From: Bacteroidetes bacterium HGW-Bacteroidetes-1 | Lineage (GTDB): Bacteria; Bacteroidota; Bacteroidia; Bacteroidales; F082 | Length of the DNA: 64,000 nt | NCBI GenBank assembly: GCA_002842755.1 | Contig: PHDU01000011.1 | Location: 1-64,000 of the forward strand | Reading direction: 5' to 3' | Shown: piece by piece, positions 1 to 64,000 of the stretch | How positions within the stretch are numbered: the first letter of the stretch is position 1 | How the letters are laid out: each line of letters begins with the position of its first letter | Position numbers and translations under genes: made by a program | Notes under the pieces: model-generated | What the model saw: the letters and a program-made list of their open reading frames with translations, nothing else | Told to the model about the DNA's origin: nothing | Databases searched by the model: none

Positions 1-313
1 CGATCTTTGTTTGCAGCATATCCGAATAAGACACCGTCAGCGACAGGCTGATATAGACAGATATTATAAGCCAAAATCATTTTAGTAAAGTAGAAATAAT
101 GTCACTCTAAGAAAAACCAATTGTCTTAACTCTAATACCTAATTCATTATCAATTAGTTGGAAAAATCCACATTCATTGAATGAGTTATTAACAAAAGAA
201 ATGCCTGCAAAAGGACTTAGGTTTGATGATATTTTTTGTAATTTCACGTTTGAAAAAGTTATCGTTCCTACTTTGTTTGTTTCGTAGCACTAAAATAGGT
301 GATCTTTTTCAAC
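1..313 (-). pseudogene. IS1380-type transposase N-terminal remnant (decayed)
   Basis: Reading the minus strand from about 313 leftwards gives a clean coding-like stretch interrupted by stops. VEKDHLF is followed by a TAG (290-292), then CYETNKVGTI and about 60 codons containing SNLSPFAGISFVNNSF and FFQLIDNELGIR, then GFS and a second TAG (107-109), after which SDII follows in frame. The order 'SPFxGxxFVNxxF...LID..LG...GFSYSDI' resembles the N-terminus of IS1380-family DDE transposases. The TAG after GFS sits where a Tyr codon would be expected. There is no intact start, and the piece runs off the left edge. I infer a dead insertion-sequence fragment; the family call comes from memory of the motif only. 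Confidence 0.42.
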
Positions 314-357
314 CGTTAAAACGTTGTGTAAAATACTTATACACAATGTTTTAACGG
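313..357. repeat. Inverted repeat, 18-bp arms
   Basis: Arms at 313-330 (CCGTTAAAACGTTGTGTA) and 340-357 (TACACAATGTTTTAACGG) pair over 18 positions with one G-T mismatch, around a 9-bp spacer. The repeat lies between the transposase remnant and the signal-peptide start of the next gene. It could be an insertion-sequence end, a recombination site remnant or a hairpin in the leader RNA; nothing visible decides between these. An upstream in-frame ATG at 324 lies inside the repeat, one reason to reject it as the gene start. Confidence 0.7.
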
Positions 358-410
358 CTTTTGTCAGTAACTATCTTGCGGATTTAAGGTGTAATAATAA
401 AAACGACACA

Positions 411-2003
411 ATGAAACGACTAATCTTACTTTTGACATTGATTGGAATAATGACAAACACTTACTCTCAATCGACTTTGTTGTGGTCTAAGGACTTTACA
501 ACTGGGCTTAATAATTATTATTCGGAATATCCCAGTATTCAGTCAATTGCAGACACAATAAAAGTTATTGGTAGAAAAAATACAGCCAACGGACAAAGAC
601 TATTAATCGTGAAGTATGACCTGTTTGGCGACACGATTTCAACAAAAACCTATGGAAACGACTCTGTGTTTAACAATTCTATTATTGACTACAAATTCGA
701 TACATTAAATCACGTCTATATTTTAAGTAAAGAACAACTTGGTTTTTACAAATCGAAAATCGTTCTTCAAAAATATTCTTTGGAAGGAAATTTAATTTGG
801 GTTGAGCAAATTCAAAATCCTGCTGACACATCATACACCCCTCGTTCATTAGGTTTAGCAAATGACACTTGCTTATTTATTACAGCGTACAAAGAGTATG
901 ACTACCCCGAACTAGGAGATGATGTGATTTTTACAACTACGCTATCACAATTATATAATTACAATGCAAATGGAAATCAATTGTGGCAAAGAGAATTTAA
1001 TCCGACCACAGAGTTAAATTGGTTTTCATCCGACATTTTTATTCATAACAACACGGTATTTCTGTTTGCAAATAATAACAGATTGGTAAAAGTTGACATA
1101 AATAACAATCTTACAATAAACACAAATACAGGACTACTCAATGGTGTTGGGAATGTACAATTAACACCAGATAATAATCTTTTAATAACTGCATTTTTTG
1201 GTAGGTATAGAATTTCAAAAGTAAATCTGAATGGAACAGTTATATGGACATATGACCACGGGACAAACCTCCCAAGTAATGTTTTTGCAGATGAAATTAA
1301 CTATACTCTACAAGATTCAATCGGTAATATCTTAATTACTGGTAGACATAACGGACCGAACTACGGCACTCCAACTTATACCAACGCAGATATTCTAACA
1401 ATCAAATTTAATAGTAATGGAAATTTGCTTTGGCAAAACCGATATGAATTTGGCGTTAATAATGCTGACATTGGAAATGTAATTGAATTAAAAAATGGCA
1501 ACATCTATATAGGTGGACAAAGCCAAAGTTTAGGAGTAGGGACAGGTTACGATTATGTTGTATTAAAAATTGATTCTGCAACAGGTCTGTTAACTGGTGT
1601 TTACAGATATGACGGTCTTGCAAATGGAGATGACGCAATTTCTTCTTTGTATGTTTTTGAAAATGGAAATGTAGCATTGACAGGGTTGAGTTATATAAAT
1701 TCTCAATACGACTGGACTACCCAACTACTTTCAGATGTCGTTTTATCTGTTCAAAATATTGGTTTTGATAACAACTTCCAAGTTTATCCTAATCCAACTG
1801 CTAGTGGAGAGTTTCTGACAATTGTAGGTAACGGAATTAAATCATATTCAATAATTTCAACTGTTGGTCAAATAGTTCAACAAGGAACACTTGAAGCAAA
1901 TGAATTAAATTCAATACACATTGACAATGTTACGACTGGAATGTATTTACTTTATCTAAAATCAGACAACGGAATAATGACACGAAAACTAATAGTGAAA
2001 TAG
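411..2003 (+). CDS. T9SS-exported protein of unknown function, type A sorting domain
   Basis: Start chosen at 411 because MKRLILLLTLIGIMTNTYSQS is a good signal peptide, whereas the longer frame from 324 begins inside an inverted repeat. The roughly 530-residue protein has repeated short segments of the type 'NGNxLWQxxY' and 'DSIGNILITGRHNG', as in secreted proteins with beta-propeller-like WD/SBBP-style repeats. It ends with a typical type IX secretion C-terminal domain: VYPNPTASGEF, then IISTVGQIV, then GMYLLYLKSDNG and RKLIVK. It should cross the outer membrane by the T9SS and be released or surface-anchored. It stands alone between two transposase remnants, so it may be an accessory gene. 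The function of the body is unknown. Confidence 0.75.
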   Translation: MKRLILLLTLIGIMTNTYSQSTLLWSKDFTTGLNNYYSEYPSIQSIADTIKVIGRKNTANGQRLLIVKYDLFGDTISTKTYGNDSVFNNSIIDYKFDTLNHVYILSKEQLGFYKSKIVLQKYSLEGNLIWVEQIQNPADTSYTPRSLGLANDTCLFITAYKEYDYPELGDDVIFTTTLSQLYNYNANGNQLWQREFNPTTELNWFSSDIFIHNNTVFLFANNNRLVKVDINNNLTINTNTGLLNGVGNVQLTPDNNLLITAFFGRYRISKVNLNGTVIWTYDHGTNLPSNVFADEINYTLQDSIGNILITGRHNGPNYGTPTYTNADILTIKFNSNGNLLWQNRYEFGVNNADIGNVIELKNGNIYIGGQSQSLGVGTGYDYVVLKIDSATGLLTGVYRYDGLANGDDAISSLYVFENGNVALTGLSYINSQYDWTTQLLSDVVLSVQNIGFDNNFQVYPNPTASGEFLTIVGNGIKSYSIISTVGQIVQQGTLEANELNSIHIDNVTTGMYLLYLKSDNGIMTRKLIVK

Positions 2004-2370
2004 AATTACTGTGCATAACACTAAGTCGAATAACCGAAAAGCCCTAAAAAAAGAACCATTATACTGCTGAGGTGGAATGGCTTTTTGGTCTATTCGCTGT
2101 TCGGCGAAACCCGTAGTGACTAACCTGCCTTATGGAGAAAAGTAAGTGATTTTTTGGCGTTGAGAGATGAATGACAATACATCTGTTGTAGGTTTTTGGG
2201 TAAGATTCTGTAAGCTTTTGATACGACTTTCGTTCATTTTGCTGATTTTGTTGTTGAGAAAACGATTCATATTCCGGAAAAAAGGTTTCTTTTTTATTTT
2301 TCGACAAAACACTTGCTTTTCGCCCGTTAGAGCAAACTGATAGCAGGATAATTTATTTTAAAACAGTTGA
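2004..2370. other. Non-coding accessory spacer
   Basis: No supported gene. Two overlapping minus-strand open frames (up to 82 codons within 2059-2312) have low-complexity, Lys/Gln/Ser-rich translations with no family resemblance and no start context, and I do not accept them. The stretch just after the preceding gene (GTGCATAACAC near 2010) hints at a decayed element boundary, but it has no inverted partner. Confidence 0.5.
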
Positions 2371-2523
2371 AAAACAAGGCGTTAGCGGACTTCCACGGTT
2401 GTTGGGATACAACACGCCTGTGAGCATCATGCGGCCTGTTTTGCATTTTGGACACCGGTCGATGTCAATTCCATAACATTCCAGCATTAGCAGCTGGTAA
2501 GACGGGCACAGAGATATGATCCT
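2371..2523 (-). pseudogene. IS91-type transposase C-terminal remnant
   Basis: On the minus strand an open stretch of about 50 codons ends at a stop near 2371. It contains YQLLMLECYGIDID, then RCPKCKTGRMML and TGVLYPNNRGSP. The string 'L..xGIDI..CP.CK.G.M' with its CxxC pair followed by a basic/Met segment is the usual C-terminal tail of IS91-family (Y2) transposases in Bacteroidota. Stops occur directly upstream in the same frame, so only the tail survives. Seen: the open stretch and motif. Known: the tail motif of the family. Inferred: a dead element marking past transposition here. Confidence 0.5.
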
Positions 2524-2675
2524 AAAGAAATGATATTTTTTTTTCAGAAGTTTCGTGGCTATTTAGAATCCTTATAAATATCCAATTCTGATTGATCAAC
2601 AATTCCTAAATCAGATGAGATGATTACATTTGTTTCCTAAAATATTTTGATTGTTTTTTTAACAAAAATTAAATA

Positions 2676-5600
2676 ATGAACAAATATTATCATTCCAAAA
2701 GAAATACCATTATAATGGCATTTCTTATGCTTCTCAATTTTGCAGCATTTTCACAACGTAATGAATTTCGATTTGACACGCAGAGCGAAAAGGAAGGATT
2801 TCTAATTCAGAGATCTGACGTTTCAACGTTAAGTTTTTCATACAGCATTCCGGCGATGATTATCGATGAATTTGAATCAAATGGTTTTTCTGGTCAAGTT
2901 ATAGAACTGAATGGAATTAACCTTCCTGCAGATGCTGGCGCTCCCAATCTGCCTGCAAGCAGTCGTTTTGTTGCCATTCCAAACGGTGCTAAAGCTTCAC
3001 TAAAAATAAACAGTCTTAGAAAGCAGGTTTTACAAAATATTGATCTTTTACCGGCTGCTGAAATCCCGCTTGGTGATGATGACAGTCCGCTTCAATACAT
3101 AAAAGACCAATCCATTTATAGCAAAGACGGGTTTTATCCGGCCGAACCTTTTAAACTCTCAGAAACAACCTCAATACGTGGGATCGAAGTTGTTATGGCA
3201 GGAATCACACCTTTTCAATACAATCCCGTTACAAAAGAACTCATTGTTTATTATGATATTAATGCTGAAATTATATTTGAAGGCGGCAACGGCTATTTTG
3301 GAGACGATCGTCTGAGAAGTCGTTGGTGGGACCCTATTTTGATGGATAATATAATAAACAGCAGCGTTTTACCGCAGATTGATTATTCGAAACGCTCACT
3401 TGATTTTTTCAATTCCCGTGAAGAAGGATGTGAATATCTTATCATTGTTCCTAACAGCACAATATTTGCACAATGGGCCGATTCAATCAAAATTTTCCGC
3501 CAACATCAGGGTATTATTACTAAAGTAGTCAACCTTAGCGAAGTAGGTGGAAACACTGTAACCGCCATAGAAAGCTATATTAACAATGCTTTCAACACCT
3601 GGACACTGGTTCCTTCGGCGGTATTACTCTTGGGTGATTACAGCACTAATGCTGCTGATGGTATCATTTCTCACACCTTGAACGATCATCCGGGAGGATA
3701 TAACCCTTACATTTCTGACAATCCATTTTCAGACGTTTCAGGCAACAAACTTCCAGATATCGTTTTTGCACGTATCACTGCACAAAACGAACAGCAACTG
3801 CAGCATTTGATCAACAAGTTTTTAAGTTATGAACGCACCCCTCCTACCAGCGTAGATTTCTATGACCACCCCATAACAGCAATGGGATGGCAAACCGAAA
3901 GATGGTTCCAACTTTGTTCTGAAACAGTGAATGGTTTCTGGGAACACGGCCTTGGAAAAAATCCTGTTCGTGAAAATGCTATCTACTCAGGTTCTCCAGG
4001 AGGAGCATGGTCGTCAAACGCAAATACCAATACAGTTGTTAACTTCTTTGGACCTAACGGGCTCAATTACATACCTTCCAACACTGCACATCTTACTGAT
4101 TGGGGCAGTAACGCAACAAGAGTAAACAACAGTATCAACAGCGGAGCTTTCATGCTTCAGCATCGCGACCACGGTATGGAGACCGGATGGGGCGAGCCTT
4201 CATATACCAATGGCAACATGGGAGGACTTACAAACCAAGATCTTACTTTTGTAATGTCCATAAATTGCCTAACCGGAAAATTCAACTACAGCAGCGAGTG
4301 TTTTACAGAAAAAATGCACCGACATGCTAATGGCGCTCTCGGCCTGATTGCAGCTACTGAGGTGTCCTATTCATTCGTTAACGATGTTTATGTTTGGGGA
4401 GCTTATGACAATATGTGGCCCCAGTTTATGCCTGATTTTGGCACAACTCCGGCTGAAAGAGGTATCCTTCCGGCATTTTCAAATGCCGCAGGTAAATACT
4501 TTCTTCAACAATCGAACTGGCCATATAACCCTGAACACAAAAATATTACCTACAATCTTTTCCATCATCATGGCGATGCTTTCATGACCGTTTATTCTGA
4601 AGTACCTCAAAATCTTACTGTAAACCATATGCCCGTTTTACTCAGTGGTATGGACATTTTCGAAGTGACTGCAAACGAAGGTGCTCTCATAGCACTCAGT
4701 GTAAATGATCAAATTATCGGAGTTGGTACAGGTACTGGCTCTGTGTTGCAAATTCCGATTATAGCACAAGAACCAGAAAATCAAATACGTATTACGGTTA
4801 CACTACAAAATTATTATCGATATGAGCAAGTAATCGGTTGCATACCACCAGATGGCGCTTATATGATATACAATTCTTTAGTAGTAAACGATGAAAACGG
4901 TAATAACAATGGGCTAATTGACTATGGAGAAAATATTTATCTTGATATAGCATTAAAAAATGTTGGCAGCGAACTTGCCGAAAATATTTCGGTTACTGCC
5001 TCAACAGCTTCCCCTTTTGTTTCCATGGTGAATTCTACTTTTGAGGTTGGCAATGTTGAACCAGGGTCAATTGTAATTACACCATCAGCACTAGAGTTTA
5101 GTGTTTCTGACAATATTCCTAACAATCAAAACATCCCATTCACGCTCACCATTACAAGTGGGGATATTGAATGGACAAGTCAATTTGTCACCAAAGCATT
5201 TGCGCCTTCCTTCAATATCGGGAATTTTACAATTAACGACACGCAAGGCAATGGAAATGGACGTCTTGATCCAGGCGAAACCGTCGAAATTAGTTTTATA
5301 ACAACCAATAATGGACAAAGCGATGCTTTCAATGCTACAGGTACAATGCTCATTACCGGACCTTTTCTGACTGTCACTGATCAAACGCAACAGATTCAGC
5401 AGATTTCAGCAGGAGAGATCCTAACAACTACTTTTATAGTTGAGGTAAGTGGCGGTGCGCCAATAGGGGCTCTTGCTTCATTTGGTTTTAACATATCTGC
5501 CGGTGCCTATCAGGCTGAAAAAATGTTTAATGCAAAAATCGGATTGATACTTGAAGATTTTGAATCAGGTGATTTCAGTCAGTTTGACTGGGTAAGCGGA

Positions 5601-7541
5601 GGAAATCAACCCTGGCAGATTATCAATCAAAATCCATTTGCAGGAGTTTATTCAGCGCGTTCAGGAACCATTAGCCATAACCAAAGTTCGCAAATGATTG
5701 TCCAGTACGAAGTTGGTTTAGCAGATACCATTTCGTTTTACTATAAAGTCTCATCAGAAAGCGGATACGATTATCTTCGTTTTTGGGTCAACAACGTTAA
5801 AGTGGGCGAATGGGCCGGTGCTGTTGACTGGACAAAAGCCAATGTCCCGGTAACAGCAGGAATTAAAACCTTTAAATGGGAATATATGAAAGATGGATCA
5901 GTTTCAAATGGTGATGATTGCGGCTGGATTGATGATATTGTTTTTCCTCCTATGGCTACTACTACTGCCTGGGCAGGCAATGACTTAAATATTTGCGAAG
6001 GTAATACAGCGCAAATGAATGCCTCTGCTACCAACTTCACATCACTGATGTGGACGACTTCAGGCACCGGAAGTTTCAACGATGCTACGATCCTGAACCC
6101 CATTTATACTCCAAGTGAAGCCGATCAAATAGCTGGTAATATAACACTTACAATAACTGTTAGCGGAACCAGCACTATCACAGATAATGTAATCCTTAAC
6201 CTGTTTCCAGCACCACAGGTAACGGCAGGTTCTGATGCAATAATTTGTCCCGGTACATCATTTTCAATCACGGAAGTCGAAGCAATCAATCACATTTCGA
6301 TTCTTTGGACCACAACCGGCGATGGAAGCTTTGATGATGAAAGTCTCCTTCATCCGCTTTATACCCCAGGTGAAACTGACATTGCAAACGGAACAGCAGT
6401 TCTTACCATTACTCTGATTGGGCAGGGAGACTGCAGCAACGTTTCTGATGCGCTTACTTTAGATATCTATGCAGTTCCATTGGTTGAATTGGGTGAAGAT
6501 CTGTCCATCTGTGCAGGGAGCAACATTCCTGCTTTTGAAAATGTTGTTGCTGAAAACTATGAATCCCTGATCTGGTCATGCAGCGGCGATGGAACCTTCA
6601 GCGATAACGGGAATATGCAAACAAACTATAATCCTGGCAATAATGATGTTACAAACGGGATCGTTACTATTTACCTTTCTGCAAACAGCGAAGGCAATTG
6701 TATGGTAGTTACTGACAGCCTTTTACTGGTGATACATCCACTTCCTGCGCTTAGTTTCGGAATAGATCAAACCATTTGTTTGGGCCAGGAAACCAATGTT
6801 GAGGTTACCCTTACAGGCCAGGCTCCCTGGCAGGTTATTATGGCTGATCCATTTCCTGCCCAAACCATAGAATCTTCACCCTTTGTGATGACAATTACAC
6901 CCGAAAGCAGTACACAAATAACTGCAATCTCCCTTTCTGATGTTAACTGCTCAGCAAGTTCTGATGCAAATACCTGGCTTCACGTTATTGACACACCCGA
7001 AAAGCCTGATGCTCCTTCCGGTATTGATACCGTTGACCTTGTAAATGGTTTTTATTCTGAATATACGATCCCGGGAGTTGAAAATGCTTCGGACTATCAG
7101 GTTGAAATGGACCCTGCAACAGCTGGCACGATCAATATTAACGATCTTGAATTGATTATCAGTTGGAGTGCAGATTTCAGGGGACAAGCATCTTTAAAAG
7201 TTAAAGCTTCAAATATGTGTGGCGAGAGTGACTGGTCAGAGCCGAAAATAATGCAAGTTATCAGCACCATTGGTTTAGAAGAGTTTAACGCTAATAATAT
7301 CAGGATTTATCCGAATCCAACTACCGATATTTTTGTTTTAGAAATCATTGGCTTGGAGGCAGATCATGCAAAAATTCGAATAAACGACCTCACAGGAAGG
7401 CTGGTTTATTTTGAAAACCTAAAGGATATTGGCGCAGGATTCAGCAAACAAATCAGCATGCATGGATTAAAGCGTGGTGTTTATTTCATTGGTCTCGAGT
7501 CTCAATATCTTCGTATCAATAAGAAACTAATTCTGAAGTAA
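2676..7541 (+). CDS. Gingipain-like C25 family cysteine peptidase, multidomain, T9SS-exported
   Basis: A 1621-residue secreted peptidase. Signal peptide at 1-26 (ends AAFSQ). A C25-type propeptide-like region precedes the catalytic domain (about 250-640), which carries LLLGDYST, the probable catalytic His499 in QHRDHGMETGW and nucleophile Cys531 in MSINCLTGKF, 32 residues apart as in gingipains. Then follow CARDB/Ig-like repeats (about 730-950), a MAM-like 'FESGDFSQFDW' module (about 960-1090), and four Cys-starting Ig-like repeats near 1100, 1185, 1275 and 1360. The end is a T9SS type A sorting domain (IRIYPNPTTDIFVLEI to RINKKLILK). The protein should act at the cell surface or outside, degrading proteins or peptides. 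It is monocistronic, followed by a strong hairpin terminator. Substrate unknown. Confidence 0.88.
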   Translation: MNKYYHSKRNTIIMAFLMLLNFAAFSQRNEFRFDTQSEKEGFLIQRSDVSTLSFSYSIPAMIIDEFESNGFSGQVIELNGINLPADAGAPNLPASSRFVAIPNGAKASLKINSLRKQVLQNIDLLPAAEIPLGDDDSPLQYIKDQSIYSKDGFYPAEPFKLSETTSIRGIEVVMAGITPFQYNPVTKELIVYYDINAEIIFEGGNGYFGDDRLRSRWWDPILMDNIINSSVLPQIDYSKRSLDFFNSREEGCEYLIIVPNSTIFAQWADSIKIFRQHQGIITKVVNLSEVGGNTVTAIESYINNAFNTWTLVPSAVLLLGDYSTNAADGIISHTLNDHPGGYNPYISDNPFSDVSGNKLPDIVFARITAQNEQQLQHLINKFLSYERTPPTSVDFYDHPITAMGWQTERWFQLCSETVNGFWEHGLGKNPVRENAIYSGSPGGAWSSNANTNTVVNFFGPNGLNYIPSNTAHLTDWGSNATRVNNSINSGAFMLQHRDHGMETGWGEPSYTNGNMGGLTNQDLTFVMSINCLTGKFNYSSECFTEKMHRHANGALGLIAATEVSYSFVNDVYVWGAYDNMWPQFMPDFGTTPAERGILPAFSNAAGKYFLQQSNWPYNPEHKNITYNLFHHHGDAFMTVYSEVPQNLTVNHMPVLLSGMDIFEVTANEGALIALSVNDQIIGVGTGTGSVLQIPIIAQEPENQIRITVTLQNYYRYEQVIGCIPPDGAYMIYNSLVVNDENGNNNGLIDYGENIYLDIALKNVGSELAENISVTASTASPFVSMVNSTFEVGNVEPGSIVITPSALEFSVSDNIPNNQNIPFTLTITSGDIEWTSQFVTKAFAPSFNIGNFTINDTQGNGNGRLDPGETVEISFITTNNGQSDAFNATGTMLITGPFLTVTDQTQQIQQISAGEILTTTFIVEVSGGAPIGALASFGFNISAGAYQAEKMFNAKIGLILEDFESGDFSQFDWVSGGNQPWQIINQNPFAGVYSARSGTISHNQSSQMIVQYEVGLADTISFYYKVSSESGYDYLRFWVNNVKVGEWAGAVDWTKANVPVTAGIKTFKWEYMKDGSVSNGDDCGWIDDIVFPPMATTTAWAGNDLNICEGNTAQMNASATNFTSLMWTTSGTGSFNDATILNPIYTPSEADQIAGNITLTITVSGTSTITDNVILNLFPAPQVTAGSDAIICPGTSFSITEVEAINHISILWTTTGDGSFDDESLLHPLYTPGETDIANGTAVLTITLIGQGDCSNVSDALTLDIYAVPLVELGEDLSICAGSNIPAFENVVAENYESLIWSCSGDGTFSDNGNMQTNYNPGNNDVTNGIVTIYLSANSEGNCMVVTDSLLLVIHPLPALSFGIDQTICLGQETNVEVTLTGQAPWQVIMADPFPAQTIESSPFVMTITPESSTQITAISLSDVNCSASSDANTWLHVIDTPEKPDAPSGIDTVDLVNGFYSEYTIPGVENASDYQVEMDPATAGTININDLELIISWSADFRGQASLKVKASNMCGESDWSEPKIMQVISTIGLEEFNANNIRIYPNPTTDIFVLEIIGLEADHAKIRINDLTGRLVYFENLKDIGAGFSKQISMHGLKRGVYFIGLESQYLRINKKLILK

Positions 7542-7550
7542 ACTGCGTTT

Positions 7551-7590
7551 AAACCAGGTGAGAATATTGGCATGTTTTCACCTGGTTTTT
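7551..7590 (+). terminator. Rho-independent terminator after the C25 peptidase gene
   Basis: Stem AAACCAGGTGA (7551-7561) pairs perfectly with TCACCTGGTTT (7578-7588) around a 16-nt loop and runs into TTTT. It lies 10 bp after the stop codon. Confidence 0.85.
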
Positions 7591-7797
7591 ATAATACCCT
7601 CAAAAGGGGTTGCTAAAAGATAATCTTAAAGATGAATTTAGATGCTTGTTGTAGTGGATTTTGAAAAAACCCGTTCTGAAATATGGCTGCATTAAAATAT
7701 TAGATATTAAAAAAACTATAAAAATAGTGTGTAAAAGAATGAATTAGAAACAGTTTACTTAAGAACAAGTTTTTTATAAACCCAGAAAAAGATTCCA

Positions 7798-8319
7798 ATG
7801 AAAGTGGTTATTCATACTCTCATTATAATTTCATTATTTTTTGTGAGTTGTAAAAAAAACGACAACTCTGAGCTTAAAGATGAAAAACAAGTTTTATATG
7901 AAAGCAACTTAGCTTTTTTAAATTCCGATTGGACTTTTGATAAAACAGGGGATTCTTTAAAAGATCAAATTATTGGTTTATGGTTATCAGAAAAAGTAAG
8001 TTATGATTCGATTAATTGTAACGATTGTGACAGTTTATTTACTTGGGTTATAGAATCAACGGGAATAATGGTGACAAGAAATAATGACGGGGGAGATCAT
8101 GGAACCAAATATGGAAATTGGGCGGTTGACGCAGATAAAAAATTTCTCTTTTATAGTTATAAACAATATTCAAACGCTGGCACACTTACGGACTATGTAA
8201 TTATGACTGATACAGTAAGAATTGAATATTTAGATTTGCCCAATTTATGGACACGTCAAGTTATTAGTAATACTACTAAGCTTGATGTAAGGTTTAGAAA
8301 ACTAAACGAAAAAATATAA
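7798..8319 (+). CDS. Orphan lipoprotein, possibly lipocalin-like
   Basis: A 173-residue protein with a lipoprotein signal (MKVVIHTLIIISLFFVSCKK, lipobox Cys18). The mature part has 'IIGLWLSEKVSYDS', a CNDCDSLF pair of cysteines, and 'GNWAVDADKKFLFYSYKQ', the pattern of short beta-strand lipocalin-like domains (G-x-W near the start, then alternating strands). The codon use is AT-rich, and the gene is isolated with more than 250 bp of AT-rich non-coding DNA upstream, which suggests an accessory gene. I do not recognise a specific family, and the lipocalin-like idea is inference only. Confidence 0.6.
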   Translation: MKVVIHTLIIISLFFVSCKKNDNSELKDEKQVLYESNLAFLNSDWTFDKTGDSLKDQIIGLWLSEKVSYDSINCNDCDSLFTWVIESTGIMVTRNNDGGDHGTKYGNWAVDADKKFLFYSYKQYSNAGTLTDYVIMTDTVRIEYLDLPNLWTRQVISNTTKLDVRFRKLNEKI

Positions 8320-8382
8320 ACGCACTTCAAGCGCTATAACAAATGCAGCAATGCGTGTTTTAAGTTGATTTTCTATATCAGC

Positions 8383-8946
8383 CTATTTCGTTTGATTTTC
8401 CAAACTTAAATTGAAAAATTCAGGATAACGGGCTGTTTTTGTTTTGTAGAAAGACTCTATTGTCTCCATATCTTTTTCAAAATCACCGTTAGGATATATA
8501 ACAGGTCCAAAACCTCCTTCTTTGTTGGCATAATCAACAAAGCCACAGACAATTGGAATGTCAGCCTTTAAAGCAATATAATAAAATCCTCTTTTCCAAT
8601 TTGTTACGAGCTTACGGGTACCTTCAGGAGTAATCACTACATTCAAAATATCATAATCATCAAACAATGCTGCGACCTGCTCAACAAGGTTTGTGCTTTT
8701 TCCTCTATCGACAGGGATACCACCCATTCGCTTCGCTAAAAAACCCATCGGATGATCAAAAGCTTCCTTTTTGATGAGAAATTTTACAGGCACTCCCAAA
8801 CCCCAATAAGCGAGACGACCAATGATAAAGTCCCAGTTACTTGTATGAGGTGCAGCAAGAATCACACATTTCTTAATTTCAAGCGGAATTGAACCTACAA
8901 TGTCCCACCCCATGAGCTTTAAGATCAACTTCGCTATTATCTTCAT
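8383..8946 (-). CDS. 1-acylglycerol-3-phosphate acyltransferase-like protein (PlsC superfamily)
   Basis: A 187-residue acyltransferase. The HX4D active-site motif is visible as HTSNWD (about residues 33-38), with the glycerophosphate-binding GGIPVDRG segment and the EGTR motif (TPEGTRKL) at the expected spacing. No long membrane segment beyond the N-terminal amphipathic region. It would transfer an acyl group to a lysophospholipid or similar lipid acceptor at the inner membrane. It is shorter than canonical PlsC (about 240 residues) and matches the short, single-domain Bacteroidota members, whose substrate may not be lysophosphatidate. Transcribed alone, with a TACTTTTG -7 box just upstream. 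Confidence 0.82.
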   Translation of the reverse strand: MKIIAKLILKLMGWDIVGSIPLEIKKCVILAAPHTSNWDFIIGRLAYWGLGVPVKFLIKKEAFDHPMGFLAKRMGGIPVDRGKSTNLVEQVAALFDDYDILNVVITPEGTRKLVTNWKRGFYYIALKADIPIVCGFVDYANKEGGFGPVIYPNGDFEKDMETIESFYKTKTARYPEFFNLSLENQTK

Positions 8947-8962
8947 TCAATTTAGTTTTGGA

Positions 8963-8970
8963 CAAAAGTA
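8963..8970 (-). promoter_or_regulatory. Bacteroidota-type -7 box of the acyltransferase gene
   Basis: TACTTTTG (TAnnTTTG consensus) lies 16 bp upstream of the start codon, with a TTG 20 bp further upstream that can serve as the -33 element. Confidence 0.6.
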
Positions 8971-9068
8971 GAAAACAATAACCGGATATCCAACAACATA
9001 AATATCAATGAATTATTATCAATCTGAAAAATGTTTGAAAGAGGAGTTAAATGTTGAAAATAAAAAAA

Positions 9069-9092
9069 AGGCACCAGCTAAAACCAGTGCCT
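9069..9092 (-). terminator. Terminator of the small three-repeat protein gene
   Basis: On the minus strand AGGCACTGG, TTTTAG loop, CTGGTGCCT forms a 9-bp stem (two G-U pairs) followed by eight T. It lies about 20 bp after the stop codon at 9115. Confidence 0.85.
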
Positions 9093-9114
9093 GTTTATGA
9101 AGAGCTTACTAACA

Positions 9115-9489
9115 TTACCATGTTACAGATGTCGTATTAGCTTCATTGCACTTATGATTATAATTTGAAACAATGATTTCGGTATCGAACGGAATATCAT
9201 CAATATATTCTTCATCCTTTAATTCAAATAATTGCTCAGTTGCTACTATGGACTGATGCTCTTTTGCTATTTTTTCTGTGTCGAAAGGGATATCATCAAT
9301 GTAAGATTCCTCCTCAGATGTAAAAATATAATTGGTATCATGCGCAATTATCGACCGAAAAATTTCAATTGTATTAAATGGAATGTCGTCGATATAGGCT
9401 TCTTCTTTCATCTTAATTCCATCAGCCAAAGCGAAGGAGTAAAAAAAGATACTGAGTATTGTTGCTGTTAAGATATTTAGAGTTTTCAT
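9115..9489 (-). CDS. Small secreted protein with three YIDDIPFxT repeats (paralogue A)
   Basis: A 124-residue protein I cannot assign to a named family. Signal peptide 1-22 (cleavage after ALA). The mature part holds three 12-residue acidic motifs: EEAYIDDIPFNT (29-40), EESYIDDIPFDT (60-71) and DEEYIDDIPFDT (92-103), separated by about 20 less conserved residues. A paralogue at 42302-42697 has the same motifs at exactly the same residue numbers. The protein is presumably periplasmic or exported. The gene is monocistronic, with a terminator downstream and, upstream, a sigma-54-like element and an operator-like element shared with the paralogue. Possible roles (metal or partner binding by the Asp/Glu-rich motifs, envelope stress protein) are guesses. 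Confidence 0.8.
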   Translation of the reverse strand: MKTLNILTATILSIFFYSFALADGIKMKEEAYIDDIPFNTIEIFRSIIAHDTNYIFTSEEESYIDDIPFDTEKIAKEHQSIVATEQLFELKDEEYIDDIPFDTEIIVSNYNHKCNEANTTSVTW

Positions 9490-9539
9490 GGCAATTATGT
9501 TTTTTTGTTCAAGTAGTTTATTTTCGTTTTCTCTATAAA

Positions 9540-9555
9540 TACCAACTTTGTGCCA
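9540..9555 (-). promoter_or_regulatory. Sigma-54-like -24/-12 promoter element of paralogue A
   Basis: On the minus strand TTGGCACAAAGTTGGTA has the -24 TGGCAC and, at sigma-54 spacing (10 bp between GG and the -12 G), TGGT in place of TTGC. The start of transcription would lie near 9529, giving a leader of about 40 nt. The -12 half is imperfect; support comes from the equally placed, better match before paralogue B. Confidence 0.5.
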
Positions 9556-9633
9556 AACTCTATAATAATATGTATATCAATCTATTAATAAGAATTAATC
9601 ATTAAATAACAGGCTTAAAAAATGGCACCAATA

Positions 9634-9660
9634 CGGACACTTTTGTACGTAGATGTACAG
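9634..9660 (-). promoter_or_regulatory. Conserved upstream operator-like element (site A)
   Basis: On the minus strand CTGTACATCTACGTACAAAAG followed by TGTCCG matches the element at 42142-42168 at 23 of 27 positions. Its core is the near-palindrome CGTACA-AAAG-TGTCCG (9634-9649). It ends 78 bp upstream of the -24 box, the same distance as at paralogue B, as expected for an upstream activating site of an enhancer-binding protein. Confidence 0.65.
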
Positions 9661-9711
9661 TTTTTTCATGCCTCCATACATAATTTCATTCCACAAAACT
9701 TCTACAAAAAA

Positions 9712-9735
9712 AGCCCGACGAATAATCATCAGGCT
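9712..9735 (-). terminator. Terminator of the M16 peptidase gene
   Basis: On the minus strand AGCCTGATGA and TCGTCGGGCT form a 10-bp stem (G-U pairs included) with a 4-nt loop, followed by seven T. It is about 75 bp after the stop at 9810. Confidence 0.8.
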
Positions 9736-9809
9736 CTTGTAATAAAATTCCAGGAGATCAATCTGCATCCTTTGATAAACCTTTGAGCAGATTACAACCT
9801 ACCAAAATT

Positions 9810-12620
9810 TCACTCATTCAATTCTTCAGGATACAACACCAATCTTAAATACTTTTCCAAGGTAAAATATTTTTTTGCCTGCATTCTAAGATCGTCAATT
9901 GTAACAGCATTCACAGCATCCCGAAAGGCTTCATAGGTTTGCATCTCATTTTGATTAAAATAGGTGTAATCAAGATATGAATTCCAAAAGTTATTCTGCT
10001 TATCATTGGTTTCCCTTTCCCTGATAGATGTTTCTTTAACTTTAGCAAGATCATCATCTGTAGGCCCATTTTCAATCAAAACGTTCATTTCATTAAAAAC
10101 AACTTTTGAGAGTGTATCTACCATTTCTGGATTGGTTCCCCAGTTGATGGTTAGCGTAATCTCTGGCATTGGAAACTGTCGGATACTCTGTCTTGCACCA
10201 ACACCATAAACACCGCCCAAATCTTCACGCATTGTTTCTCGAAGCTTAATATTAAATGCTTTCATTAACAAATTCAATTCGAGACTGTTCCTCGTATCCC
10301 AGTCAAAATCATTACGCATCATGATGGCTACAAGACTTTTGTATTCACTGCCTGCATAAACTTTAGCATCTGTTAATCCTTCCGGAAAGTTGATGTCTCG
10401 ATCAACCCATTTCAGAGCATCCTTCTCCACAGGAAGGCTTCCAAGATATTTACCTAAAAGCGGAAGGGTTGTCTCAGGATCGATATTGCCTGTAAAAATG
10501 AACGTATAACCTTTTGCGCTGGCAAACAACTGATCAAACATATCATATATCAACTCAGGTTTGAGGGTCGATAGATTCTCCTCTGAAGGAATAATTACAG
10601 AACGTTTGCTTTGGCTGGTTGACAGTTTTCCAAGGGTGTCAGCAAAAACCATTTGAGGGTTCGATTTCATAAACTTAAACTGATTCACGAGCTGCGACTT
10701 GAAAGCATCAAATGCATCAACATCCCTTCGTGCGCCATTGAAATATAAGTATGTCAACTGAAGCATCGTTTCGAAGTCTTTCGGACTGGCGCTTCCTTTA
10801 AATCCTTGCCTTACGTCTTCAATGAATGGCTGAACCATTACATTTTGTCCGGTAAGTTTTTTTCCAATATCTACCGAACTGAATTTTCCTATCCCGCTCA
10901 CTGAGATTGCACGGCCAACATTGGCGGCAGCAAAAGCCAGATCATCTTCAAAAACAGAACTTCCTCCCGGACCAAAGGCTGTTAAAAGAATTTCGTCATT
11001 TTTAAAGGTTGTCGGCTTCAATACCACCTTTATTCCATTGTCCAACACATATTCTGTTACGCCAAGCTCATCCATTTTCTTTGTTTCAGTCAACTTACTT
11101 CCTACGAGGTCTGTATCCAGCAATGGATCATCGGAAAAACTATCCTCATAAGGTTCTACTTCAGCTTTTTTAGCTTGTGTAATTGTATTCAAAATAACCT
11201 CCTCATCAGGTACAGCAATGCCTTCCCGCTCAGGTGCAGTAACAACAGCAACCATATTTTTATCGGTTATCCATTTAGACGCCTGTTCGTTGATTGCTTC
11301 AAGAGAAATCAATGGCAATATATTCAAAGTGAGTTCAAGTTCATTTTCGACACCGGGAATGGGTTCATCACTCAAAAAATGACTTGTGTATTCACGGACG
11401 AAATTGGCTGAATTGGTTTTGTCTTTTTCTTTGACTTTCTTCTCAAGCTGTGTAATGATTTGCTTTTTTTGTCGCTCAAACTCAGTTAAAGTGAAACCAT
11501 GTTGACGAACTCTTTCATTCTCTTGTACCAATGTTGATATTGCATCTTCAATCTGATTTTCTTTTACCATAGCATAGGAACTATAGGCATCCATTGCTCT
11601 TCCCATAAATCCGCCATAATAAGTGTAGGCATATATAAAGGGTGATTCCGGCTTCAGATTGATTTCATTGAGACGATTGATGATCATTCCACTGTATATT
11701 CCTTGCATAAGGTCGCGTTTGTAATCTTCCAGTGTTACATTCGGTTTCTTTTCATGTTTATAAAAAAGCATAACACTAGTATTTGTAGCCTCCTTATCAG
11801 TAGATATGGCAACAAGAGGCTTCTGGTTTTCGGGCACTCCATACGTTATCCTTTCACGCACATTTTCAGGATTCCGGATAGACCCAAAATGACTTATAAT
11901 CTTTTGCTCCGCTACAGCCGGATCAATATCTCCAACAACAACAATCGCTTGCAGATCAGGCCTATACCATTCATGATAGAAACTCCTGAGGGTTTCATAA
12001 GAAGCGGTATCAATTACACCGATCTGACCAATAGGCAAACGATCAGCATAGCGTGAATCTTTAAAGATAACAGGAAAATATTTTTTACGCATTCGGTCGT
12101 CAGCACCCAAACCAAGCCTCCACTCCTCACGAATTACACCACGTTCTTTGTCTATTTCTTCGCCTTCAAGACTTAATTGGTGAGCCCAATCTTCAAGTAC
12201 CATAAAAGCTGAATCAACCAACCCTGTCCTGTCAGTGGGTAATTGCAGCATATAAACTGTTTCATCAAAGCTTGTATAGGCGTTAAGATCAGGTCCAAAA
12301 CGAACACCAACACGTTCCAGAAAATTTACCAATGTACTTTTGGAAAAATTTTTCGTTCCATTGAAAGCCATATGCTCAACAAAATGAGCAAGTCCTTGCT
12401 GGTCTTCATCTTCGAGTATGGAGCCGGCATTCACAACGAGCCGAAGTTCCATTCTGTTCGGAGGCATGGTATTTTTTCTGATATAATAAACCATCCCGTT
12501 ATCGAGCTTCCCAATTTTTACTGCCGGATCAATTGGTATTGGTTTGGTTAAATCAACTTGGGCAACTAATCCATTGATAATGAATATAATGATTGCTATA
12601 AATAGAAGAGATTTTTTCAT
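9810..12620 (-). CDS. M16 family zinc peptidase (pitrilysin/PqqL-like)
   Basis: A 936-residue secreted or periplasmic metallopeptidase. Signal peptide 1-20 (IINGLVAQ). The inverted zinc motif HxxEH is present as His79-F-V-Glu82-His83 in GLAHFVEHMAFNG, followed by the third-ligand region LEGEEIDKERGVIREEW around 150-166. The length fits two M16 catalytic-type and two M16_C domains in one chain. The second half (from about 500, ending YLRLVLYPEELNE) lacks a second HxxEH, as usual. It should degrade peptides imported to or made in the periplasm. Monocistronic with its own terminator; a TAACTTTA box at 12690-12697 is a possible -7 element. Specific substrate unknown. Confidence 0.9.
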   Translation of the reverse strand: MKKSLLFIAIIIFIINGLVAQVDLTKPIPIDPAVKIGKLDNGMVYYIRKNTMPPNRMELRLVVNAGSILEDEDQQGLAHFVEHMAFNGTKNFSKSTLVNFLERVGVRFGPDLNAYTSFDETVYMLQLPTDRTGLVDSAFMVLEDWAHQLSLEGEEIDKERGVIREEWRLGLGADDRMRKKYFPVIFKDSRYADRLPIGQIGVIDTASYETLRSFYHEWYRPDLQAIVVVGDIDPAVAEQKIISHFGSIRNPENVRERITYGVPENQKPLVAISTDKEATNTSVMLFYKHEKKPNVTLEDYKRDLMQGIYSGMIINRLNEINLKPESPFIYAYTYYGGFMGRAMDAYSSYAMVKENQIEDAISTLVQENERVRQHGFTLTEFERQKKQIITQLEKKVKEKDKTNSANFVREYTSHFLSDEPIPGVENELELTLNILPLISLEAINEQASKWITDKNMVAVVTAPEREGIAVPDEEVILNTITQAKKAEVEPYEDSFSDDPLLDTDLVGSKLTETKKMDELGVTEYVLDNGIKVVLKPTTFKNDEILLTAFGPGGSSVFEDDLAFAAANVGRAISVSGIGKFSSVDIGKKLTGQNVMVQPFIEDVRQGFKGSASPKDFETMLQLTYLYFNGARRDVDAFDAFKSQLVNQFKFMKSNPQMVFADTLGKLSTSQSKRSVIIPSEENLSTLKPELIYDMFDQLFASAKGYTFIFTGNIDPETTLPLLGKYLGSLPVEKDALKWVDRDINFPEGLTDAKVYAGSEYKSLVAIMMRNDFDWDTRNSLELNLLMKAFNIKLRETMREDLGGVYGVGARQSIRQFPMPEITLTINWGTNPEMVDTLSKVVFNEMNVLIENGPTDDDLAKVKETSIRERETNDKQNNFWNSYLDYTYFNQNEMQTYEAFRDAVNAVTIDDLRMQAKKYFTLEKYLRLVLYPEELNE

Positions 12621-12785
12621 AAATTTTTTGATTAAAATGGTTTAATTCTTTATTAAGCGTATAACAATGAAATACAATAATATTTTCAGTAAAGTTAGTG
12701 TTTATCAGATTCTTTAAACGAAAATTATTAATCTTGAAAATCCTGATTATGAAATGAATATTGATAAAACTAGGACTATTTCATT

Positions 12786-12818
12786 AAAAGCCGCAGTCGA
12801 TAGTGCGACTGCGGCTTT
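12786..12818 (-). terminator. Terminator of the 1356-residue surface protein gene
   Basis: AAAAGCCGCAGTCG and CGACTGCGGCTTTT form a perfect stem of about 13-14 bp with a 6-nt loop, ending in T residues on either strand. It lies 18 bp after the minus-strand stop at 12837. Confidence 0.88.
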
Positions 12819-12836
12819 TAATCTTAAAAACTACAA

Positions 12837-15800
12837 TTATTTTATTGTAAATTTTTTAACAACGGTTCCATTTACCGTTTCAAGATATAGCAGATAAACG
12901 CCTTTTCCAAAATCTGAAGTACTCAGCCGCAAAATCGTATTATCCACTCTTTGAAGTTCAACAATTTCTCTTCCGGAAAGGTCAAGAATACTCATTCTTT
13001 CTATCTTAAATGGTGATTCAATAGTCAATTCATTTTCTGCAGGTTGTGGATACAATTTAATAAGATCAAACAGATCAAACTCATCCAGACCAATGGCACT
13101 CACTTGAATATAGGCTATTTTTGTTTCAGTTGCTTGCGTAATGCCGTCTCCAACAGTCAAGGCAACAGTATAATTTCCAACTGCATTAAAAACATGTGAT
13201 GGGTTTTGTTGTGTACTCGTTCCCCCATCACCAAAGTTCCAAAGCCATGAAGTGATGTTCTCATTCCCAGCCGGAATTTTGGCCGGCATATCATATTTGA
13301 AAGTTCCTGGTGCAGATTCCTGAATTACGTTGCGAATTGTAATATGTCCGGTAGCACCATCAATATCACAAATATACCAGTAAAGGCCAGATCCTGAAGT
13401 TGGAACCTGTAAAGTATTCAATAAACCAGATTGATTATAAATCTGCACAACAGCCTGAGAAGTTGTTATTTCCGGGCTTCCTGAATAATTATAGATGTAA
13501 TATTGGTAGGTACCTGGATACATCTGGTAAATAGTCATTGTCTCAGGTCCATAGCTATCTGTAACATCATGATCCAGTGCAGCATAAGGGGGGCTGTCAA
13601 TACTACCCTGATCACTAAAGTAAATATGATACGATTGGCCATTAATCGGTGGAGTATTGAGATGAGAATCCAAATCATCAGGATTTAAACCCCAATTAAG
13701 AATGAAACGCATTTCACCGGCAGTTAACTGGCTGGATAGCGATATATTAAGCGTAAGAGATCCATCTTGCGGGATAACTACCTGGCTATTTGAATAGGTA
13801 AGATATCCTTCTTTGGAACAAGTAACGATGTTTGCATTTTCAGCAGATTGATCTGTAAAGTTAACCGTTAATGGGGCGAGGCCTTGAGTTGTATTCGCAA
13901 TAAAATTAGACACCAAAACACCAATGGGTATATTCACTATTGTATAATTACCGCTTGCATTTGTAGTAGCAGAAAGTCCTGCTACACTCACAAGAGCACC
14001 TTCAACAGGGTTTCCATTTAAAGCATCTGTAACCATTCCTGTAAGAGTACCTGTGCCGCTTCCTGTACCTGTAACCGTAATATAACCGGTTTTAGTTTCG
14101 GTAGCAGTCGTAACTCCATTTCCAACAGTAAGAGAAACAGTATAAGTTCCCGGACTGTTGTATACCTTCGTTGGATTTTGCACTGTACTGGTAGTTCCAT
14201 CGCCAAAGTTCCACATCCATGAAGTTATATTCCGGGTTTTTTCCGTTTTCTTTTCTGGCATATTGAACTTCACATTTCCAGGTGCTGTTTCCTGTATGAT
14301 ATTTTTATACGTTAACTGGCCATTACTTCCATTTACATCACAGACATACCAATAGCGTCCGGTTCCGGTTGTTGGAATCTGCATCGTTTGAATCAGCCCT
14401 GTTTGATTATAAATTTGAATTACTGCATTGGATGTAGTCATTTCAGGATTACCAGTAAAATTATGAATATAATACTGATAAGTTCCGGGAAACATTTGAT
14501 ATATCGTCATTGTTTCGGGGCCATAACCTGAAACAACATCATGGTCAAGGGCAGCGTAGGGCGCAACAGTTGCACTACCCTGATTGCTATAATAGATATG
14601 ATACACCTGTCCTTCAATCTCAGGTGTATTTAAATGAGAGTCAAGGTCAGATGGGCTGGCCCCCCAGTTGATTACAAAACGCAGTGCTCCTTCACCAAGT
14701 GTTTGGGAAAGAGAGATATTAAGCGTAAGCGATTGACCTTGTTCGATAACTACCTGGTTATTAATGTAGGTAATGTAACCCGTTTTGGAGCATGTTACAC
14801 TACTGGTTCCGTCACCTGACTGATCAAAGAAGTTTACTGTCAATGGAGCCTCACCTTGTGTTGTGCTAGCATTGAAAGCCGCAGAAAGTGCTCCTGTAGG
14901 TATATTATTAATTGTATAATTCCCACTTGCGTTTGTTGTGGCAGAAAGACCGGCAACACTCACAAGTGCACCTTCTATTGGATTGCCATTGAGTGCATCT
15001 GTGACCATACCTGTTAAAGTCCCTGTTCCTTCATCATCAGGAAGAGTAAAATTTCTGGTGACTGTAGTACCTGCGATAAGATCAACCATATGTGAAACCG
15101 TTGTATAACCAGATTTTGACGCAGCTACATAAGTGAGCCCTGCTGGTACATTCTGAAGCTGATAAACACCAGAACTGTTAGTAGTTGCAGACACTATGCC
15201 TCCTGCTGAAACATTCGCTCCTGCAATAGGACTTCCGTTCTCATCGGTAACCACTCCTGAAATGGTTCCTGTGTTCAGTAAATTGGTTGGGTTTATTAAT
15301 ATTCTGATAAAATCCAGTGCGTACCCATCGCCAACATTATTAACAGGATCATCAATTAAAATGTCAACTTCCCCATCCTCAAAAAGATTAAGAAACGAAG
15401 CTGGTATCTGAACTGAAATCATTTTTCCGATAGGTCCTGTCTGGTTGAGAGAATTGATGATACTCTCTAAAAATTGTACCCGGACCCCATCTATTGAAAC
15501 CTGGAAATAATTAGGACCAAAATTCCCTGGTTGAAAATCATCCACAAACATTTGCAATACAATAGACTGAATTGTATGTGATTGAAGATCAAATTGCAGG
15601 TTAACCGGGAGGGGCATATTTCCAGGTCGGGTTGTTGTACTGGTATATCCATCAGTAGAACCGCCCTGATAGGTATAACCGGAAATTACCATGATTCTGT
15701 CTGTTCCATCAGGATCATCTGACTCAGGATAAAAGGGGAAACCATGAACAGGAGTATTCTGACCGGTAAATGGGTCAAAACCTGTTGGCCATCCAAAACC

Positions 15801-16907
15801 AAGATTATCAATATCACCTGTTCGATGCATAATGGCTGCTTCAGATGTATTGTACAAAGTGATGGTTGTTGCATTCCAATCATCACCACCTCCACCTTGA
15901 CCAGTAGTGAAGTTGAGCTGATTTCCATAAGCTGTTCCAACACTATTGGTAGCATAAGCTTTTACATAGTAAGGCGTATTGGCTGTTAGACCTGTCAGGT
16001 TGCTAACAAAACTTCCGGTACCATTCCCGTTATTTGTCATACCTATATTACTGGTTATCGTAGGATTCACATTTGTGCTCCATACGATACCTCTGGCTGT
16101 AACAGAAGCACCACCATCCGAAGTGATATTACCTCCTGATATCGCTGTTGTAGCTGTAATTCCTGTTATGCCACTTGTTGTTAAGACGGGCAAGGAAGCC
16201 TGAGTTGAGGTAATAACATCAAAATCGTCCACCATAAAAATAAAAGCATCATCCGAAATACACTGAATGCCGATGTACACTGACTGTCCATTATAGGCAT
16301 TGATATCGAATGTTTTTAATTCCCAGGCTGTTGCAGGAGCAGTCAGGTAGTTAGCCCCCGAGATGATGGTAAAACTGGAAGGGTTAGTATTTGTTGTTGA
16401 AACACCTACCTTATACCTTTCAAGGCCATATTCGGCTGTGTAGGATTTCACCCAAAATGAAACTGAAGAACTACTTCCCAATACTATTTGTGGGGAAATT
16501 AACCAGTCGTTATTAGCACCCCCTTCTGCGGCAAAACATGCAGCAAACTTACTTCCGGAATTTGGAAGAATTGCAGTAGCGGTCATAGGAGGTGTTGTTG
16601 CAGAGGGATTAAAAATCATAAATGCCATTTGAGCATACTGATTTGGAAATTCTGTGTTCTGGATTCCATACGTTGGGAAATTATCAATATCAACTGTCGT
16701 CCAGGGAGAGAAACTTATGTTGAAATCAGGGTATGTTTCAAATCCATCGAAATAATTGTCAGCACCATCAACATGAAGGGGCTGAACAAAGTCCTGTTGG
16801 ATATATGAAAGCGCTTTTGCTTTGCCGGAAACACGATTCGATGTCTGTGCACTTAACATAAATACAGACATGACAAAAAGAAAGGAGAGTATTAGTTTTG
16901 TTTTCAT
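12837..16907 (-). CDS. Large T9SS-exported surface protein with duplicated interleaved PKD/carboxypeptidase-regulatory modules
   Basis: A 1356-residue secreted protein. Signal peptide 1-20 (VFMLSAQ). Domains: choice-of-anchor J-like (about 40-240, FETYPDF...NDWLISPQI), FN3-like (about 245-340, ending QLNFTTGQ), an unassigned beta domain (345-545), a carboxypeptidase-regulatory-like domain (about 548-625, GTISGVVTDENGSPIAGA), then two tandem copies of a module of about 322 residues (from about 627 and 949), and a T9SS sorting domain (last 75 residues, KLYPQPAENELTIES to VVKKFTIK). Each module contains a carboxypeptidase-regulatory-like domain, a PKD-like domain and a YfaP/DUF2135-like part (NWGxxPxDLDSHL). 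The halves are interleaved (see findings). Probably an adhesin or matrix protein; no catalytic motif was seen. Confidence 0.85.
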   Translation of the reverse strand: MKTKLILSFLFVMSVFMLSAQTSNRVSGKAKALSYIQQDFVQPLHVDGADNYFDGFETYPDFNISFSPWTTVDIDNFPTYGIQNTEFPNQYAQMAFMIFNPSATTPPMTATAILPNSGSKFAACFAAEGGANNDWLISPQIVLGSSSSVSFWVKSYTAEYGLERYKVGVSTTNTNPSSFTIISGANYLTAPATAWELKTFDINAYNGQSVYIGIQCISDDAFIFMVDDFDVITSTQASLPVLTTSGITGITATTAISGGNITSDGGASVTARGIVWSTNVNPTITSNIGMTNNGNGTGSFVSNLTGLTANTPYYVKAYATNSVGTAYGNQLNFTTGQGGGGDDWNATTITLYNTSEAAIMHRTGDIDNLGFGWPTGFDPFTGQNTPVHGFPFYPESDDPDGTDRIMVISGYTYQGGSTDGYTSTTTRPGNMPLPVNLQFDLQSHTIQSIVLQMFVDDFQPGNFGPNYFQVSIDGVRVQFLESIINSLNQTGPIGKMISVQIPASFLNLFEDGEVDILIDDPVNNVGDGYALDFIRILINPTNLLNTGTISGVVTDENGSPIAGANVSAGGIVSATTNSSGVYQLQNVPAGLTYVAASKSGYTTVSHMVDLIAGTTVTRNFTLPDDEGTGTLTGMVTDALNGNPIEGALVSVAGLSATTNASGNYTINNIPTGALSAAFNASTTQGEAPLTVNFFDQSGDGTSSVTCSKTGYITYINNQVVIEQGQSLTLNISLSQTLGEGALRFVINWGASPSDLDSHLNTPEIEGQVYHIYYSNQGSATVAPYAALDHDVVSGYGPETMTIYQMFPGTYQYYIHNFTGNPEMTTSNAVIQIYNQTGLIQTMQIPTTGTGRYWYVCDVNGSNGQLTYKNIIQETAPGNVKFNMPEKKTEKTRNITSWMWNFGDGTTSTVQNPTKVYNSPGTYTVSLTVGNGVTTATETKTGYITVTGTGSGTGTLTGMVTDALNGNPVEGALVSVAGLSATTNASGNYTIVNIPIGVLVSNFIANTTQGLAPLTVNFTDQSAENANIVTCSKEGYLTYSNSQVVIPQDGSLTLNISLSSQLTAGEMRFILNWGLNPDDLDSHLNTPPINGQSYHIYFSDQGSIDSPPYAALDHDVTDSYGPETMTIYQMYPGTYQYYIYNYSGSPEITTSQAVVQIYNQSGLLNTLQVPTSGSGLYWYICDIDGATGHITIRNVIQESAPGTFKYDMPAKIPAGNENITSWLWNFGDGGTSTQQNPSHVFNAVGNYTVALTVGDGITQATETKIAYIQVSAIGLDEFDLFDLIKLYPQPAENELTIESPFKIERMSILDLSGREIVELQRVDNTILRLSTSDFGKGVYLLYLETVNGTVVKKFTIK
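13098..14060. repeat. Tandem coding repeat, copy 2 (C-terminal copy)
   Basis: Encodes GTLTGMVTDALNGNPVEGAL through NYTVALTVGDG, the second copy of a module of about 322 codons. It is clearly homologous along its whole length to the stretch at 14061-15030. The boundaries are approximate. Confidence 0.8.
14061..15030. repeat. Tandem coding repeat, copy 1 (N-terminal copy)
   Basis: Encodes GTLTGMVTDALNGNPIEGAL through TYTVSLTVGNG. It aligns without large gaps to the next copy in reading order, indicating a direct duplication inside the gene followed by moderate divergence. The boundaries are approximate. Confidence 0.8.
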
Positions 16908-17111
16908 AACGTTTATTTATTGGTTGCATCAAAAATAACTCTTTGTTATATTTAAAACAAATGTTTGACCTAAAACTTTTACGAAAATGCAAAGAAATTA
17001 ATAGCACAGAATTCCTGCAATGTTTTTCTGGCATTCAATAAAGAATATCTATTAATATTGGATGTAACAACTATAAAAATAAACGTGACCTTTGGAACAA
17101 GTCACCTTTGA

Positions 17112-18881
17112 TCAAATCTCAGCCTCAAGACCAAGTTCATCCTTAAATAATTGAAGCATTGGACGATGGGTGGCCATTTTCTCAAATTTCTCTCTATCGG
17201 TAAATGCTTCATTTTTAGCTGGTTTTTCTACCAGCTTGTGCGACAATTTGATTTGATTGTTTTTCAAAGTTGTTTTTAAAAACTCTGTTAGTGCATTCAT
17301 ATTGAGTTTATCGCCAATGACAATATTATTGTCAACTTCAAATACAATTGAATGATCTGGTCCTATTTCCGGTTCATATCGAAGCAGAGCCATTGCAAAA
17401 CTTGGAGATGTTTGTTTGTACGAATCAGCAAAAGCTTTCCAACTTTCTCGCAGCAAGTCGTTGCTAAATGGAGTGTCTAAAACAAGCTCATTTTCCTCAA
17501 CTTTTACCTCAGATTGCTCCGTTTCGCTGATAGATAAGGTATGTAAAGATTTTGGTTTTGCTTTACCCGACTCTCTCACCAAAGGTAAAGTGGGTTGATC
17601 TGGGGTTACCTGATATGACTTTTCCGGATTTACTGAAGGATTTATAGGTTGATTAGATCCTGAATTTGGTTTTGATGGTATCTGGGAACTTGTTTTTGGT
17701 TGAGGAGTTATTTGAGGCATATGATGCGAAATAGCGCCAGAAGGTTTTGCAATAACGGAAGGTGACACCAAATCTGCAGGATTGTTTTGCTGCATGATGC
17801 CACACATTTGTAAAAGAGAAATTTCAATAAGAAGTCTTTTATTGCTACTTCTGGCGTAGTTTATGTCGCATTGATTTCCAATTACCAATACTTTGAGCAG
17901 AAAATCGGATGTGCATTGCATCGCCTGCACTGCATAACGTTCACGCAAAGACTGAGATACTTCCATAAGTTGAATTGTAGCAACGTCTTTGCTTACAAGC
18001 AAATCCCTGAAGTGCTTACCCAAACCTGTGATAAAATGTTGACCGTCAAAACCATTATCAATTATTTCATTTAAAAGAAGCAATGTTGCAGAGGAATTCC
18101 CATTTTGTATTGCTTCAGTTACTTTAAAATAGTATTCATAATCAAGCACATTCAGATTGTCGATCACATCCTTATAACTTATGCTGTTTCCGGAAAAACT
18201 AACCATTTGATCAAAAATGGAAAGTGCGTCCCGAAGGGCACCATCTGCCTTTTGGGCGATAATATTAAGTGCATCAGATTCAGCAATAACACCTTCTTTA
18301 GAGGCTACATATTGCAGGTGTTTTACAATGTCATCTAAAGTAATGCGTTTAAAATCAAATATCTGGCATCGAGAAAGAATTGTTGGAATAATTTTATGCT
18401 TTTCGGTTGTCGCAAGGATAAACTTCGCGTAAGCGGGAGGCTCTTCAAGTGTTTTAAGAAAAGCATTGAACGCAGCCGGTGAGAGCATGTGAACCTCATC
18501 GATAATATAAATTTTATATTTTCCAACCTGAGGTGGAATGCGCACCTGATCCACAAGATTTCTAATATCATCTACTGAATTATTAGAAGCTGCATCTAGT
18601 TCATGGATATTAAATGAAGCTGAATTACGAAATGAAACACAGGATTCGCATTCATCGCATGCTTCCATTTCGGGAGTTGGGTTTAAACAGTTGATCGTTT
18701 TAGCCATAATACGGGCACAAGTGGTTTTACCTACTCCCCTTGGTCCTGTGAAAAGAAAAGCCTGCGCAAGAATATTGTTTCTTATGGCATTCTTTAAGGT
18801 CGAAGTAATTGCAGTTTGACCCACAACCATATCAAAGGTTGCCGGACGATATTTACGGGCAGATACAATAAAATTATCCAT
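17112..18881 (-). CDS. dnaX: DNA polymerase III subunit gamma/tau
   Basis: A 589-residue clamp-loader ATPase. The N-terminal AAA+ module shows the start SARKYRPATFDMVVGQ, Walker A GPRGVGKTT (about 45-53), the zinc-binding cysteines in CLNPTPEMEACDECESC, Walker B IIDEVHML and the sensor/arginine-finger region TILSRCQIFDFKRI. A Pro/Ser/Gln-rich linker (about 370-440) leads to a tau-like C-terminal domain (about 455-589). It loads the sliding clamp and couples the polymerase and helicase. Single gene with a close TATTTTTG promoter. I see no obvious slippery heptamer with stem-loop for gamma production, but I did not examine every site. Confidence 0.95.
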   Translation of the reverse strand: MDNFIVSARKYRPATFDMVVGQTAITSTLKNAIRNNILAQAFLFTGPRGVGKTTCARIMAKTINCLNPTPEMEACDECESCVSFRNSASFNIHELDAASNNSVDDIRNLVDQVRIPPQVGKYKIYIIDEVHMLSPAAFNAFLKTLEEPPAYAKFILATTEKHKIIPTILSRCQIFDFKRITLDDIVKHLQYVASKEGVIAESDALNIIAQKADGALRDALSIFDQMVSFSGNSISYKDVIDNLNVLDYEYYFKVTEAIQNGNSSATLLLLNEIIDNGFDGQHFITGLGKHFRDLLVSKDVATIQLMEVSQSLRERYAVQAMQCTSDFLLKVLVIGNQCDINYARSSNKRLLIEISLLQMCGIMQQNNPADLVSPSVIAKPSGAISHHMPQITPQPKTSSQIPSKPNSGSNQPINPSVNPEKSYQVTPDQPTLPLVRESGKAKPKSLHTLSISETEQSEVKVEENELVLDTPFSNDLLRESWKAFADSYKQTSPSFAMALLRYEPEIGPDHSIVFEVDNNIVIGDKLNMNALTEFLKTTLKNNQIKLSHKLVEKPAKNEAFTDREKFEKMATHRPMLQLFKDELGLEAEI

Positions 18882-18904
18882 TAAATTGATTGAAATTCAG
18901 ATTC

Positions 18905-18912
18905 CAAAAATA
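18905..18912 (-). promoter_or_regulatory. -7 box of dnaX
   Basis: TATTTTTG on the minus strand (TAnnTTTG consensus), with a TTTG at 18935-18938 as possible -33 element (22-bp spacer). It implies a leader of only about 15-20 nt. Confidence 0.55.
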
Positions 18913-19046
18913 TAAAAAAAGATCGAGGTATCAGCAAATATATATAATTTGTTCATGTTTCAGCTTCAACCTAATTTTAACAATTTTACAAGAATCGATC
19001 ATTTCATAATTTTGATGAAAAGCGTGCAAAAGAGCTGCAAAATGGC

Positions 19047-19054
19047 TACTTTTG
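19047..19054 (+). promoter_or_regulatory. -7 box implying a nearly leaderless transcript
   Basis: TACTTTTG ends 7 bp before the ATG at 19062, so transcription would begin at or within a base or two of the start codon. Confidence 0.55.
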
Positions 19055-19061
19055 AGCCGTC

Positions 19062-20375
19062 ATGAAAGATCTACTCATTTATGTCCCGAAAATTACAAAC
19101 CGACTGCAATATGCTTTCGATCTTGTAATGGGTCAACAATTAGGCTTAAAATTTAGATTTTCCACAAACAAGCTTGATTTTGAGTCATTTGAAGGACTAA
19201 AAATCATTTATGGGAGTGAACCCATTGGAAATGCTCTTTTCTTTAAGGCTGGCGAACTGCTTTTTGAAAGGGAAATTTCGAGCCAGGAGCTTAAACCATT
19301 CGATTTTGAATCTATTAAAGCCTATTTTCCAGTTTATCACAACAAAAGTGCTGCGCCCTTTGATATATTCGCTGCTATCTTTTACCTCGTAAGCCGTTAT
19401 GAAGAATATTTACCCTCTGTACGAGATATGCATGGAAGGTTTGAAGCAAATTCAAGCTGTCTGTTTGAGCATGGATTGCTACAGAAACCGGTTGTCAACA
19501 TTTGGTGTAACTGGTTGGGTCGTTTACTAGAACAAAGCTTTCCGGGATTAAAAATTATTCAAAATAGCTATTCTTATACCCCAACTTACGATATTGATGC
19601 AGCCTGGGCCTATTTACATAAAGGACTGTACCGAAGTGCAGGGGCCTATTTACGTGATATAATAAATCTCGATTTTCAGGAGATTAAAAATCGAAACCAT
19701 GTTCTCAGTGGTACAATTAAAGATCCTTTTGACACATTTAAATTTCAATTTGAACTACAGAAACAACATCATCTTCGTCCTATTTATTTCATATTATTTG
19801 CAGATTACGGCATCAATGATAAGAATATCTCAGTCAGAAATCCTGCTTTTCAGCGCTTGATAAAACAATTAGGTGATTACGCAGAAATTGGTATTCATCC
19901 TTCATATGCCTCATTCAATAACAAAAATAAGTTACGCAAAGAAGTAGAGGCTTTAACAGAAGTTCTCAATCGGGAGATAACCAAAAGCAGGCAGCATTTT
20001 CTTCGTTTAAACCTTCCGACAACTTACAACCATTTAATTGATTTAGACATTACAGATGATTACACCATGGGGTATGCTTCTCAACCAGGCTTTAGGGCTG
20101 GTATCACAAACAGTTTTCTGTTTTACGATCTTGATCATGATGTACCTACAAGACTGAGAGTTCACCCGATCACATTGATGGATGGCACTTTGCGTGACTA
20201 TTTAAAGGTTAATAGTGAACAGGCATTGGCCGTAGCAATAAATCTCATTCAGGAAGTGAAGGCAGTTGAAGGCACATTCATTTCACTTTGGCATAATGAA
20301 ACATTAAGCGACCAAAAACGTTGGGTTGGCTGGGTGGATATCTATCGAAAAATTGCCATGGAAGCACTACCCTAA
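19062..20375 (+). CDS. Polysaccharide deacetylase family protein (NodB-like)
   Basis: A 437-residue protein of the family with an N-terminal accessory domain (1-150) and a NodB-like deacetylase domain. YTPTYDIDAAWAY holds the first metal-binding Asp-x-Asp, EIGIHPSYAS the His ligand segment, and HPITLMDGTLRDY and LWHNETL are further conserved blocks near the end. It is cytoplasmic by sequence (no signal peptide). It would remove N- or O-acetyl groups from a surface glycan precursor. It is followed after 12 bp by a FemAB/GNAT-like transferase, suggesting a joint role in decorating a cell-surface polymer. Actual substrate unknown. Confidence 0.82.
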   Translation: MKDLLIYVPKITNRLQYAFDLVMGQQLGLKFRFSTNKLDFESFEGLKIIYGSEPIGNALFFKAGELLFEREISSQELKPFDFESIKAYFPVYHNKSAAPFDIFAAIFYLVSRYEEYLPSVRDMHGRFEANSSCLFEHGLLQKPVVNIWCNWLGRLLEQSFPGLKIIQNSYSYTPTYDIDAAWAYLHKGLYRSAGAYLRDIINLDFQEIKNRNHVLSGTIKDPFDTFKFQFELQKQHHLRPIYFILFADYGINDKNISVRNPAFQRLIKQLGDYAEIGIHPSYASFNNKNKLRKEVEALTEVLNREITKSRQHFLRLNLPTTYNHLIDLDITDDYTMGYASQPGFRAGITNSFLFYDLDHDVPTRLRVHPITLMDGTLRDYLKVNSEQALAVAINLIQEVKAVEGTFISLWHNETLSDQKRWVGWVDIYRKIAMEALP

Positions 20376-20387
20376 AACCCACTTCAC

Positions 20388-21320
20388 ATGATCAGTTATC
20401 TGAAAAATAAAGAAATCGACAAAGTCAAATGGGATAAATGCATTCGCGAAGCGTTTAATGGCAATGTTTATGGATGGTCGTGGTACCTGGATGTAGTTCA
20501 TAAAAACTGGGAAGCCCTCGTTGAAGACGACTATGAAAGAGTTTTCCCTTTAACCGGCAATTCAAGATTTGGAATCAGTTATTTATTTCAACCTTTTTTT
20601 GCACAACAGCTGGGTATTTTCTCTCGCAACATACTCAATTCAGAAATTGTTAATCAATTTTTGAATACAATACCCGGACATTATCGATTTGCTGAGATAA
20701 AACTCAATACCCACAACAAAATTGATGAAACCCGTTTTAGTGTCCAGCAACATCTGAATCATGAGCTTGATTTAATTCATACGTATGACAGATTGGCAAA
20801 AAAATATGCAACAAATACCAGAAGAAATCTCAAAAAAGCAATTGATGCGAGATTATCGTTATCAAAAAATATCAGACCAGAGGATATCATTGAACTCTTT
20901 CGTCAAAACAGAGGCCGCACCATAAACCATTGGAACAAGCGCGAATACAATCGGTTGGCAGTTTTAATCTACGCAGCTATTTACCGCGGCCAAGCGATGC
21001 TTTATGGTGCTTATACTCCTCAAAACGAACTATGCGCAGGAGCTGTTTTCGTAAAAAGCCATGAAAAAATCGTTTTTCTTTTTTCAGGAACAAACGCTTT
21101 GGGCAGGGAATCACAAGCCCTAACATTTCTAATAGATGCGGTAATAAAAGAATTCTCCCCAGGTCACTTTGTTTTTGATTTTGAAGGCTCTGACAATCCT
21201 AATCTGGCACGATATTACAAGGGATTCGGAAGCAAAGAAACAAGCTATCCGGGTATCCTCATCAACAGATTGCCATTTTTACTCAAAATTGGAATGAAAA
21301 TCTTAAAACGTAAAAAATAG
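20388..21320 (+). CDS. FemAB/GNAT-fold acyl or aminoacyl transferase
   Basis: A 310-residue protein. The segment YATNTRRNLKKAIDARLSLS and the later LCAGAVFVKSHEKIVFLFSGTN fit the FemAB-like double GNAT fold (CelD/BcsL-like 'GNAT family' in Bacteroidota), including the 'FDFEGSDNPNLARYYKGFGS' block typical of this group. No signal peptide. In other bacteria such proteins transfer amino acids or acyl groups to peptidoglycan or polysaccharide precursors. It is in an operon with the deacetylase upstream (12-bp gap). Substrate not inferable. Confidence 0.72.
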   Translation: MISYLKNKEIDKVKWDKCIREAFNGNVYGWSWYLDVVHKNWEALVEDDYERVFPLTGNSRFGISYLFQPFFAQQLGIFSRNILNSEIVNQFLNTIPGHYRFAEIKLNTHNKIDETRFSVQQHLNHELDLIHTYDRLAKKYATNTRRNLKKAIDARLSLSKNIRPEDIIELFRQNRGRTINHWNKREYNRLAVLIYAAIYRGQAMLYGAYTPQNELCAGAVFVKSHEKIVFLFSGTNALGRESQALTFLIDAVIKEFSPGHFVFDFEGSDNPNLARYYKGFGSKETSYPGILINRLPFLLKIGMKILKRKK

Positions 21321-21356
21321 TTTTTCAGATAAGTGATGCTTCTATCGTTTTATATT

Positions 21357-21364
21357 TATTTTTG
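21357..21364 (+). promoter_or_regulatory. -7 box of upp
   Basis: TATTTTTG fits TAnnTTTG exactly and ends 21 bp before the ATG at 21386. It overlaps the TTG at 21362 that a longer reading frame would use, which argues for the ATG. Confidence 0.6.
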
Positions 21365-21385
21365 CTCAAATCAATCATTAAACTC

Positions 21386-22039
21386 ATGGTAAGAAATTTA
21401 GGAGATAACAATTCCGTTTTCAATCAATTTATTGCAGAAATTAGAGATGCCGACATTCAGCTTGACCGGATGCGTTTCAGGAGAAATCTTGAACGCATAG
21501 GTGAAATTTTTGCTTATGAGGTTAGTAAAAGCTTCGAATACTCGCCTGCTGAAGTCACTACTCCTTTAGGAGTTGCAGAAATAAATATCAGCAATGAACA
21601 CGTGATTCTTGCCACTATTCTGAGAGCAGGACTACCCCTTCATCAGGGATTGTTAAATTTTTTTGATAAAGCCGATAACGCTTTTATTACAGCCTATCGC
21701 AAATATGATAAAAATGAAGCGTTTGATATTAGAGTAGAGTACATTTCAAGCCCAGATATAACAGGTAAAACGTTAATATTGAGTGACCCAATGCTTGCAA
21801 CGGGCGCTTCAATTGTAAAAACGCTTCGCGGTCTGCTTGCCATTGGTTTGCCAAAGCACATCCATATTGTTTCTGCCTTGGCAAGCATCGAGGGTATTGA
21901 ATATATCAAAAGACATTTATCATTACACAATCTTACAATTTGGGTGGGGGGTATTGATGACGAACTAACTGCTCAGGCATATATTGTTCCGGGGCTTGGA
22001 GATGCAGGCGACCTTGCCTATGGAAAGAAAAGTGAATAA
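21386..22039 (+). CDS. upp: Uracil phosphoribosyltransferase
   Basis: Makes UMP from uracil and PRPP in pyrimidine salvage. Start taken at the ATG 21386 (217 residues, the normal length) rather than the TTG at 21362, which lies in the promoter. Seen: '[14 protein letters not shown]' (uracil/PRPP pocket), the PRPP-binding loop [14 protein letters not shown], and the C-terminal uracil-binding [12 protein letters not shown]. Cytoplasmic. A permease gene follows after 10 bp and may be co-transcribed, though the two functions are not obviously linked. Confidence 0.93.
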
Positions 22040-22049
22040 ACAGAATACT

Positions 22050-23291
22050 ATGAGAAAAGAATTTTTTGAAAACATACGCATTTCATTTGAATCTATTCGA
22101 AGTCACCTTTTGCGTACAGTCCTGACAATTGCCATTATTGCCTTTGGCATCATGGCACTGGTAGGGATTCTTACTGCTATCGATTCAATTAAGTATTTTT
22201 TGAATGAAAATTTTTCTATGATGGGCGCAAACACCTTCAACATACGTAACCGTGAAATGGTTGTTCGTATGGGTGGTCATAGCAACAATGCAAAAGCATA
22301 CAAGAATATCTCGTTTCGTGAAGCTGTAAGATTCAAGGAATCGTTTGATTTTCCGGCATCTACGAGTTTTTATACCTATGGAACTGGTGGTGCAACCCTT
22401 AAATATGAGTCTGAAAAAACAAATCCAAACGTACAGATTATTGGGATTGATGAAAATTATCTTCATAATTCAGGCCTTGAAATTGAATCAGGACGTAATA
22501 TTACAATACAAGAGGTTCGGTCAGGCGCACATGTGGCTATCGTTGGAGGAGCTATTATAAAAGATTTATTCAAGAAAAAGGAAGACCCTGTTGGACAAAT
22601 TATTTCGGTTGGTCCGGGAAAATATAGAATAATAGGTGTATTAAAAGAAAAGGGTTCAAGCATGGGATTTAGTGGCGATCGCAATTGCCTGATGCCTTTG
22701 AACAATGTGAGACAGTATTTTTCGCGTCCCAACATGAATTTTACGATAAGTGTGAGGGCATCCACGCCCGAAGAACTTGATGCAGCCATTGGTGAGGCAA
22801 CAGGTATTTTTCGTATTATCAGAGGAGATTTGCCTGGAAAGGAAGAAACTTTCTCGATTGCCAAAAGCGATAATATTGCCAATATGCTTCTTGGTCTTAC
22901 AGGGAAAGTACGTCTGGGAGCAACCTTTATTGGCATGATTACCTTGTTTGGTGCTGCCATCGGGCTGATGAACATCATGCTTGTATCCGTCACAGAGCGA
23001 ACCCAGGAAATAGGTATCAGAAAAGCTGTTGGGGCGACCCGCAAAACCATTCGCGATCAGTTTTTAATTGAAGCTGTTGTGATTGCACAAATTGGTGGTA
23101 TGGTTGGCATTATTGCAGGTATCCTGGTTGGAAATATCTTGTCGTATTCAATTGGCAGCGTTTTCATTGTGCCATGGATTTGGATCGTTGTAGCTGTAAT
23201 ACTTTGCTTTGCTGTAGCGCTTATCTCCGGCTATATTCCGGCCAACAAAGCAGCAAGCGTCGATCCTATCGAATCGTTACGGTATGAATAA
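22050..23291 (+). CDS. ABC transporter permease, MacB/FtsX type
   Basis: A 413-residue permease, start at ATG 22050 ([23 protein letters not shown]), because a longer frame would overlap upp. TM1 at about 20-42, a MacB-type periplasmic domain (about 50-260, '[19 protein letters not shown]'), then three TM segments in the FtsX C-terminal domain with the signature [21 protein letters not shown] and the end [13 protein letters not shown]. Such permeases work in mechanotransmission with a separate ATPase for lipoprotein, peptide or drug efflux. No ATPase gene is adjacent, so the partner must be encoded elsewhere. Confidence 0.9.
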
Positions 23292-23337
23292 AACAAAGTC
23301 TGGCTAAAACTTGCATTGAATTTAAATCTAAAATAAT

Positions 23338-23949
23338 ATGCCGCACGACTATCAGAGCCTGATATCAAGCAATAAAGCCTGGGCAAAGAAAAAAAAGCTG
23401 CAGGATAGTGAATATTTCAATAAGCTCAGCCTCAAACAAACTCCCCAATTTCTTTATATTGGTTGCTCTGACAGCAGGATGCCTCTCGATACATTTACTG
23501 CTACAGAGCCTGGTGAATTGTTTGTTCACAGGAATATCGCCAACCAGGTTTCATTGACTGATATCAATTTTTTATCCGTCTTGGATTACGCTGTCAATGT
23601 GTTAAAAGTAAAACATATTATTGTTTGCGGACACTATGGATGCGGCGGTGTTAGTGCAGCTTATGATGGAAAATCATCTGGATTGGTAGCCAATTGGATC
23701 AGTCCTATCCGCGATCTTTCAATAGAGCATGAAGCTGAATTAAATGCAATTGAAAGTGAAGAACTGCGTCTTAATCGCCTCAGTGAACTCAATGTTTTAC
23801 GACAAGTGGAAAACATATACAAAACCCACGTCATTCAACGCGCACTTGAAAAATGCCATATGGATTTCCAAATCCACGGGTGGGTGCTCGACCTTTCTAC
23901 AGGTCATATCATAGAACTTGAAATACCTGATAGCTTAAAAAATAAATAA
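23338..23949 (+). CDS. Beta-class carbonic anhydrase
   Basis: A 203-residue enzyme interconverting CO2 and bicarbonate. Zinc ligands Cys43 and Asp45 (GCSDSRMP), His99 and Cys102 (GHYGCGGV) are all present, as is the GELFVHRNIAN block. No signal peptide, so cytoplasmic. It sits 18 bp upstream of a Na+-coupled SNF-family transporter and is likely co-transcribed; bicarbonate supply is a general housekeeping role and no specific link is visible. Confidence 0.94.
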   Translation: MPHDYQSLISSNKAWAKKKKLQDSEYFNKLSLKQTPQFLYIGCSDSRMPLDTFTATEPGELFVHRNIANQVSLTDINFLSVLDYAVNVLKVKHIIVCGHYGCGGVSAAYDGKSSGLVANWISPIRDLSIEHEAELNAIESEELRLNRLSELNVLRQVENIYKTHVIQRALEKCHMDFQIHGWVLDLSTGHIIELEIPDSLKNK

Positions 23950-23967
23950 TTAATTAGAATAAGAATA

Positions 23968-25350
23968 ATGGCCAACTTTGATAATTTATCCCGCGAAAAT
24001 TTTGGTTCACGTATTGGTGTGATAGCTGCAGCCGCAGGATCAGCAATAGGTTTAGGCAATATCTGGCGGTTTCCTTATGTTGCAGGTGAAAACGGCGGTG
24101 GTGCATTTCTTCTCATATACATCGGATTTATTATCCTGATTGGAGCACCGGTAATGTTGTCAGAGTTTGTCATTGGCAGAAAATCTCAGCGTAATCCGGT
24201 AGGAGCCTTTAGAGTGCTTGCACCCAAGACCAAATGGCCGCTTGTCGGATATATTGGCATTGCTGCTGCCTTCACAATATTAGCCTTTTATACAACAGTC
24301 GCAGGATGGACACTCGAATACCTTTATTTGTCCATTGTAAACGGTTTCTCCGGACAAAATAAATCGGAACTTCAAAACCTGTTTGGTGAATTTGCTGCAA
24401 GTGGGTATAGTCCGCTTATCTGGCAACTTGTTTTCATGTTGTTAACCGCCTTGATTGTATTTAAAGGTGTTAAAGATGGAATAGAAAAATACACAAAAAT
24501 ATTAATGCCTTTATTGCTCATAATCATTATTGGGTTATGCATTCGATCATTAACTCTTCCGGGAGCTAGCGAAGGTCTTATTTTCTTGTTTAAACCTGAC
24601 TTTTCTAAAATTAATGGTAATGTTGTACTGCAGGCGCTTGGTCAGTCATTTTTCTCACTCAGTATTGGTATGGGAACGTTGATCACTTACGGTTCCTATA
24701 TAAGTAAAAAAGATAATCTTGGTTCAACTGCTGTTTCAGTTTCTATTGCAGATACTTTGATCGCAATTCTTGCCGGTGTTGCAATCTTTCCAGCTGTTTT
24801 TGCCTTTGGTATTGCACCTGAAGCGGGTCCAGGCCTTGTTTTCATTACCTTACCCATGATATTTAGTCAAATTACAGGTGGTCAGTTTTTTGAAATCATT
24901 TTCTTCATTTTGCTGGTTATTGCAGCCCTCACTTCTACAATTTCGGTACTTGAAGTTGTTGTTGCCTATCTTACTGAAGAATTAAATATGAGTCGTAAAA
25001 AAGCAACCATTCTTGCTTCAGGAAGCATTGCAGTTTTAGGTCTCTTCTGTACCTTAAGCATGGGACCGATGCCGGAGCTTAGCATAGCCGGAATGAACCT
25101 TTTTGATATTCTAGAAAAAACTTCTGCAAATATTTTCCTGCCGTTGGGTGGTCTTTTTATTGTTTTATTTGTCGGATGGAAACTATCAAAAGAACAGGTT
25201 ATTGATGAAATAAGCAATAACAACCTGCTAAAAGTCAGGTTCAAGTATGTCTTCCTTTTCATTGTGCGTTTCATTGCTCCAATTGCTATCTCACTTGTTT
25301 TTTTAAATGGCCTTGGATTATTTAATGCTTTTGGAGGAGGAGATTTGTAA
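23968..25350 (+). CDS. Sodium-dependent transporter, neurotransmitter:sodium symporter (SNF) family
   Basis: A 460-residue inner-membrane symporter with about 11-12 hydrophobic segments. TM1 carries the family signature AAAAGSAIGLGNIWRFPYVAGENGG with the unwound GxGNxWRFPY Na+/substrate site. A further Na+-site segment is ALGQSFFSLSIGMGTLITYGSY (TM6 region). It is the bacterial LeuT-type branch and most likely imports an amino acid with Na+. Substrate cannot be read from sequence. Confidence 0.92.
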   Translation: MANFDNLSRENFGSRIGVIAAAAGSAIGLGNIWRFPYVAGENGGGAFLLIYIGFIILIGAPVMLSEFVIGRKSQRNPVGAFRVLAPKTKWPLVGYIGIAAAFTILAFYTTVAGWTLEYLYLSIVNGFSGQNKSELQNLFGEFAASGYSPLIWQLVFMLLTALIVFKGVKDGIEKYTKILMPLLLIIIIGLCIRSLTLPGASEGLIFLFKPDFSKINGNVVLQALGQSFFSLSIGMGTLITYGSYISKKDNLGSTAVSVSIADTLIAILAGVAIFPAVFAFGIAPEAGPGLVFITLPMIFSQITGGQFFEIIFFILLVIAALTSTISVLEVVVAYLTEELNMSRKKATILASGSIAVLGLFCTLSMGPMPELSIAGMNLFDILEKTSANIFLPLGGLFIVLFVGWKLSKEQVIDEISNNNLLKVRFKYVFLFIVRFIAPIAISLVFLNGLGLFNAFGGGDL

Positions 25351-25462
25351 TCGTTATTAAACCTTTAAGCAACCCATCATTGGTTTTACGATTACATTCC
25401 ATTTTATAGGACTTAACTTTTGTGTTTTTATTCGTATTAATGCAGGAAACAAGGTTGATACA

Positions 25463-26413
25463 ATGGATGTATTTAAATATTTTTTGAGTTTTACAAAAAA
25501 AGAACAAGCTGCAATTGTGGTACTTCTTTTTTTATTGATTGTACTCACCTGCACAAATATTTTCATCGATTATTTAATTCCGGCTAAAACCTACCCTTTA
25601 GCATCTCTGGATTCTCTACTGATTAAATACCCAGCATCTGATGAAAAAAAACTATCAAATTTCAAACAGAACAGTTCTGCTTCTTTTGACATTATCAATC
25701 CCGATCAATCTGCTGTACTATTACAGCTAAAACCTTTTTATTTCAATCCCAACCGCTTACCCGAAGCCGAATGGAGAAAAATGGGATTAAGTGAAAGGCA
25801 AATAAAAAACATTAAAAATTATGAGGCACATGGAGGGAAATTTTTTAAAAAGACCGACTTTAAAAAGATTTTCACAATCTCAGAAGCTGAATATTCAATT
25901 CTTGAACCATTTATTAAAATTCCACCTCCTGATTCTTCCTATACAAAAGTGAATCGTAAAGAGAAACAAATATTTAGAGAAGAATCGGAGTTAAAACCCG
26001 TTGAAAGAGTCATTGATGAAGTTTCCCTAAATGAAGCTGACTCTGCCCAACTACTTGTCATTCCTGGTCTTGGCCCCTGGTTTGCTCATCGCATTATTCA
26101 ATATCGAAAAGTTTTAGGAGGGTTCAATAAAAAAGACCAATTACTGGAAGTAAGGGGAATGGACAGCCTTCGCTATCATCAGATTGAAAAATATCTGATT
26201 ATTGATCCTTCACTTGTTCAACAAATGAGAATCAATAAATTGACTTTTAAAGAATTGATTAAACACCCCTATATTGATTTTGAGATGACCAAGACGATCA
26301 TAAACCATCATGAAAAAAGAGGATTTATTCAATCTGAGCAAGAACTATCAAAACTAGTTGGCTTCACTCCAGATATTATTAGTAAACTTCGTCCTTATCT
26401 ACGCTATGATTAA
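25463..26413 (+). CDS. Helix-hairpin-helix protein with N-terminal membrane anchor (ComEA-related)
   Basis: A 316-residue protein. One N-terminal TM segment (about 14-34, 'AAIVVLLFLLIVLTC') and three helix-hairpin-helix-like units: FYFNPNRLPEAEWRKMGL (about 92-150), 'EVSLNEADSAQLLVIPGLGPWFAHRII' (about 190-250) and 'YIDFEMTKTIINHHEKRG' (about 268-315). The second is the clearest ComEA-type HhH. It would bind DNA non-specifically outside the inner membrane. A role in DNA uptake is known for ComEA, but here there are no other competence genes, so this is inference. Confidence 0.8.
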   Translation: MDVFKYFLSFTKKEQAAIVVLLFLLIVLTCTNIFIDYLIPAKTYPLASLDSLLIKYPASDEKKLSNFKQNSSASFDIINPDQSAVLLQLKPFYFNPNRLPEAEWRKMGLSERQIKNIKNYEAHGGKFFKKTDFKKIFTISEAEYSILEPFIKIPPPDSSYTKVNRKEKQIFREESELKPVERVIDEVSLNEADSAQLLVIPGLGPWFAHRIIQYRKVLGGFNKKDQLLEVRGMDSLRYHQIEKYLIIDPSLVQQMRINKLTFKELIKHPYIDFEMTKTIINHHEKRGFIQSEQELSKLVGFTPDIISKLRPYLRYD

Positions 26414-26557
26414 GGCCTTAAAATTTAATTCAAACTAATATTAGATTATCCTATCATGACCTACCACGAGAATCAGAATATTTTTCAAATGAATTGATTC
26501 AGGATAAAATCTTTAGACAATAATTCCCAATACAATAACAACAACGTTCAATACTTT

Positions 26558-27523
26558 TTATTCCTCTTTTGAGCTTATCTTATACCAGCTAAAATCTGAA
26601 AGACGAATTTTAGAAAGGACATATGCCAATGCCAGCCCGGTTAACATTTGCCATATCCCCCACCAGGCAGCCATAAAAGCCATACCTCCATTGGCATCAA
26701 AAAGTTTCGGGTTGAAGATAAGCACCAATGCAAGCCCTGAATTTTGTATTCCTGTTTCAATAGCAAGCGTGCGGCGATCAGCTCTGGGTACACGAAAAAT
26801 AGTTCCTGTAATGTATCCTGTAAACAAAGTCTGAGCATTCAATAAGAAAACAATAAATCCTAATGGAATGATTACTGACGGAATATATTTGGCATTGGCT
26901 GCCAGTGCACCAGCAATAAAAGTCAAATAAAGGATAATCGAAGTGATTTTAATTTTCTTTGAATACTTTTGTGTTAGAACAGGAAAACGATGACCCGCAA
27001 CCATTCCTAAAATCAAAGGCACGCCAAGCAAAATAAAAACTGTTTGAGCCATTTGAAAGAAATCGATATGAATAGGAATGTTAAGGTGTTTTGCTTTCTC
27101 ATAGTAATTCACATACATCCCGCCCCAAAAAGCAAAATTTAATGGCGTGAAAAAGGTTGCCGACAGCGTTGAAAAAGCCGTAAGACTTACGGATAAAGCA
27201 ACATTAGCTTTTGCAAGTGCCGAAATAAAATTTGAAATGTTACCACCAGGACAAGCGGCAATAAGGATCATGCCCATGGCAATAGATGGAGGCGGATTGA
27301 GCATGATCACAAGTAAAAAAGTCAGGGCTGGTAAAAGAATCAGCTGTGAAAAAATACCCAGCAAAGCTGATTTCGGATATGCCACAATATTCTTAAAATG
27401 TTCAACTTTTATATCCAATGCCACACCGAACATGATGATAGCAAGGGTAATATTCATGTAAAGCAGTCCACCTTCACTAAAATTAAGCCGGACATTGTCA
27501 ATTTGAGATAATACTTCATTCAT
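26558..27523 (-). CDS. Bile acid:sodium symporter family (BASS) transporter
   Basis: A 321-residue membrane protein, start at ATG 27523 (MNEVLSQIDNVRLNFSEGG) since the upstream part of the longer frame is non-hydrophobic and unlike the family. About nine to ten TM segments. Family blocks IMFGVALDI, the crossover 'ACPGGNISNFISALAKANVALSVSLTAFSTL', and 'IETGIQNSGLALVL' in the second repeat are visible. It couples uptake of an organic anion to Na+. In environmental bacteria these carry pantoate, pyruvate or other acids rather than bile acids; the substrate is open. Confidence 0.9.
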   Translation of the reverse strand: MNEVLSQIDNVRLNFSEGGLLYMNITLAIIMFGVALDIKVEHFKNIVAYPKSALLGIFSQLILLPALTFLLVIMLNPPPSIAMGMILIAACPGGNISNFISALAKANVALSVSLTAFSTLSATFFTPLNFAFWGGMYVNYYEKAKHLNIPIHIDFFQMAQTVFILLGVPLILGMVAGHRFPVLTQKYSKKIKITSIILYLTFIAGALAANAKYIPSVIIPLGFIVFLLNAQTLFTGYITGTIFRVPRADRRTLAIETGIQNSGLALVLIFNPKLFDANGGMAFMAAWWGIWQMLTGLALAYVLSKIRLSDFSWYKISSKEE

Positions 27524-27695
27524 AAGCCCACAATTTGACGCGCAATATACTGCTGTTTTTTTAAATCCCAAAAGAAACCATAAAAATTTGCATCAAAGTA
27601 ATCAAGCTTTAGCTAGCAGATAAAAAATAACTGCCTATAACTGGAAGAAAAGTTTGAGGGTAATGCTGCTCCCATAACCGGCTGGAAGGCACCAA

Positions 27696-29582
27696 TCAAT
27701 GAAATTCTCTCAACGTTTCATGTACCCCTTTATGAATTTCATACCAGAACTCAAGTGCTGCTTCGAATTTATCTTTTTCAAAACGTTTCACCCAAAAATC
27801 CAGCGCTTCATCTTCAACTTTATCTTCATACTTTTTTTTATACAGAAAACTGGAAATGAAATCAACATTGCGCTCCGATTCCCAAAAAACAGACGAATTT
27901 CTACTGTTGATGCGTGAAGCAGTCAGCTTGATGCTTTTTAAAAACTTCTCCTTCATCCCAAAAATACTCTCAATGATATCTGGCATGATATCTTCGGCCC
28001 AGGCACGATGAAAACGACAAATACCTAAATTATCAAGTATAAGCTCTTGTTTCATTCTACGCGCATTTTCATGTCCAAGCTCACGAGGAGCTATAAAATC
28101 CTTGCCATAATTCATATAATATTTTCCCATTATAGCCATAGGTGAAAGGGCTCCCGGAGTCCAATACTGATTGGGGACTACCCATCCTTGTCTTGCAAAA
28201 CCCAAATGAACAAACTTATCCATGATAGCAATACCCTTTTCTCTTGCTAATTTTCTGGCAAGTTTTCGTGCCCCTAAACGTAAGTCTATTTTTCCTTCAG
28301 GTTGAACCATTTCTTCAATTAAATCAAGACCGATTCTTGCATTGTGCAATGAATGGTTTACAACATCGAAGTTTTCAGGATCAAAAAAAGGAATAGCTTT
28401 TGCTCCAATCTCCTCGGGAAGAATTAATCCTTCGTAAAGACATTCCATAAGCCATGCGAGTACCCCTCCCACTGAAATTGCATCAAGCCCATATGTATCT
28501 GCCTTCAGATTAAGCATTTCGGCTGCCCTCTGATCAAAAATTCCACAAAGTGGCCCCATGGTTTGATAAGGTTCGTAGTCCTTCTTAAAATGATTATTCA
28601 TCTTTTTGCAAACAGCAGCACAAGGTTCACCACAGTTTTTCTGCTGTTTTGTTTCAATGGTTTCTTTATTAAACTGATTTAGGTAATGATCTACGATAAA
28701 TCTTTTATGAATAGATAAACGCTGCTCTTTGGTCATGAAAATAGTGCGGTAATTAAACGCTATTATCCTTTCATCGATGGTTGCGAAATTAACACCAAAA
28801 GTACCACCCGTTTTAAAATTAGGCTCATAACGGTATTTGGTTGTCGCTTCTATATCCTTTGCAGCCAGTTTTTGATTATACTTATCCTGAAACCATTCAT
28901 CTGCAACTTTTCGATCGCGAAAATCTTCATCAACGACAGTTCCACCATAAATAACCCCAATAATCCCATGTTGCTGAAGCAATTTTGTTCCAAAACCTCC
29001 CCTGCCAGACCAGCAATCCACGAAAGTGAGCTCTCCTTTTTTAACAGGAGCAGATACAATAGCACCAAAATCGGTCTGCCTTGATGCGATACCCGTTGCA
29101 AGAACTCGTGGATCATTTTCATAACGACTGCCGAATTTATCAATGGCATATTTCATCACTCCATAAACTCCTTCCCTGCCATAGTTCCATATTTCATCCT
29201 GATTGACCGGAATAAGTTCAACTTCTATCTCCTCACCATGGATACGATTAAGATATAAAATTGATGTTTGCGCAGCTTTTCCTGTAATAGAAAACATATT
29301 GATACCTAAATTATCAAAAACAAGAGCTGCACCTCCCATGGAGGAAATATAAAATCCATGCCACGAAGGCGAAATTCCGTTGAATATTAACCTATTAGAA
29401 CCAGGGAAAATAGAACCAGCCAATAAACCGCTTCCAATATTTAAGCTGTTATATTTATGCGCAAGGTGAATACCCAGATCAACTGGTCCAAAGAAGTCTC
29501 CAACAGGGAAACGGTTTATTCGATAATAACCATTGAAAGCATCAATCATCAGTACTTTTATCATCGAGGTAGTTGTTTTCAT
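27696..29582 (-). CDS. Aldehyde:ferredoxin oxidoreductase family (tungsten/molybdenum pterin enzyme)
   Basis: About 628 residues from the ATG at 29582 (a longer frame to 29630 adds a poor N-terminus and would cover the promoter). Seen: N-terminal pterin/Fe-S fold blocks 'ALVFDNLGIN' and 'FVDCWSGRGGFGTKLLQ', the iron-sulfur cysteines C-x3-C-x3-C in CGEPCAAVC (about 313-321) with a fourth Cys in LGICRFHRAW (about 518), and ADTYGLDAISVGGVLAWLMEC. Known: AOR enzymes oxidise aldehydes or reduce acids with ferredoxin at a W/Mo-bispyranopterin in the cytoplasm, mostly in anaerobes. No ferredoxin or cofactor gene is adjacent. Cluster spacing is C-x3-C rather than C-x2-C at the first pair. Confidence 0.87.
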   Translation of the reverse strand: MKTTTSMIKVLMIDAFNGYYRINRFPVGDFFGPVDLGIHLAHKYNSLNIGSGLLAGSIFPGSNRLIFNGISPSWHGFYISSMGGAALVFDNLGINMFSITGKAAQTSILYLNRIHGEEIEVELIPVNQDEIWNYGREGVYGVMKYAIDKFGSRYENDPRVLATGIASRQTDFGAIVSAPVKKGELTFVDCWSGRGGFGTKLLQQHGIIGVIYGGTVVDEDFRDRKVADEWFQDKYNQKLAAKDIEATTKYRYEPNFKTGGTFGVNFATIDERIIAFNYRTIFMTKEQRLSIHKRFIVDHYLNQFNKETIETKQQKNCGEPCAAVCKKMNNHFKKDYEPYQTMGPLCGIFDQRAAEMLNLKADTYGLDAISVGGVLAWLMECLYEGLILPEEIGAKAIPFFDPENFDVVNHSLHNARIGLDLIEEMVQPEGKIDLRLGARKLARKLAREKGIAIMDKFVHLGFARQGWVVPNQYWTPGALSPMAIMGKYYMNYGKDFIAPRELGHENARRMKQELILDNLGICRFHRAWAEDIMPDIIESIFGMKEKFLKSIKLTASRINSRNSSVFWESERNVDFISSFLYKKKYEDKVEDEALDFWVKRFEKDKFEAALEFWYEIHKGVHETLREFH

Positions 29583-29598
29583 ATTTAATCTCTTTTCA

Positions 29599-29606
29599 CA
29601 AAAATA
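29599..29606 (-). promoter_or_regulatory. -7 box of the AOR-family gene
   Basis: TATTTTTG on the minus strand, ending 16 bp before the ATG at 29582. It supports that start over the upstream in-frame ATG. Confidence 0.6.
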
Positions 29607-29782
29607 CAATAATCCTGTTAATGATTTCACAAGTTAGAAATGTCTTTATGGATTCACATAATCGCAATCAAATACAATTTCGATTAATCCAGAAAATCAA
29701 ATTTAAAACAACAGTATAGCCTTTACTTCAAAAATGAGGTGCTGGTTTTGATAGAAGATGTCAAACCAATACCCCAAATTAC

Positions 29783-29790
29783 TATTTTTG
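29783..29790 (+). promoter_or_regulatory. -7 box of the M1 peptidase gene
   Basis: TATTTTTG (exact TAnnTTTG) ends 14 bp before the ATG at 29805, giving a very short leader. Confidence 0.6.
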
Positions 29791-29804
29791 CATTTTAAAC
29801 ATCA

Positions 29805-31760
29805 ATGAATCGCTTCCTACTCATATTCTTTTTATCTGTTCTGATTCAATTTGGCTTGCGTGCACAGCATGAAACAAACATATCGGATGTTTACAGCACT
29901 GACTTTGAAAGCAGAAAGGGAATCAGTACAGAAAACATAAAGGTTACCAACGACACATCTATCGATGTCCTATTCTACCATCTTCGCATCATGCCTGCCA
30001 TTGATTCAGCATGGATTCAAGGCCATGTCAGCGTGCATTTTATGAGCAAGGTAAACAATCTCAATTTATATCTTCTTGACTTGCATCAATCGTTGCAAGT
30101 TGATAGCATCATCGGTGCTTCATCATTTTTGCATACAAACGATAGTCTTTTTATTTATCCTTCTTCGAAAATTGACTCAGGAATTGTTACTAGTGTTGAA
30201 ATCTTTTATAAGGGTTATACCAGTCTGGCCGGAGGTTTTAAAGGATTAAGATATTCGGTGCACGGAAATAACGAACCTGTTATTGCGACCTTATCAACTC
30301 CCTATCTTGCGCATTTCTGGTTTCCATGCAAAGATGGTCCTGCCGACAAAGTTGATTCAGTATATGTTGATATTACAATTCCTTCAAGAAGCTATAATAA
30401 TATTCCACTTCGGGCAACCTCCAACGGATTATTAAAACTAATCAATGAAACCTCTACGCATAGAACTTTTCAATGGAAACACCGCTATCCAATTGTTAGC
30501 TATTATGTGATGATGGCAATTTCAAATTATGTCGTTCTGGAAGAAGAATATTGCAACAATGATTACTGCTTTCCTCTTGAATACCATGTTTTTGCAGAAG
30601 ATACTGTAGCTGCAAAACCTGGAGTGGCGGATCTACCGGAAATGATGGGACTTTTTGAGTCACTTTTCGGCCCCTACCCATTCAGGAATGAAAAATATGG
30701 CATGACCCAACTGGGATTTTATGGCGCAATCGAAAATCAAACCAATACAGTAATCAACCGCATGTCACCCGACTGGAAAATGGTTGTTGTACACGAACTG
30801 GCTCATATGTGGTTTGGTTGCCAGATTACATGTTCTGACTGGCATCATGGTTGGCTCAATGAAGGATTTGCTACTTATTCTGAGGCTTTATGGAAAGAGC
30901 ACAAAGAGGGCTTTCACGCTTACAGTGCATATATGGCATCCAAAGGCTGGTATCAGGAAGGCACGGTACATCTTAAAAACATAGACGATCCATTTAATAT
31001 TTTCATTGGTATCATTTATAATAAAGGAGCATGGGTGCTGCATATGCTGCGTTCCACAATGGGAGATGAGCTGTTTTTTTCATTTTTAAACGATTATGCA
31101 AGCTTACCAGAATTGTCTTTTGGCCATGTATCCACTGAGCGCTTTAAGAATCTTGCAGAAGAAGCCTATGGGTCTGATTTGGATTATTATTTTGATCAAT
31201 GGGTTTATGATGAATACTACCCTTCTTATCTTTACAATTTTGAGCAATCCTCCTCACAACTTAACATTCAGCTTTTTCAGATGCAGGCACAATTGGGCCG
31301 TCGTCCCCTCTTTATCACTCCAATTGATTTTCTGATTTCATTTTCTGATTTTTCGGATACAATCGTCCGGGTGTTTAACAATAACCAAAATCAACTTTTC
31401 AACTTTACTTTTGACAAAACTGTTGTATCTGTCCAGCTTGACCCTAATCAGTGGCTGTTGCATTCTTCAAGTTATAACCCTGAATTGCCAATGGGACTGC
31501 CAAGGTTGAATCGTGCTGAAAGTTTCACTTTCTATCCTAATCCCACTTATGAAAATATAATGGTTCAAATTGAAAACAACCTTGAACTTCCTTGCACTTT
31601 AACAATCATTGACGTCAAAGGCATTGAAAGGACGAGGGTACAAATTATTCAACATTATCAGCTTATTGATTTAAAAGGCTTGGGTAAAGGGATGTTCTTC
31701 CTTAAACTCATAAACAAAGAGGGTGCAATTTCTGGTTCAAAAAAGTTAATTATAAAGTAA
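29805..31760 (+). CDS. M1 family metallopeptidase with T9SS sorting domain
   Basis: A 651-residue secreted aminopeptidase-like protein. Signal peptide 1-20 (FGLRAQ). An M1 N-terminal beta domain (about 45-240), then the catalytic domain with the exopeptidase-type segment 'GFYGAIENQTN' (GAMEN position, variant GAIEN) and zinc ligands His330, His334 and Glu353 (HELAH...NEGFA). A T9SS type A domain ends the protein (FYPNPTYENIMVQIEN to SKKLIIK). It should act on peptides at the cell surface or outside. Shorter than full-length aminopeptidase N, lacking the large C-terminal helical domain, as is common in secreted Bacteroidota M1 proteins. Confidence 0.92.
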   Translation: MNRFLLIFFLSVLIQFGLRAQHETNISDVYSTDFESRKGISTENIKVTNDTSIDVLFYHLRIMPAIDSAWIQGHVSVHFMSKVNNLNLYLLDLHQSLQVDSIIGASSFLHTNDSLFIYPSSKIDSGIVTSVEIFYKGYTSLAGGFKGLRYSVHGNNEPVIATLSTPYLAHFWFPCKDGPADKVDSVYVDITIPSRSYNNIPLRATSNGLLKLINETSTHRTFQWKHRYPIVSYYVMMAISNYVVLEEEYCNNDYCFPLEYHVFAEDTVAAKPGVADLPEMMGLFESLFGPYPFRNEKYGMTQLGFYGAIENQTNTVINRMSPDWKMVVVHELAHMWFGCQITCSDWHHGWLNEGFATYSEALWKEHKEGFHAYSAYMASKGWYQEGTVHLKNIDDPFNIFIGIIYNKGAWVLHMLRSTMGDELFFSFLNDYASLPELSFGHVSTERFKNLAEEAYGSDLDYYFDQWVYDEYYPSYLYNFEQSSSQLNIQLFQMQAQLGRRPLFITPIDFLISFSDFSDTIVRVFNNNQNQLFNFTFDKTVVSVQLDPNQWLLHSSSYNPELPMGLPRLNRAESFTFYPNPTYENIMVQIENNLELPCTLTIIDVKGIERTRVQIIQHYQLIDLKGLGKGMFFLKLINKEGAISGSKKLIIK

Positions 31761-31919
31761 CTTTCTATAGTTTGCTTTTTTAAGTATAAGAATTCGACGG
31801 TCACTCAAAAATTGATTCATGTGGCCTACTCATTAATAATTTTACATTTTATTGCCATTCCATAAAACAATTCTGCATTTATTTTTTTATAAAGCAAAAA
31901 CTACATCAAAAACAACCTC

Positions 31920-32642
31920 ATGGCACAAACAACAGTATTTTCATTTTTCCATTACAGCAGTACATCCGCGAAATGGCGTGCTTTCAAACGCATGGGCAGA
32001 CCTCCTTTGCTTCATAAACAAATAGAAGGATTAAGCTTTTGGAAAACTTTAGGCGTTGGGGGCAATAAAGGTTTCTCTTTCAAACCTGATTTTTCACTGT
32101 ATGCTTTATTGACAGTCTTCGATTCGGAGATTAATGCAATGTCTTTTATAAAAGGTAAAATTATGCAGCAATATGTCAACGATACTGATCAGCATAATCA
32201 CTTCTTTTTGCATAATATCACAAGTCATGGACGATGGAGCAACACCGAACCGTTCCAGAGCTCAATAAAATTAATAACCGATCAACCAATTTGTGTAATA
32301 ACACGGGCAACCATCAAACCAAGTCAGACATTGAGATTTTGGAAATATGTCCCTCGTGTCAGTCGATCGATTCAAAATTATCAGGGAAGGTTATTTTCAA
32401 AAGGGGTTGGTGAATGGCCGTTGTTTATGCAAGCAACATTCTCCGTTTGGAATACAATTGATGATATGAAAAAATATGCCTATCAGAATGATGAACATCT
32501 TGAAATGATACGCAAAACACAAAAATTAGGCTGGTATAAAGAAGAGCTTTTCGCACGTTTCCATCCTATTCTGCAAATTGGAAACCTGATTCATATACCC
32601 GGTATCGAAATCAAAGACCTTGAAACTGACAATAAATCATAA
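31920..32642 (+). CDS. CrtA-like (spheroidene monooxygenase-related) protein
   Basis: A 240-residue soluble protein. The overall pattern, 'TVFSFFHYSSTSAKWRAFKRMG', 'FWKTLGVGGNKGFSFKPDFS', 'VITRATIKPSQTLRFWKYVPR' and 'GVGEWPLFMQATFSVWN', matches the CrtA-like family found across Bacteroidota and named after the carotenoid 2-ketolase of purple bacteria. No carotenoid genes are nearby and most family members are uncharacterised, so a role in carotenoid oxidation is not supported here. A ferredoxin-like alpha/beta barrel fold is likely. Monocistronic, 160 bp after the M1 peptidase gene. Confidence 0.72.
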   Translation: MAQTTVFSFFHYSSTSAKWRAFKRMGRPPLLHKQIEGLSFWKTLGVGGNKGFSFKPDFSLYALLTVFDSEINAMSFIKGKIMQQYVNDTDQHNHFFLHNITSHGRWSNTEPFQSSIKLITDQPICVITRATIKPSQTLRFWKYVPRVSRSIQNYQGRLFSKGVGEWPLFMQATFSVWNTIDDMKKYAYQNDEHLEMIRKTQKLGWYKEELFARFHPILQIGNLIHIPGIEIKDLETDNKS

Positions 32643-32722
32643 TCAATTATTATTCTTGTTGATTTTGTTGCTATTGTTCTCAATAACTGGGATATAAAGA
32701 CTTTTAAAAGTACTAAACCAGC

Positions 32723-34882
32723 TTAAAACTTCCATCTGAATTGAAGCTTTAAATCTGTTTTGGTATTACCCTCTATCAAATCGAGGCCAGAGCCAATTGT
32801 ATTGCGATCAGAATACCATGTCTGAGCAATTCGTGCCCAAACATCCAGGTTTTTATGGGCCTTAAGCTTAAAAAGCAAGTACATGCGTGTTCCTTTCTGA
32901 TAAAATGCCGGAATGGAAAATGCATATAAAACATCATTTTCATACATATAAACACGACTACCGTAAGTATCAGTATCAAAAACAGCATATCGAAAAGTCA
33001 ACTCAAAAGGTTTTGAAGTCGGACGAAAAAGTATATCATGATAGATTACAAAACCATAACTTTCATCCTGAGACTGTTGATCATATGAAATCAGTTCTGC
33101 TCTGTTTTTAAAAGAAAATGATTCACTTACTGAATAATTGATATGAAACCTCAAGGTGTTTTTGGTATAATTTACCAATGGATCAATACTATTCCAGGGG
33201 TCATTGTCATTGGTCATCTTGCGTTTGGTTCGAAAGCGAAGATACATACTCGAAGTTCTGCTTATGCGATGGTCTAGCTGTGCATAATAATCGTATCCAT
33301 AACTTGGGGCATCAGTAGCAAAACGAAGCCAGGGAAAAGTAAAGTAGTCAGCATAAGCCGATAGCTTCCATCCGGGAGCTAATCCGGCGCTAATACCTGC
33401 ATAAATACCAGTTTCATTGTTTGTTAAAGTGCTTTCAGAAAATGCATTACTAAAAAGATTTTGATAATCCCTTTGATAGTTTCTATAAGCTATTGTCACT
33501 GATACGAAGCCTGCAGGTTGAGCAGTAAATCCAGCTATACCAGCCATTCCACCATTATCACTACGACTCATTTCTCCAAAAAAGATGACAGAGGGGTAAA
33601 CCAATCTGAAGTCAACACCTTGATTTATCAACGCATCATTCTGAAAGCGAAATTGATTGTAAGGATAAATACGAGGCATAAGAATCGCATTAAGCCTTGT
33701 TTGGTGCAATGTATATCCAAGTTCCAGCCGCTTACTTCTAAATGCCAATCTCCCGCCCATAAGCGTCTGACTTATTGTACCTTTCTTTGAAAGTTCATTC
33801 ACAGTACGATGTAATCCCGTTTCCTGAAGACTAGTGATAGTATATATTTCATTTGAAACCGAATCTGTCAGATCGACATTGGCATCTAAGTTTTTATGAG
33901 AATAGAAAGTGGTCAATTCAATATTTTTCCAACCGAAAGTTACTGCGCCTCCCCTTAAAAAATAGCTCTCATTTACGGATGTATTTGGCTTTATCCCAAG
34001 CCCGTATTTCATCACACTTGATGGTTCGGTTGACTTACCAAATGCCAGACCTGACCATAATGTCAAACCCTGACCAAAAGCAAGATGATAATCACCCAAA
34101 GCTAGTGCTTTTACAAAGCCAATATCTGAGATATAGACATGTGCCGACATAAAATCAAAACCATTCCTAATCTTATCTCCAGCTAGTTTTTGTAACGAAT
34201 CATTAACGTTATTGGCAAAAAACACTTCGCCAGCATCTTTTTCCATTGTTAGACCTGCCCTTACTTTATTTCGATAATTGAAAGCATACCTCGCATAAAA
34301 TTTCTCCGGACTACCAAGATAACGAGAATTAGGTTTTGCCCAAAGTGCAGAATCATCTATAGGTTTATAACCCTCCTGTTCATCCAGCGAACGCTCCATG
34401 CGAACCAATAATTGATGTCTTCCCCATTTCAGAACGTTTTTTGGATTCATACCAGCTGAGCGACTTTGCTCACTCACCGTGATAATTGGAAGTAAAAGTG
34501 CGATCGTCTGTTCATCAAATCCTTCCACCAATGGAAGCTCATAAACACTTAGCATCGCACCATATTGTTTCAGATACAAGCGAAGTTTTTCTAACTGAAA
34601 TGCTGAAATCAGGTACATATTACGTAACTCTTCCACATCATTACTATTCAGATTTATTTTATTCTCACTGTAATAATAATAAGAATCTAATAAATCTGTA
34701 TAATCGAGCGTTTCGTCCAAAGTCTCAGCAATACGTTCTATTTGCGTTGCAATTTGTTCGGTAAGACTTCTGTTCAGTGAATCAGCACTTTGCCCAATTC
34801 CTTGAAAACCTGCTGAAAGCAAAAAAAACAATATCAGGCAATGCTTATAATAATAATGCCAATTTCGTTTTTTTCTCATCAT
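32723..34882 (-). CDS. Outer-membrane beta-barrel protein with N-terminal helix-hairpin-helix region
   Basis: A 719-residue protein. Signal peptide about 1-30 (FLLSAGFQGIGQ). A short domain at about 50-115 ('NKINLNSNDVEELRNMYLISAFQLEKLRLYLKQYG') is a helix-hairpin-helix-like ComEA-type motif. The remainder is rich in alternating aromatic beta strands typical of an outer-membrane barrel and ends in TDLKLQFRWKF (terminal Phe). It overlaps by 4 bp the upstream PorV/PorQ-like gene (ATGA), so the two are co-translated. An HhH domain in front of a barrel would place a DNA- or partner-binding unit in the periplasm. Function unknown. Confidence 0.78.
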   Translation of the reverse strand: MMRKKRNWHYYYKHCLILFFLLSAGFQGIGQSADSLNRSLTEQIATQIERIAETLDETLDYTDLLDSYYYYSENKINLNSNDVEELRNMYLISAFQLEKLRLYLKQYGAMLSVYELPLVEGFDEQTIALLLPIITVSEQSRSAGMNPKNVLKWGRHQLLVRMERSLDEQEGYKPIDDSALWAKPNSRYLGSPEKFYARYAFNYRNKVRAGLTMEKDAGEVFFANNVNDSLQKLAGDKIRNGFDFMSAHVYISDIGFVKALALGDYHLAFGQGLTLWSGLAFGKSTEPSSVMKYGLGIKPNTSVNESYFLRGGAVTFGWKNIELTTFYSHKNLDANVDLTDSVSNEIYTITSLQETGLHRTVNELSKKGTISQTLMGGRLAFRSKRLELGYTLHQTRLNAILMPRIYPYNQFRFQNDALINQGVDFRLVYPSVIFFGEMSRSDNGGMAGIAGFTAQPAGFVSVTIAYRNYQRDYQNLFSNAFSESTLTNNETGIYAGISAGLAPGWKLSAYADYFTFPWLRFATDAPSYGYDYYAQLDHRISRTSSMYLRFRTKRKMTNDNDPWNSIDPLVNYTKNTLRFHINYSVSESFSFKNRAELISYDQQSQDESYGFVIYHDILFRPTSKPFELTFRYAVFDTDTYGSRVYMYENDVLYAFSIPAFYQKGTRMYLLFKLKAHKNLDVWARIAQTWYSDRNTIGSGLDLIEGNTKTDLKLQFRWKF

Positions 34883-35709
34883 CTTTCACTTTGTCCAAAC
34901 TGATAAATAAGACTGGCTTGCATGCTTGAACCTAATACCTGATGCATCGAGGCAGCAAGATCAAATCTGAGATTTGAAAACTGCATTCCAGCACCAAAAG
35001 TAAACAAGCCCGGATTTAACGCCACGCCTGTTCGTGCATAAAAAGTTTCATTCATCTTATATTCAATTCCTAGTCTCAAATCCGGATTAAAATCAAACTG
35101 TTTTTCAATTTCGGCAATCCCGATTAATTTTTCTGTGAAAAGATAAGAAAAACCAAATCGCATTACAACAGAAATCTTTTCATCGGTAACATCAGAGAAT
35201 CGTACTTTTATAGGATTAAAAACATAGGCGCCAATCGTCATTTTATCAGTAATACTTGATTGAACACCCAATTCAAAGGTGACATTGTCTTTTCCTTCAT
35301 ATCCTTCAGCAAAACGCGAAGCAAGGTAATCCAACTGTAGTCCAATTCTGAGCAATGAGCCAAAAGAACGAGCATATGCCAGGCCCACTTTATTCTCATT
35401 ATAGAGGTTATATCCAAACTGGTTGTAGCTTAATCCCAAAACCCCAAACTGAATCGGAACCACCAATGCTGCACTTTTCAAACTAAGTTCCTTCATAAGA
35501 AATCGGTTTTCGAATGCAACTCCCAAACCAATATGCTGCTGTAGAGCCATACCGGCAGGATTGTTCTGAATGGACCAGAAATCTGTAAGACTTACTGATG
35601 CTCTACCCATTGCCCCTGACCTGGCTCCAATTGAACCAAATCCGCTAAATCCAAATACAGATATTGACATTATAATTGTTGTCAACAAAAGCAAAAAAAT
35701 TTGTTTCAT
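34879..35709 (-). CDS. PorV/PorQ-like outer-membrane barrel protein
   Basis: A 276-residue protein with signal peptide 1-20 (ISVFGFS) followed by the family pattern 'GSIGARSGAMGRASVSLTDFWSIQNNPAGMAL', which is characteristic of PorV/PorQ-type FadL-superfamily barrels of Bacteroidota. The C-terminus (MQASLIYQFGQ) looks like a last strand. Known: PorV is a T9SS shuttle and PorQ-type relatives help T9SS function. Here it is paired with an HhH barrel gene, not with T9SS core genes, so a direct role in secretion is only a possibility. Confidence 0.76.
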   Translation of the reverse strand: MKQIFLLLLTTIIMSISVFGFSGFGSIGARSGAMGRASVSLTDFWSIQNNPAGMALQQHIGLGVAFENRFLMKELSLKSAALVVPIQFGVLGLSYNQFGYNLYNENKVGLAYARSFGSLLRIGLQLDYLASRFAEGYEGKDNVTFELGVQSSITDKMTIGAYVFNPIKVRFSDVTDEKISVVMRFGFSYLFTEKLIGIAEIEKQFDFNPDLRLGIEYKMNETFYARTGVALNPGLFTFGAGMQFSNLRFDLAASMHQVLGSSMQASLIYQFGQSER

Positions 35710-35750
35710 TTGATCGGATGCTTAAATGATATGATGCAACGAATTTATAT

Positions 35751-35758
35751 TATTTTTG
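35751..35758 (+). promoter_or_regulatory. -7 box of the DUF2461 gene
   Basis: TATTTTTG (exact TAnnTTTG) ends 17 bp before the ATG at 35776, in the 66-bp divergent spacer. Confidence 0.6.
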
Positions 35759-35775
35759 CATGTAAACATTGATTT

Positions 35776-36441
35776 ATGAGTAATCAAATTCTTCACTTTC
35801 TTAGCGAACTTTCGGAAAGAAACGAAAAAACATGGTTTGAGGGCCATCGTTCTGAATATGAACATGCACGTAATGAATTAATATCAATTGTGGAAGCTGT
35901 TGTTGCCGGCATCAGTACTTTTGATTCATCCATTGGCAATCCAAGCCCAAAAAAATGTATTTTCAGACAGTATAGGGATGTACGCTTTTCAAAAAACAAA
36001 CTCCCTTATAAAACAAATATGGCTGCCTACATTGCACCTGGAGGCAAATCTTCGCCGCAAGCGGGTTATTATCTTCATCTGGAGCCAGAAAAATCATTTG
36101 CCGGAGGAGGTATTTATTCACCAACGCCTGATATCTTAAAAGCAATACGAAGTGAAATTTATTATAATGGCGAGGAATTCAATACCTTAATTAACAAGAA
36201 GGACTTCAAAAATATATTTGGAGAAATGATGCAGGAAAAATTGAAAAGACCTCCTAAAGGCTTTCCCGCAAGTTTTCCTTTTATTGAACTAATTAAGTAT
36301 AAGCATTTTGTTGTAAGCAGGCCGTTTTTAACAGACGCGATTTCGTTACCTGAAATCCAACAATTTGCCATTGAAACATTCAAGGAGATGTATGACTTCA
36401 ACCAGTTTCTTAACAGAGCTATTTTGAATGCCGAAAAATGA
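35776..36441 (+). CDS. DUF2461 (TIGR02453) family protein
   Basis: A 221-residue cytoplasmic protein. Family blocks seen: 'FLSELSERNEKTWFEGHRSEYEHAR' at the N-terminus, 'RQYRDVRFSKNKLPYKTNMAAYIAPGG' in the middle and 'GYYLHLEPEKSFAGGGIYSP'. The family is widespread and of unknown biochemical function. Monocistronic, followed by a non-coding stretch of about 740 bp with two repeated RNA-like elements. Confidence 0.88.
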   Translation: MSNQILHFLSELSERNEKTWFEGHRSEYEHARNELISIVEAVVAGISTFDSSIGNPSPKKCIFRQYRDVRFSKNKLPYKTNMAAYIAPGGKSSPQAGYYLHLEPEKSFAGGGIYSPTPDILKAIRSEIYYNGEEFNTLINKKDFKNIFGEMMQEKLKRPPKGFPASFPFIELIKYKHFVVSRPFLTDAISLPEIQQFAIETFKEMYDFNQFLNRAILNAEK

Positions 36442-36508
36442 TTCATGCCGAAAACTGACTTAAACTAACCGCTAACTGGATTTCGGTTTTTTACACCTCT
36501 AATCTTAT

Positions 36509-36516
36509 TACTTTCG
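36509..36516 (+). promoter_or_regulatory. -7-like box of RNA element copy 1
   Basis: TACTTTCG (one mismatch to TAnnTTTG) begins 15 bp before the conserved AATTGGTTGG, the same distance as the TACCTTTA box in front of copy 2. This predicts a transcript start at or near 36524. Confidence 0.45.
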
Positions 36517-36523
36517 CATTCCT

Positions 36524-36622
36524 AATTGGTTGGTTGTTTTATAAGTTCGAACTTAATGCCCTTGAGGTTGAATTGATTTGTTGTTTTTTCAATTCAAAAT
36601 ATCCTCGAGGGCATTCCTTTTT
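36524..36622 (+). ncRNA. Candidate structured small RNA, copy 1
   Basis: Conserved start AATTGGTTGGTTGTTTT, then the perfect palindrome AAGTTCGAACTT (36543-36554). This is followed directly by an outer stem AATGCCCTTGAGG (36555-36567) pairing with CCTCGAGGGCATT (36603-36615, one G-U pair), an inner 9-bp stem TTGAATTGA / TCAATTCAA (36568-36576, 36589-36597), and a loop containing TTTGTTGTTTTT. It ends in CCTTTTT, terminator-like. The second copy 372 bp downstream keeps all of this except the inner-stem sequence, which still pairs. I infer a transcribed RNA of about 100 nt; it could instead be a cis element. I do not recognise an Rfam family. Confidence 0.55.
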
Positions 36623-36880
36623 ATACCAATTCTCGTTCAATTACTAAATTTTTGGCGGCCTTCTTTAATATAAAGTTGGGGATTGATCATTCAATTTTGA
36701 CTTCATTTGTCTTACCAATCTAAGCCAAATTATTCCATTTACATTTATCTGATTTTGTAAAGATTGACGGTTCGTAAAATTTTAATAATAACATAAAGTA
36801 GCACGAAAAAGAGTTTATCCCCTATTCTGATTCAAAGCAACCGAAAACTGAATCGGCTAAAACAGAACCTTAGACAACAA

Positions 36881-36888
36881 TACCTTTA
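36881..36888 (+). promoter_or_regulatory. -7-like box of RNA element copy 2
   Basis: TACCTTTA (one mismatch to TAnnTTTG) begins 15 bp before the conserved AATTGGTTGG of copy 2. Confidence 0.45.
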
Positions 36889-36895
36889 CTGCCTC

Positions 36896-37000
36896 AATTG
36901 GTTGGTTGTTTTTAAAAGTTCGAACTTAATGCCCTTGAGGTGCGGATCGTTTTTGTTGTTTTTTACGATTGGCAAAATCCTCAAGGGCATTCCTCTTTTA
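36896..37000 (+). ncRNA. Candidate structured small RNA, copy 2
   Basis: Same layout as copy 1: AATTGGTTGGTTGTTTTT, palindrome AAGTTCGAACTT (36916-36927), outer stem AATGCCCTTGAGG / CCTCAAGGGCATT (36928-36940, 36979-36991; fully Watson-Crick, the G-U of copy 1 being A-U here), then an inner stem TGCGGATCGT / ACGATTGGCA (36941-36950, 36965-36974; 9 of 10 pair). The loop has the same TTTTGTTGTTTTTT, and the end is CCTCTTTTA. The inner stem shares no sequence with copy 1 yet still folds, which points to selection on structure. Confidence 0.55.
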
Positions 37001-37182
37001 CCCCTCTCTTTCTTTCAATTATACCATTCATAATCAATGACTTACTAATGTAACTTCCATATTACACATTTTTTGCCAAAAAGAAGATGCTGGCTCGCTT
37101 AGGATTTTCGCGCTCATTACCAATTTTTTTATTGAATTTTGCACTGATAAGTTCCTGAAGAAAAAAAACGTCAAAGAGAAAA

Positions 37183-37707
37183 ATGAGAATTTACCTTGTT
37201 GGGTATATGGGTTCTGGAAAAAGTACAGTTTCAAAACGGTTAGCTCAACTGATGAATTTTGAATGTGTTGATCTTGATCAGCTATTTGAAGAAAAATTTA
37301 AGATAGAAATAGCAGATTTTTTTAAAAAATATGATGAAAGCCTATTTCGATTGCTTGAAAGTCGTTTGTTAAAAGACACATTAAAATTGAGCAACACTAT
37401 AATAGCGACAGGTGGAGGAACGCCTTGTTTTTATGACAATATGGAATGGATGAACCAAAATGGAATAACGGTTTATCTTCAAATGCATCCCCTAAGTATC
37501 GTTTACAGGTTGAATGATTCTAAAAAAAAGAGACCTCTTGTTGCATCTAAATCACAGGTTGAATTGATAAGTTTTGTACGTGATCATCTTCGTCAACGTA
37601 ACATTTATTACAGCCAGGCAAACATTATCATAAAGTCTGAATCGCTCAATATTAATGAATTATCTGAAATAATTAACTCCAACCGTAGCTATGATAATTC
37701 ACAGTAA
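37183..37707 (+). CDS. aroK: Shikimate kinase
   Basis: A 174-residue enzyme phosphorylating shikimate with ATP in the chorismate pathway. Walker A GYMGSGKST (about residues 8-16), shikimate-binding DLDQLFEE and 'FRLLESRLLK', and ATGGGTP are present in order; the lid segment carries KKKRPL. Cytoplasmic, normal length. Monocistronic on the plus strand, converging on the MbnH-like gene. Confidence 0.93.
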   Translation: MRIYLVGYMGSGKSTVSKRLAQLMNFECVDLDQLFEEKFKIEIADFFKKYDESLFRLLESRLLKDTLKLSNTIIATGGGTPCFYDNMEWMNQNGITVYLQMHPLSIVYRLNDSKKKRPLVASKSQVELISFVRDHLRQRNIYYSQANIIIKSESLNINELSEIINSNRSYDNSQ

Positions 37708-37736
37708 AAATAAATACTAACACTTTTGTTTCAGCT

Positions 37737-38885
37737 TTATTGCTCGTCAGGAAATTTATCAGGGCGACTATAGGCTGGATTGGTAAGAAATCCTTCGTCA
37801 TGCAATGTCCGAATAAAAGCTTTCAAGTCTTCTTTTTGAGTAGATGTTAGCTGCACACCTCCTCGCAACACATGGTGCATGAGTGGATTAATTTGCTCTG
37901 ACCATTTTACATGATGGGAATAAAAATCGATAACTTCATCAAGAGAAGAAAATCGTCCATCATGCATATAAGGTCCCGTTAATTCAATATTACGTAAAGT
38001 AGGTGCTTTGTAAGCCCCTTTATCAGTTATGTTTCCGGTGATCGAAAAGCGATCAAGTAAATCTGTGAAAACGGTATCCTTTCCATTGTTATAAAATAAA
38101 TGTGTTGTAAACAAAGGATTGCCGCCACCTCCATGACAGTGAAAACAATCGGCTCCTTCCTCTGTTGTAAATAACACAAAACCATTCAGCTCCGATGAAG
38201 AAAGTTGCTCCTCGCCTTTAAGAAAACGATCAAATTTGGCATTAGCTGAAACGAGTGAACGAACAAACTGGGCAATTGCTTTTTCAATATTCTTAAACGT
38301 AATTGAACTACTTCCAAAAGATTTAAAAAAAAGCTCAGGATACCCATCAATGGATTGAAAAAGTTGCTTGACTTTTGTCGTATCACCCCCAATCTCATCT
38401 TCAGCCAAAACAGCAATCCTTACAAAATCTTCCAAATTTCGAAAGTTAGTATTAGGATTATCATTAAATAAAAAGCCATTCCAGCCATAACCGCTTTGAT
38501 TCCAAACGAGGTTAATCAAAGGTAACATCACATGCTGGGTTTGAATTCCAGTTAAACCATGGACAAAACCTCCCTCAAAAACAGGATGATTGCTTCCGGC
38601 TTCGAAACTGTTAGCCTGAATATGGCATGTACCACAACTCATGAGCGAATCAGGGTGCGTGCGTCCGCTTAGCCTGCCATCATAAAAAAGAAATCTACCC
38701 AACTCAACCCCTTCAACAGTCATTGGATTGTTTACCGGAATATTCATTTTGGTCGGAAAAGCAAAAGGTATATCAAAAGTATAAGGAGTTGGTTTATATA
38801 CCGGTTCTTCCTTACTATTTTTTTCACAAGAAAGAATAACAAGAATAATTAGCAAAAGAAAAAAAAGGCTGAGGTTTTTAATCAT
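37737..38885 (-). CDS. MbnH-like diheme peroxidase (MauG/cytochrome c peroxidase family), lipoprotein
   Basis: A 382-residue protein with a lipobox (Cys20 in VILSCEK) and two c-type heme motifs, Cys84-GT-Cys87-His88 and Cys247-FH-Cys250-His251. The core 'GVELGRFLFYDGRLSG', 'PTLRNIELTGPYMHDGRF' and 'FYSHHV' are the family blocks. Known: in this family CcpA reduces peroxide, MauG matures a tryptophan cofactor, and MbnH converts a tryptophan of its partner MbnP to kynurenine. The gene directly upstream (10-bp gap) encodes an MbnP-like protein, so the MbnH role is favoured over peroxide defence. It is membrane-anchored facing the periplasm or cell surface. Confidence 0.88.
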   Translation of the reverse strand: MIKNLSLFFLLLIILVILSCEKNSKEEPVYKPTPYTFDIPFAFPTKMNIPVNNPMTVEGVELGRFLFYDGRLSGRTHPDSLMSCGTCHIQANSFEAGSNHPVFEGGFVHGLTGIQTQHVMLPLINLVWNQSGYGWNGFLFNDNPNTNFRNLEDFVRIAVLAEDEIGGDTTKVKQLFQSIDGYPELFFKSFGSSSITFKNIEKAIAQFVRSLVSANAKFDRFLKGEEQLSSSELNGFVLFTTEEGADCFHCHGGGGNPLFTTHLFYNNGKDTVFTDLLDRFSITGNITDKGAYKAPTLRNIELTGPYMHDGRFSSLDEVIDFYSHHVKWSEQINPLMHHVLRGGVQLTSTQKEDLKAFIRTLHDEGFLTNPAYSRPDKFPDEQ

Positions 38886-38895
38886 TATTTGTCAA

Positions 38896-39759
38896 CTATT
38901 TAACAGTAAGTCTAAAAACATCGATACCGTTTTCACAGGCCTTTTTCATAGCCTTTTGTTGCTGCATTATACTTCCTCCCCAAATATTATGATCATAAAT
39001 ATTTGGATTTTTAAACCAATTCTCGATTTTCATCTCAAGTTGCAGTTTGGTGCTCTTTGAAGCATGGACTGAAAATGATGTATCCTCAAAACGAACATCA
39101 AAATAGTTTTGAATGAATCCAATTATTGGCATTGTTTTTTCTGGCGGCGTATAACCTTCGCAATGCGCAGAAGTGCAGCACGCACTTCTGCTAACATAGC
39201 TTGATTTAGGCGCCAAAGTATCATAAACCTGACCAATACCCAAATGGAAATTGAAAGGTTGCGCAACATCGTCTGTGTTGATCCATTTGCCGTTCAGTTT
39301 CATATAATGATAACCTCCACCCAGATAATCCGGCCAAAACATAAACGATTCCGGTGGGTTAACAAAACGCAACGACTTGTTTTGTAATTCATTCATTCCA
39401 AAAGTAAAACTCAAACCCGTATAATCTCCTGACTTAACACCGAAACCCAGATCGAGTTGCATACTTTCCGGGATATCAGAATCAATATAAAAAATATCTC
39501 CCTCTTTTCCAATCAATATTGTTGATCCATCCGCACGATGCAACTTTAGATCTGATATCATCCACTGAATTTCACTCACAAGATATTTATTTCCTGCAGC
39601 ATTTGTATAGATCATTTGATCCGTTTCAAGCTGTTTTCCATCTACAGTATGATTAATTTCAATGATAATATTACCTTCATCCGTTTCTTGCTTACTCTGA
39701 TTTTTGTTACAAGAAACAAGAGATACAGCCATGAATAATGTAATTAATATCCTTTTCAT
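38896..39759 (-). CDS. MbnP-like copper-binding lipoprotein
   Basis: A 287-residue lipoprotein (lipobox Cys17, SLVSCNK). Pattern 'YLVSEIQWMISDLKLHRADGS', 'LGFGVKSGDYTGLSFTFGMNE', 'MFWPDYLGGGYHYMKLNGKW' and 'FNFHLGIG' matches the MbnP family, with a Cys/His cluster ACCTSAHCEG (about 193-202) and several His/Met/Trp residues for metal binding. Known: MbnP binds copper after one Trp is oxidised to kynurenine by the diheme MbnH. First gene of a two-gene operon with the diheme enzyme; an exact -7 box lies 40 bp upstream. Confidence 0.82.
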   Translation of the reverse strand: MKRILITLFMAVSLVSCNKNQSKQETDEGNIIIEINHTVDGKQLETDQMIYTNAAGNKYLVSEIQWMISDLKLHRADGSTILIGKEGDIFYIDSDIPESMQLDLGFGVKSGDYTGLSFTFGMNELQNKSLRFVNPPESFMFWPDYLGGGYHYMKLNGKWINTDDVAQPFNFHLGIGQVYDTLAPKSSYVSRSACCTSAHCEGYTPPEKTMPIIGFIQNYFDVRFEDTSFSVHASKSTKLQLEMKIENWFKNPNIYDHNIWGGSIMQQQKAMKKACENGIDVFRLTVK

Positions 39760-39798
39760 TGGCTTAATTTTTTAATTTGGTTAAAAATTGATTAACTG

Positions 39799-39806
39799 CA
39801 AAAATA
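39799..39806 (-). promoter_or_regulatory. -7 box of the MbnP/MbnH-like operon
   Basis: TATTTTTG on the minus strand (exact TAnnTTTG), about 40 bp before the ATG at 39759. Confidence 0.58.
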
Positions 39807-39941
39807 GAACCAAAAATCAACAAGATCAACTTAATTCGACCAATAGTTAAGATTCTTTTGAGGAATTCTCAGCAAATAGAAACAATGGCAAAGTGAAATC
39901 TATTTTCACCATTGATCAGTCTCCGACTAAAAAGAAATAAA

Positions 39942-39949
39942 TACTTTTG
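39942..39949 (+). promoter_or_regulatory. -7 box of phoH-purC
   Basis: TACTTTTG (exact TAnnTTTG), 39 bp before the ATG at 39989. Confidence 0.55.
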
Positions 39950-39988
39950 TACAATAAATATAAATCCTGATTTTTGCAATTAATGCCA

Positions 39989-41017
39989 ATGAGCGAACAA
40001 ATCATTCAAATTGAAAATGTCAATCCCATCGACCTATATGGCGCTGCGGATATTCATCTTAATCATGTTCAAAAAATATTTCCCAAGATCAGAATGATTG
40101 CCCGCGGTAACTTTTTAAAAGTTATTGGCGAAAATGAGGAATTGGATTTCTTTGTTAGGAGATTTGAACTGGTAATGCTTCATCTTGAACGATTTGGTAA
40201 TATTAGTGATAAAATTATTGATCAAATCATGATTGGGGATGATAACGAAGAAACCTCCCGGATATTTGGCGACAAAGAAGTTTTGGTGCATGGGCGTGGT
40301 GGCTTGCTTGTAAAAGCCATTACTGCCAATCAAAAGCGCATAGTTTCAGGCATTTCTTCAAACGATATGCTATTTGCTGTTGGGCCGGCTGGAACCGGTA
40401 AAACATACACAGCTGTTGCTCTTGCTGTGAGAGCATTAAAAAACAAAGAAGTAAAAAGGATCATCCTTACGCGGCCTGCTGTGGAAGCCGGAGAAAACCT
40501 CGGTTTTCTGCCAGGTGACATGAAAGAAAAACTCGACCCTTATATGCAACCCCTTTATGACGCGTTAAGAGATATGTTACCTACTCAAAAGCTTCTCAGC
40601 TATCTGGAGGACGGCACTATAGAAATTGCTCCACTGGCGTTCATGCGTGGTCGCACACTTGATCATGCCTTTGTTATTCTTGATGAAGCACAAAATGCTA
40701 CCCGTTCACAACTTAAAATGTTTCTAACACGCATGGGCAAGTCTTCAAAGTTTATTATAACGGGAGACATAACACAGATTGATCTTCCTTACAAACAGCC
40801 ATCAGGTTTATTCCAGGCTTTGGATTTGCTGACTAGCATCAATGGTATTGGGTTTGTTATGCTTGACGAAAAAGATGTTGTTCGACACAAACTTGTTACA
40901 AAGATTATTCTGGCTTATCAAAATTATTCTGAACCAAATAATGCCGCATTATTGTCAAGAACAGAAAAGACAAACGAATCAAAAGACACTGCATCCACAA
41001 ATCCGGATACCCAATGA
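39989..41017 (+). CDS. PhoH family ATPase
   Basis: 342 residues from ATG 39989 ([18 protein letters not shown]); the frame extends upstream only via a TTG and two extra codons. An N-terminal KH-like region, then a P-loop [14 protein letters not shown] (about 125-138), '[25 protein letters not shown]' and the Walker B/helicase-like [21 protein letters not shown]. Known: PhoH-like proteins are cytoplasmic ATPases with proposed RNA roles. The stop overlaps the start of purC by 4 bp, so translation is coupled. Confidence 0.9.
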
Positions 41018-41973
41018 TACCTCAGGCATTAATCGAAACACAATTTTCTTTCCCTGCTCAAAAATCCTTTTACAAAGGAAAAGTAAGAGATGTGTATAAT
41101 ATTGATAACAGATTTTTAATCATGGTAGCTACTGACCGTATATCTGCCTTTGATGTAGTCCTTCCAAGAGGAATTCCCTATAAAGGTCAGGTGCTCAATC
41201 AAATCGCATCTATGTTTTTAGAAGCTACCTCCGATATAGTTCCAAACTGGAAAATCGCTACTCCTGATCCAATGGTTACTGTTGGTCTTCTGTGCAAGCC
41301 TTTCCCGGTAGAAATGGTTATTCGGGGGTTTCTTACAGGCAGTTCATGGCGTAGCTATAAAAAAGGAGCTCGTGAAATTTGCGGTATTTCACTTCCTGAC
41401 AATATGAAGGAACACCAGCGCTTTCCAAAACCAATTATCACCCCAACAACCAAAGCCTCCGAAGGACACGATCAGGATATTTCACGTGAAGAAATTATTA
41501 AAACTGGATTAATGTCTGAAGCGGATTATGATATAGTTGAAAAATATACTCATAAAATTTTTGAAAGGGGTAGTCAAATTGCAGCCAAACATGGATTGAT
41601 TCTGGTCGATACAAAATATGAATTTGGTAAAACCGATGGCAGGATTTATCTTATTGATGAAATTCATACACCCGATTCTTCGCGGTATTTTGTTACCAAT
41701 GAATATGAAGACCGGTTTATGAAAGGCGAAAACCAAAAACAACTCTCGAAAGAGTTTGTCCGTGAGTGGCTAATGGCTCATGGGTTTCAAGGACTGGAGG
41801 GTCAACAAATTCCAGAAATGACTGATGAGTATGTTATGAGTGTCTCCGACAGATATATTGAGCTTTTTGAAAAAGTCACAGGAAAGCCTTTCCTAAAAGC
41901 TGACACAAAAGAAACTTTGAATCGCATTCAAACCAATATTCTTCATTTTCTTTCCTCCCAGGGCATCCATTGA
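41014..41973 (+). CDS. purC: Phosphoribosylaminoimidazole-succinocarboxamide synthase (SAICAR synthetase)
   Basis: A 319-residue enzyme joining CAIR and aspartate with ATP in purine synthesis. Seen: [13 protein letters not shown], '[18 protein letters not shown]', '[12 protein letters not shown]', '[15 protein letters not shown]' and [29 protein letters not shown]. It is longer than the 237-residue E. coli enzyme, like other Bacteroidota and eukaryote-type forms. Overlaps phoH by 4 bp and is followed by a short hairpin terminator. Confidence 0.95.
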
Positions 41974-42045
41974 TTTAACACTCAACACTGTCTTATTTGA
42001 GATCGTTATCGTGGGTTTTCTTTCTTATCATGCTGTAAATTATTG

Positions 42046-42070
42046 AGAACCGACTCTATTGGTTCTTTTT
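42046..42070 (+). terminator. Terminator after purC
   Basis: AGAACC (42046-42051), 9-nt loop, GGTTCT (42061-42066) then TTTT, about 70 bp past the stop. Short stem, moderate strength. Confidence 0.55.
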
Positions 42071-42141
42071 AGCATTGAATACCAAATTAGGTTACGATTC
42101 TGGTTATTTCTTTTTTCTCACCGACAAGTGTAGCTATTTTT

Positions 42142-42168
42142 CTGTACATAAACGAACAAAAGTGTTCG
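42142..42168 (+). promoter_or_regulatory. Conserved upstream operator-like element (site B)
   Basis: CTGTACATAAACGAACAAAAG followed by TGTTCG. The core CGAACA-AAAG-TGTTCG (42153-42168) is a perfect 6+6 inverted repeat with a 4-bp spacer. It matches site A (9634-9660) at 23 of 27 positions and ends 77 bp before the -24 box, within one base pair of the spacing at site A. Confidence 0.7.
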
Positions 42169-42244
42169 ACAAAGCACGGTTTACGTCCAATAAAAAATAC
42201 AATTTTTTATATATATTAAATTGATTATATGATACTTACAAAAA

Positions 42245-42261
42245 TTGGCACGCTGTTAGCA
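42245..42261 (+). promoter_or_regulatory. Sigma-54-like -24/-12 promoter element of paralogue B
   Basis: TTGGCACGCTGTTAGCA: the -24 half TGGCACG is exact and the -12 half TAGC differs from TTGC at one base, with the invariant GG and GC separated by exactly 10 bp. Transcription would start near 42272, a leader of about 30 nt. A TATAAT-like string nearby does not fit the Bacteroidota housekeeping consensus. Confidence 0.62.
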
Positions 42262-42301
42262 ATGGGTATAATAAACATAAAGAACTTAAAAATAAAAAGC
42301 C

Positions 42302-42697
42302 ATGAAAACTCAAAGCATAATCACAGCCATCCTGATCAGCGTCATTTTTCAAACAACAATATTCGCTGATAATTTTAAAATGAAAGACGAAAAATACATC
42401 GATGATATCCCTTTTAATACTGTTGAAATATTCAATAAATATATGTTATCGGACACGAGTTTTACGCAAAAAATGGATCAAGAAACCTATGTACCAGATA
42501 TTCCTTTTGATACCCAGAAAATAGCCAGCGATCAACTTTCTGAAGAGGCTACGGCTCAAACATTCAAGTTAGAAGAAGAAGCATATATTCCTGATATTCC
42601 TTTTAATACCCGGGAAATCTCCTACAAAACACGAAACATCGCTACACACAGTTCTTCCACAGCTATTTTACGCTACCTGCTTGTGATAAAAAAGTAA
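42302..42697 (+). CDS. Small secreted protein with three Y-x-x-DIPF-x-T repeats (paralogue B)
   Basis: A 131-residue protein with signal peptide 1-22 (TTIFA) and three acidic motifs: DEKYIDDIPFNT (29-40), QETYVPDIPFDT (60-71) and EEAYIPDIPFNT (92-103). They fall at exactly the residue numbers of paralogue A (9115-9489), and the segment NFKMKDEKYIDDIPFNTVEIF aligns closely with its counterpart there. The C-terminus differs (STAILRYLLVIKK, more hydrophobic and basic). Monocistronic: sigma-54-like promoter and operator-like site upstream, strong terminator downstream. No known family recognised; likely exported, function unknown. Confidence 0.82.
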   Translation: MKTQSIITAILISVIFQTTIFADNFKMKDEKYIDDIPFNTVEIFNKYMLSDTSFTQKMDQETYVPDIPFDTQKIASDQLSEEATAQTFKLEEEAYIPDIPFNTREISYKTRNIATHSSSTAILRYLLVIKK

Positions 42698-42726
42698 ACT
42701 TCCTTTCTTCTCTCTATATATACTTC

Positions 42727-42749
42727 AACCGGCTTGCGCCGGTTTTTTT
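42727..42749 (+). terminator. Terminator of paralogue B gene
   Basis: AACCGGC, TTGC loop, GCCGGTT forms a perfect 7-bp stem followed by TTTTT, 30 bp past the stop codon. Confidence 0.88.
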
Positions 42750-42874
42750 ATGTTTCTTTTACAAAAAAGATCGCACTAAATTTTTCAGCTTAACCACTTT
42801 CATTAACACCCGACTCCATCCGTTAAATTATCATTTCCACAAGCCTCTGTTTCAAAAATTCAGACAGTTCTTAT

Positions 42875-42882
42875 TACCTTTG
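42875..42882 (+). promoter_or_regulatory. -7 box of the cupin gene
   Basis: TACCTTTG (exact TAnnTTTG), 21 bp before the ATG at 42904. Confidence 0.6.
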
Positions 42883-42903
42883 TCCTAATAAAAAAATAAA
42901 ATT

Positions 42904-43263
42904 ATGTTTTTACAGGATCTTGAAGATTGCAAACCGTTTTTTGCTGGTGATAATACGCTTTTGCGAGAGATTTTACATCCGGACAAAGCACCATTGAATC
43001 TAAGATACAGCCTGGCACATGCAGTATTGAAACCCGGTTTGGCATCACAATCTCACAAATTAAGAACTTCAGAAGTTTATTACATTCTTGAAGGTGAAGG
43101 AAAAATGTTCATCAATAATGAGAGTGCAAATGTTTTTCCCGGCTACACCATCTATATCCCACCTGAAGCAAAACAATACATACAAAATACTGGAAATACT
43201 GACCTAAAGTTTCTTTGTATTGTTGATCCGGCATGGAAGCAAGAAAACGAAGTTATTTTTTAA
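42904..43263 (+). CDS. Cupin domain protein
   Basis: A 119-residue single-domain cupin. The two conserved motifs are partly visible: 'SQSHKLRTSEVYYILEGEGKMFI' (motif 1, with one His and a Glu) and 'PGYTIYIPPEAKQYIQNTG' (motif 2, where the usual His is replaced by Lys/Gln). Metal ligands are therefore incomplete, so it may bind a small ligand or a weak metal site. Cytoplasmic, monocistronic. Substrate unknown. Confidence 0.85.
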   Translation: MFLQDLEDCKPFFAGDNTLLREILHPDKAPLNLRYSLAHAVLKPGLASQSHKLRTSEVYYILEGEGKMFINNESANVFPGYTIYIPPEAKQYIQNTGNTDLKFLCIVDPAWKQENEVIF

Positions 43264-43376
43264 TAAACCAAATACTTAATCTTGATTCAGATATGAGAAT
43301 TAAATTCTGACTTTATAAGTACAGAGGTTTTTTAAGAGAAATATCTATTATGCAATATTAGTTTCCAGAACCAGGA

Positions 43377-44249
43377 TTATACATCCAAAGCCCGGCTTAA
43401 ATCTTCCAGACCATTCACCTTTTCCAAATTTGAAGAAAGTTGATAGGTTTCTATGAGTCCATTGATCATCCTTCGAATAATTGTGAGGTTTGAACATGGA
43501 AGAAAATAAGAAGCCTTATGTTCCACTTTCATCTGTCTGACATAAAGTTCGATTTCGTTACGGGTAAAAACAGCTCCTTTATTAAAAGGATTGAGATAGA
43601 ACAAAACATGCTCCTCTGATATCTCTTTCGTTTCATTCTCAATGATTTCATCCATAAATACCAACACAAAATGTTTTGGAAGATCAACGCCATAAATTGG
43701 AATCTTAAGACTCCTTGCTACCAAAATGTATAGCATCCCTAGTGAAAGCGGATTTCCTTTTTTGGTATCCAACAATTGCTTTAGGTAAAAGTTTTCTGGT
43801 GACTGGATATTGGTCGTGTTACCACTAAACTTATTAATATCGTATATCACATGATTGATAACCCTGATTTTTTCCAATGGCGTTAAATTTGGATTGAGTT
43901 CCATCCAAACTTCCTGAATGATACTGCCAACAATACGTGTTACCTCATGTATATTAAGATCAGGATACTGGTACCGGGTTACAATTAAAAAGCCTCTTAA
44001 TAGATCGTTGTAACCAAATTTTGCCCATTCACTCAACTCATTGAAAATCTGATGTTGTTGAATATCGTGAATAATTGCAATAATGCGCTGTTGTATTCGA
44101 TCATCCAAAGACTTCTCCCAGGCTTCCTCAAGGATAGGAATTGCTTCGAAGCCGTATGTATAGATCCGATTGCAAACCTGATTGAATAAAAGTTCATCAG
44201 GTTCATCCATCAAACTTATTAGCGCCCTTAATTCTTTGTTATCTTCCAT
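43377..44249 (-). CDS. SirB1/transglutaminase-like family protein
   Basis: A 290-residue protein. The region 'NPNLTPLEKIRVINHVIYDINKFSGN' followed by 'LLDTKKGNPLSLGMLYILVARSLKIPIYGVDLPKHFVLVF' is the SirB1-type transglutaminase-like core (the KGNPLSL block and the GVxLPxHF segment). The usual Cys of true transglutaminases is absent (Ser in NPLSL), as in the SirB1 group, so enzymatic activity is doubtful. It lies 135 bp downstream of nadD on the same strand and may be read from the same operon. Confidence 0.82.
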   Translation of the reverse strand: MEDNKELRALISLMDEPDELLFNQVCNRIYTYGFEAIPILEEAWEKSLDDRIQQRIIAIIHDIQQHQIFNELSEWAKFGYNDLLRGFLIVTRYQYPDLNIHEVTRIVGSIIQEVWMELNPNLTPLEKIRVINHVIYDINKFSGNTTNIQSPENFYLKQLLDTKKGNPLSLGMLYILVARSLKIPIYGVDLPKHFVLVFMDEIIENETKEISEEHVLFYLNPFNKGAVFTRNEIELYVRQMKVEHKASYFLPCSNLTIIRRMINGLIETYQLSSNLEKVNGLEDLSRALDV

Positions 44250-44384
44250 TGCTTAAAAATGATCTTTTATATAGCATCAAAAACCTTGCCTGAAAAAACT
44301 AAATTAACTGAAAATCAAATCAACTGATCAAATCAAATAGACCCAGAAAATATAACAAATAAATCAGCCTTTTACTGCTTAAAA

Positions 44385-44969
44385 TTATTCATAGAAGTGC
44401 ATCGTTGTTATATGCTCGTAAACGTCTTTGGGCAGAAAAAAACGCATGTCTTTACCTGAAGCAACAGCTCTTCGGATAAAACTTGAAGATAATTCAATTT
44501 CTGGGGCATCAACAATTTTTACCGATGGATGTGATATAAGGGTCCCTCCATCAGCTCCTTTGCGAGGGTAAACAAGCAGGTGATACCCTTCTAGAATTTG
44601 TTCATAATTTTTCCATTTGAGGAATGACTCCAGAGCATCCATCCCGCAGACAAGAAAAAACTTATATTTTGGATAACGTTCGCTTAATCTCACAAGAGTA
44701 TCAATAGTGTAGGAAGGACGAGGCAAATGAAACTCTACATCACTCACTCTGAACTTCGGATAATCTTCCAGTCCCTTTATTACCATGTCGTAACGATCCT
44801 GTTCTGCCAATAGTGACTTTTTGTCTTTTAAGGGGTTTTGTGGAGAGACGATGAACCAAAGCTCGTGAATTTCCGTAAATTCTACCATGTAATTTGCCAG
44901 CATTAAGTGGCCCAGATGGATCGGATTGAAAGACCCAAAAAACAATCCTACACGTAGTTGATCTATCAT
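44385..44969 (-). CDS. nadD: Nicotinate-nucleotide adenylyltransferase
   Basis: A 194-residue enzyme making NaAD from NaMN and ATP in NAD synthesis. The nucleotidyltransferase HxGH motif is in GLFFGSFNPIHLGHLMLA, with 'FIVSPQNPLKDK', 'PSYTIDTLVRL' and the C-terminal ISxSFIRR-like segment ELSSSFIRRAVASGKDMRFFLP. Third or fourth gene of the yicC-gmk run. Confidence 0.94.
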   Translation of the reverse strand: MIDQLRVGLFFGSFNPIHLGHLMLANYMVEFTEIHELWFIVSPQNPLKDKKSLLAEQDRYDMVIKGLEDYPKFRVSDVEFHLPRPSYTIDTLVRLSERYPKYKFFLVCGMDALESFLKWKNYEQILEGYHLLVYPRKGADGGTLISHPSVKIVDAPEIELSSSFIRRAVASGKDMRFFLPKDVYEHITTMHFYE

Positions 44970-45025
44970 ATTTCAATTATACAATTTATCTCTAAGATCC
45001 TGAAGATCATTCCTTTCTCTTAAGT

Positions 45026-46045
45026 TCAGAATTTTATTAACATTTTACCTTTCGACATCGATCCCAGATAATGTTTCAATCCTTGCGCTATTTCTGTGAT
45101 ACCAACCTGAATACCAATTGGGTTTGCCACTTCGCCTGTTATAATCATCGCAGCAAGAGAAGCGCTTACCTCATTAATCTGCTTATCACTTCTTTCAGAA
45201 AACCATTGATTCAAATTAAACCCTCTGATTGTAAGATCCTTGAAAATTAACTGCAAAGGATTGATACCAGATAAGCCTTTTCCTGACAGACCACCATATA
45301 CGATTATTTCAGCTCCTGATGGCAGACTGTTGGCAATCAGTCCTGTCATATCTCCTGCAACTGCATCAAAAACCAATGAAACACCCATAGCCCTTATACT
45401 CTTTTGGAGTTGGCCGTCAAAATCATCCATACCAGAAAAAAGCACTTCACCAACCTCATTCTGCTTCAATGAGAGAGCTGTCTCATTTTTTCGTACAGTT
45501 GCGATGCATTGAATTTGATTTCGTTTTGCCAATGCAAAAAAGAATTCGGCTACCCGGCTACCTCCTGCATTTATTAAAATTGCCTTGCTTTTCTTTTTAA
45601 GTACTTCATCAAAAAGACCCCATGCAGTAAATGGGTTAATAAAAAAACAAGCTGCTTGTTCAGTTGTAAGTCTCTCATCAACAATAATCAATTGTTGAGG
45701 TTTAGCAATAAAATATTCAGCCCAGGTACCATCCTGATCATCCTGAGCAAAACAAGATACCCTTTTTCCAATCCAAAACTTGCCATCAACTCCTTCACCC
45801 GCAGCAATAACAATCCCGGCACCTTCAAAACCCGGAACCGCTGGCAAGCTTTTAACGACATTATAATTGCCTTGCATGAAAGCAATATCTGAAGGATTGC
45901 AGGGAGCGGCCAACATATGCAATAGTAACTGTCCCGCCTTGGGTGCATCAACTGATTTATTAACCACATGTAAACCAAGCAAAGCACGCAGTGTGTTGGC
46001 ATTATATGCAGGCAATTCAACCGCTTTATAATGAATTGGAAACAT
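45026..46045 (-). CDS. Zinc-free MDR family oxidoreductase (quinone reductase-like)
   Basis: A 339-residue medium-chain dehydrogenase/reductase. The N-terminal catalytic fold has NPSDIAFMQGNYN and 'PAVPGFEGAGIVIAAGEGV'; the nucleotide-binding fold has 'AILINAGGSRVAEFFFALAKR' and LVFDAVAGDMTG. No catalytic-zinc cysteines are present, so it belongs with NADPH:quinone or enoyl reductases. Cytoplasmic. It starts 10 bp after gmk and is probably co-transcribed. Substrate unknown. Confidence 0.85.
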   Translation of the reverse strand: MFPIHYKAVELPAYNANTLRALLGLHVVNKSVDAPKAGQLLLHMLAAPCNPSDIAFMQGNYNVVKSLPAVPGFEGAGIVIAAGEGVDGKFWIGKRVSCFAQDDQDGTWAEYFIAKPQQLIIVDERLTTEQAACFFINPFTAWGLFDEVLKKKSKAILINAGGSRVAEFFFALAKRNQIQCIATVRKNETALSLKQNEVGEVLFSGMDDFDGQLQKSIRAMGVSLVFDAVAGDMTGLIANSLPSGAEIIVYGGLSGKGLSGINPLQLIFKDLTIRGFNLNQWFSERSDKQINEVSASLAAMIITGEVANPIGIQVGITEIAQGLKHYLGSMSKGKMLIKF

Positions 46046-46055
46046 TGCTTTAATG

Positions 46056-46631
46056 TTATTTTAAAAACGTTGAAATTAAATGAATAATTTTTGCACGTGC
46101 TAAGTTTAAGTCATCATTTACAAAAATTATATCAAATTGATCTGCAAATGACATCTCATAACCAGCTTTTTCGATCCTTCTTGAAATACTTTCAATAGAA
46201 TCGGATGAACGTTTTTGCAGACGCTCTTCTAAAACAGCTATTGAAGGAGCCTTAACGAAAATGCTAAGTGCTCTGTCTCCATAATATTTCTTAATATTGA
46301 GGCCTCCTATCACATCGACATCGAAAACAACATGATTTCCAGAAGTTGTAATACGTTCTACCTCACTCAGAAGGGTTCCATAATAAACCCCTTCATACAC
46401 TTCTTCCCACTCAAGGAATTGTTGCTCTTCAATTTTCTTCTTAAACGATTCTTTTGAAAGAAAATAATAATCCTTACCGTCAATTTCACCAGGCCTTATG
46501 GGTCTGCTTGTTGCTGAAACAGAAAATGAAAGTTCCTTTATGTTCGCAAGAAGGTGTTTAACAAGCGTAGTCTTACCAGCTCCGGAAGGTGCTGAGACAA
46601 TTACTAATTTACCTTGTTTGTGATGCAACAT
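46056..46631 (-). CDS. gmk: Guanylate kinase
   Basis: A 191-residue kinase converting GMP to GDP. P-loop VSAPSGAGKTTLVKHLL (about 12-28), GMP-binding 'SATSRPIRPGEIDGKDYYFLS' and 'EWEEVYEGVYYGT', and 'VFDVDVIGGLNIKK'. It begins 2 bp after yicC, the common yicC-gmk arrangement. Confidence 0.95.
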   Translation of the reverse strand: MLHHKQGKLVIVSAPSGAGKTTLVKHLLANIKELSFSVSATSRPIRPGEIDGKDYYFLSKESFKKKIEEQQFLEWEEVYEGVYYGTLLSEVERITTSGNHVVFDVDVIGGLNIKKYYGDRALSIFVKAPSIAVLEERLQKRSSDSIESISRRIEKAGYEMSFADQFDIIFVNDDLNLARAKIIHLISTFLK

Positions 46632-46633
46632 AA

Positions 46634-47506
46634 TTATAAAACATTGAAAAGTTGTTCTTTTATTTTTTCCAGTTCATCCTTCATTTGCACTACAATTCGC
46701 TGCATTCCGGCATCATTGGCTTTTGAACCAAGTGTGTTTATTTCACGTCCAATTTCCTGCGTAATAAACCCTAATTTCTTTCCGGCATAATCATCATTGA
46801 TTGACTCAGAAAAATATTCGCAATGTAATTTTAGCCTCACTTTTTCCTCACTTATATCCAACTTTTCTATGTAATAAATCAACTCCTGTTCAAACCTGTT
46901 GGGATCGAATTTTGCAGGGTCAGCTATTTCTATGGCATTCTTATAAAGTCTGTTTTTTAAAGTATCGATACGTTGATTTTCAAAGGGTTCAACCTCATCC
47001 AATAACTGCAGTATTAAACCAACACGTGGAAGCATGTCGCGAAGCAACACTTGCCCTTCCTGAATTCTAAACGCATCAAACTCCTTTAATGCTTCCTGAG
47101 AAACGCTTACCAATACTTCGTAAAAATCGTCAGGAAAAACCGTATCAGCTGTAGCGAAAAAGCCCGGAAATCTTGTTAATACTGAGGCAGCATCTTCAGG
47201 CATTTTGAATTGTAAATCCCAGGCTAATTCCTGTAATTGGGCATAAGCAGCAGCAGCAGCTTGTTTATCAATACGGCCTGCCTTTTTCTGATCAATATCT
47301 TCGATGCTTACATTAAAATCTACTTTCCCACGCTGAATGGTGTCAGCAAGTTTATTTCTAAGATCAAACTCCATTTTTTTCAGATCGGCTGGCAATCTCA
47401 TTGCTAAATCTAATTGCTTACTGTTTAAGGCTTTTATTTCAATAGTTAGTTTTTTTCCATCTGCTATTTTCTGCATTTTGCCGTATCCAGTCATCGAACG
47501 AATCAT
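46634..47506 (-). CDS. YicC family endoribonuclease-type protein
   Basis: 290 residues from ATG 47506 (MIRSMTGYGK, the invariant family start); an upstream in-frame ATG is unlike the family. Blocks seen: 'EIKALNSKQLDLAMRLP', 'RGKVDFNVSIE' and the C-terminal DUF1732 segment 'GKKLGFITQEIGREINTLGSKAND' with 'VQMKDELEKIKEQLFNVL'. Known: YicC proteins are stress-related and act on RNA in E. coli and B. subtilis. First gene of the operon with gmk. Confidence 0.92.
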   Translation of the reverse strand: MIRSMTGYGKMQKIADGKKLTIEIKALNSKQLDLAMRLPADLKKMEFDLRNKLADTIQRGKVDFNVSIEDIDQKKAGRIDKQAAAAAYAQLQELAWDLQFKMPEDAASVLTRFPGFFATADTVFPDDFYEVLVSVSQEALKEFDAFRIQEGQVLLRDMLPRVGLILQLLDEVEPFENQRIDTLKNRLYKNAIEIADPAKFDPNRFEQELIYYIEKLDISEEKVRLKLHCEYFSESINDDYAGKKLGFITQEIGREINTLGSKANDAGMQRIVVQMKDELEKIKEQLFNVL

Positions 47507-47525
47507 AGCTGTATCATTTTTTTTA

Positions 47526-47533
47526 CAAAGATA
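47526..47533 (-). promoter_or_regulatory. -7 box of the yicC-gmk operon
   Basis: TATCTTTG on the minus strand (exact TAnnTTTG), 19 bp before the ATG at 47506. It overlaps the longer reading frame, supporting the shorter start. Confidence 0.6.
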
Positions 47534-47625
47534 GACCATTAAGGCGAATTGAAAAATACCTATAAAAAAGTATGTTTTTTTATTCTTATGTTCAAAACAA
47601 TGATTAAAAAAAAATGTAATATTGC

Positions 47626-49092
47626 ATGAGCATGATTAAAAACTGGAAAATTTATTTGCTGGGATTATTAACCCTATCAGCTTCTAGGGCCTTTGCCGAA
47701 AATGATATAAGGCTAATTGACAGTTTAAATCAATTAATCTCTGTTCAAACAGGCTCAGAAAGGCTGCAAACATTGCTTGCCCTATCAGAAGCATATCGTA
47801 TTGTTTCGTATGACAAGAGCATGAAAACTGGATGGGAAGCCCTCACCTATGCTGATGAACAAGGATTTCATGAACTTAAGGCTTTAGTCTTAAAATCGTT
47901 GGGGCAAAGTGCGCAACATACTGGCGATTATGATCTTGCCAATGCGTATTTTGAGAAGGCTTTGGAAGCTTATGAATACATTGGAAACAAAAAGGGAATT
48001 GCTGACATTCACATTTTAAAAGGTATTTTGCTTCAAAACACATCTGAATACGAAGTTTCAATTCAACACTTACAACAGGCAATCTCAATTGCCAATGATT
48101 TGAAAAACGACACTATCTTTTTTGCGGCTACCAATGGTCTTGGTGCATCCTACTATGAGACGGGTAAATTTAATGAGGCGATGGATGCATATTATCAAGT
48201 ACAGATTCTATCAAAAAAAATGGGAGATACGCTAAAACTTGGTATAAGTTTAATGAATTCAGGAATGATATACTGGCAATGGGATCAAAACAACAAGGCA
48301 ATTGATTATTTAAAACAAGCACTTGAAATTTTCGAAACTCAAAACTCTTTTGAAAACTTATCAATGGCATATAACAATTTGGGTCTGATTTACTTTAATG
48401 ACAAAAACGAACCTGATACCGCGTATTTGTATTTTAATAAATCACTTGCTATTCGTGAAACATTAGGCAATCCGATTTCTATTGCCAATGTACTCCTCAA
48501 CATGGCAAATGTATACAGTAGCAAAGATAATTTTGAAAAGGCTGAGCCTGTTTATTTTAGAGCGCTTCAAATATATGAGTCATCAACATTTATTCAAGGA
48601 ATCATTCGTGCTTTCTACCACCTGGGTGAAGCTTATTACAAGGCAAAAAAATATGAATTATCAATTGTTTATCTCGAAAAATGCCTTAATAAAGCCAACC
48701 AATACAACATAAGCTATTATAATACAATAACTTCTGAGTTGTTAATGAAAAACTTTATAGCAACAAATGATTTTCCATCTTTTTTAAAATATTTTGAGAT
48801 TTTCAAAGTTGAACATGATTCACTTGTCAAACAGAATAACCAACTTCTCGATAGCGAATCTGATTTCAAATACAAACTATTGGAATTGTATCCTCGTTTG
48901 ACGGAACTTGAAGCTGAAAACAAAAGGTTGGCTGATCAAACCCGATTTTACAATTATATTTTTGCTTCAATAATTGGAATTTTGGGGTTCGCCCTCTTCG
49001 GATTGTTGCTTTACAAGATGATAACCCTAATTAAAAAGAATAATAAAAGCAAAGAAGAACAAAGATTGATTGCAAAGGCAATTGATGATTAA
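47626..49092 (+). CDS. TPR-repeat sensor-like membrane protein without kinase domain
   Basis: A 488-residue protein. Signal peptide 1-24 (SASRAFAEN), about seven to eight tetratricopeptide repeats (50-380; e.g. 'SMAYNNLGLIYFNDKNEPDTAYLYFNKSLAI'), a coiled-coil-like stretch (about 400-440) and one TM segment (about 445-467), then only about 20 charged residues. In Bacteroidota this layout normally continues into a histidine kinase; here it stops (AKAIDD). The gene 53 bp downstream is a LytTR response regulator, so the pair may signal through a separate kinase or by direct contact. Confidence 0.85.
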   Translation: MSMIKNWKIYLLGLLTLSASRAFAENDIRLIDSLNQLISVQTGSERLQTLLALSEAYRIVSYDKSMKTGWEALTYADEQGFHELKALVLKSLGQSAQHTGDYDLANAYFEKALEAYEYIGNKKGIADIHILKGILLQNTSEYEVSIQHLQQAISIANDLKNDTIFFAATNGLGASYYETGKFNEAMDAYYQVQILSKKMGDTLKLGISLMNSGMIYWQWDQNNKAIDYLKQALEIFETQNSFENLSMAYNNLGLIYFNDKNEPDTAYLYFNKSLAIRETLGNPISIANVLLNMANVYSSKDNFEKAEPVYFRALQIYESSTFIQGIIRAFYHLGEAYYKAKKYELSIVYLEKCLNKANQYNISYYNTITSELLMKNFIATNDFPSFLKYFEIFKVEHDSLVKQNNQLLDSESDFKYKLLELYPRLTELEAENKRLADQTRFYNYIFASIIGILGFALFGLLLYKMITLIKKNNKSKEEQRLIAKAIDD

Positions 49093-49145
49093 TAATCAAA
49101 ATTTTGAATATTTTGAGCAGATAGCAATGCTTAAGAAAAACAGCT

Positions 49146-49895
49146 ATGATACGAACTATTATTATTGACGATGAAGAAAGTTCCAGATATGTTATTCGTT
49201 ACATTATTGAAGGAAATTGCCCTGATATTGAAATAGTTGGAGAGGCAGACGGAGTATCAAGTGGGATCAAACTTATCAACGAAACATCGCCTGAGCTCGT
49301 TTTATTGGATATCCAACTATCCGATGGTACAGGTTTCGATTTACTCAGGCAGTTGGACATGGTAAAGTTTAAACTGATCTTTATAACCGCCTATGAACGC
49401 TATGCAATAGATGCGTTTAAATTTAGCGCACTGAATTATTTACTCAAACCTGTTGATGCACATGAATTACGTGAATCACTTGCAATGGCAATTAAATCTA
49501 TTGATTATGAATCTCTTGGTCTAAAGCTAAATGCTTATTTTCAAAATCTGACTCCAGATTTTGAAAATAGAAAAAAGATTGTTCTACAATCAGCTTCAGG
49601 CGTTTTTCTGATCAATATTACCGATATTATTCGCTGCGAATCAATCGACGATCAAACACGCTTTATATTAACCTATGGAGAAGAAATTATCATTAATAAG
49701 CCACTGAAAGAGTATGTCAATCTTTTTTCAAATATCCATTTTTTCAGACTCAGTTCTAACTACCTGATTAACCTAAAGCACGTGGTTCGATTCGACCCTT
49801 CCGAGGCAAGCAATATTGTTATGACTGACTATGCTCTGATTCCTTTTACTCTAAACAAAAAAGACAATTTCGTAAAAGCACTCAAAAAACTTTAA
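49146..49895 (+). CDS. LytTR-type response regulator
   Basis: A 249-residue cytoplasmic regulator. Receiver domain 1-120: acidic pocket IIDDEESS, phospho-acceptor Asp in LVLLDIQLSDGTGF (about residue 56), and the conserved Lys in NYLLKPVDAHE. LytTR DNA-binding domain about 145-249: 'LINITDIIRCESIDDQTRFILTYGE' and 'FFRLSSNYLINLKHVVRFDPSE'. It lies in an apparent operon with the TPR membrane protein upstream and 10 bp before the phospholipase D-type gene. Confidence 0.93.
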   Translation: MIRTIIIDDEESSRYVIRYIIEGNCPDIEIVGEADGVSSGIKLINETSPELVLLDIQLSDGTGFDLLRQLDMVKFKLIFITAYERYAIDAFKFSALNYLLKPVDAHELRESLAMAIKSIDYESLGLKLNAYFQNLTPDFENRKKIVLQSASGVFLINITDIIRCESIDDQTRFILTYGEEIIINKPLKEYVNLFSNIHFFRLSSNYLINLKHVVRFDPSEASNIVMTDYALIPFTLNKKDNFVKALKKL

Positions 49896-49905
49896 AAATC
49901 TTTTC

Positions 49906-50982
49906 ATGTCTCAACAATCTGAAACATATCATCTTTTTGCAGATCCAACCAGATACTATGATGCAATGCTTGAGGATATTGAGAAAGCACGGGACTATAT
50001 TTACATTGAGACCTACCGAATTGGAAATGATACAATTGGCAGGAGGTTTAACAACCTGCTTGCTAAAAAAGCTAAAGATGGAATTGAAGTTAAAATCTTA
50101 ATTGATGCTTGGGGAGGATCGTCCGTCATTAGTAGTTTTTTCCATGAGCTGATTCAAAACGGAGGCGTGGTCAGGTTTTTTGAAAAAATTAAATATAACA
50201 GTGACATTTTCACCCGTGCTCATCGCCGTAATCATCGAAAAATAATCGTCATCGATGATGAGATAACGTATATCGGTTCTTCTAATCTCACAGGATACAA
50301 CATACATTGGCGTGAATCGGTGCTAAGGATAAAAGGAAATCTTAGTCTGCCCTTCAAAAAAGTTTTTCGTCAGGATTTCAATATATACAACAAATATATT
50401 TTTGATAAAGCCAACTATATACGCCTTATACGGCACAATCAATTTGAAATAATACGCGACATGCCATCAATCACGCGGCAGCGTATTATGAAAAAATATA
50501 TCCAACTAATTAGAAATGCAGAAAAAACTATAACCATTGAAACCCCCTATTTTTTACCTGGTTTCAAACTGCGCAAAGTATTGATTGATGCTGTCAAGCG
50601 AGGTGTAGAAGTTAAAGTAATCATCCCAGTACGCTCCGACGTTGGACTCGTAGACATTTTAAGAAATAAATATCTTGGCCTTCTATTCACTTCAGGAATT
50701 CAGATTCTGCTTTACAATCCACATAACCTTCACTCAAAATTATTGTTCATCGACAATCATACATTCAGTATTGGCTCACCCAATTTTGATTACAGAAGCT
50801 TCAGGTATATGTATGAAATCATACTTCTTGGAAATGAGCCATCCATTGCTGATCAAATCAAGGAACATATCTCGACTACCATTGGCCAAACATCAATGTT
50901 CAATTATGAACAATGGAAACGCAGGTCTTTAATAAACAAATTTTTCGAATGGATATTACTTCCTTTTCGTCATCTGCTGTAA
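49906..50982 (+). CDS. Cardiolipin synthase-like phospholipase D family protein
   Basis: A 358-residue protein with two HKD motifs: HRRNHRKIIVIDDEITYIGSSN (about 108-129) and 'HSKLLFIDNHTFSIGSPNFDYRS' (about 277-299). No N-terminal TM pair as in ClsA, so it resembles ClsB-type enzymes; the C-terminal segment 'FEWILLPFRHLL' is hydrophobic and may touch the membrane. It likely joins phosphatidyl groups to make cardiolipin. It follows the LytTR gene by 10 bp, suggesting co-transcription. Confidence 0.88.
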   Translation: MSQQSETYHLFADPTRYYDAMLEDIEKARDYIYIETYRIGNDTIGRRFNNLLAKKAKDGIEVKILIDAWGGSSVISSFFHELIQNGGVVRFFEKIKYNSDIFTRAHRRNHRKIIVIDDEITYIGSSNLTGYNIHWRESVLRIKGNLSLPFKKVFRQDFNIYNKYIFDKANYIRLIRHNQFEIIRDMPSITRQRIMKKYIQLIRNAEKTITIETPYFLPGFKLRKVLIDAVKRGVEVKVIIPVRSDVGLVDILRNKYLGLLFTSGIQILLYNPHNLHSKLLFIDNHTFSIGSPNFDYRSFRYMYEIILLGNEPSIADQIKEHISTTIGQTSMFNYEQWKRRSLINKFFEWILLPFRHLL

Positions 50983-51050
50983 TGCAGCATCTAAGATAAT
51001 TTTTGGTTTTTTTCTGAAACGCCCCATTTCACTATATCGAATACATTTAG

Positions 51051-51058
51051 TACTTTTG
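51051..51058 (+). promoter_or_regulatory. -7 box of rocD
   Basis: TACTTTTG (exact TAnnTTTG), 61 bp before the ATG at 51120; a TTTC at 51027-51030 could be the -33 element (20-bp spacer). Confidence 0.55.
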
Positions 51059-51119
51059 CAAGTATATTGTTATTTTTATAACACATTAAATTTTATAAAA
51101 ACCCTAAATCGTACACAAC

Positions 51120-52352
51120 ATGAAGGAGACAATGACCTCTCAACTGGCAATTGAACTTGAAGACAAGTATGGAGCACATAATTATCATCCGCTACCTGTA
51201 GTTTTATCCAAAGGTGAAGGCGCGAAAGTGTGGGATGTGGAAGGCAAGGAGTACTTTGATTTTCTTTCTGCTTACTCCGCAGTCAATCAGGGTCACTGCA
51301 ACCCTAAAATCATCAGTGCCCTCATTGATCAGGCAAAAATACTCACGCTTACATCCAGAGCTTTTTACAATGACACATTGGGTGTTTATGAGAAATTTGC
51401 CACCACATTCTTCGGGTATGACAAAATTTTACCCATGAATACTGGTGCCGAAGGAGATGAAACCGCATTAAAACTATGCCGCAAATGGGCTTATACAAAG
51501 AAGGGAGTACCGGAAAATCAGGCGAAAATAATTGTATGCGAAAATAATTTCCATGGGCGCACCATCACTGTCATCAGCATGTCAACCGACCCCGATTCGA
51601 GAGGTGGATTTGGCCCTTTCACTCCCGGTTTTATAACCATACCTTACAACGATATTCCTGCATTGGAAAAAGCTTTGGAAGATCCTAATGTTGCAGGTTT
51701 TCTGGTTGAACCAATTCAGGGAGAGGCTGGGGTTTTTGTTCCGGATGATGGTTACTTAAGCAAAGCATATGCATTGTGCAAAGCAAAAAACGTTTTGTTT
51801 ATTGCCGATGAAGTACAGACAGGAATCGCTCGTACCGGAAAACTTCTCGCATGTGATCATGAAAATGTTCGACCTGATATATTGATACTTGGCAAAGCGC
51901 TTTCCGGAGGAGTTTATCCAATCTCAGCAGTTCTGGCTGATGATGAGATTATGCTTTGCATCAAACCTGGTGAGCATGGTTCAACTTTTGGCGGTAATCC
52001 AATGGCAGCACGTGTTGCTGTTGCTGCTCTTGAAGTTGTTAAGGAAGAAGATCTTGCCGGCAAAGCTGAGTATCTTGGTAAAATATTCCGGGCTGAAATG
52101 TCTAAACTTATTGAAGAAACTACATTGGTTAAAAAAGTGCGAGGAAAAGGGCTGCTTAACGCAATCATTGTAAATGACACAGAAGATAGTCAAACAGCAT
52201 GGAATATTTGTATGAAAATGGCTGAAAATGGAGTTCTTGCTAAACCAACCCATGGCAACATCATCCGTTTTGCACCTCCTTTGGTCATTACTGAAGATCA
52301 ACTTTATGACGCAATTAGTCGTATTAAAAAATCTATTCTTTCGTTTTGTTGA
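51120..52352 (+). CDS. rocD: Ornithine--oxo-acid transaminase
   Basis: A 410-residue PLP enzyme moving the delta-amino group of ornithine to 2-oxoglutarate, giving glutamate semialdehyde. Seen: '[20 protein letters not shown]', '[18 protein letters not shown]', '[20 protein letters not shown]' and the PLP lysine Lys259 in [11 protein letters not shown]. The YSAVNQGH block is characteristic of ornithine rather than acetylornithine aminotransferase. Monocistronic, with a bidirectional terminator downstream. Confidence 0.94.
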
Positions 52353-52425
52353 TCGTTATCAAATTATATGAATTTTGCTTTAATCTTTTATCATATTACG
52401 CTGCAAAAACTTATACAGAAATTAA

Positions 52426-52459
52426 AAAACGGCATTTGTATGAAATCAAATGCCGTTTT
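52426..52459. terminator. Bidirectional terminator between rocD and sodB
   Basis: AAAACGGCATTTG and CAAATGCCGTTTT form a perfect 13-bp stem with an 8-nt loop, with A-run before and T-run after. It serves both converging genes. Confidence 0.88.
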
Positions 52460-52514
52460 CTTTTAAAATCTTGTTTATAAGTGCCAGATATAGATTATTC
52501 GCTTTCTAATAAAT

Positions 52515-53138
52515 TTATAATGCTGCTTGATAATTTTTTGAAACCTGATCCCAGTTGATTACATTCCAAAATGCTGAGACATAATCAGGGCGCTTGTTTT
52601 GATATTTTAAATAGTAAGCATGTTCCCACACATCAAGATTCAGAATAGGTGTGCCGGCACAATCTGCAATATCCATCAGTGGATTATCCTGATTAGCCGT
52701 TGAACAAACCGCGAGGCTTTTATCAGCTTTTACACAAAGCCATGCCCATCCACTGCCAAAACGGGTTTTTGCAGCATTGTTAAACAACTCCTGAAATTGT
52801 TCAAATGAACCAAAGGATTTGACAATAGCATCAGCCAAAATACCTTCAGGTTTTCCGCCTCCATTGGGTGACATAACATTCCAAAAAAGGTCATGGTTAA
52901 AATGACCACCGCCATGATTGCGCACCGCAACTGGATGCTTACTGATATTGGCAAACAATTCGGGCAAAGTATGATCACCCATTGGACTGTCTTTTACAGC
53001 AGCTTTCAAATTATCAAAATAGGCCTTATGATGCCTCGAATGGTGAATTTCCATGGTCATTGCATCGATATGCGGCTCCAAAGCTGCGTAATCATAAGGT
53101 AATGCCGGAAATTGAAGTTGGTTTACTGTTAAACTCAT
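52515..53138 (-). CDS. sodB: Superoxide dismutase (Fe/Mn)
   Basis: 207 residues from ATG 53138 ([17 protein letters not shown]); the longer frame passes through the promoter. The family blocks '[23 protein letters not shown]', '[11 protein letters not shown]', '[10 protein letters not shown]' and the metal-site [19 protein letters not shown] are all present. It removes superoxide in the cytoplasm. The metal (Fe, Mn or either) is not decided by what I can read; the symbol follows the Bacteroidota Fe/Mn type. Confidence 0.93.
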
Positions 53139-53166
53139 AATCGAATGTTTTAAGTTATTAATAGCG

Positions 53167-53174
53167 CAAAAATA
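53167..53174 (-). promoter_or_regulatory. -7 box of sodB
   Basis: TATTTTTG on the minus strand (exact TAnnTTTG), 28 bp before the ATG at 53138 and inside the longer reading frame. Confidence 0.6.
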
Positions 53175-53238
53175 CCACACTATTTAGAATTGTTTTAAAT
53201 TATAGTACAAACTTTAAACAAAATTAACAACTGAATGT

Positions 53239-55767
53239 TCAAAATTCAACCACAAACTTAAGATTGAGCTGTCGGGGAGTCAGGTAATTTGGAACGCCAT
53301 ATTGTATATTATTAACGTCCTTAACCCAGATGTAAGAGATTGTGTTATTAATTTGAAGCAGATTAAAAACTTCAAGACTCACCCACATATTTTTTATATG
53401 CTGCAAAACCGCATTTTGACTCTTGTTGCTTCCCTCAATGATGAGCTGCTTGCTGAATCCTATATCGACACGGCGATATTCGGGCATGCGTCTTGTTTGC
53501 TGATAGCGTTCCGTATTTGGAGGGCCAAAAGGGAGCCTGGAACCAAACAATAACTTAAGATGCACCCTGAATGAAGGATAATAAGGAATATAATCCTGAA
53601 AGAAAAGTGAAAACTGAACAAGTTGGTCGGTTGGCCTCGGAATCATCCCTGGAAAAACCCTGACAGTATCAGCAACTGTTTTATTCTCCGTCAAGAAACC
53701 AATACGATCTCCATCCGTATTTACATAATAATCGTAAAAATCACCCTGCACATCTTCAGAGGTCGTCATGAAAGACAAACTTGCCCAACTTTCGATACCG
53801 GTTACAAATTCTCCATTTACTTTAAAATCGATACCTGTTGCATAACCTTTTGATTGTTGATCTGCATAATAGCGTATGCGTACATTGTCCACTTCATAAG
53901 GTATCAATCTGTCAAAATACTTATAATAAATTTCAGAAGTGAACACAAAAGGGCGATTCCATGCTGTGAAGTCAACATCACTTGCGCCAACTAGTTGATA
54001 AGAGCGTTGCGAGCGCACATCCGGATGAAGCATTCCATCAAAAAGTCGCATCTCCCGATAGAAAGGAGATTGGGTGTAAACTCCGACTGCAAGTCTGAAT
54101 AGAGTATTTCGGTTCCAATCGGGTTTTATTGTTGCGCTTATCCTGGGGCTTAGCATCCATTCGTTGGCGAAACCCCAATAATTCATTCTTAAACCAGCAG
54201 TCAATGTGTATGCGATATTCTTAGTATCAATAAAATTCCATGATTGCTGCAAAAAAGCATTCAGATTATGAACATCCAAAACATTGTGTGATCGTGCTAC
54301 CTGATTGAGCACAAGATCGTTTCTATTTGGGTTGGTACTGCCAATGTCATCTATCGGACGGGGTAAGGTAAAACCAGCTGAATCAAGCAACTCCCACTCA
54401 TTCATCCTATCGTTGATACGCTGAAACTGATAGCGGGCGCCCCATTTTAAAGCTGAACGCATTTTGGCTATGGTACCTTTGTGTTCAATATTAAGAACAG
54501 TTGCATCAAAATAGTTCCGTGCATGGTCCAGAAATGTTCCGACGCCTTGCGATTGAACCACATTTCCAAACTGTTCGCTTCCAGGAGCGGTTTCGAGACG
54601 ACCAATCCAATACTGTCCTTTAATGTCATACGTTTCTGTTTCAATTGTGCTGAAAGCTGATGCAATCAGTTTAAGTTCGGTCTCTTTATTAGGACGGTGG
54701 GTAATTGTAAGCGCTCCCATACCTGTACTATATTTATCTACCTCCTGACCATCAAAATAGATTGTTAACCGATAGGCTTCCTTAATAGTGCCAAAATCAG
54801 TAGTTCTGGTTTCCGGGATAAGTTTATATTCATTCCTTGCGTAATAACCTAAAAAGGATATCTCCCAATCTTGACTTAGATTGAAATTTATCAAGCTTTG
54901 AATATCGACAAAATCAGGTCTGTACTGACCTTTTGTCTCAAGGGCATTGAGAATATATTGAGTTGTTTTATATCTTGCACCAAAAAGATAATTCATCTTG
55001 TTGTTCTTTAAAGCGCCTTCAGTATGAATATCTGCTCCAAGCAAACTTAACATCACGGATGATGCTGACTCTGTGGGTTTTTTATAAGTAATATCGAGAA
55101 CTGAAGACAATTTATCCCCGTATTCGGCCGCAAACCCTCCTGCGGAAAAGGATATTCCTGATACCAGTGCAGAGTTTAAAAAACTCAATCCTTCTTGCTG
55201 CCCGGCACGAATTAAAAAAGGCTTATAAATCTCAATTCCGTTGACATAAACCAGATTCTCATCAAAGTTTCCTCCTCTCACTGTATATTGTGAGCTAAGT
55301 TCGTTGTTAGAAGATACACCTGGTAAAGTTTTAATAAGATCCTCAATTCCGCCACTCACAGTAGGAAGCAGTTGTGCACTTTTGGGATCAATTCTCATCA
55401 TGCTGCTTCTTTTCAATCGTTCATCTCGTACAACGGCGTCCGGAAGAACTGTTGCTGTAGTGAAAAGCATCACATCAAGTTGCATTATTTCACCTGAAAC
55501 AAGTCTAATATTTTGATAATGTGGCTTATAGCCCACAAAAGTAAATGCAATAGTGAGCAATGTATCGGAAGGCACCTGAAATTCGTATCTACCTCTAAAG
55601 TCCGATGTTATTCCTCCGGGTGCATTTAGTAAGGAAATATTTGTCAATTCAACAGGTTTACCTCGTTCATCAGTAATTCTTCCAGTGACAGTCCCTTTTT
55701 GCTGAGCAAAAACCAATAGGGGTAATAGGATAAAAAAAAGGAGACATTTTCGCACTGTCAATACCAT
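53239..55767 (-). CDS. TonB-dependent receptor with carboxypeptidase-like N-terminal domain
   Basis: An 842-residue outer-membrane receptor. Signal peptide 1-21 (LPLLVFAQQ), a carboxypeptidase-regulatory-like domain (about 24-105, GTVTGRITDERGKPVEL), the plug domain (about 115-230, 'GGIEDLIKTLPGVSSNNELSSQYTVRGG') and a 22-strand-type barrel ending in QLNLKFVVEF with terminal Phe. No SusD gene follows, so it is not a SusCD glycan pair; it may import a siderophore, vitamin or metal complex. The start fits a typical signal peptide. Regulation not visible. Confidence 0.92.
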   Translation of the reverse strand: MVLTVRKCLLFFILLPLLVFAQQKGTVTGRITDERGKPVELTNISLLNAPGGITSDFRGRYEFQVPSDTLLTIAFTFVGYKPHYQNIRLVSGEIMQLDVMLFTTATVLPDAVVRDERLKRSSMMRIDPKSAQLLPTVSGGIEDLIKTLPGVSSNNELSSQYTVRGGNFDENLVYVNGIEIYKPFLIRAGQQEGLSFLNSALVSGISFSAGGFAAEYGDKLSSVLDITYKKPTESASSVMLSLLGADIHTEGALKNNKMNYLFGARYKTTQYILNALETKGQYRPDFVDIQSLINFNLSQDWEISFLGYYARNEYKLIPETRTTDFGTIKEAYRLTIYFDGQEVDKYSTGMGALTITHRPNKETELKLIASAFSTIETETYDIKGQYWIGRLETAPGSEQFGNVVQSQGVGTFLDHARNYFDATVLNIEHKGTIAKMRSALKWGARYQFQRINDRMNEWELLDSAGFTLPRPIDDIGSTNPNRNDLVLNQVARSHNVLDVHNLNAFLQQSWNFIDTKNIAYTLTAGLRMNYWGFANEWMLSPRISATIKPDWNRNTLFRLAVGVYTQSPFYREMRLFDGMLHPDVRSQRSYQLVGASDVDFTAWNRPFVFTSEIYYKYFDRLIPYEVDNVRIRYYADQQSKGYATGIDFKVNGEFVTGIESWASLSFMTTSEDVQGDFYDYYVNTDGDRIGFLTENKTVADTVRVFPGMIPRPTDQLVQFSLFFQDYIPYYPSFRVHLKLLFGSRLPFGPPNTERYQQTRRMPEYRRVDIGFSKQLIIEGSNKSQNAVLQHIKNMWVSLEVFNLLQINNTISYIWVKDVNNIQYGVPNYLTPRQLNLKFVVEF

Positions 55768-55839
55768 GTTTGAAGTTTTTTACATTAAACTCATTTCCGT
55801 GGTTTTTATTTTGCCTAATGGTGCTATCAAAATAAAAAA

Positions 55840-55866
55840 AGCTGCTATCGTACACCGAAAGCAGCT
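55840..55866 (-). terminator. Terminator of rpmB
   Basis: On the minus strand AGCTGCTTTCG and CGATAGCAGCT pair over 11 positions with one mismatch, followed by TTTTTT. It lies about 22 bp after the rpmB stop. Confidence 0.82.
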
Positions 55867-55888
55867 CTTCTTATATTTTTTTTTGAAA

Positions 55889-56131
55889 TTAGCGACGGTA
55901 TAGATTTCCACTTTTATCAGCATCTATCAACGCATTGTAAATACCTTTTTTATTGATGGTACGCAATCCTGCTGCTGAAACTTTTAAAGTAACCCACTCT
56001 TCCATTTCAGGCACATAAAAACGTTTTACGTGAAGATTTGGCTCGAAGGTTCTTTTTGTTTTGCGATTAGAATGAGAAACATTATTTCCCGATATCACTT
56101 TCTTTCCTGTAATCTGACAAACTTTTGACAT
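55889..56131 (-). CDS. rpmB: 50S ribosomal protein L28
   Basis: An 80-residue protein of normal length. The start [29 protein letters not shown] and the [14 protein letters not shown] block are diagnostic of L28. Not followed by rpmG here, unlike many Bacteroidota; the next gene is the TonB receptor beyond a terminator. Confidence 0.96.
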
Positions 56132-56528
56132 AGCGCTATTTTGTTAAATCGTTCTTCCTCAAAAAGGGAGTGCAAAATAACAGCTTTTTTTTCAATTAAA
56201 CAACCAATCCATTCATTTTTTTATGTTTTTTGTTGTTGGGTATATTTTGAACTTTCTTTTAAGCTTCTAATTCCCTCATATACACTTGTCTATTAATAGT
56301 TTATGTATGCAATTCTTTTCAATGGAATGGTTTTAACATTATGACCTAAAAATAGAGAAGTCCATCTCCTTTTGGGAAATAACATTATGAAAAATCATAA
56401 TTCCTGATAATAGTAGGTATTTAAAATCATTCTAAATAATAATTTGTATTATTTTTGCAATCTCAAATATGGCTAATATTAGCATAACAATATTTTAGAA
56501 AAATAATAACAGTAATATAATTTCAATT
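56132..56528. other. Intergenic region between divergent rpmB and slyD
   Basis: About 400 bp of very AT-rich DNA with no open frame worth reporting. It holds the slyD -7 box at 56450-56457 and presumably the rpmB promoter near 56172-56179 (TTATTTTG on the minus strand, one mismatch to TAnnTTTG). No other structure seen. Confidence 0.6.
56450..56457 (+). promoter_or_regulatory. -7 box of slyD
   Basis: TATTTTTG (exact TAnnTTTG), giving a leader of about 65 nt before the ATG at 56529. Confidence 0.55.
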
Positions 56529-57152
56529 ATGGTCATTGAAAAAAATAAAGTTGGAGTACTAACTTATAGTATTCAAATTGATAATGAAGTCGGTGAGATT
56601 TTAGAAAGTGCTGGTTTAAATGACCCTAAAACCATGCTTTTTGGCACAGGCAGACTTTTAAAAAGTTTTGAAGAACGACTTCTCGGCCTCAGAACCGGGG
56701 CTAAATTTGAGTTTACGCTTACCCCTGAGGATTCCTTTGGATTGTACCGTGAAGAATTAAAGATGGACATTCCTAAGTCTGCATTTATGGTTAATGGAAC
56801 CATAAAACCTGATACTCTTATTGTTGGAAGAACTATTCCAATGATGGATAGCGAAGGAAATCCCTTTGATGGCAGAGTTATTGCATTAAATGGCGATGTT
56901 GTATCAATGGATTTCAACCATCCGCTCGCTGGCAAGAGTCTTTTTACAAAAGGAGAAATTCTGAATGTACGTGAAGCAACTTATGAAGAACTTAATCCAG
57001 CCACATCAGGCTGTGGCTGTGGCACTTCCAATGAAAGTTGCTGTGGTGGAGGCGAACATAAACATTCTCATCATAAAGATCATGACGAAGAAGGGTGTGG
57101 TGTTTGTGGTGACACCAAAGAGGTTCATCAGCATGGCAGTTGCAACTGCTAA
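56529..57152 (+). CDS. slyD: FKBP-type peptidyl-prolyl isomerase, SlyD family, with metal-binding tail
   Basis: A 207-residue chaperone/isomerase. FKBP domain 1-70 and 120-150 ('VGVLTYSIQIDNEVGEIL', 'GTGRLLKSFEERLLGLRTG') with the insert-in-flap domain between (about 70-120), and 'DFNHPLAGKSLFTKGEILNVREAT'. The C-terminal tail from about 160 is rich in Cys and His (GCGCGTSNESCCGGGEHKHS then HHKDHDEEGCGVCGD), as in SlyD proteins that bind nickel. Known roles: folding of proline-containing proteins and metal delivery, e.g. to hydrogenases. No metalloenzyme gene is adjacent. Confidence 0.93.
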   Translation: MVIEKNKVGVLTYSIQIDNEVGEILESAGLNDPKTMLFGTGRLLKSFEERLLGLRTGAKFEFTLTPEDSFGLYREELKMDIPKSAFMVNGTIKPDTLIVGRTIPMMDSEGNPFDGRVIALNGDVVSMDFNHPLAGKSLFTKGEILNVREATYEELNPATSGCGCGTSNESCCGGGEHKHSHHKDHDEEGCGVCGDTKEVHQHGSCNC

Positions 57153-57165
57153 AAACATTAAAAAA

Positions 57166-57198
57166 AAGGCTGAATCAATGATTCAGCCTTTTTTTTTC
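57166..57198 (+). terminator. Terminator of slyD
   Basis: AAGGCTGAATC and GATTCAGCCTT form a perfect 11-bp stem with a 3-nt loop, followed by eight or more T, 14 bp past the stop. Confidence 0.92.
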
Positions 57199-57224
57199 CA
57201 TCATCTAATCCTTCAGCAATCAAC

Positions 57225-57356
57225 TTAATTTGACTCAAAATTACTGTCGTCATGCTCCTTTATAAAAGAATCGTTTATGATTGCATGTACAACAACCCCT
57301 ATTCCGATCGCAGTGAAGGATAATAAAATAATTAAAGCGATCATGACAGTATGCAT
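57225..57356 (-). CDS. Possible small membrane protein (43 residues)
   Basis: An open frame of 43 codons too short for the usual cut-off. It reads MHTVMIALIILLSFTAIGIG, then VVVHAIINDSFIKEHDDSNF and ESN. It has one clear TM segment (about 4-28) and a short charged tail, the layout of a genuine small membrane protein rather than random sequence. It lies between the slyD terminator and the next gene on the opposite strand, whose promoter region it faces. No ribosome-binding site or promoter is evident, and I do not recognise a family. Confidence 0.45.
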   Translation of the reverse strand: MHTVMIALIILLSFTAIGIGVVVHAIINDSFIKEHDDSNFESN

Positions 57357-57570
57357 TAGAACGTTGTTCAATCAATAATAATTGATGTATCAAAAATATA
57401 ATATTTTTGATTCTGTGAGCTGTTTTATGAATTAATTATTACCAAATTATTAACAAATTTAAATTTACCGATGATGGAGCTATAAAAAATTATTCTTGGC
57501 ATATTGTTGTTTATTAACCTGACATATTAATTAACAAAAAAGAAATCTCTCGATAAAGAAGGTGAAAATG

Positions 57571-57578
57571 TATATTTG
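57571..57578 (+). promoter_or_regulatory. -7 box of the receiver/PPDK-N gene
   Basis: TATATTTG (exact TAnnTTTG), 29 bp before the ATG at 57608. Confidence 0.6.
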
Positions 57579-57607
57579 CATAATCAACACTCAGACATAA
57601 AACTTTT

Positions 57608-60600
57608 ATGGTACCTACGCGATTTGATCTCCACACAAAACAGCTGCTTTTTAATGATACGCCCTTTATCAGCTTGATGAAAAAGCGCATTTATCACGTG
57701 CTACTTATATCCTCAGTTTATGATGCATTTATGCTTGAAGAAGATGGTCGTATAGACGAACAGATATTTAACGAATATGTATCGCTTAATCTTCGCTATC
57801 CTCCTACTTTTATTCTTGTCAGTAACGATACGGAAGCTTATAAAGTACTTGAGGAAGAGAATATTGATCTGATAATTACGATGTTGAGTTCAAATGAAAA
57901 ACAAACGTATCAACTTGCCGAAAAGATTAAAGTGCAATATCCCTTGATACCATTTGTTGTATTGGCCCCTCTCTCCCGAGAGCTATCCCTTAAAATTGAC
58001 AGAAAAGATCTTAGGTCAATTGATTACATTTTTAATTGGTTAGGGAATGCAGACATTCTACTCGCCATCATTAAATTGATTGAAGATAAAATGAATGCAG
58101 AACATGACATTGTTGATGTTGGTGTTCAATGTATTATTTTGGTTGAAGACTCGGTGCGATTTTACTCAAGTTACCTTCCAAACATTTATAAAATTATTTT
58201 CAAACAGTCGAAATCTTTCATGACTGAGGGGCTCAATGAGCATCAAAAAACGCTTAGAATGCGCGGTAGACCTAAGATTCTACTTGCAACAAATTACGAA
58301 GAGGCCATTGGTTTATATAAAAAATATAAAGGGAATCTTTTGGGTATCATTTCAGACATTTCCTATGAAAGGGAAGGCAAAAAAGACCCCCAGGCAGGTA
58401 TCAGACTTTGCCAGGTAGTAAAGAAAAACGACAAATACATGCCGATGCTTCTTCAATCTTCGGACGGTCAAAACGAAGAAATCGCAAAGCAGATAAAGGT
58501 GGGCTTTATCAATAAAAACTCCAAAACCCTATCCATTGAGTTACGCAGATTTATAAAAGAGTACTTTGCTTTTGGTGATTTTGTTTTCAAAGATCCTGAT
58601 ACCGGAATGGAAGTGATGAGGGCCGGTGATCTTAAAACCATGCAGGAAAAAATATTTCAGGTCCCTAATAATGCGCTTCAATACCATATTGAGCGCAACC
58701 ATCTTTCAAAATGGCTGCGTGCACGTGCTCTTTTTCCATTGGCTGATCTTTTTAAATTATTCTCCTCTGAGGACTTTCAGGATTGTGATGAAATAAAACG
58801 TTTTGTTTTTGATGCCATTGCAACATTCCGCTTAAACAAGGCCAAAGGAGTTATTGCAGAATTTAATCGCGAAAGTTTCGACGAATATCTTTCATTTACT
58901 CGCATTGGACAGGGCTCAATTGGTGGTAAAGCACGTGGTTTGGCATTCCTCGATTCGTTGATCAAGCGCAATAATCTACACGATAAATTTGAAGGAGTAA
59001 CCATAGGAATCCCCCGCACTGTTGTGCTTTGCACGGATGTTTTCGATGAATTTATGGAAGAAAATAATCTGTACTCCATTGGCTTATCTGACGACTATTC
59101 GGATGAAGAAATTTTAAAATATTTTGTGGAAGGACGCCTCCCATTTCGTATCCATGAAGACCTCTACACTCTTATCTCAGTTATCCGTAATCCCTTGGCA
59201 ATTAGATCATCTAGTCTTCTTGAAGATTCTCATTATCAGCCTTTTGCAGGTATTTATAGCACATATATGATACCTGTGGTTGAAAATGATGAAAGAACCA
59301 TGATCAGAATGTTGAGCAACGCAATCAAAAGCGTTTATGCTTCTGCTTTTTTTAAAGATAGCAAAGCTTATATGATGGCAACCAAAAATGTTATTGATGA
59401 GGAAAAGATGGCGATTGTACTACAGGAGGTATGTGGGAAAGCCTATGATAAAAGATATTATCCTGCATGTTCCGGCGTTGCACGTTCAATCAATTTTTAT
59501 CCTCTTGGATCTGAAAAGCCTGAAGATGGTATCGCCAATATTGCCTTGGGTTTAGGAAAGCATATCGTTGATGGCGGTCAAAGCCTACGGTTTTCGCCGA
59601 AATTTCCTCAGAAAGTTTTGCAGACCAGCCAACCTGATCTTGCCTTGCGTGAAACTCAAAAACATTTTTTCGCTCTAAATCTTGATCCCGAAAGTTTCAA
59701 AATATCCATCGATGAGTCAGCAAATCTGTTGCAACTTAAGGTTGGTGAAGCTGAAAAAGATGGTGTATTGAAATTGGTGTGCTCCACTTATGATTATCAA
59801 AACAACCTCCTTAGAGACGGATATCATGAAGATGGGAAGAAACTAATTACATTTGCTAACATACTAAAATACAACACCTTTCCTCTTGCAGATATTCTTA
59901 AAGACGTATTGCAAGTTGGTCAGTTTGAAATGGGGAAACCCATCGAAATTGAGTTTGCTATTGAGCTAAATAAGCCAAAAGAGGTGCAAAAAATGTTTTA
60001 TGTATTACAGATAAGACCAATAGTTAACATTGATGAAACCATTGCATTGGATTTGGAGAGCATTCCTAAAAGTGACTTAATAATTAAAGCTGAACACACA
60101 CTGGGAAACGGTTTAATAAAAAATATTTTTGATATTGTATATGTAAAACCCAGTGCATTTGATCCATCTAAAACAATTGAAGTAGCAGCTTTGATTGGTC
60201 AGTTGAACGACCGCTTTTTGAAAGACGGGAAAAACTATATTCTAATCGGCCCTGGAAGATGGGGTTCGAGTGATCCATGGCTTGGAATTCCTGTAAAATG
60301 GTCGCAAATCTCTGCCGCACGCGTTATCATTGAATCCGGCCTCGAACATTACCGTATTGACCCCAGTCAGGGAACTCACTTCTTCCAGAATCTTACATCT
60401 TTTGGGGTGGGGTATTTCACCATCAATCCTTTTATCCATGATGGCTATTATGATATTAATTATCTGGATCAGCAACAGGCTTTTTTTGAGGACGATTATA
60501 TCCGACATATTCGTTTCGAAGAATCCCTTATCATTGCGATAGATGGAAAACATAATAAAGGAGCCATTTTTAAGAACGGAGTTGCCTTTAATACTTCAAA

Positions 60601-60610
60601 AAAAATATAA
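57608..60610 (+). CDS. Receiver-like/PEP-pyruvate-binding (PPDK N-domain) protein
   Basis: A 1000-residue cytoplasmic protein. The first 340 residues hold two receiver-like folds (about 25-150, 'LLISSVYDAFMLEEDGRID'; about 175-330, 'ILVEDSVRFYSSYLPNIYKII' with an acidic pair at the usual place). After a linker the PPDK N-terminal ATP-grasp domain follows: 'IGQGSIGGKARGLAFLDSL' (about 437-455), 'NPLAIRSSSLLEDSHYQPFAGIYSTYMIP' (about 528-556) and 'LQEVCGKAYDKRYYPACSGVARSINFYP' (about 615-642). There is no phospho-histidine swivel or PEP-binding barrel, so it cannot be a complete PEP synthase or PPDK. It may be a regulatory phosphotransferase. Such proteins recur in Bacteroidota; their role is unknown to me. 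Confidence 0.82.
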   Translation: MVPTRFDLHTKQLLFNDTPFISLMKKRIYHVLLISSVYDAFMLEEDGRIDEQIFNEYVSLNLRYPPTFILVSNDTEAYKVLEEENIDLIITMLSSNEKQTYQLAEKIKVQYPLIPFVVLAPLSRELSLKIDRKDLRSIDYIFNWLGNADILLAIIKLIEDKMNAEHDIVDVGVQCIILVEDSVRFYSSYLPNIYKIIFKQSKSFMTEGLNEHQKTLRMRGRPKILLATNYEEAIGLYKKYKGNLLGIISDISYEREGKKDPQAGIRLCQVVKKNDKYMPMLLQSSDGQNEEIAKQIKVGFINKNSKTLSIELRRFIKEYFAFGDFVFKDPDTGMEVMRAGDLKTMQEKIFQVPNNALQYHIERNHLSKWLRARALFPLADLFKLFSSEDFQDCDEIKRFVFDAIATFRLNKAKGVIAEFNRESFDEYLSFTRIGQGSIGGKARGLAFLDSLIKRNNLHDKFEGVTIGIPRTVVLCTDVFDEFMEENNLYSIGLSDDYSDEEILKYFVEGRLPFRIHEDLYTLISVIRNPLAIRSSSLLEDSHYQPFAGIYSTYMIPVVENDERTMIRMLSNAIKSVYASAFFKDSKAYMMATKNVIDEEKMAIVLQEVCGKAYDKRYYPACSGVARSINFYPLGSEKPEDGIANIALGLGKHIVDGGQSLRFSPKFPQKVLQTSQPDLALRETQKHFFALNLDPESFKISIDESANLLQLKVGEAEKDGVLKLVCSTYDYQNNLLRDGYHEDGKKLITFANILKYNTFPLADILKDVLQVGQFEMGKPIEIEFAIELNKPKEVQKMFYVLQIRPIVNIDETIALDLESIPKSDLIIKAEHTLGNGLIKNIFDIVYVKPSAFDPSKTIEVAALIGQLNDRFLKDGKNYILIGPGRWGSSDPWLGIPVKWSQISAARVIIESGLEHYRIDPSQGTHFFQNLTSFGVGYFTINPFIHDGYYDINYLDQQQAFFEDDYIRHIRFEESLIIAIDGKHNKGAIFKNGVAFNTSKKI

Positions 60611-60691
60611 AGAAATAATGCCAATTCTAATTCTCGAGACTCTAATTTTCATTATTCAAATTCCTAATTGACTCATTTTGATAAAAGAAAA

Positions 60692-61954
60692 ATGAAAAAA
60701 ATAAAATTCTTTATGTTTATAATTATAATGTTAATAGGAGGTATAATATTAAATACCTCCTGTCAAAACGACGTAAATCCTGAGGAAAAATCAATTATAC
60801 CCTCACCTGATTACAAAAACTTCAATACAATGGCTGACTTTAATGCAGTTTTAGATAAAATGGCATCTATTAATGACTCTTTGGATCGTGAAACACGTTT
60901 GAAGATTTTGTGGGACAGTCTTAAAGAGAACAGACAAATACCTTTTATTTTTGATGACTCTGTAACATTTCTATACAGGGGAAGTGCGAATAGTGTTGCC
61001 TGGGCAGGAGATTTCAATGGATGGGATCCAGCAACGAATGGATGGCAGGGTCAAAAAATAAGCCAAAGTAATATCTGGCGACTTTCTAAATCCTTGCCAT
61101 TAGATGCCAGGCTCGACTACAAAATTGTTGTGAATAATAACTGGATGCTCGATCCTTCAAATCCCAATCAGCAGTACAGCGGTTTTGGACCTAACTCCGA
61201 ATTGCAAATGCCTTCCTGGGCTTTTCCTGATGAAACAAATGCACACTCCGATGTAAATAAAGGAATTCTAAGTGATAACAAACTGATTTCAAGTAACTCT
61301 GAAAATCTTAATTATGATGTGAGATACAAAGTTTATACCCCATACAATTACGCTCAATTGTCAAGTTTACCAGTTATTTATGTTACCGATGGGCATGAAT
61401 ATGCTGACAGCCGTCTTGGGGCAATGATCAATGTACTCGACAACCTAATTCATGATAATACAATAGAGCCTGTTATTGCAGTATTCATCGATCCTCGTAA
61501 TCCTGTAAATGGAAATAACAGGAGAATGACCGAATACAGGGCCAATATACGTTTTGCCAATTTTGTCGCAGATGAATTGGTTGAAGCAATCGATAGCGCA
61601 TACAATACAAGTCATGAACCTTCAAGAAGAGCAATTCTGGGCACTTCATTGGGTGGATGGAATTCAGCATATTTTGGGCTGGCGCGATCCGATAAATTTA
61701 ATCTTATCGGGATACATTCTCCTGCTTTTGACAATGAGATTATTGCCAACTACTCTTCGTCGCCTTTGCTTCCATTAAAAGTTTTTATGAGTACAGGAAC
61801 CATTCATGACACGCAAATCAAAGCCCGGACAATGCGTGATGTGATGCAATCCAAAGGTTACCAAATACTATATAAAGAGGTTAATGAAGGTCACTCATGG
61901 GGAAATTGGCGTGCACTAATTGATGAAACATTGATATTGTTTTTCGAGAAATAG
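60692..61954 (+). CDS. CBM48-containing esterase family lipoprotein
   Basis: 420 residues from ATG 60692 (the longer frame needs a TTG). Lipoprotein signal MKKIKFFMFIIIMLIGGIIL with lipobox NTSC. A glycogen-binding-type (CBM48/E-set) domain at about 95-165 ('FLYRGSANSVAWAGDFNGWDP'), then an esterase D/enterochelin-esterase-like alpha/beta hydrolase: nucleophile Ser in LGTSLGGWNS and catalytic His in EGHSWGNWR. It should act outside the inner membrane on an ester linked to a glycan or siderophore. Substrate unknown; monocistronic. Confidence 0.87.
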   Translation: MKKIKFFMFIIIMLIGGIILNTSCQNDVNPEEKSIIPSPDYKNFNTMADFNAVLDKMASINDSLDRETRLKILWDSLKENRQIPFIFDDSVTFLYRGSANSVAWAGDFNGWDPATNGWQGQKISQSNIWRLSKSLPLDARLDYKIVVNNNWMLDPSNPNQQYSGFGPNSELQMPSWAFPDETNAHSDVNKGILSDNKLISSNSENLNYDVRYKVYTPYNYAQLSSLPVIYVTDGHEYADSRLGAMINVLDNLIHDNTIEPVIAVFIDPRNPVNGNNRRMTEYRANIRFANFVADELVEAIDSAYNTSHEPSRRAILGTSLGGWNSAYFGLARSDKFNLIGIHSPAFDNEIIANYSSSPLLPLKVFMSTGTIHDTQIKARTMRDVMQSKGYQILYKEVNEGHSWGNWRALIDETLILFFEK

Positions 61955-62001
61955 TTTTTATTAAACCCTCTATATTTTTGTAAAATTTAAGTTGAAAAAA
62001 A

Positions 62002-64000
62002 TCAACATGGTATCTCGATAAAGAACTGACTGCCTTTGTTTTCAATGCTTTCAACCCAAATTTTTCCTCCATTTAGTTCGATAAACTCTTTACATATCAA
62101 AAGCCCAAGCCCTGAGCTGCGTTCACCTTCAGTACCTTTCCGCCCTTTTGAACCATCTACATCAAAGAGTTTTGGAAGTAAAGAAGACGGAATTCCTATT
62201 CCTGAATCTGCAATAACGAGTTCAATTTTTTCTGTTTCTTTTTTTGCTTCAATCCAAACTTTACCACCAACGGGAGTAAATTTAATAGCATTGGTAAGAA
62301 GGTTTCTTATTACGGTCTGAATCATTTTTATATCTAAGTCAGCAAATAAGTCATCATTAATATGTACTTGTAATTCAAGAGATTTTTTGATCATCATCTC
62401 CTGATGAACAAAAACAACGTCATCAATCAGCTTCTTGACGCCAACTTTCTTAAGGACAGGTTTGGTCAATCCTCTTTGAATTTGAGACCACTCAAGCAGG
62501 TCTTCCAGCAGGTTATAGGTTGACGATGCTGATTTATAAAGTGACATAGACAGATTTTGAATTTCATCTTTAGAGAAGTCTTCACTTTCTTCCGCTAATA
62601 ATTTTGACAATCCCAAAAAAGAGGTAAAAGGACTTCAAAGATCGTGGGCTATGATGGAGAAAAGAAGGTCTTTTGTAGCATTCAATTCAACAAGTTTTAA
62701 GTTTTTTTCCTTCACATCTGTTATATCTAATCCTGCAAGGATAAGATATTCAGCGTCCGTTTGGAACAAAGCCCAGTTTTGGGTCCTGACTCCCTTTTTT
62801 GTTTTTAATTCCAACTCCCTGAACTGTCCATCCAGTTTTTCAATCAATAAAAAATAGTTATCGTTGCTTGCAACCGATGTGAGCATGCCCTGAATATTGT
62901 ATCTTTTGGGTAGAGTCTTGCTTTGATCTAAAAAAATCCTTTCAAATTCAATATTCCAACGCTTGTAATTGAGATCCTGATCCAATACAGCAAGCATCAC
63001 CGGCATTTTTTCAAATATTGTCCGGAACATCGATTCGCTATCTTTTAAAAGTTTCTCGGTTTTTAACCTTGTATCAAGAATACTGTTTATACCACTTGAA
63101 ACTTCCTGTAATTCTTTTAATTTATAATCCTCACGATTCAATAGTTCACCTTGATGAACAGCCAATACAAGTTCATTTGTAAAAATATCAAAGTCTTGTT
63201 TAATTCTGTCTGAGATGCGTCGTGCGATAGTGAAAACAACAAGAATAATACTTAATAGCACTATAAAACTCAAAAATAGCTTACGCCTTAAAGCAGCGTA
63301 CATTAAATCGCGTTCCTCAGAAATTATTTGCTCAATTTCATCCACGTAAACACCCCCTCCAACCATCCATTGCCACTCGTCAATACCTTTGATAAAGGAC
63401 ACTTTTTGAACTACATCTCCAGAAGTCAATTTTTTCCACTTGTACCAAATAAAGTCACCTTCGGGATTTTGTGCGGCTACAAACTCTTCTTGTATCACCT
63501 TAAGCCCATCAGAATCAGTCATTTCCCAAATATTATCACCTTCTTTATAAATCTCAGAGTCAATAATAACTGCAACTCCATCAAAGGTGTTTATGAAAAT
63601 ATATCCTTCTTTACCGAAACGAATCTGACGTATGTGCTCTTTCATTTCATTTTGCACATCCCCAATAACATTATCAAGATATTCGCCGCATCCTATGTAC
63701 CAATTGAGGGGTTCATAATGCTTGATATAGGATGTCTTAGGATATATCATTTGGCCTGATAAACCTGGTTTTGACCAATAGTCGGTCACAAAACCCTCAC
63801 CGTGTTTTCGGATTATATCAATTTCATCTTTAATGACATAGTTGCCTTTCTCATCTTTAAGATCCAGCAGATTTTGTCCTTCATACTCAGGTTTCACAGG
63901 ATAAAGTTCTTCCACTCCCTGCATCGAAACGATAAAATAATACCCTCTGCCTTCATAAAAACGATAAGGTCTTAGCGCATCTTTGATCATTTTTTTTATA
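62002..64000 (-). pseudogene. Cache-PAS-histidine kinase gene interrupted by an in-frame TGA; 5' end beyond the window
   Basis: Read on the minus strand, the frame from the right edge encodes two Cache-type sensor domains ('RGYYFIVSMQGVEELYP', 'GKEGYIFINTFDGVAVII'), a TM segment ('LFLSFIVLLSIILVVFTIARR'), a coiled linker, a PAS-like domain and the dimerisation helix up to FSIIAHDL. A TGA (62635-62637) stands exactly where the conserved Arg of 'HDLRSP' should be. The same frame continues without shift: SPFTSFLGLSKLLAEES, then the ATPase domain (N-box 'VIRNLLTNAIKFTP', G-box 'DSGIGIPSSLLPKLFD', 'GLGLLICKEFIELNGGKIWVES'). Everything else is intact, so the break is recent, a sequencing error, or read-through. 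The codon was probably CGA. Confidence 0.88.
62635..62637 (-). other. In-frame TGA at the H-box arginine
   Basis: Coding strand reads GCC CAC GAT CTT TGA AGT CCT TTT (A-H-D-L-stop-S-P-F). One base change from CGA would restore the usual HDLRSPF. The flanking frame is open on both sides. Confidence 0.9.

Follow-up and report, generated by a model that had tools for sequence, protein, structure and literature searches.

A putative sigma-54 regulon joining small secreted repeat proteins to efflux and envelope genes in a Bacteroidales genome

Two genes for small secreted repeat proteins, located on opposite strands of a 64,000-nucleotide stretch of the genome of Bacteroidetes bacterium HGW-Bacteroidetes-1 (the window), share a promoter architecture that recurs elsewhere in this genome and in its relatives. 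The window is part of contig C56 of a 4.23-Mb assembly of 195 contigs that is 98% complete. We consider it likely that these genes, named DIPF genes below, form one sigma-54 regulon with an HlyD-ABC operon, MacB/FtsX-type ABC genes, a TolC-like gene and an S49 peptidase gene, under the control of an enhancer-binding protein (EBP) encoded on contig C147. The observed basis of this reading is the sequence architecture, its conservation, the co-occurrence with the EBP, the helical phasing and the gene content, from which we infer binding, looping, sigma-54 dependence, the inducing signal and the function of the DIPF proteins. The earlier note had postulated a dedicated regulon; a regulon is supported by our results, but it is not confined to the two repeat proteins, since ABC/efflux, TolC-like and S49-protease genes are included.

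In the proposed mechanism, sigma-54 RNA polymerase would transcribe both DIPF genes from a -24/-12 promoter in which GG-N10-G is kept and the following C mostly is not. The C147 response-regulator EBP, encoded with a histidine kinase, would bind to TGTNCG-N4-CGNACA inverted repeats, present singly or in pairs some 90 bp upstream, and, placed on a fixed helical face, would loop onto the polymerase. The same EBP would switch on the divergent HlyD-ABC operon, the MacB/FtsX-type ABC genes, the TolC-like outer-membrane factor and the S49 peptidase. This gene content (HlyD-ABC, MacB/FtsX, TolC-like, S49) points to an envelope-stress/efflux response, of which the DIPF proteins would be small acidic secreted members. 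Activator, site, preferred helical face and genes are proposed here together and are testable in one cultured relative.

Sigma-54 promoters follow the consensus GG-N10-GC, with TGGCAC at -24 and TTGCW at -12, and need an enhancer protein bound upstream. On the plus strand of the window, the -24/-12-like box TGGCACGCTGTTAGCA (42246..42261; predicted transcription start near 42272-42273) precedes the gene of P0001 (131 aa; 42302..42697). On the minus strand, the box TGGCACAAAGTTGGTA (9540..9555; predicted start near 9528-9529) precedes the gene of P0002 (124 aa; 9115..9489). The letters read here agree exactly with the boxes reported before, TGGCACG-CTGT-TAGC at 42246-42260 (+) and TGGCACA-AAGT-TGGT at 9541-9555 (-), and the -12 half of both is off consensus (TAGC and TGGT). 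The 27-bp upstream element was likewise found as described, as CTGTACATAAACGAACAAAAGTGTTCG at 42142-42168 (+) and CTGTACATCTACGTACAAAAGTGTCCG at 9634-9660 (-), and the gaps to the -24 boxes are the 77 and 78 bp given earlier. With up to 3 mismatches, 26 letters of the element have exactly two copies in the whole 4.23-Mb assembly, both in the window, and a reversed-control element has none in the whole assembly at the same tolerance. The paired pattern TGCCA-N74..84-CGNACANNNNTGTNCG gave 22 matches in 61 genomes versus 2 for its reversed control; by eye, 3 or more of the 22 resemble chance matches.

The earlier note described a palindromic core of the element, CGNACA-N4-TGTNCG, as perfect in one copy. 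This holds: the inverted symmetry is perfect only in the plus-strand copy, CGAACA-AAAG-TGTTCG (42153..42168, +), the second copy reading CGTACA-AAAG-TGTCCG (9634..9649, -). However, this palindrome is not the natural unit, and corresponds to the junction between two TGTNCG-N4-CGNACA repeats, in the plus-strand copy between one repeat and the following half-site TGTTCG. The true site unit is TGTNCG-N4-CGNACA (= TGT-N10-ACA), often repeated about 21 bp further. The candidate upstream activator sites identified in the window by letters and by site scan are TGTACA-TAAA-CGAACA (42143..42158, +) and TGTACA-TCTA-CGTACA (9644..9659, -). At a score of at least 9/10 these are the only two sites in the window, both at the promoters under study, against about 0.9 expected per window by base-shuffling. 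It is therefore position and pairing, not the site alone, that make the element non-random.

P0001 and P0002 each have a signal peptide (by eye) and three EEAYIDDIPFDT-type repeats around E-E-x-Y-I-x-D-I-P-F-[DN]-T, and we refer to this small secreted repeat family as DIPF proteins. Searches of Pfam and NCBIfam with both proteins gave no family over the curated cut-off. Homologues were detected in 30 of the 61 genomes searched (29/37 in the window's own family, 1/24 in others), the named ones being from three MAGs labelled Bacteroidetes, Lentimicrobiaceae and Bacteroidales bacterium. After one ORF without a usable start (L061) was dropped, 70 DIPF genes were extracted. When TGGCA[CT] was sought between 36 and 119 bp upstream of the start codon, with TGGCAY as the sole selection, a -24/-12-like box was present in 43 of them; L047, which has only 15 bp of upstream sequence, was counted among the 27 genes without a box. 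The TGTNCG-N4-CGNACA site, at a score of at least 8/10, was found in 41/43 boxed promoters versus 104/2150 shuffles (5%). T and A are kept at -9/-8 relative to the box in 42/43 and 39/43 promoters, and at -32/-31 in 40/43 and 40/43. Many promoters have CAAA at positions +26 to +29 from the box, where a sigma-54 transcript, expected to begin about 12 bp downstream of the -12 element, would start.

The -12 C is kept in only 6 of the 43 boxed promoters and missing in 37, and some upstream AT-rich columns are as conserved as the -12 half. These features would fit a promoter of another sigma factor that happens to contain TGGCAC, the inverted repeat then being the operator of an unrelated regulator. 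We regard this as quite improbable. The -12 G, which lies outside the selection, is kept in 41/43 promoters and with it the GG-N10-G spacing (GG itself by selection), and rpoN, on whose presence the earlier sigma-54 proposal depended, was identified at C187 (Sigma54_AID, E 7.3e-13). Moreover, the site lies about 90 bp upstream, as an enhancer would, and also beside an EBP gene, and most unboxed DIPF genes have a TAnnTTTG promoter instead. The consensus of IHF is WATCAA-N4-TTR; a block resembling it has a positional mean score of 6.65/9 at -20 (next 4.7), reaches 8/9 or more in only 11/43 promoters versus 10% of shuffles, and at its position in the window (42226..42238, +) is weak, with 6/9 letters. 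IHF-assisted looping is only an idea raised by this pattern.

Within 90 bp of the start codon, TAnnTTTG was found in 21/27 unboxed DIPF genes versus 2/43 boxed ones. In the available text of a study of Flavobacterium psychrophilum, TAnnTTTG is the -7 box of the primary sigma factor (PMC9723704), so DIPF genes appear to carry either a sigma-54 switch or a housekeeping-type promoter. Both promoter classes coexist in many genomes that have the EBP, and some of the members with a TAnnTTTG-type promoter instead belong to genomes where the activator was not found. Three such genomes (G001, G014 and G033) have 4 DIPF genes, none with a full site (score of at least 8) plus box, the single gene of G001 having a TGGCAT box; these small numbers hint that lack of an EBP orthologue goes with lack of the full switch.

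A promoter profile built from sequence only, with 36 elements (7 of the 43 DIPF sequences were left out), gave 8 matches in the window's own genome at E<1e-3. Three are DIPF genes. The other five precede an S49 peptidase gene on C195, an ABC ATPase gene on C189 that is followed by genes for two MacB/FtsX-type permeases (one Pfam-tested, the second named by eye), the genes of an HlyD-family adaptor and an ABC ATPase on C147, and, both named by eye, a TolC-like gene on C107 and a further ABC ATPase gene on C48. At the S49-peptidase promoter TTTGCAT stands where TTGGCAC is expected. The canonical consensus TTGGCAYN5TNGCW was near background in this genome, with 7 matches versus 4 in the control, and only one of the 8 profile matches (C56:42245) is among its matches, so that a plain consensus scan would miss most of the regulon. 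In the relatives the same gene classes recur (by eye), together with small secreted TonB_C proteins, of which the one tested was over the Pfam cut-off, and secreted LExWM-repeat proteins. DIPF genes are paralogous and sometimes tandem, and the shared architecture could in principle be the mere remnant of a duplicated gene and its upstream DNA. The occurrence of the same element before unrelated genes already contradicts this, the stretch between site and promoter is poorly conserved in sequence, and the spacing shifts by whole helical turns; we give such an origin almost no credence.

For 41 DIPF sites the spacing was determined between the second half-site and the -24 box. It was 91-95 bp in 35 of them, 84 bp in one and 104 bp in two; the other three, at 70-73 bp, were probably scored on the second repeat of the same array. 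A second promoter set comprised 60 stretches, namely 4 own-genome matches and 56 hand-picked from relatives among the matches listed. It was drawn almost wholly from the upper part of the match list, with L244 chosen for adjoining an EBP, and is not purely non-DIPF, as it includes three divergent DIPF-type stretches (L191-L193). Its gene names were mostly given by eye, Pfam being run on ten proteins, and for several stretches a downstream ORF was not found. Seven of the 60 stretches lack TGGCA in the expected place and were excluded from the spacing count. Among the matches listed, the 52 scored promoters of this set fell into clusters at 69-74 (9), 81-83 (5), 91-95 (31) and 101-104 bp (7), a geometry that is partly selected because the profile was trained on DIPF promoters. 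When the shifted sites of both sets (76-89 or >96 bp) were pooled, 14/15 among the matches listed lay no more than 2 bp from 82.5 or 103.5, the two values that differ from the mode by one helical turn (binomial p 3e-7, a value that, like the other p-values here, is optimistic, as related promoters do not count as independent cases). Promoters of one kind of ABC ATPase (grouped by eye) have the site at 82-83 bp (L188, L239), 93 bp (L233) or 103-104 bp (L215, L217, L237, L240). Such whole-turn shifts would be the expected trace of an activator confined to one face of the helix.

The earlier note had suggested that the activator gene might carry the site itself. Seven clear EBP genes were found in the genome, and only that at C147:16606 proved to have a site (score of at least 9, in a search reaching 1.5 kb to either side of the AAA+ match); it lies in two copies, 22 bp apart, between the EBP gene and a divergent HlyD-ABC operon. 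The C147 EBP has 459 residues with Response_reg, Sigma54_activat and HTH_8 (Fis-type) domains by Pfam, and a loop motif that reads GAFTDA in translation. The histidine kinase encoded after it has two TM-like segments with almost no loop between them. Among orthologues covered to their end, the HTH region is nearly invariant. NifA has its own type of N-terminal regulatory domain, which is not a receiver; the receiver domain of the C147 EBP speaks against its being NifA, and only its site resembles that of NifA. Identity with PspF or NtrC was considered and not adopted. A second receiver-type EBP gene lies near the candidate activator and kinase (L186:7305-8648, contig C147), with no score-9 site within 1.5 kb.

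With cut-offs of E<=1e-45 for an EBP orthologue and E<=1e-6 for a strong profile match, both were present in 28 genomes of the window's family, the element only in one (G015, 83% complete), the EBP only in none and neither in 8 (p=2e-7). For all 61 genomes the corresponding counts were 35/3/1/22, and 30/8/1/22 with a stricter EBP cut-off of 1e-60; the one genome with the EBP and no strong element at 1e-45 is G056. With an element cut-off of 1e-10, 10/36 EBP-bearing genomes had no such match. The co-occurrence is slightly circular, because the sole 1e-6 match in G030 is the divergent promoter of the EBP itself, and that in G049 is of that promoter kind. In a phylum sample, 3/197 other genomes had a 1e-6 match, the scan scoring 16 candidates per genome under strict filters, so that absences are weak; for two of the three the promoter is HlyD-type (by eye) and the locus holds a similar EBP, and the third matches the promoter half only.

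These data bear on whether one or several of the other six clear EBPs activate the sigma-54 promoters, the C147 EBP governing only its own divergent operon. In favour of this, the genome does hold seven such proteins, and in G042 and G059 strong elements occur without an EBP match at 1e-45, each adjoining another EBP-type gene that is not orthologous at the cut-off, which suggests that related EBPs may share the site. However, the C147:16606 EBP is the only one with the site nearby, the 28/1/0/8 distribution ties the element to it within the family, and a similar EBP is found in the locus for two of the three phylum-level matches. Control by the other EBPs is thus improbable in our judgement, and the C147 EBP is retained as the candidate activator of the regulon.

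The predicted site shows likeness to that of NifA, which, as the available sources describe it, has the same outer trinucleotides and spacing (TGT-N10-ACA) about 100 bp or more upstream of the start at a -24/-12 promoter. It differs in also keeping its inner TCG/CGA letters; the candidate activator carries a receiver, and the targets are efflux and envelope genes, not nif genes. Bce-type peptide-sensing modules consist of a two-TM kinase, a response regulator and an ABC transporter. The C147 kinase, two-TM-like with almost no loop and encoded beside ABC efflux genes, recalls them; the output of Bce-type modules is an OmpR-type regulator, whereas that of C147 would be a sigma-54 EBP.

In the available text of two studies, envelope-stress and ABC-permease genes of Bacteroidota are already assigned to sigma-54 (PMC9723704, PMC12316311). 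In F. psychrophilum, of the same phylum, the -24/-12 promoters of the sigma-54 regulon were mapped by 5'-end RNA-seq, and the targets include protein quality-control, envelope-stress and exported unknown proteins (PMC9723704). In what is available of that report, activators are not assigned; its selected table is dominated by chaperones, proteases and gliding genes and lacks an HlyD/MacB/TolC set, and no upstream site is given. A PSSM survey across bacteria predicted FtsX/antimicrobial-peptide ABC permeases in Bacteroidia and TonB (COG0810) in Flavobacteriia as targets (PMC12316311). These ABC-permease and TonB targets are like ours; 'UAS' is absent from the main text of the survey, and the passages available name no activator and no repeat proteins. 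Our literature search, made with terms other than the motif letters and covering mainly the main text of freely readable papers, found no description of the upstream site, activator or DIPF protein of such a regulon, and in the literature covered no Bacteroidota sigma-54 activator with an assigned site was found.

Through these promoters, a nameless secreted repeat family gains a regulatory context in the envelope and efflux response. DIPF proteins are acidic, with a median net charge of -16 (n=70; range -31 to -3). AlphaFold2 models of the two window proteins and three homologues from named contigs gave a mean pLDDT of 54.8 and a pTM of 0.16, and no fold is claimed. In the three named contigs, the protein continues after its DIPF repeats with a TonB_C-like region. 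The Pfam match of this region stays below cut-off (E 0.006), and the region resembles the stand-alone TonB_C protein of the same regulon (33% over 58 residues). Upstream of these fusions (L007:9887, L008:9875, L009:10001), a TGGCAT box is preceded at 92 bp by a TGT-N10-ACA site. Relatives from other families of the order encode small secreted LExWM(xxPF)-repeat proteins downstream of the same element (L194, L195, L199, L220); the one tested, L194, had no Pfam match. They look like counterparts of the DIPF proteins. As a guess, DIPF proteins may serve as secreted binding or decoy proteins in envelope stress. A bolder idea, which we hold to be rather doubtful, is that one sigma-54 envelope response uses DIPF and LExWM-repeat proteins interchangeably, as fast-evolving effectors. 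As such they would be secreted acidic strings of short motifs that bind one shared partner, such as cationic peptides or part of the export/proteolysis machinery, with the TonB_C-like domain either fused to DIPF repeats or separate under the same kind of promoter.

Several further observations were made during the scans. The element-bearing TolC-like gene is repeatedly divergent from a gene for a large secreted-looking protein (L200, L203, L223, L227, L229, L243, L245), and by eye the intergenic region may serve both genes. Element matches in relatives also precede an S46-peptidase-like protein and NUDIX-like proteins (L235, L201, L202; names by eye). In the window itself, a di-haem cytochrome c peroxidase-like gene adjoins an MbnP-like gene at 37737-39759 (names by eye).
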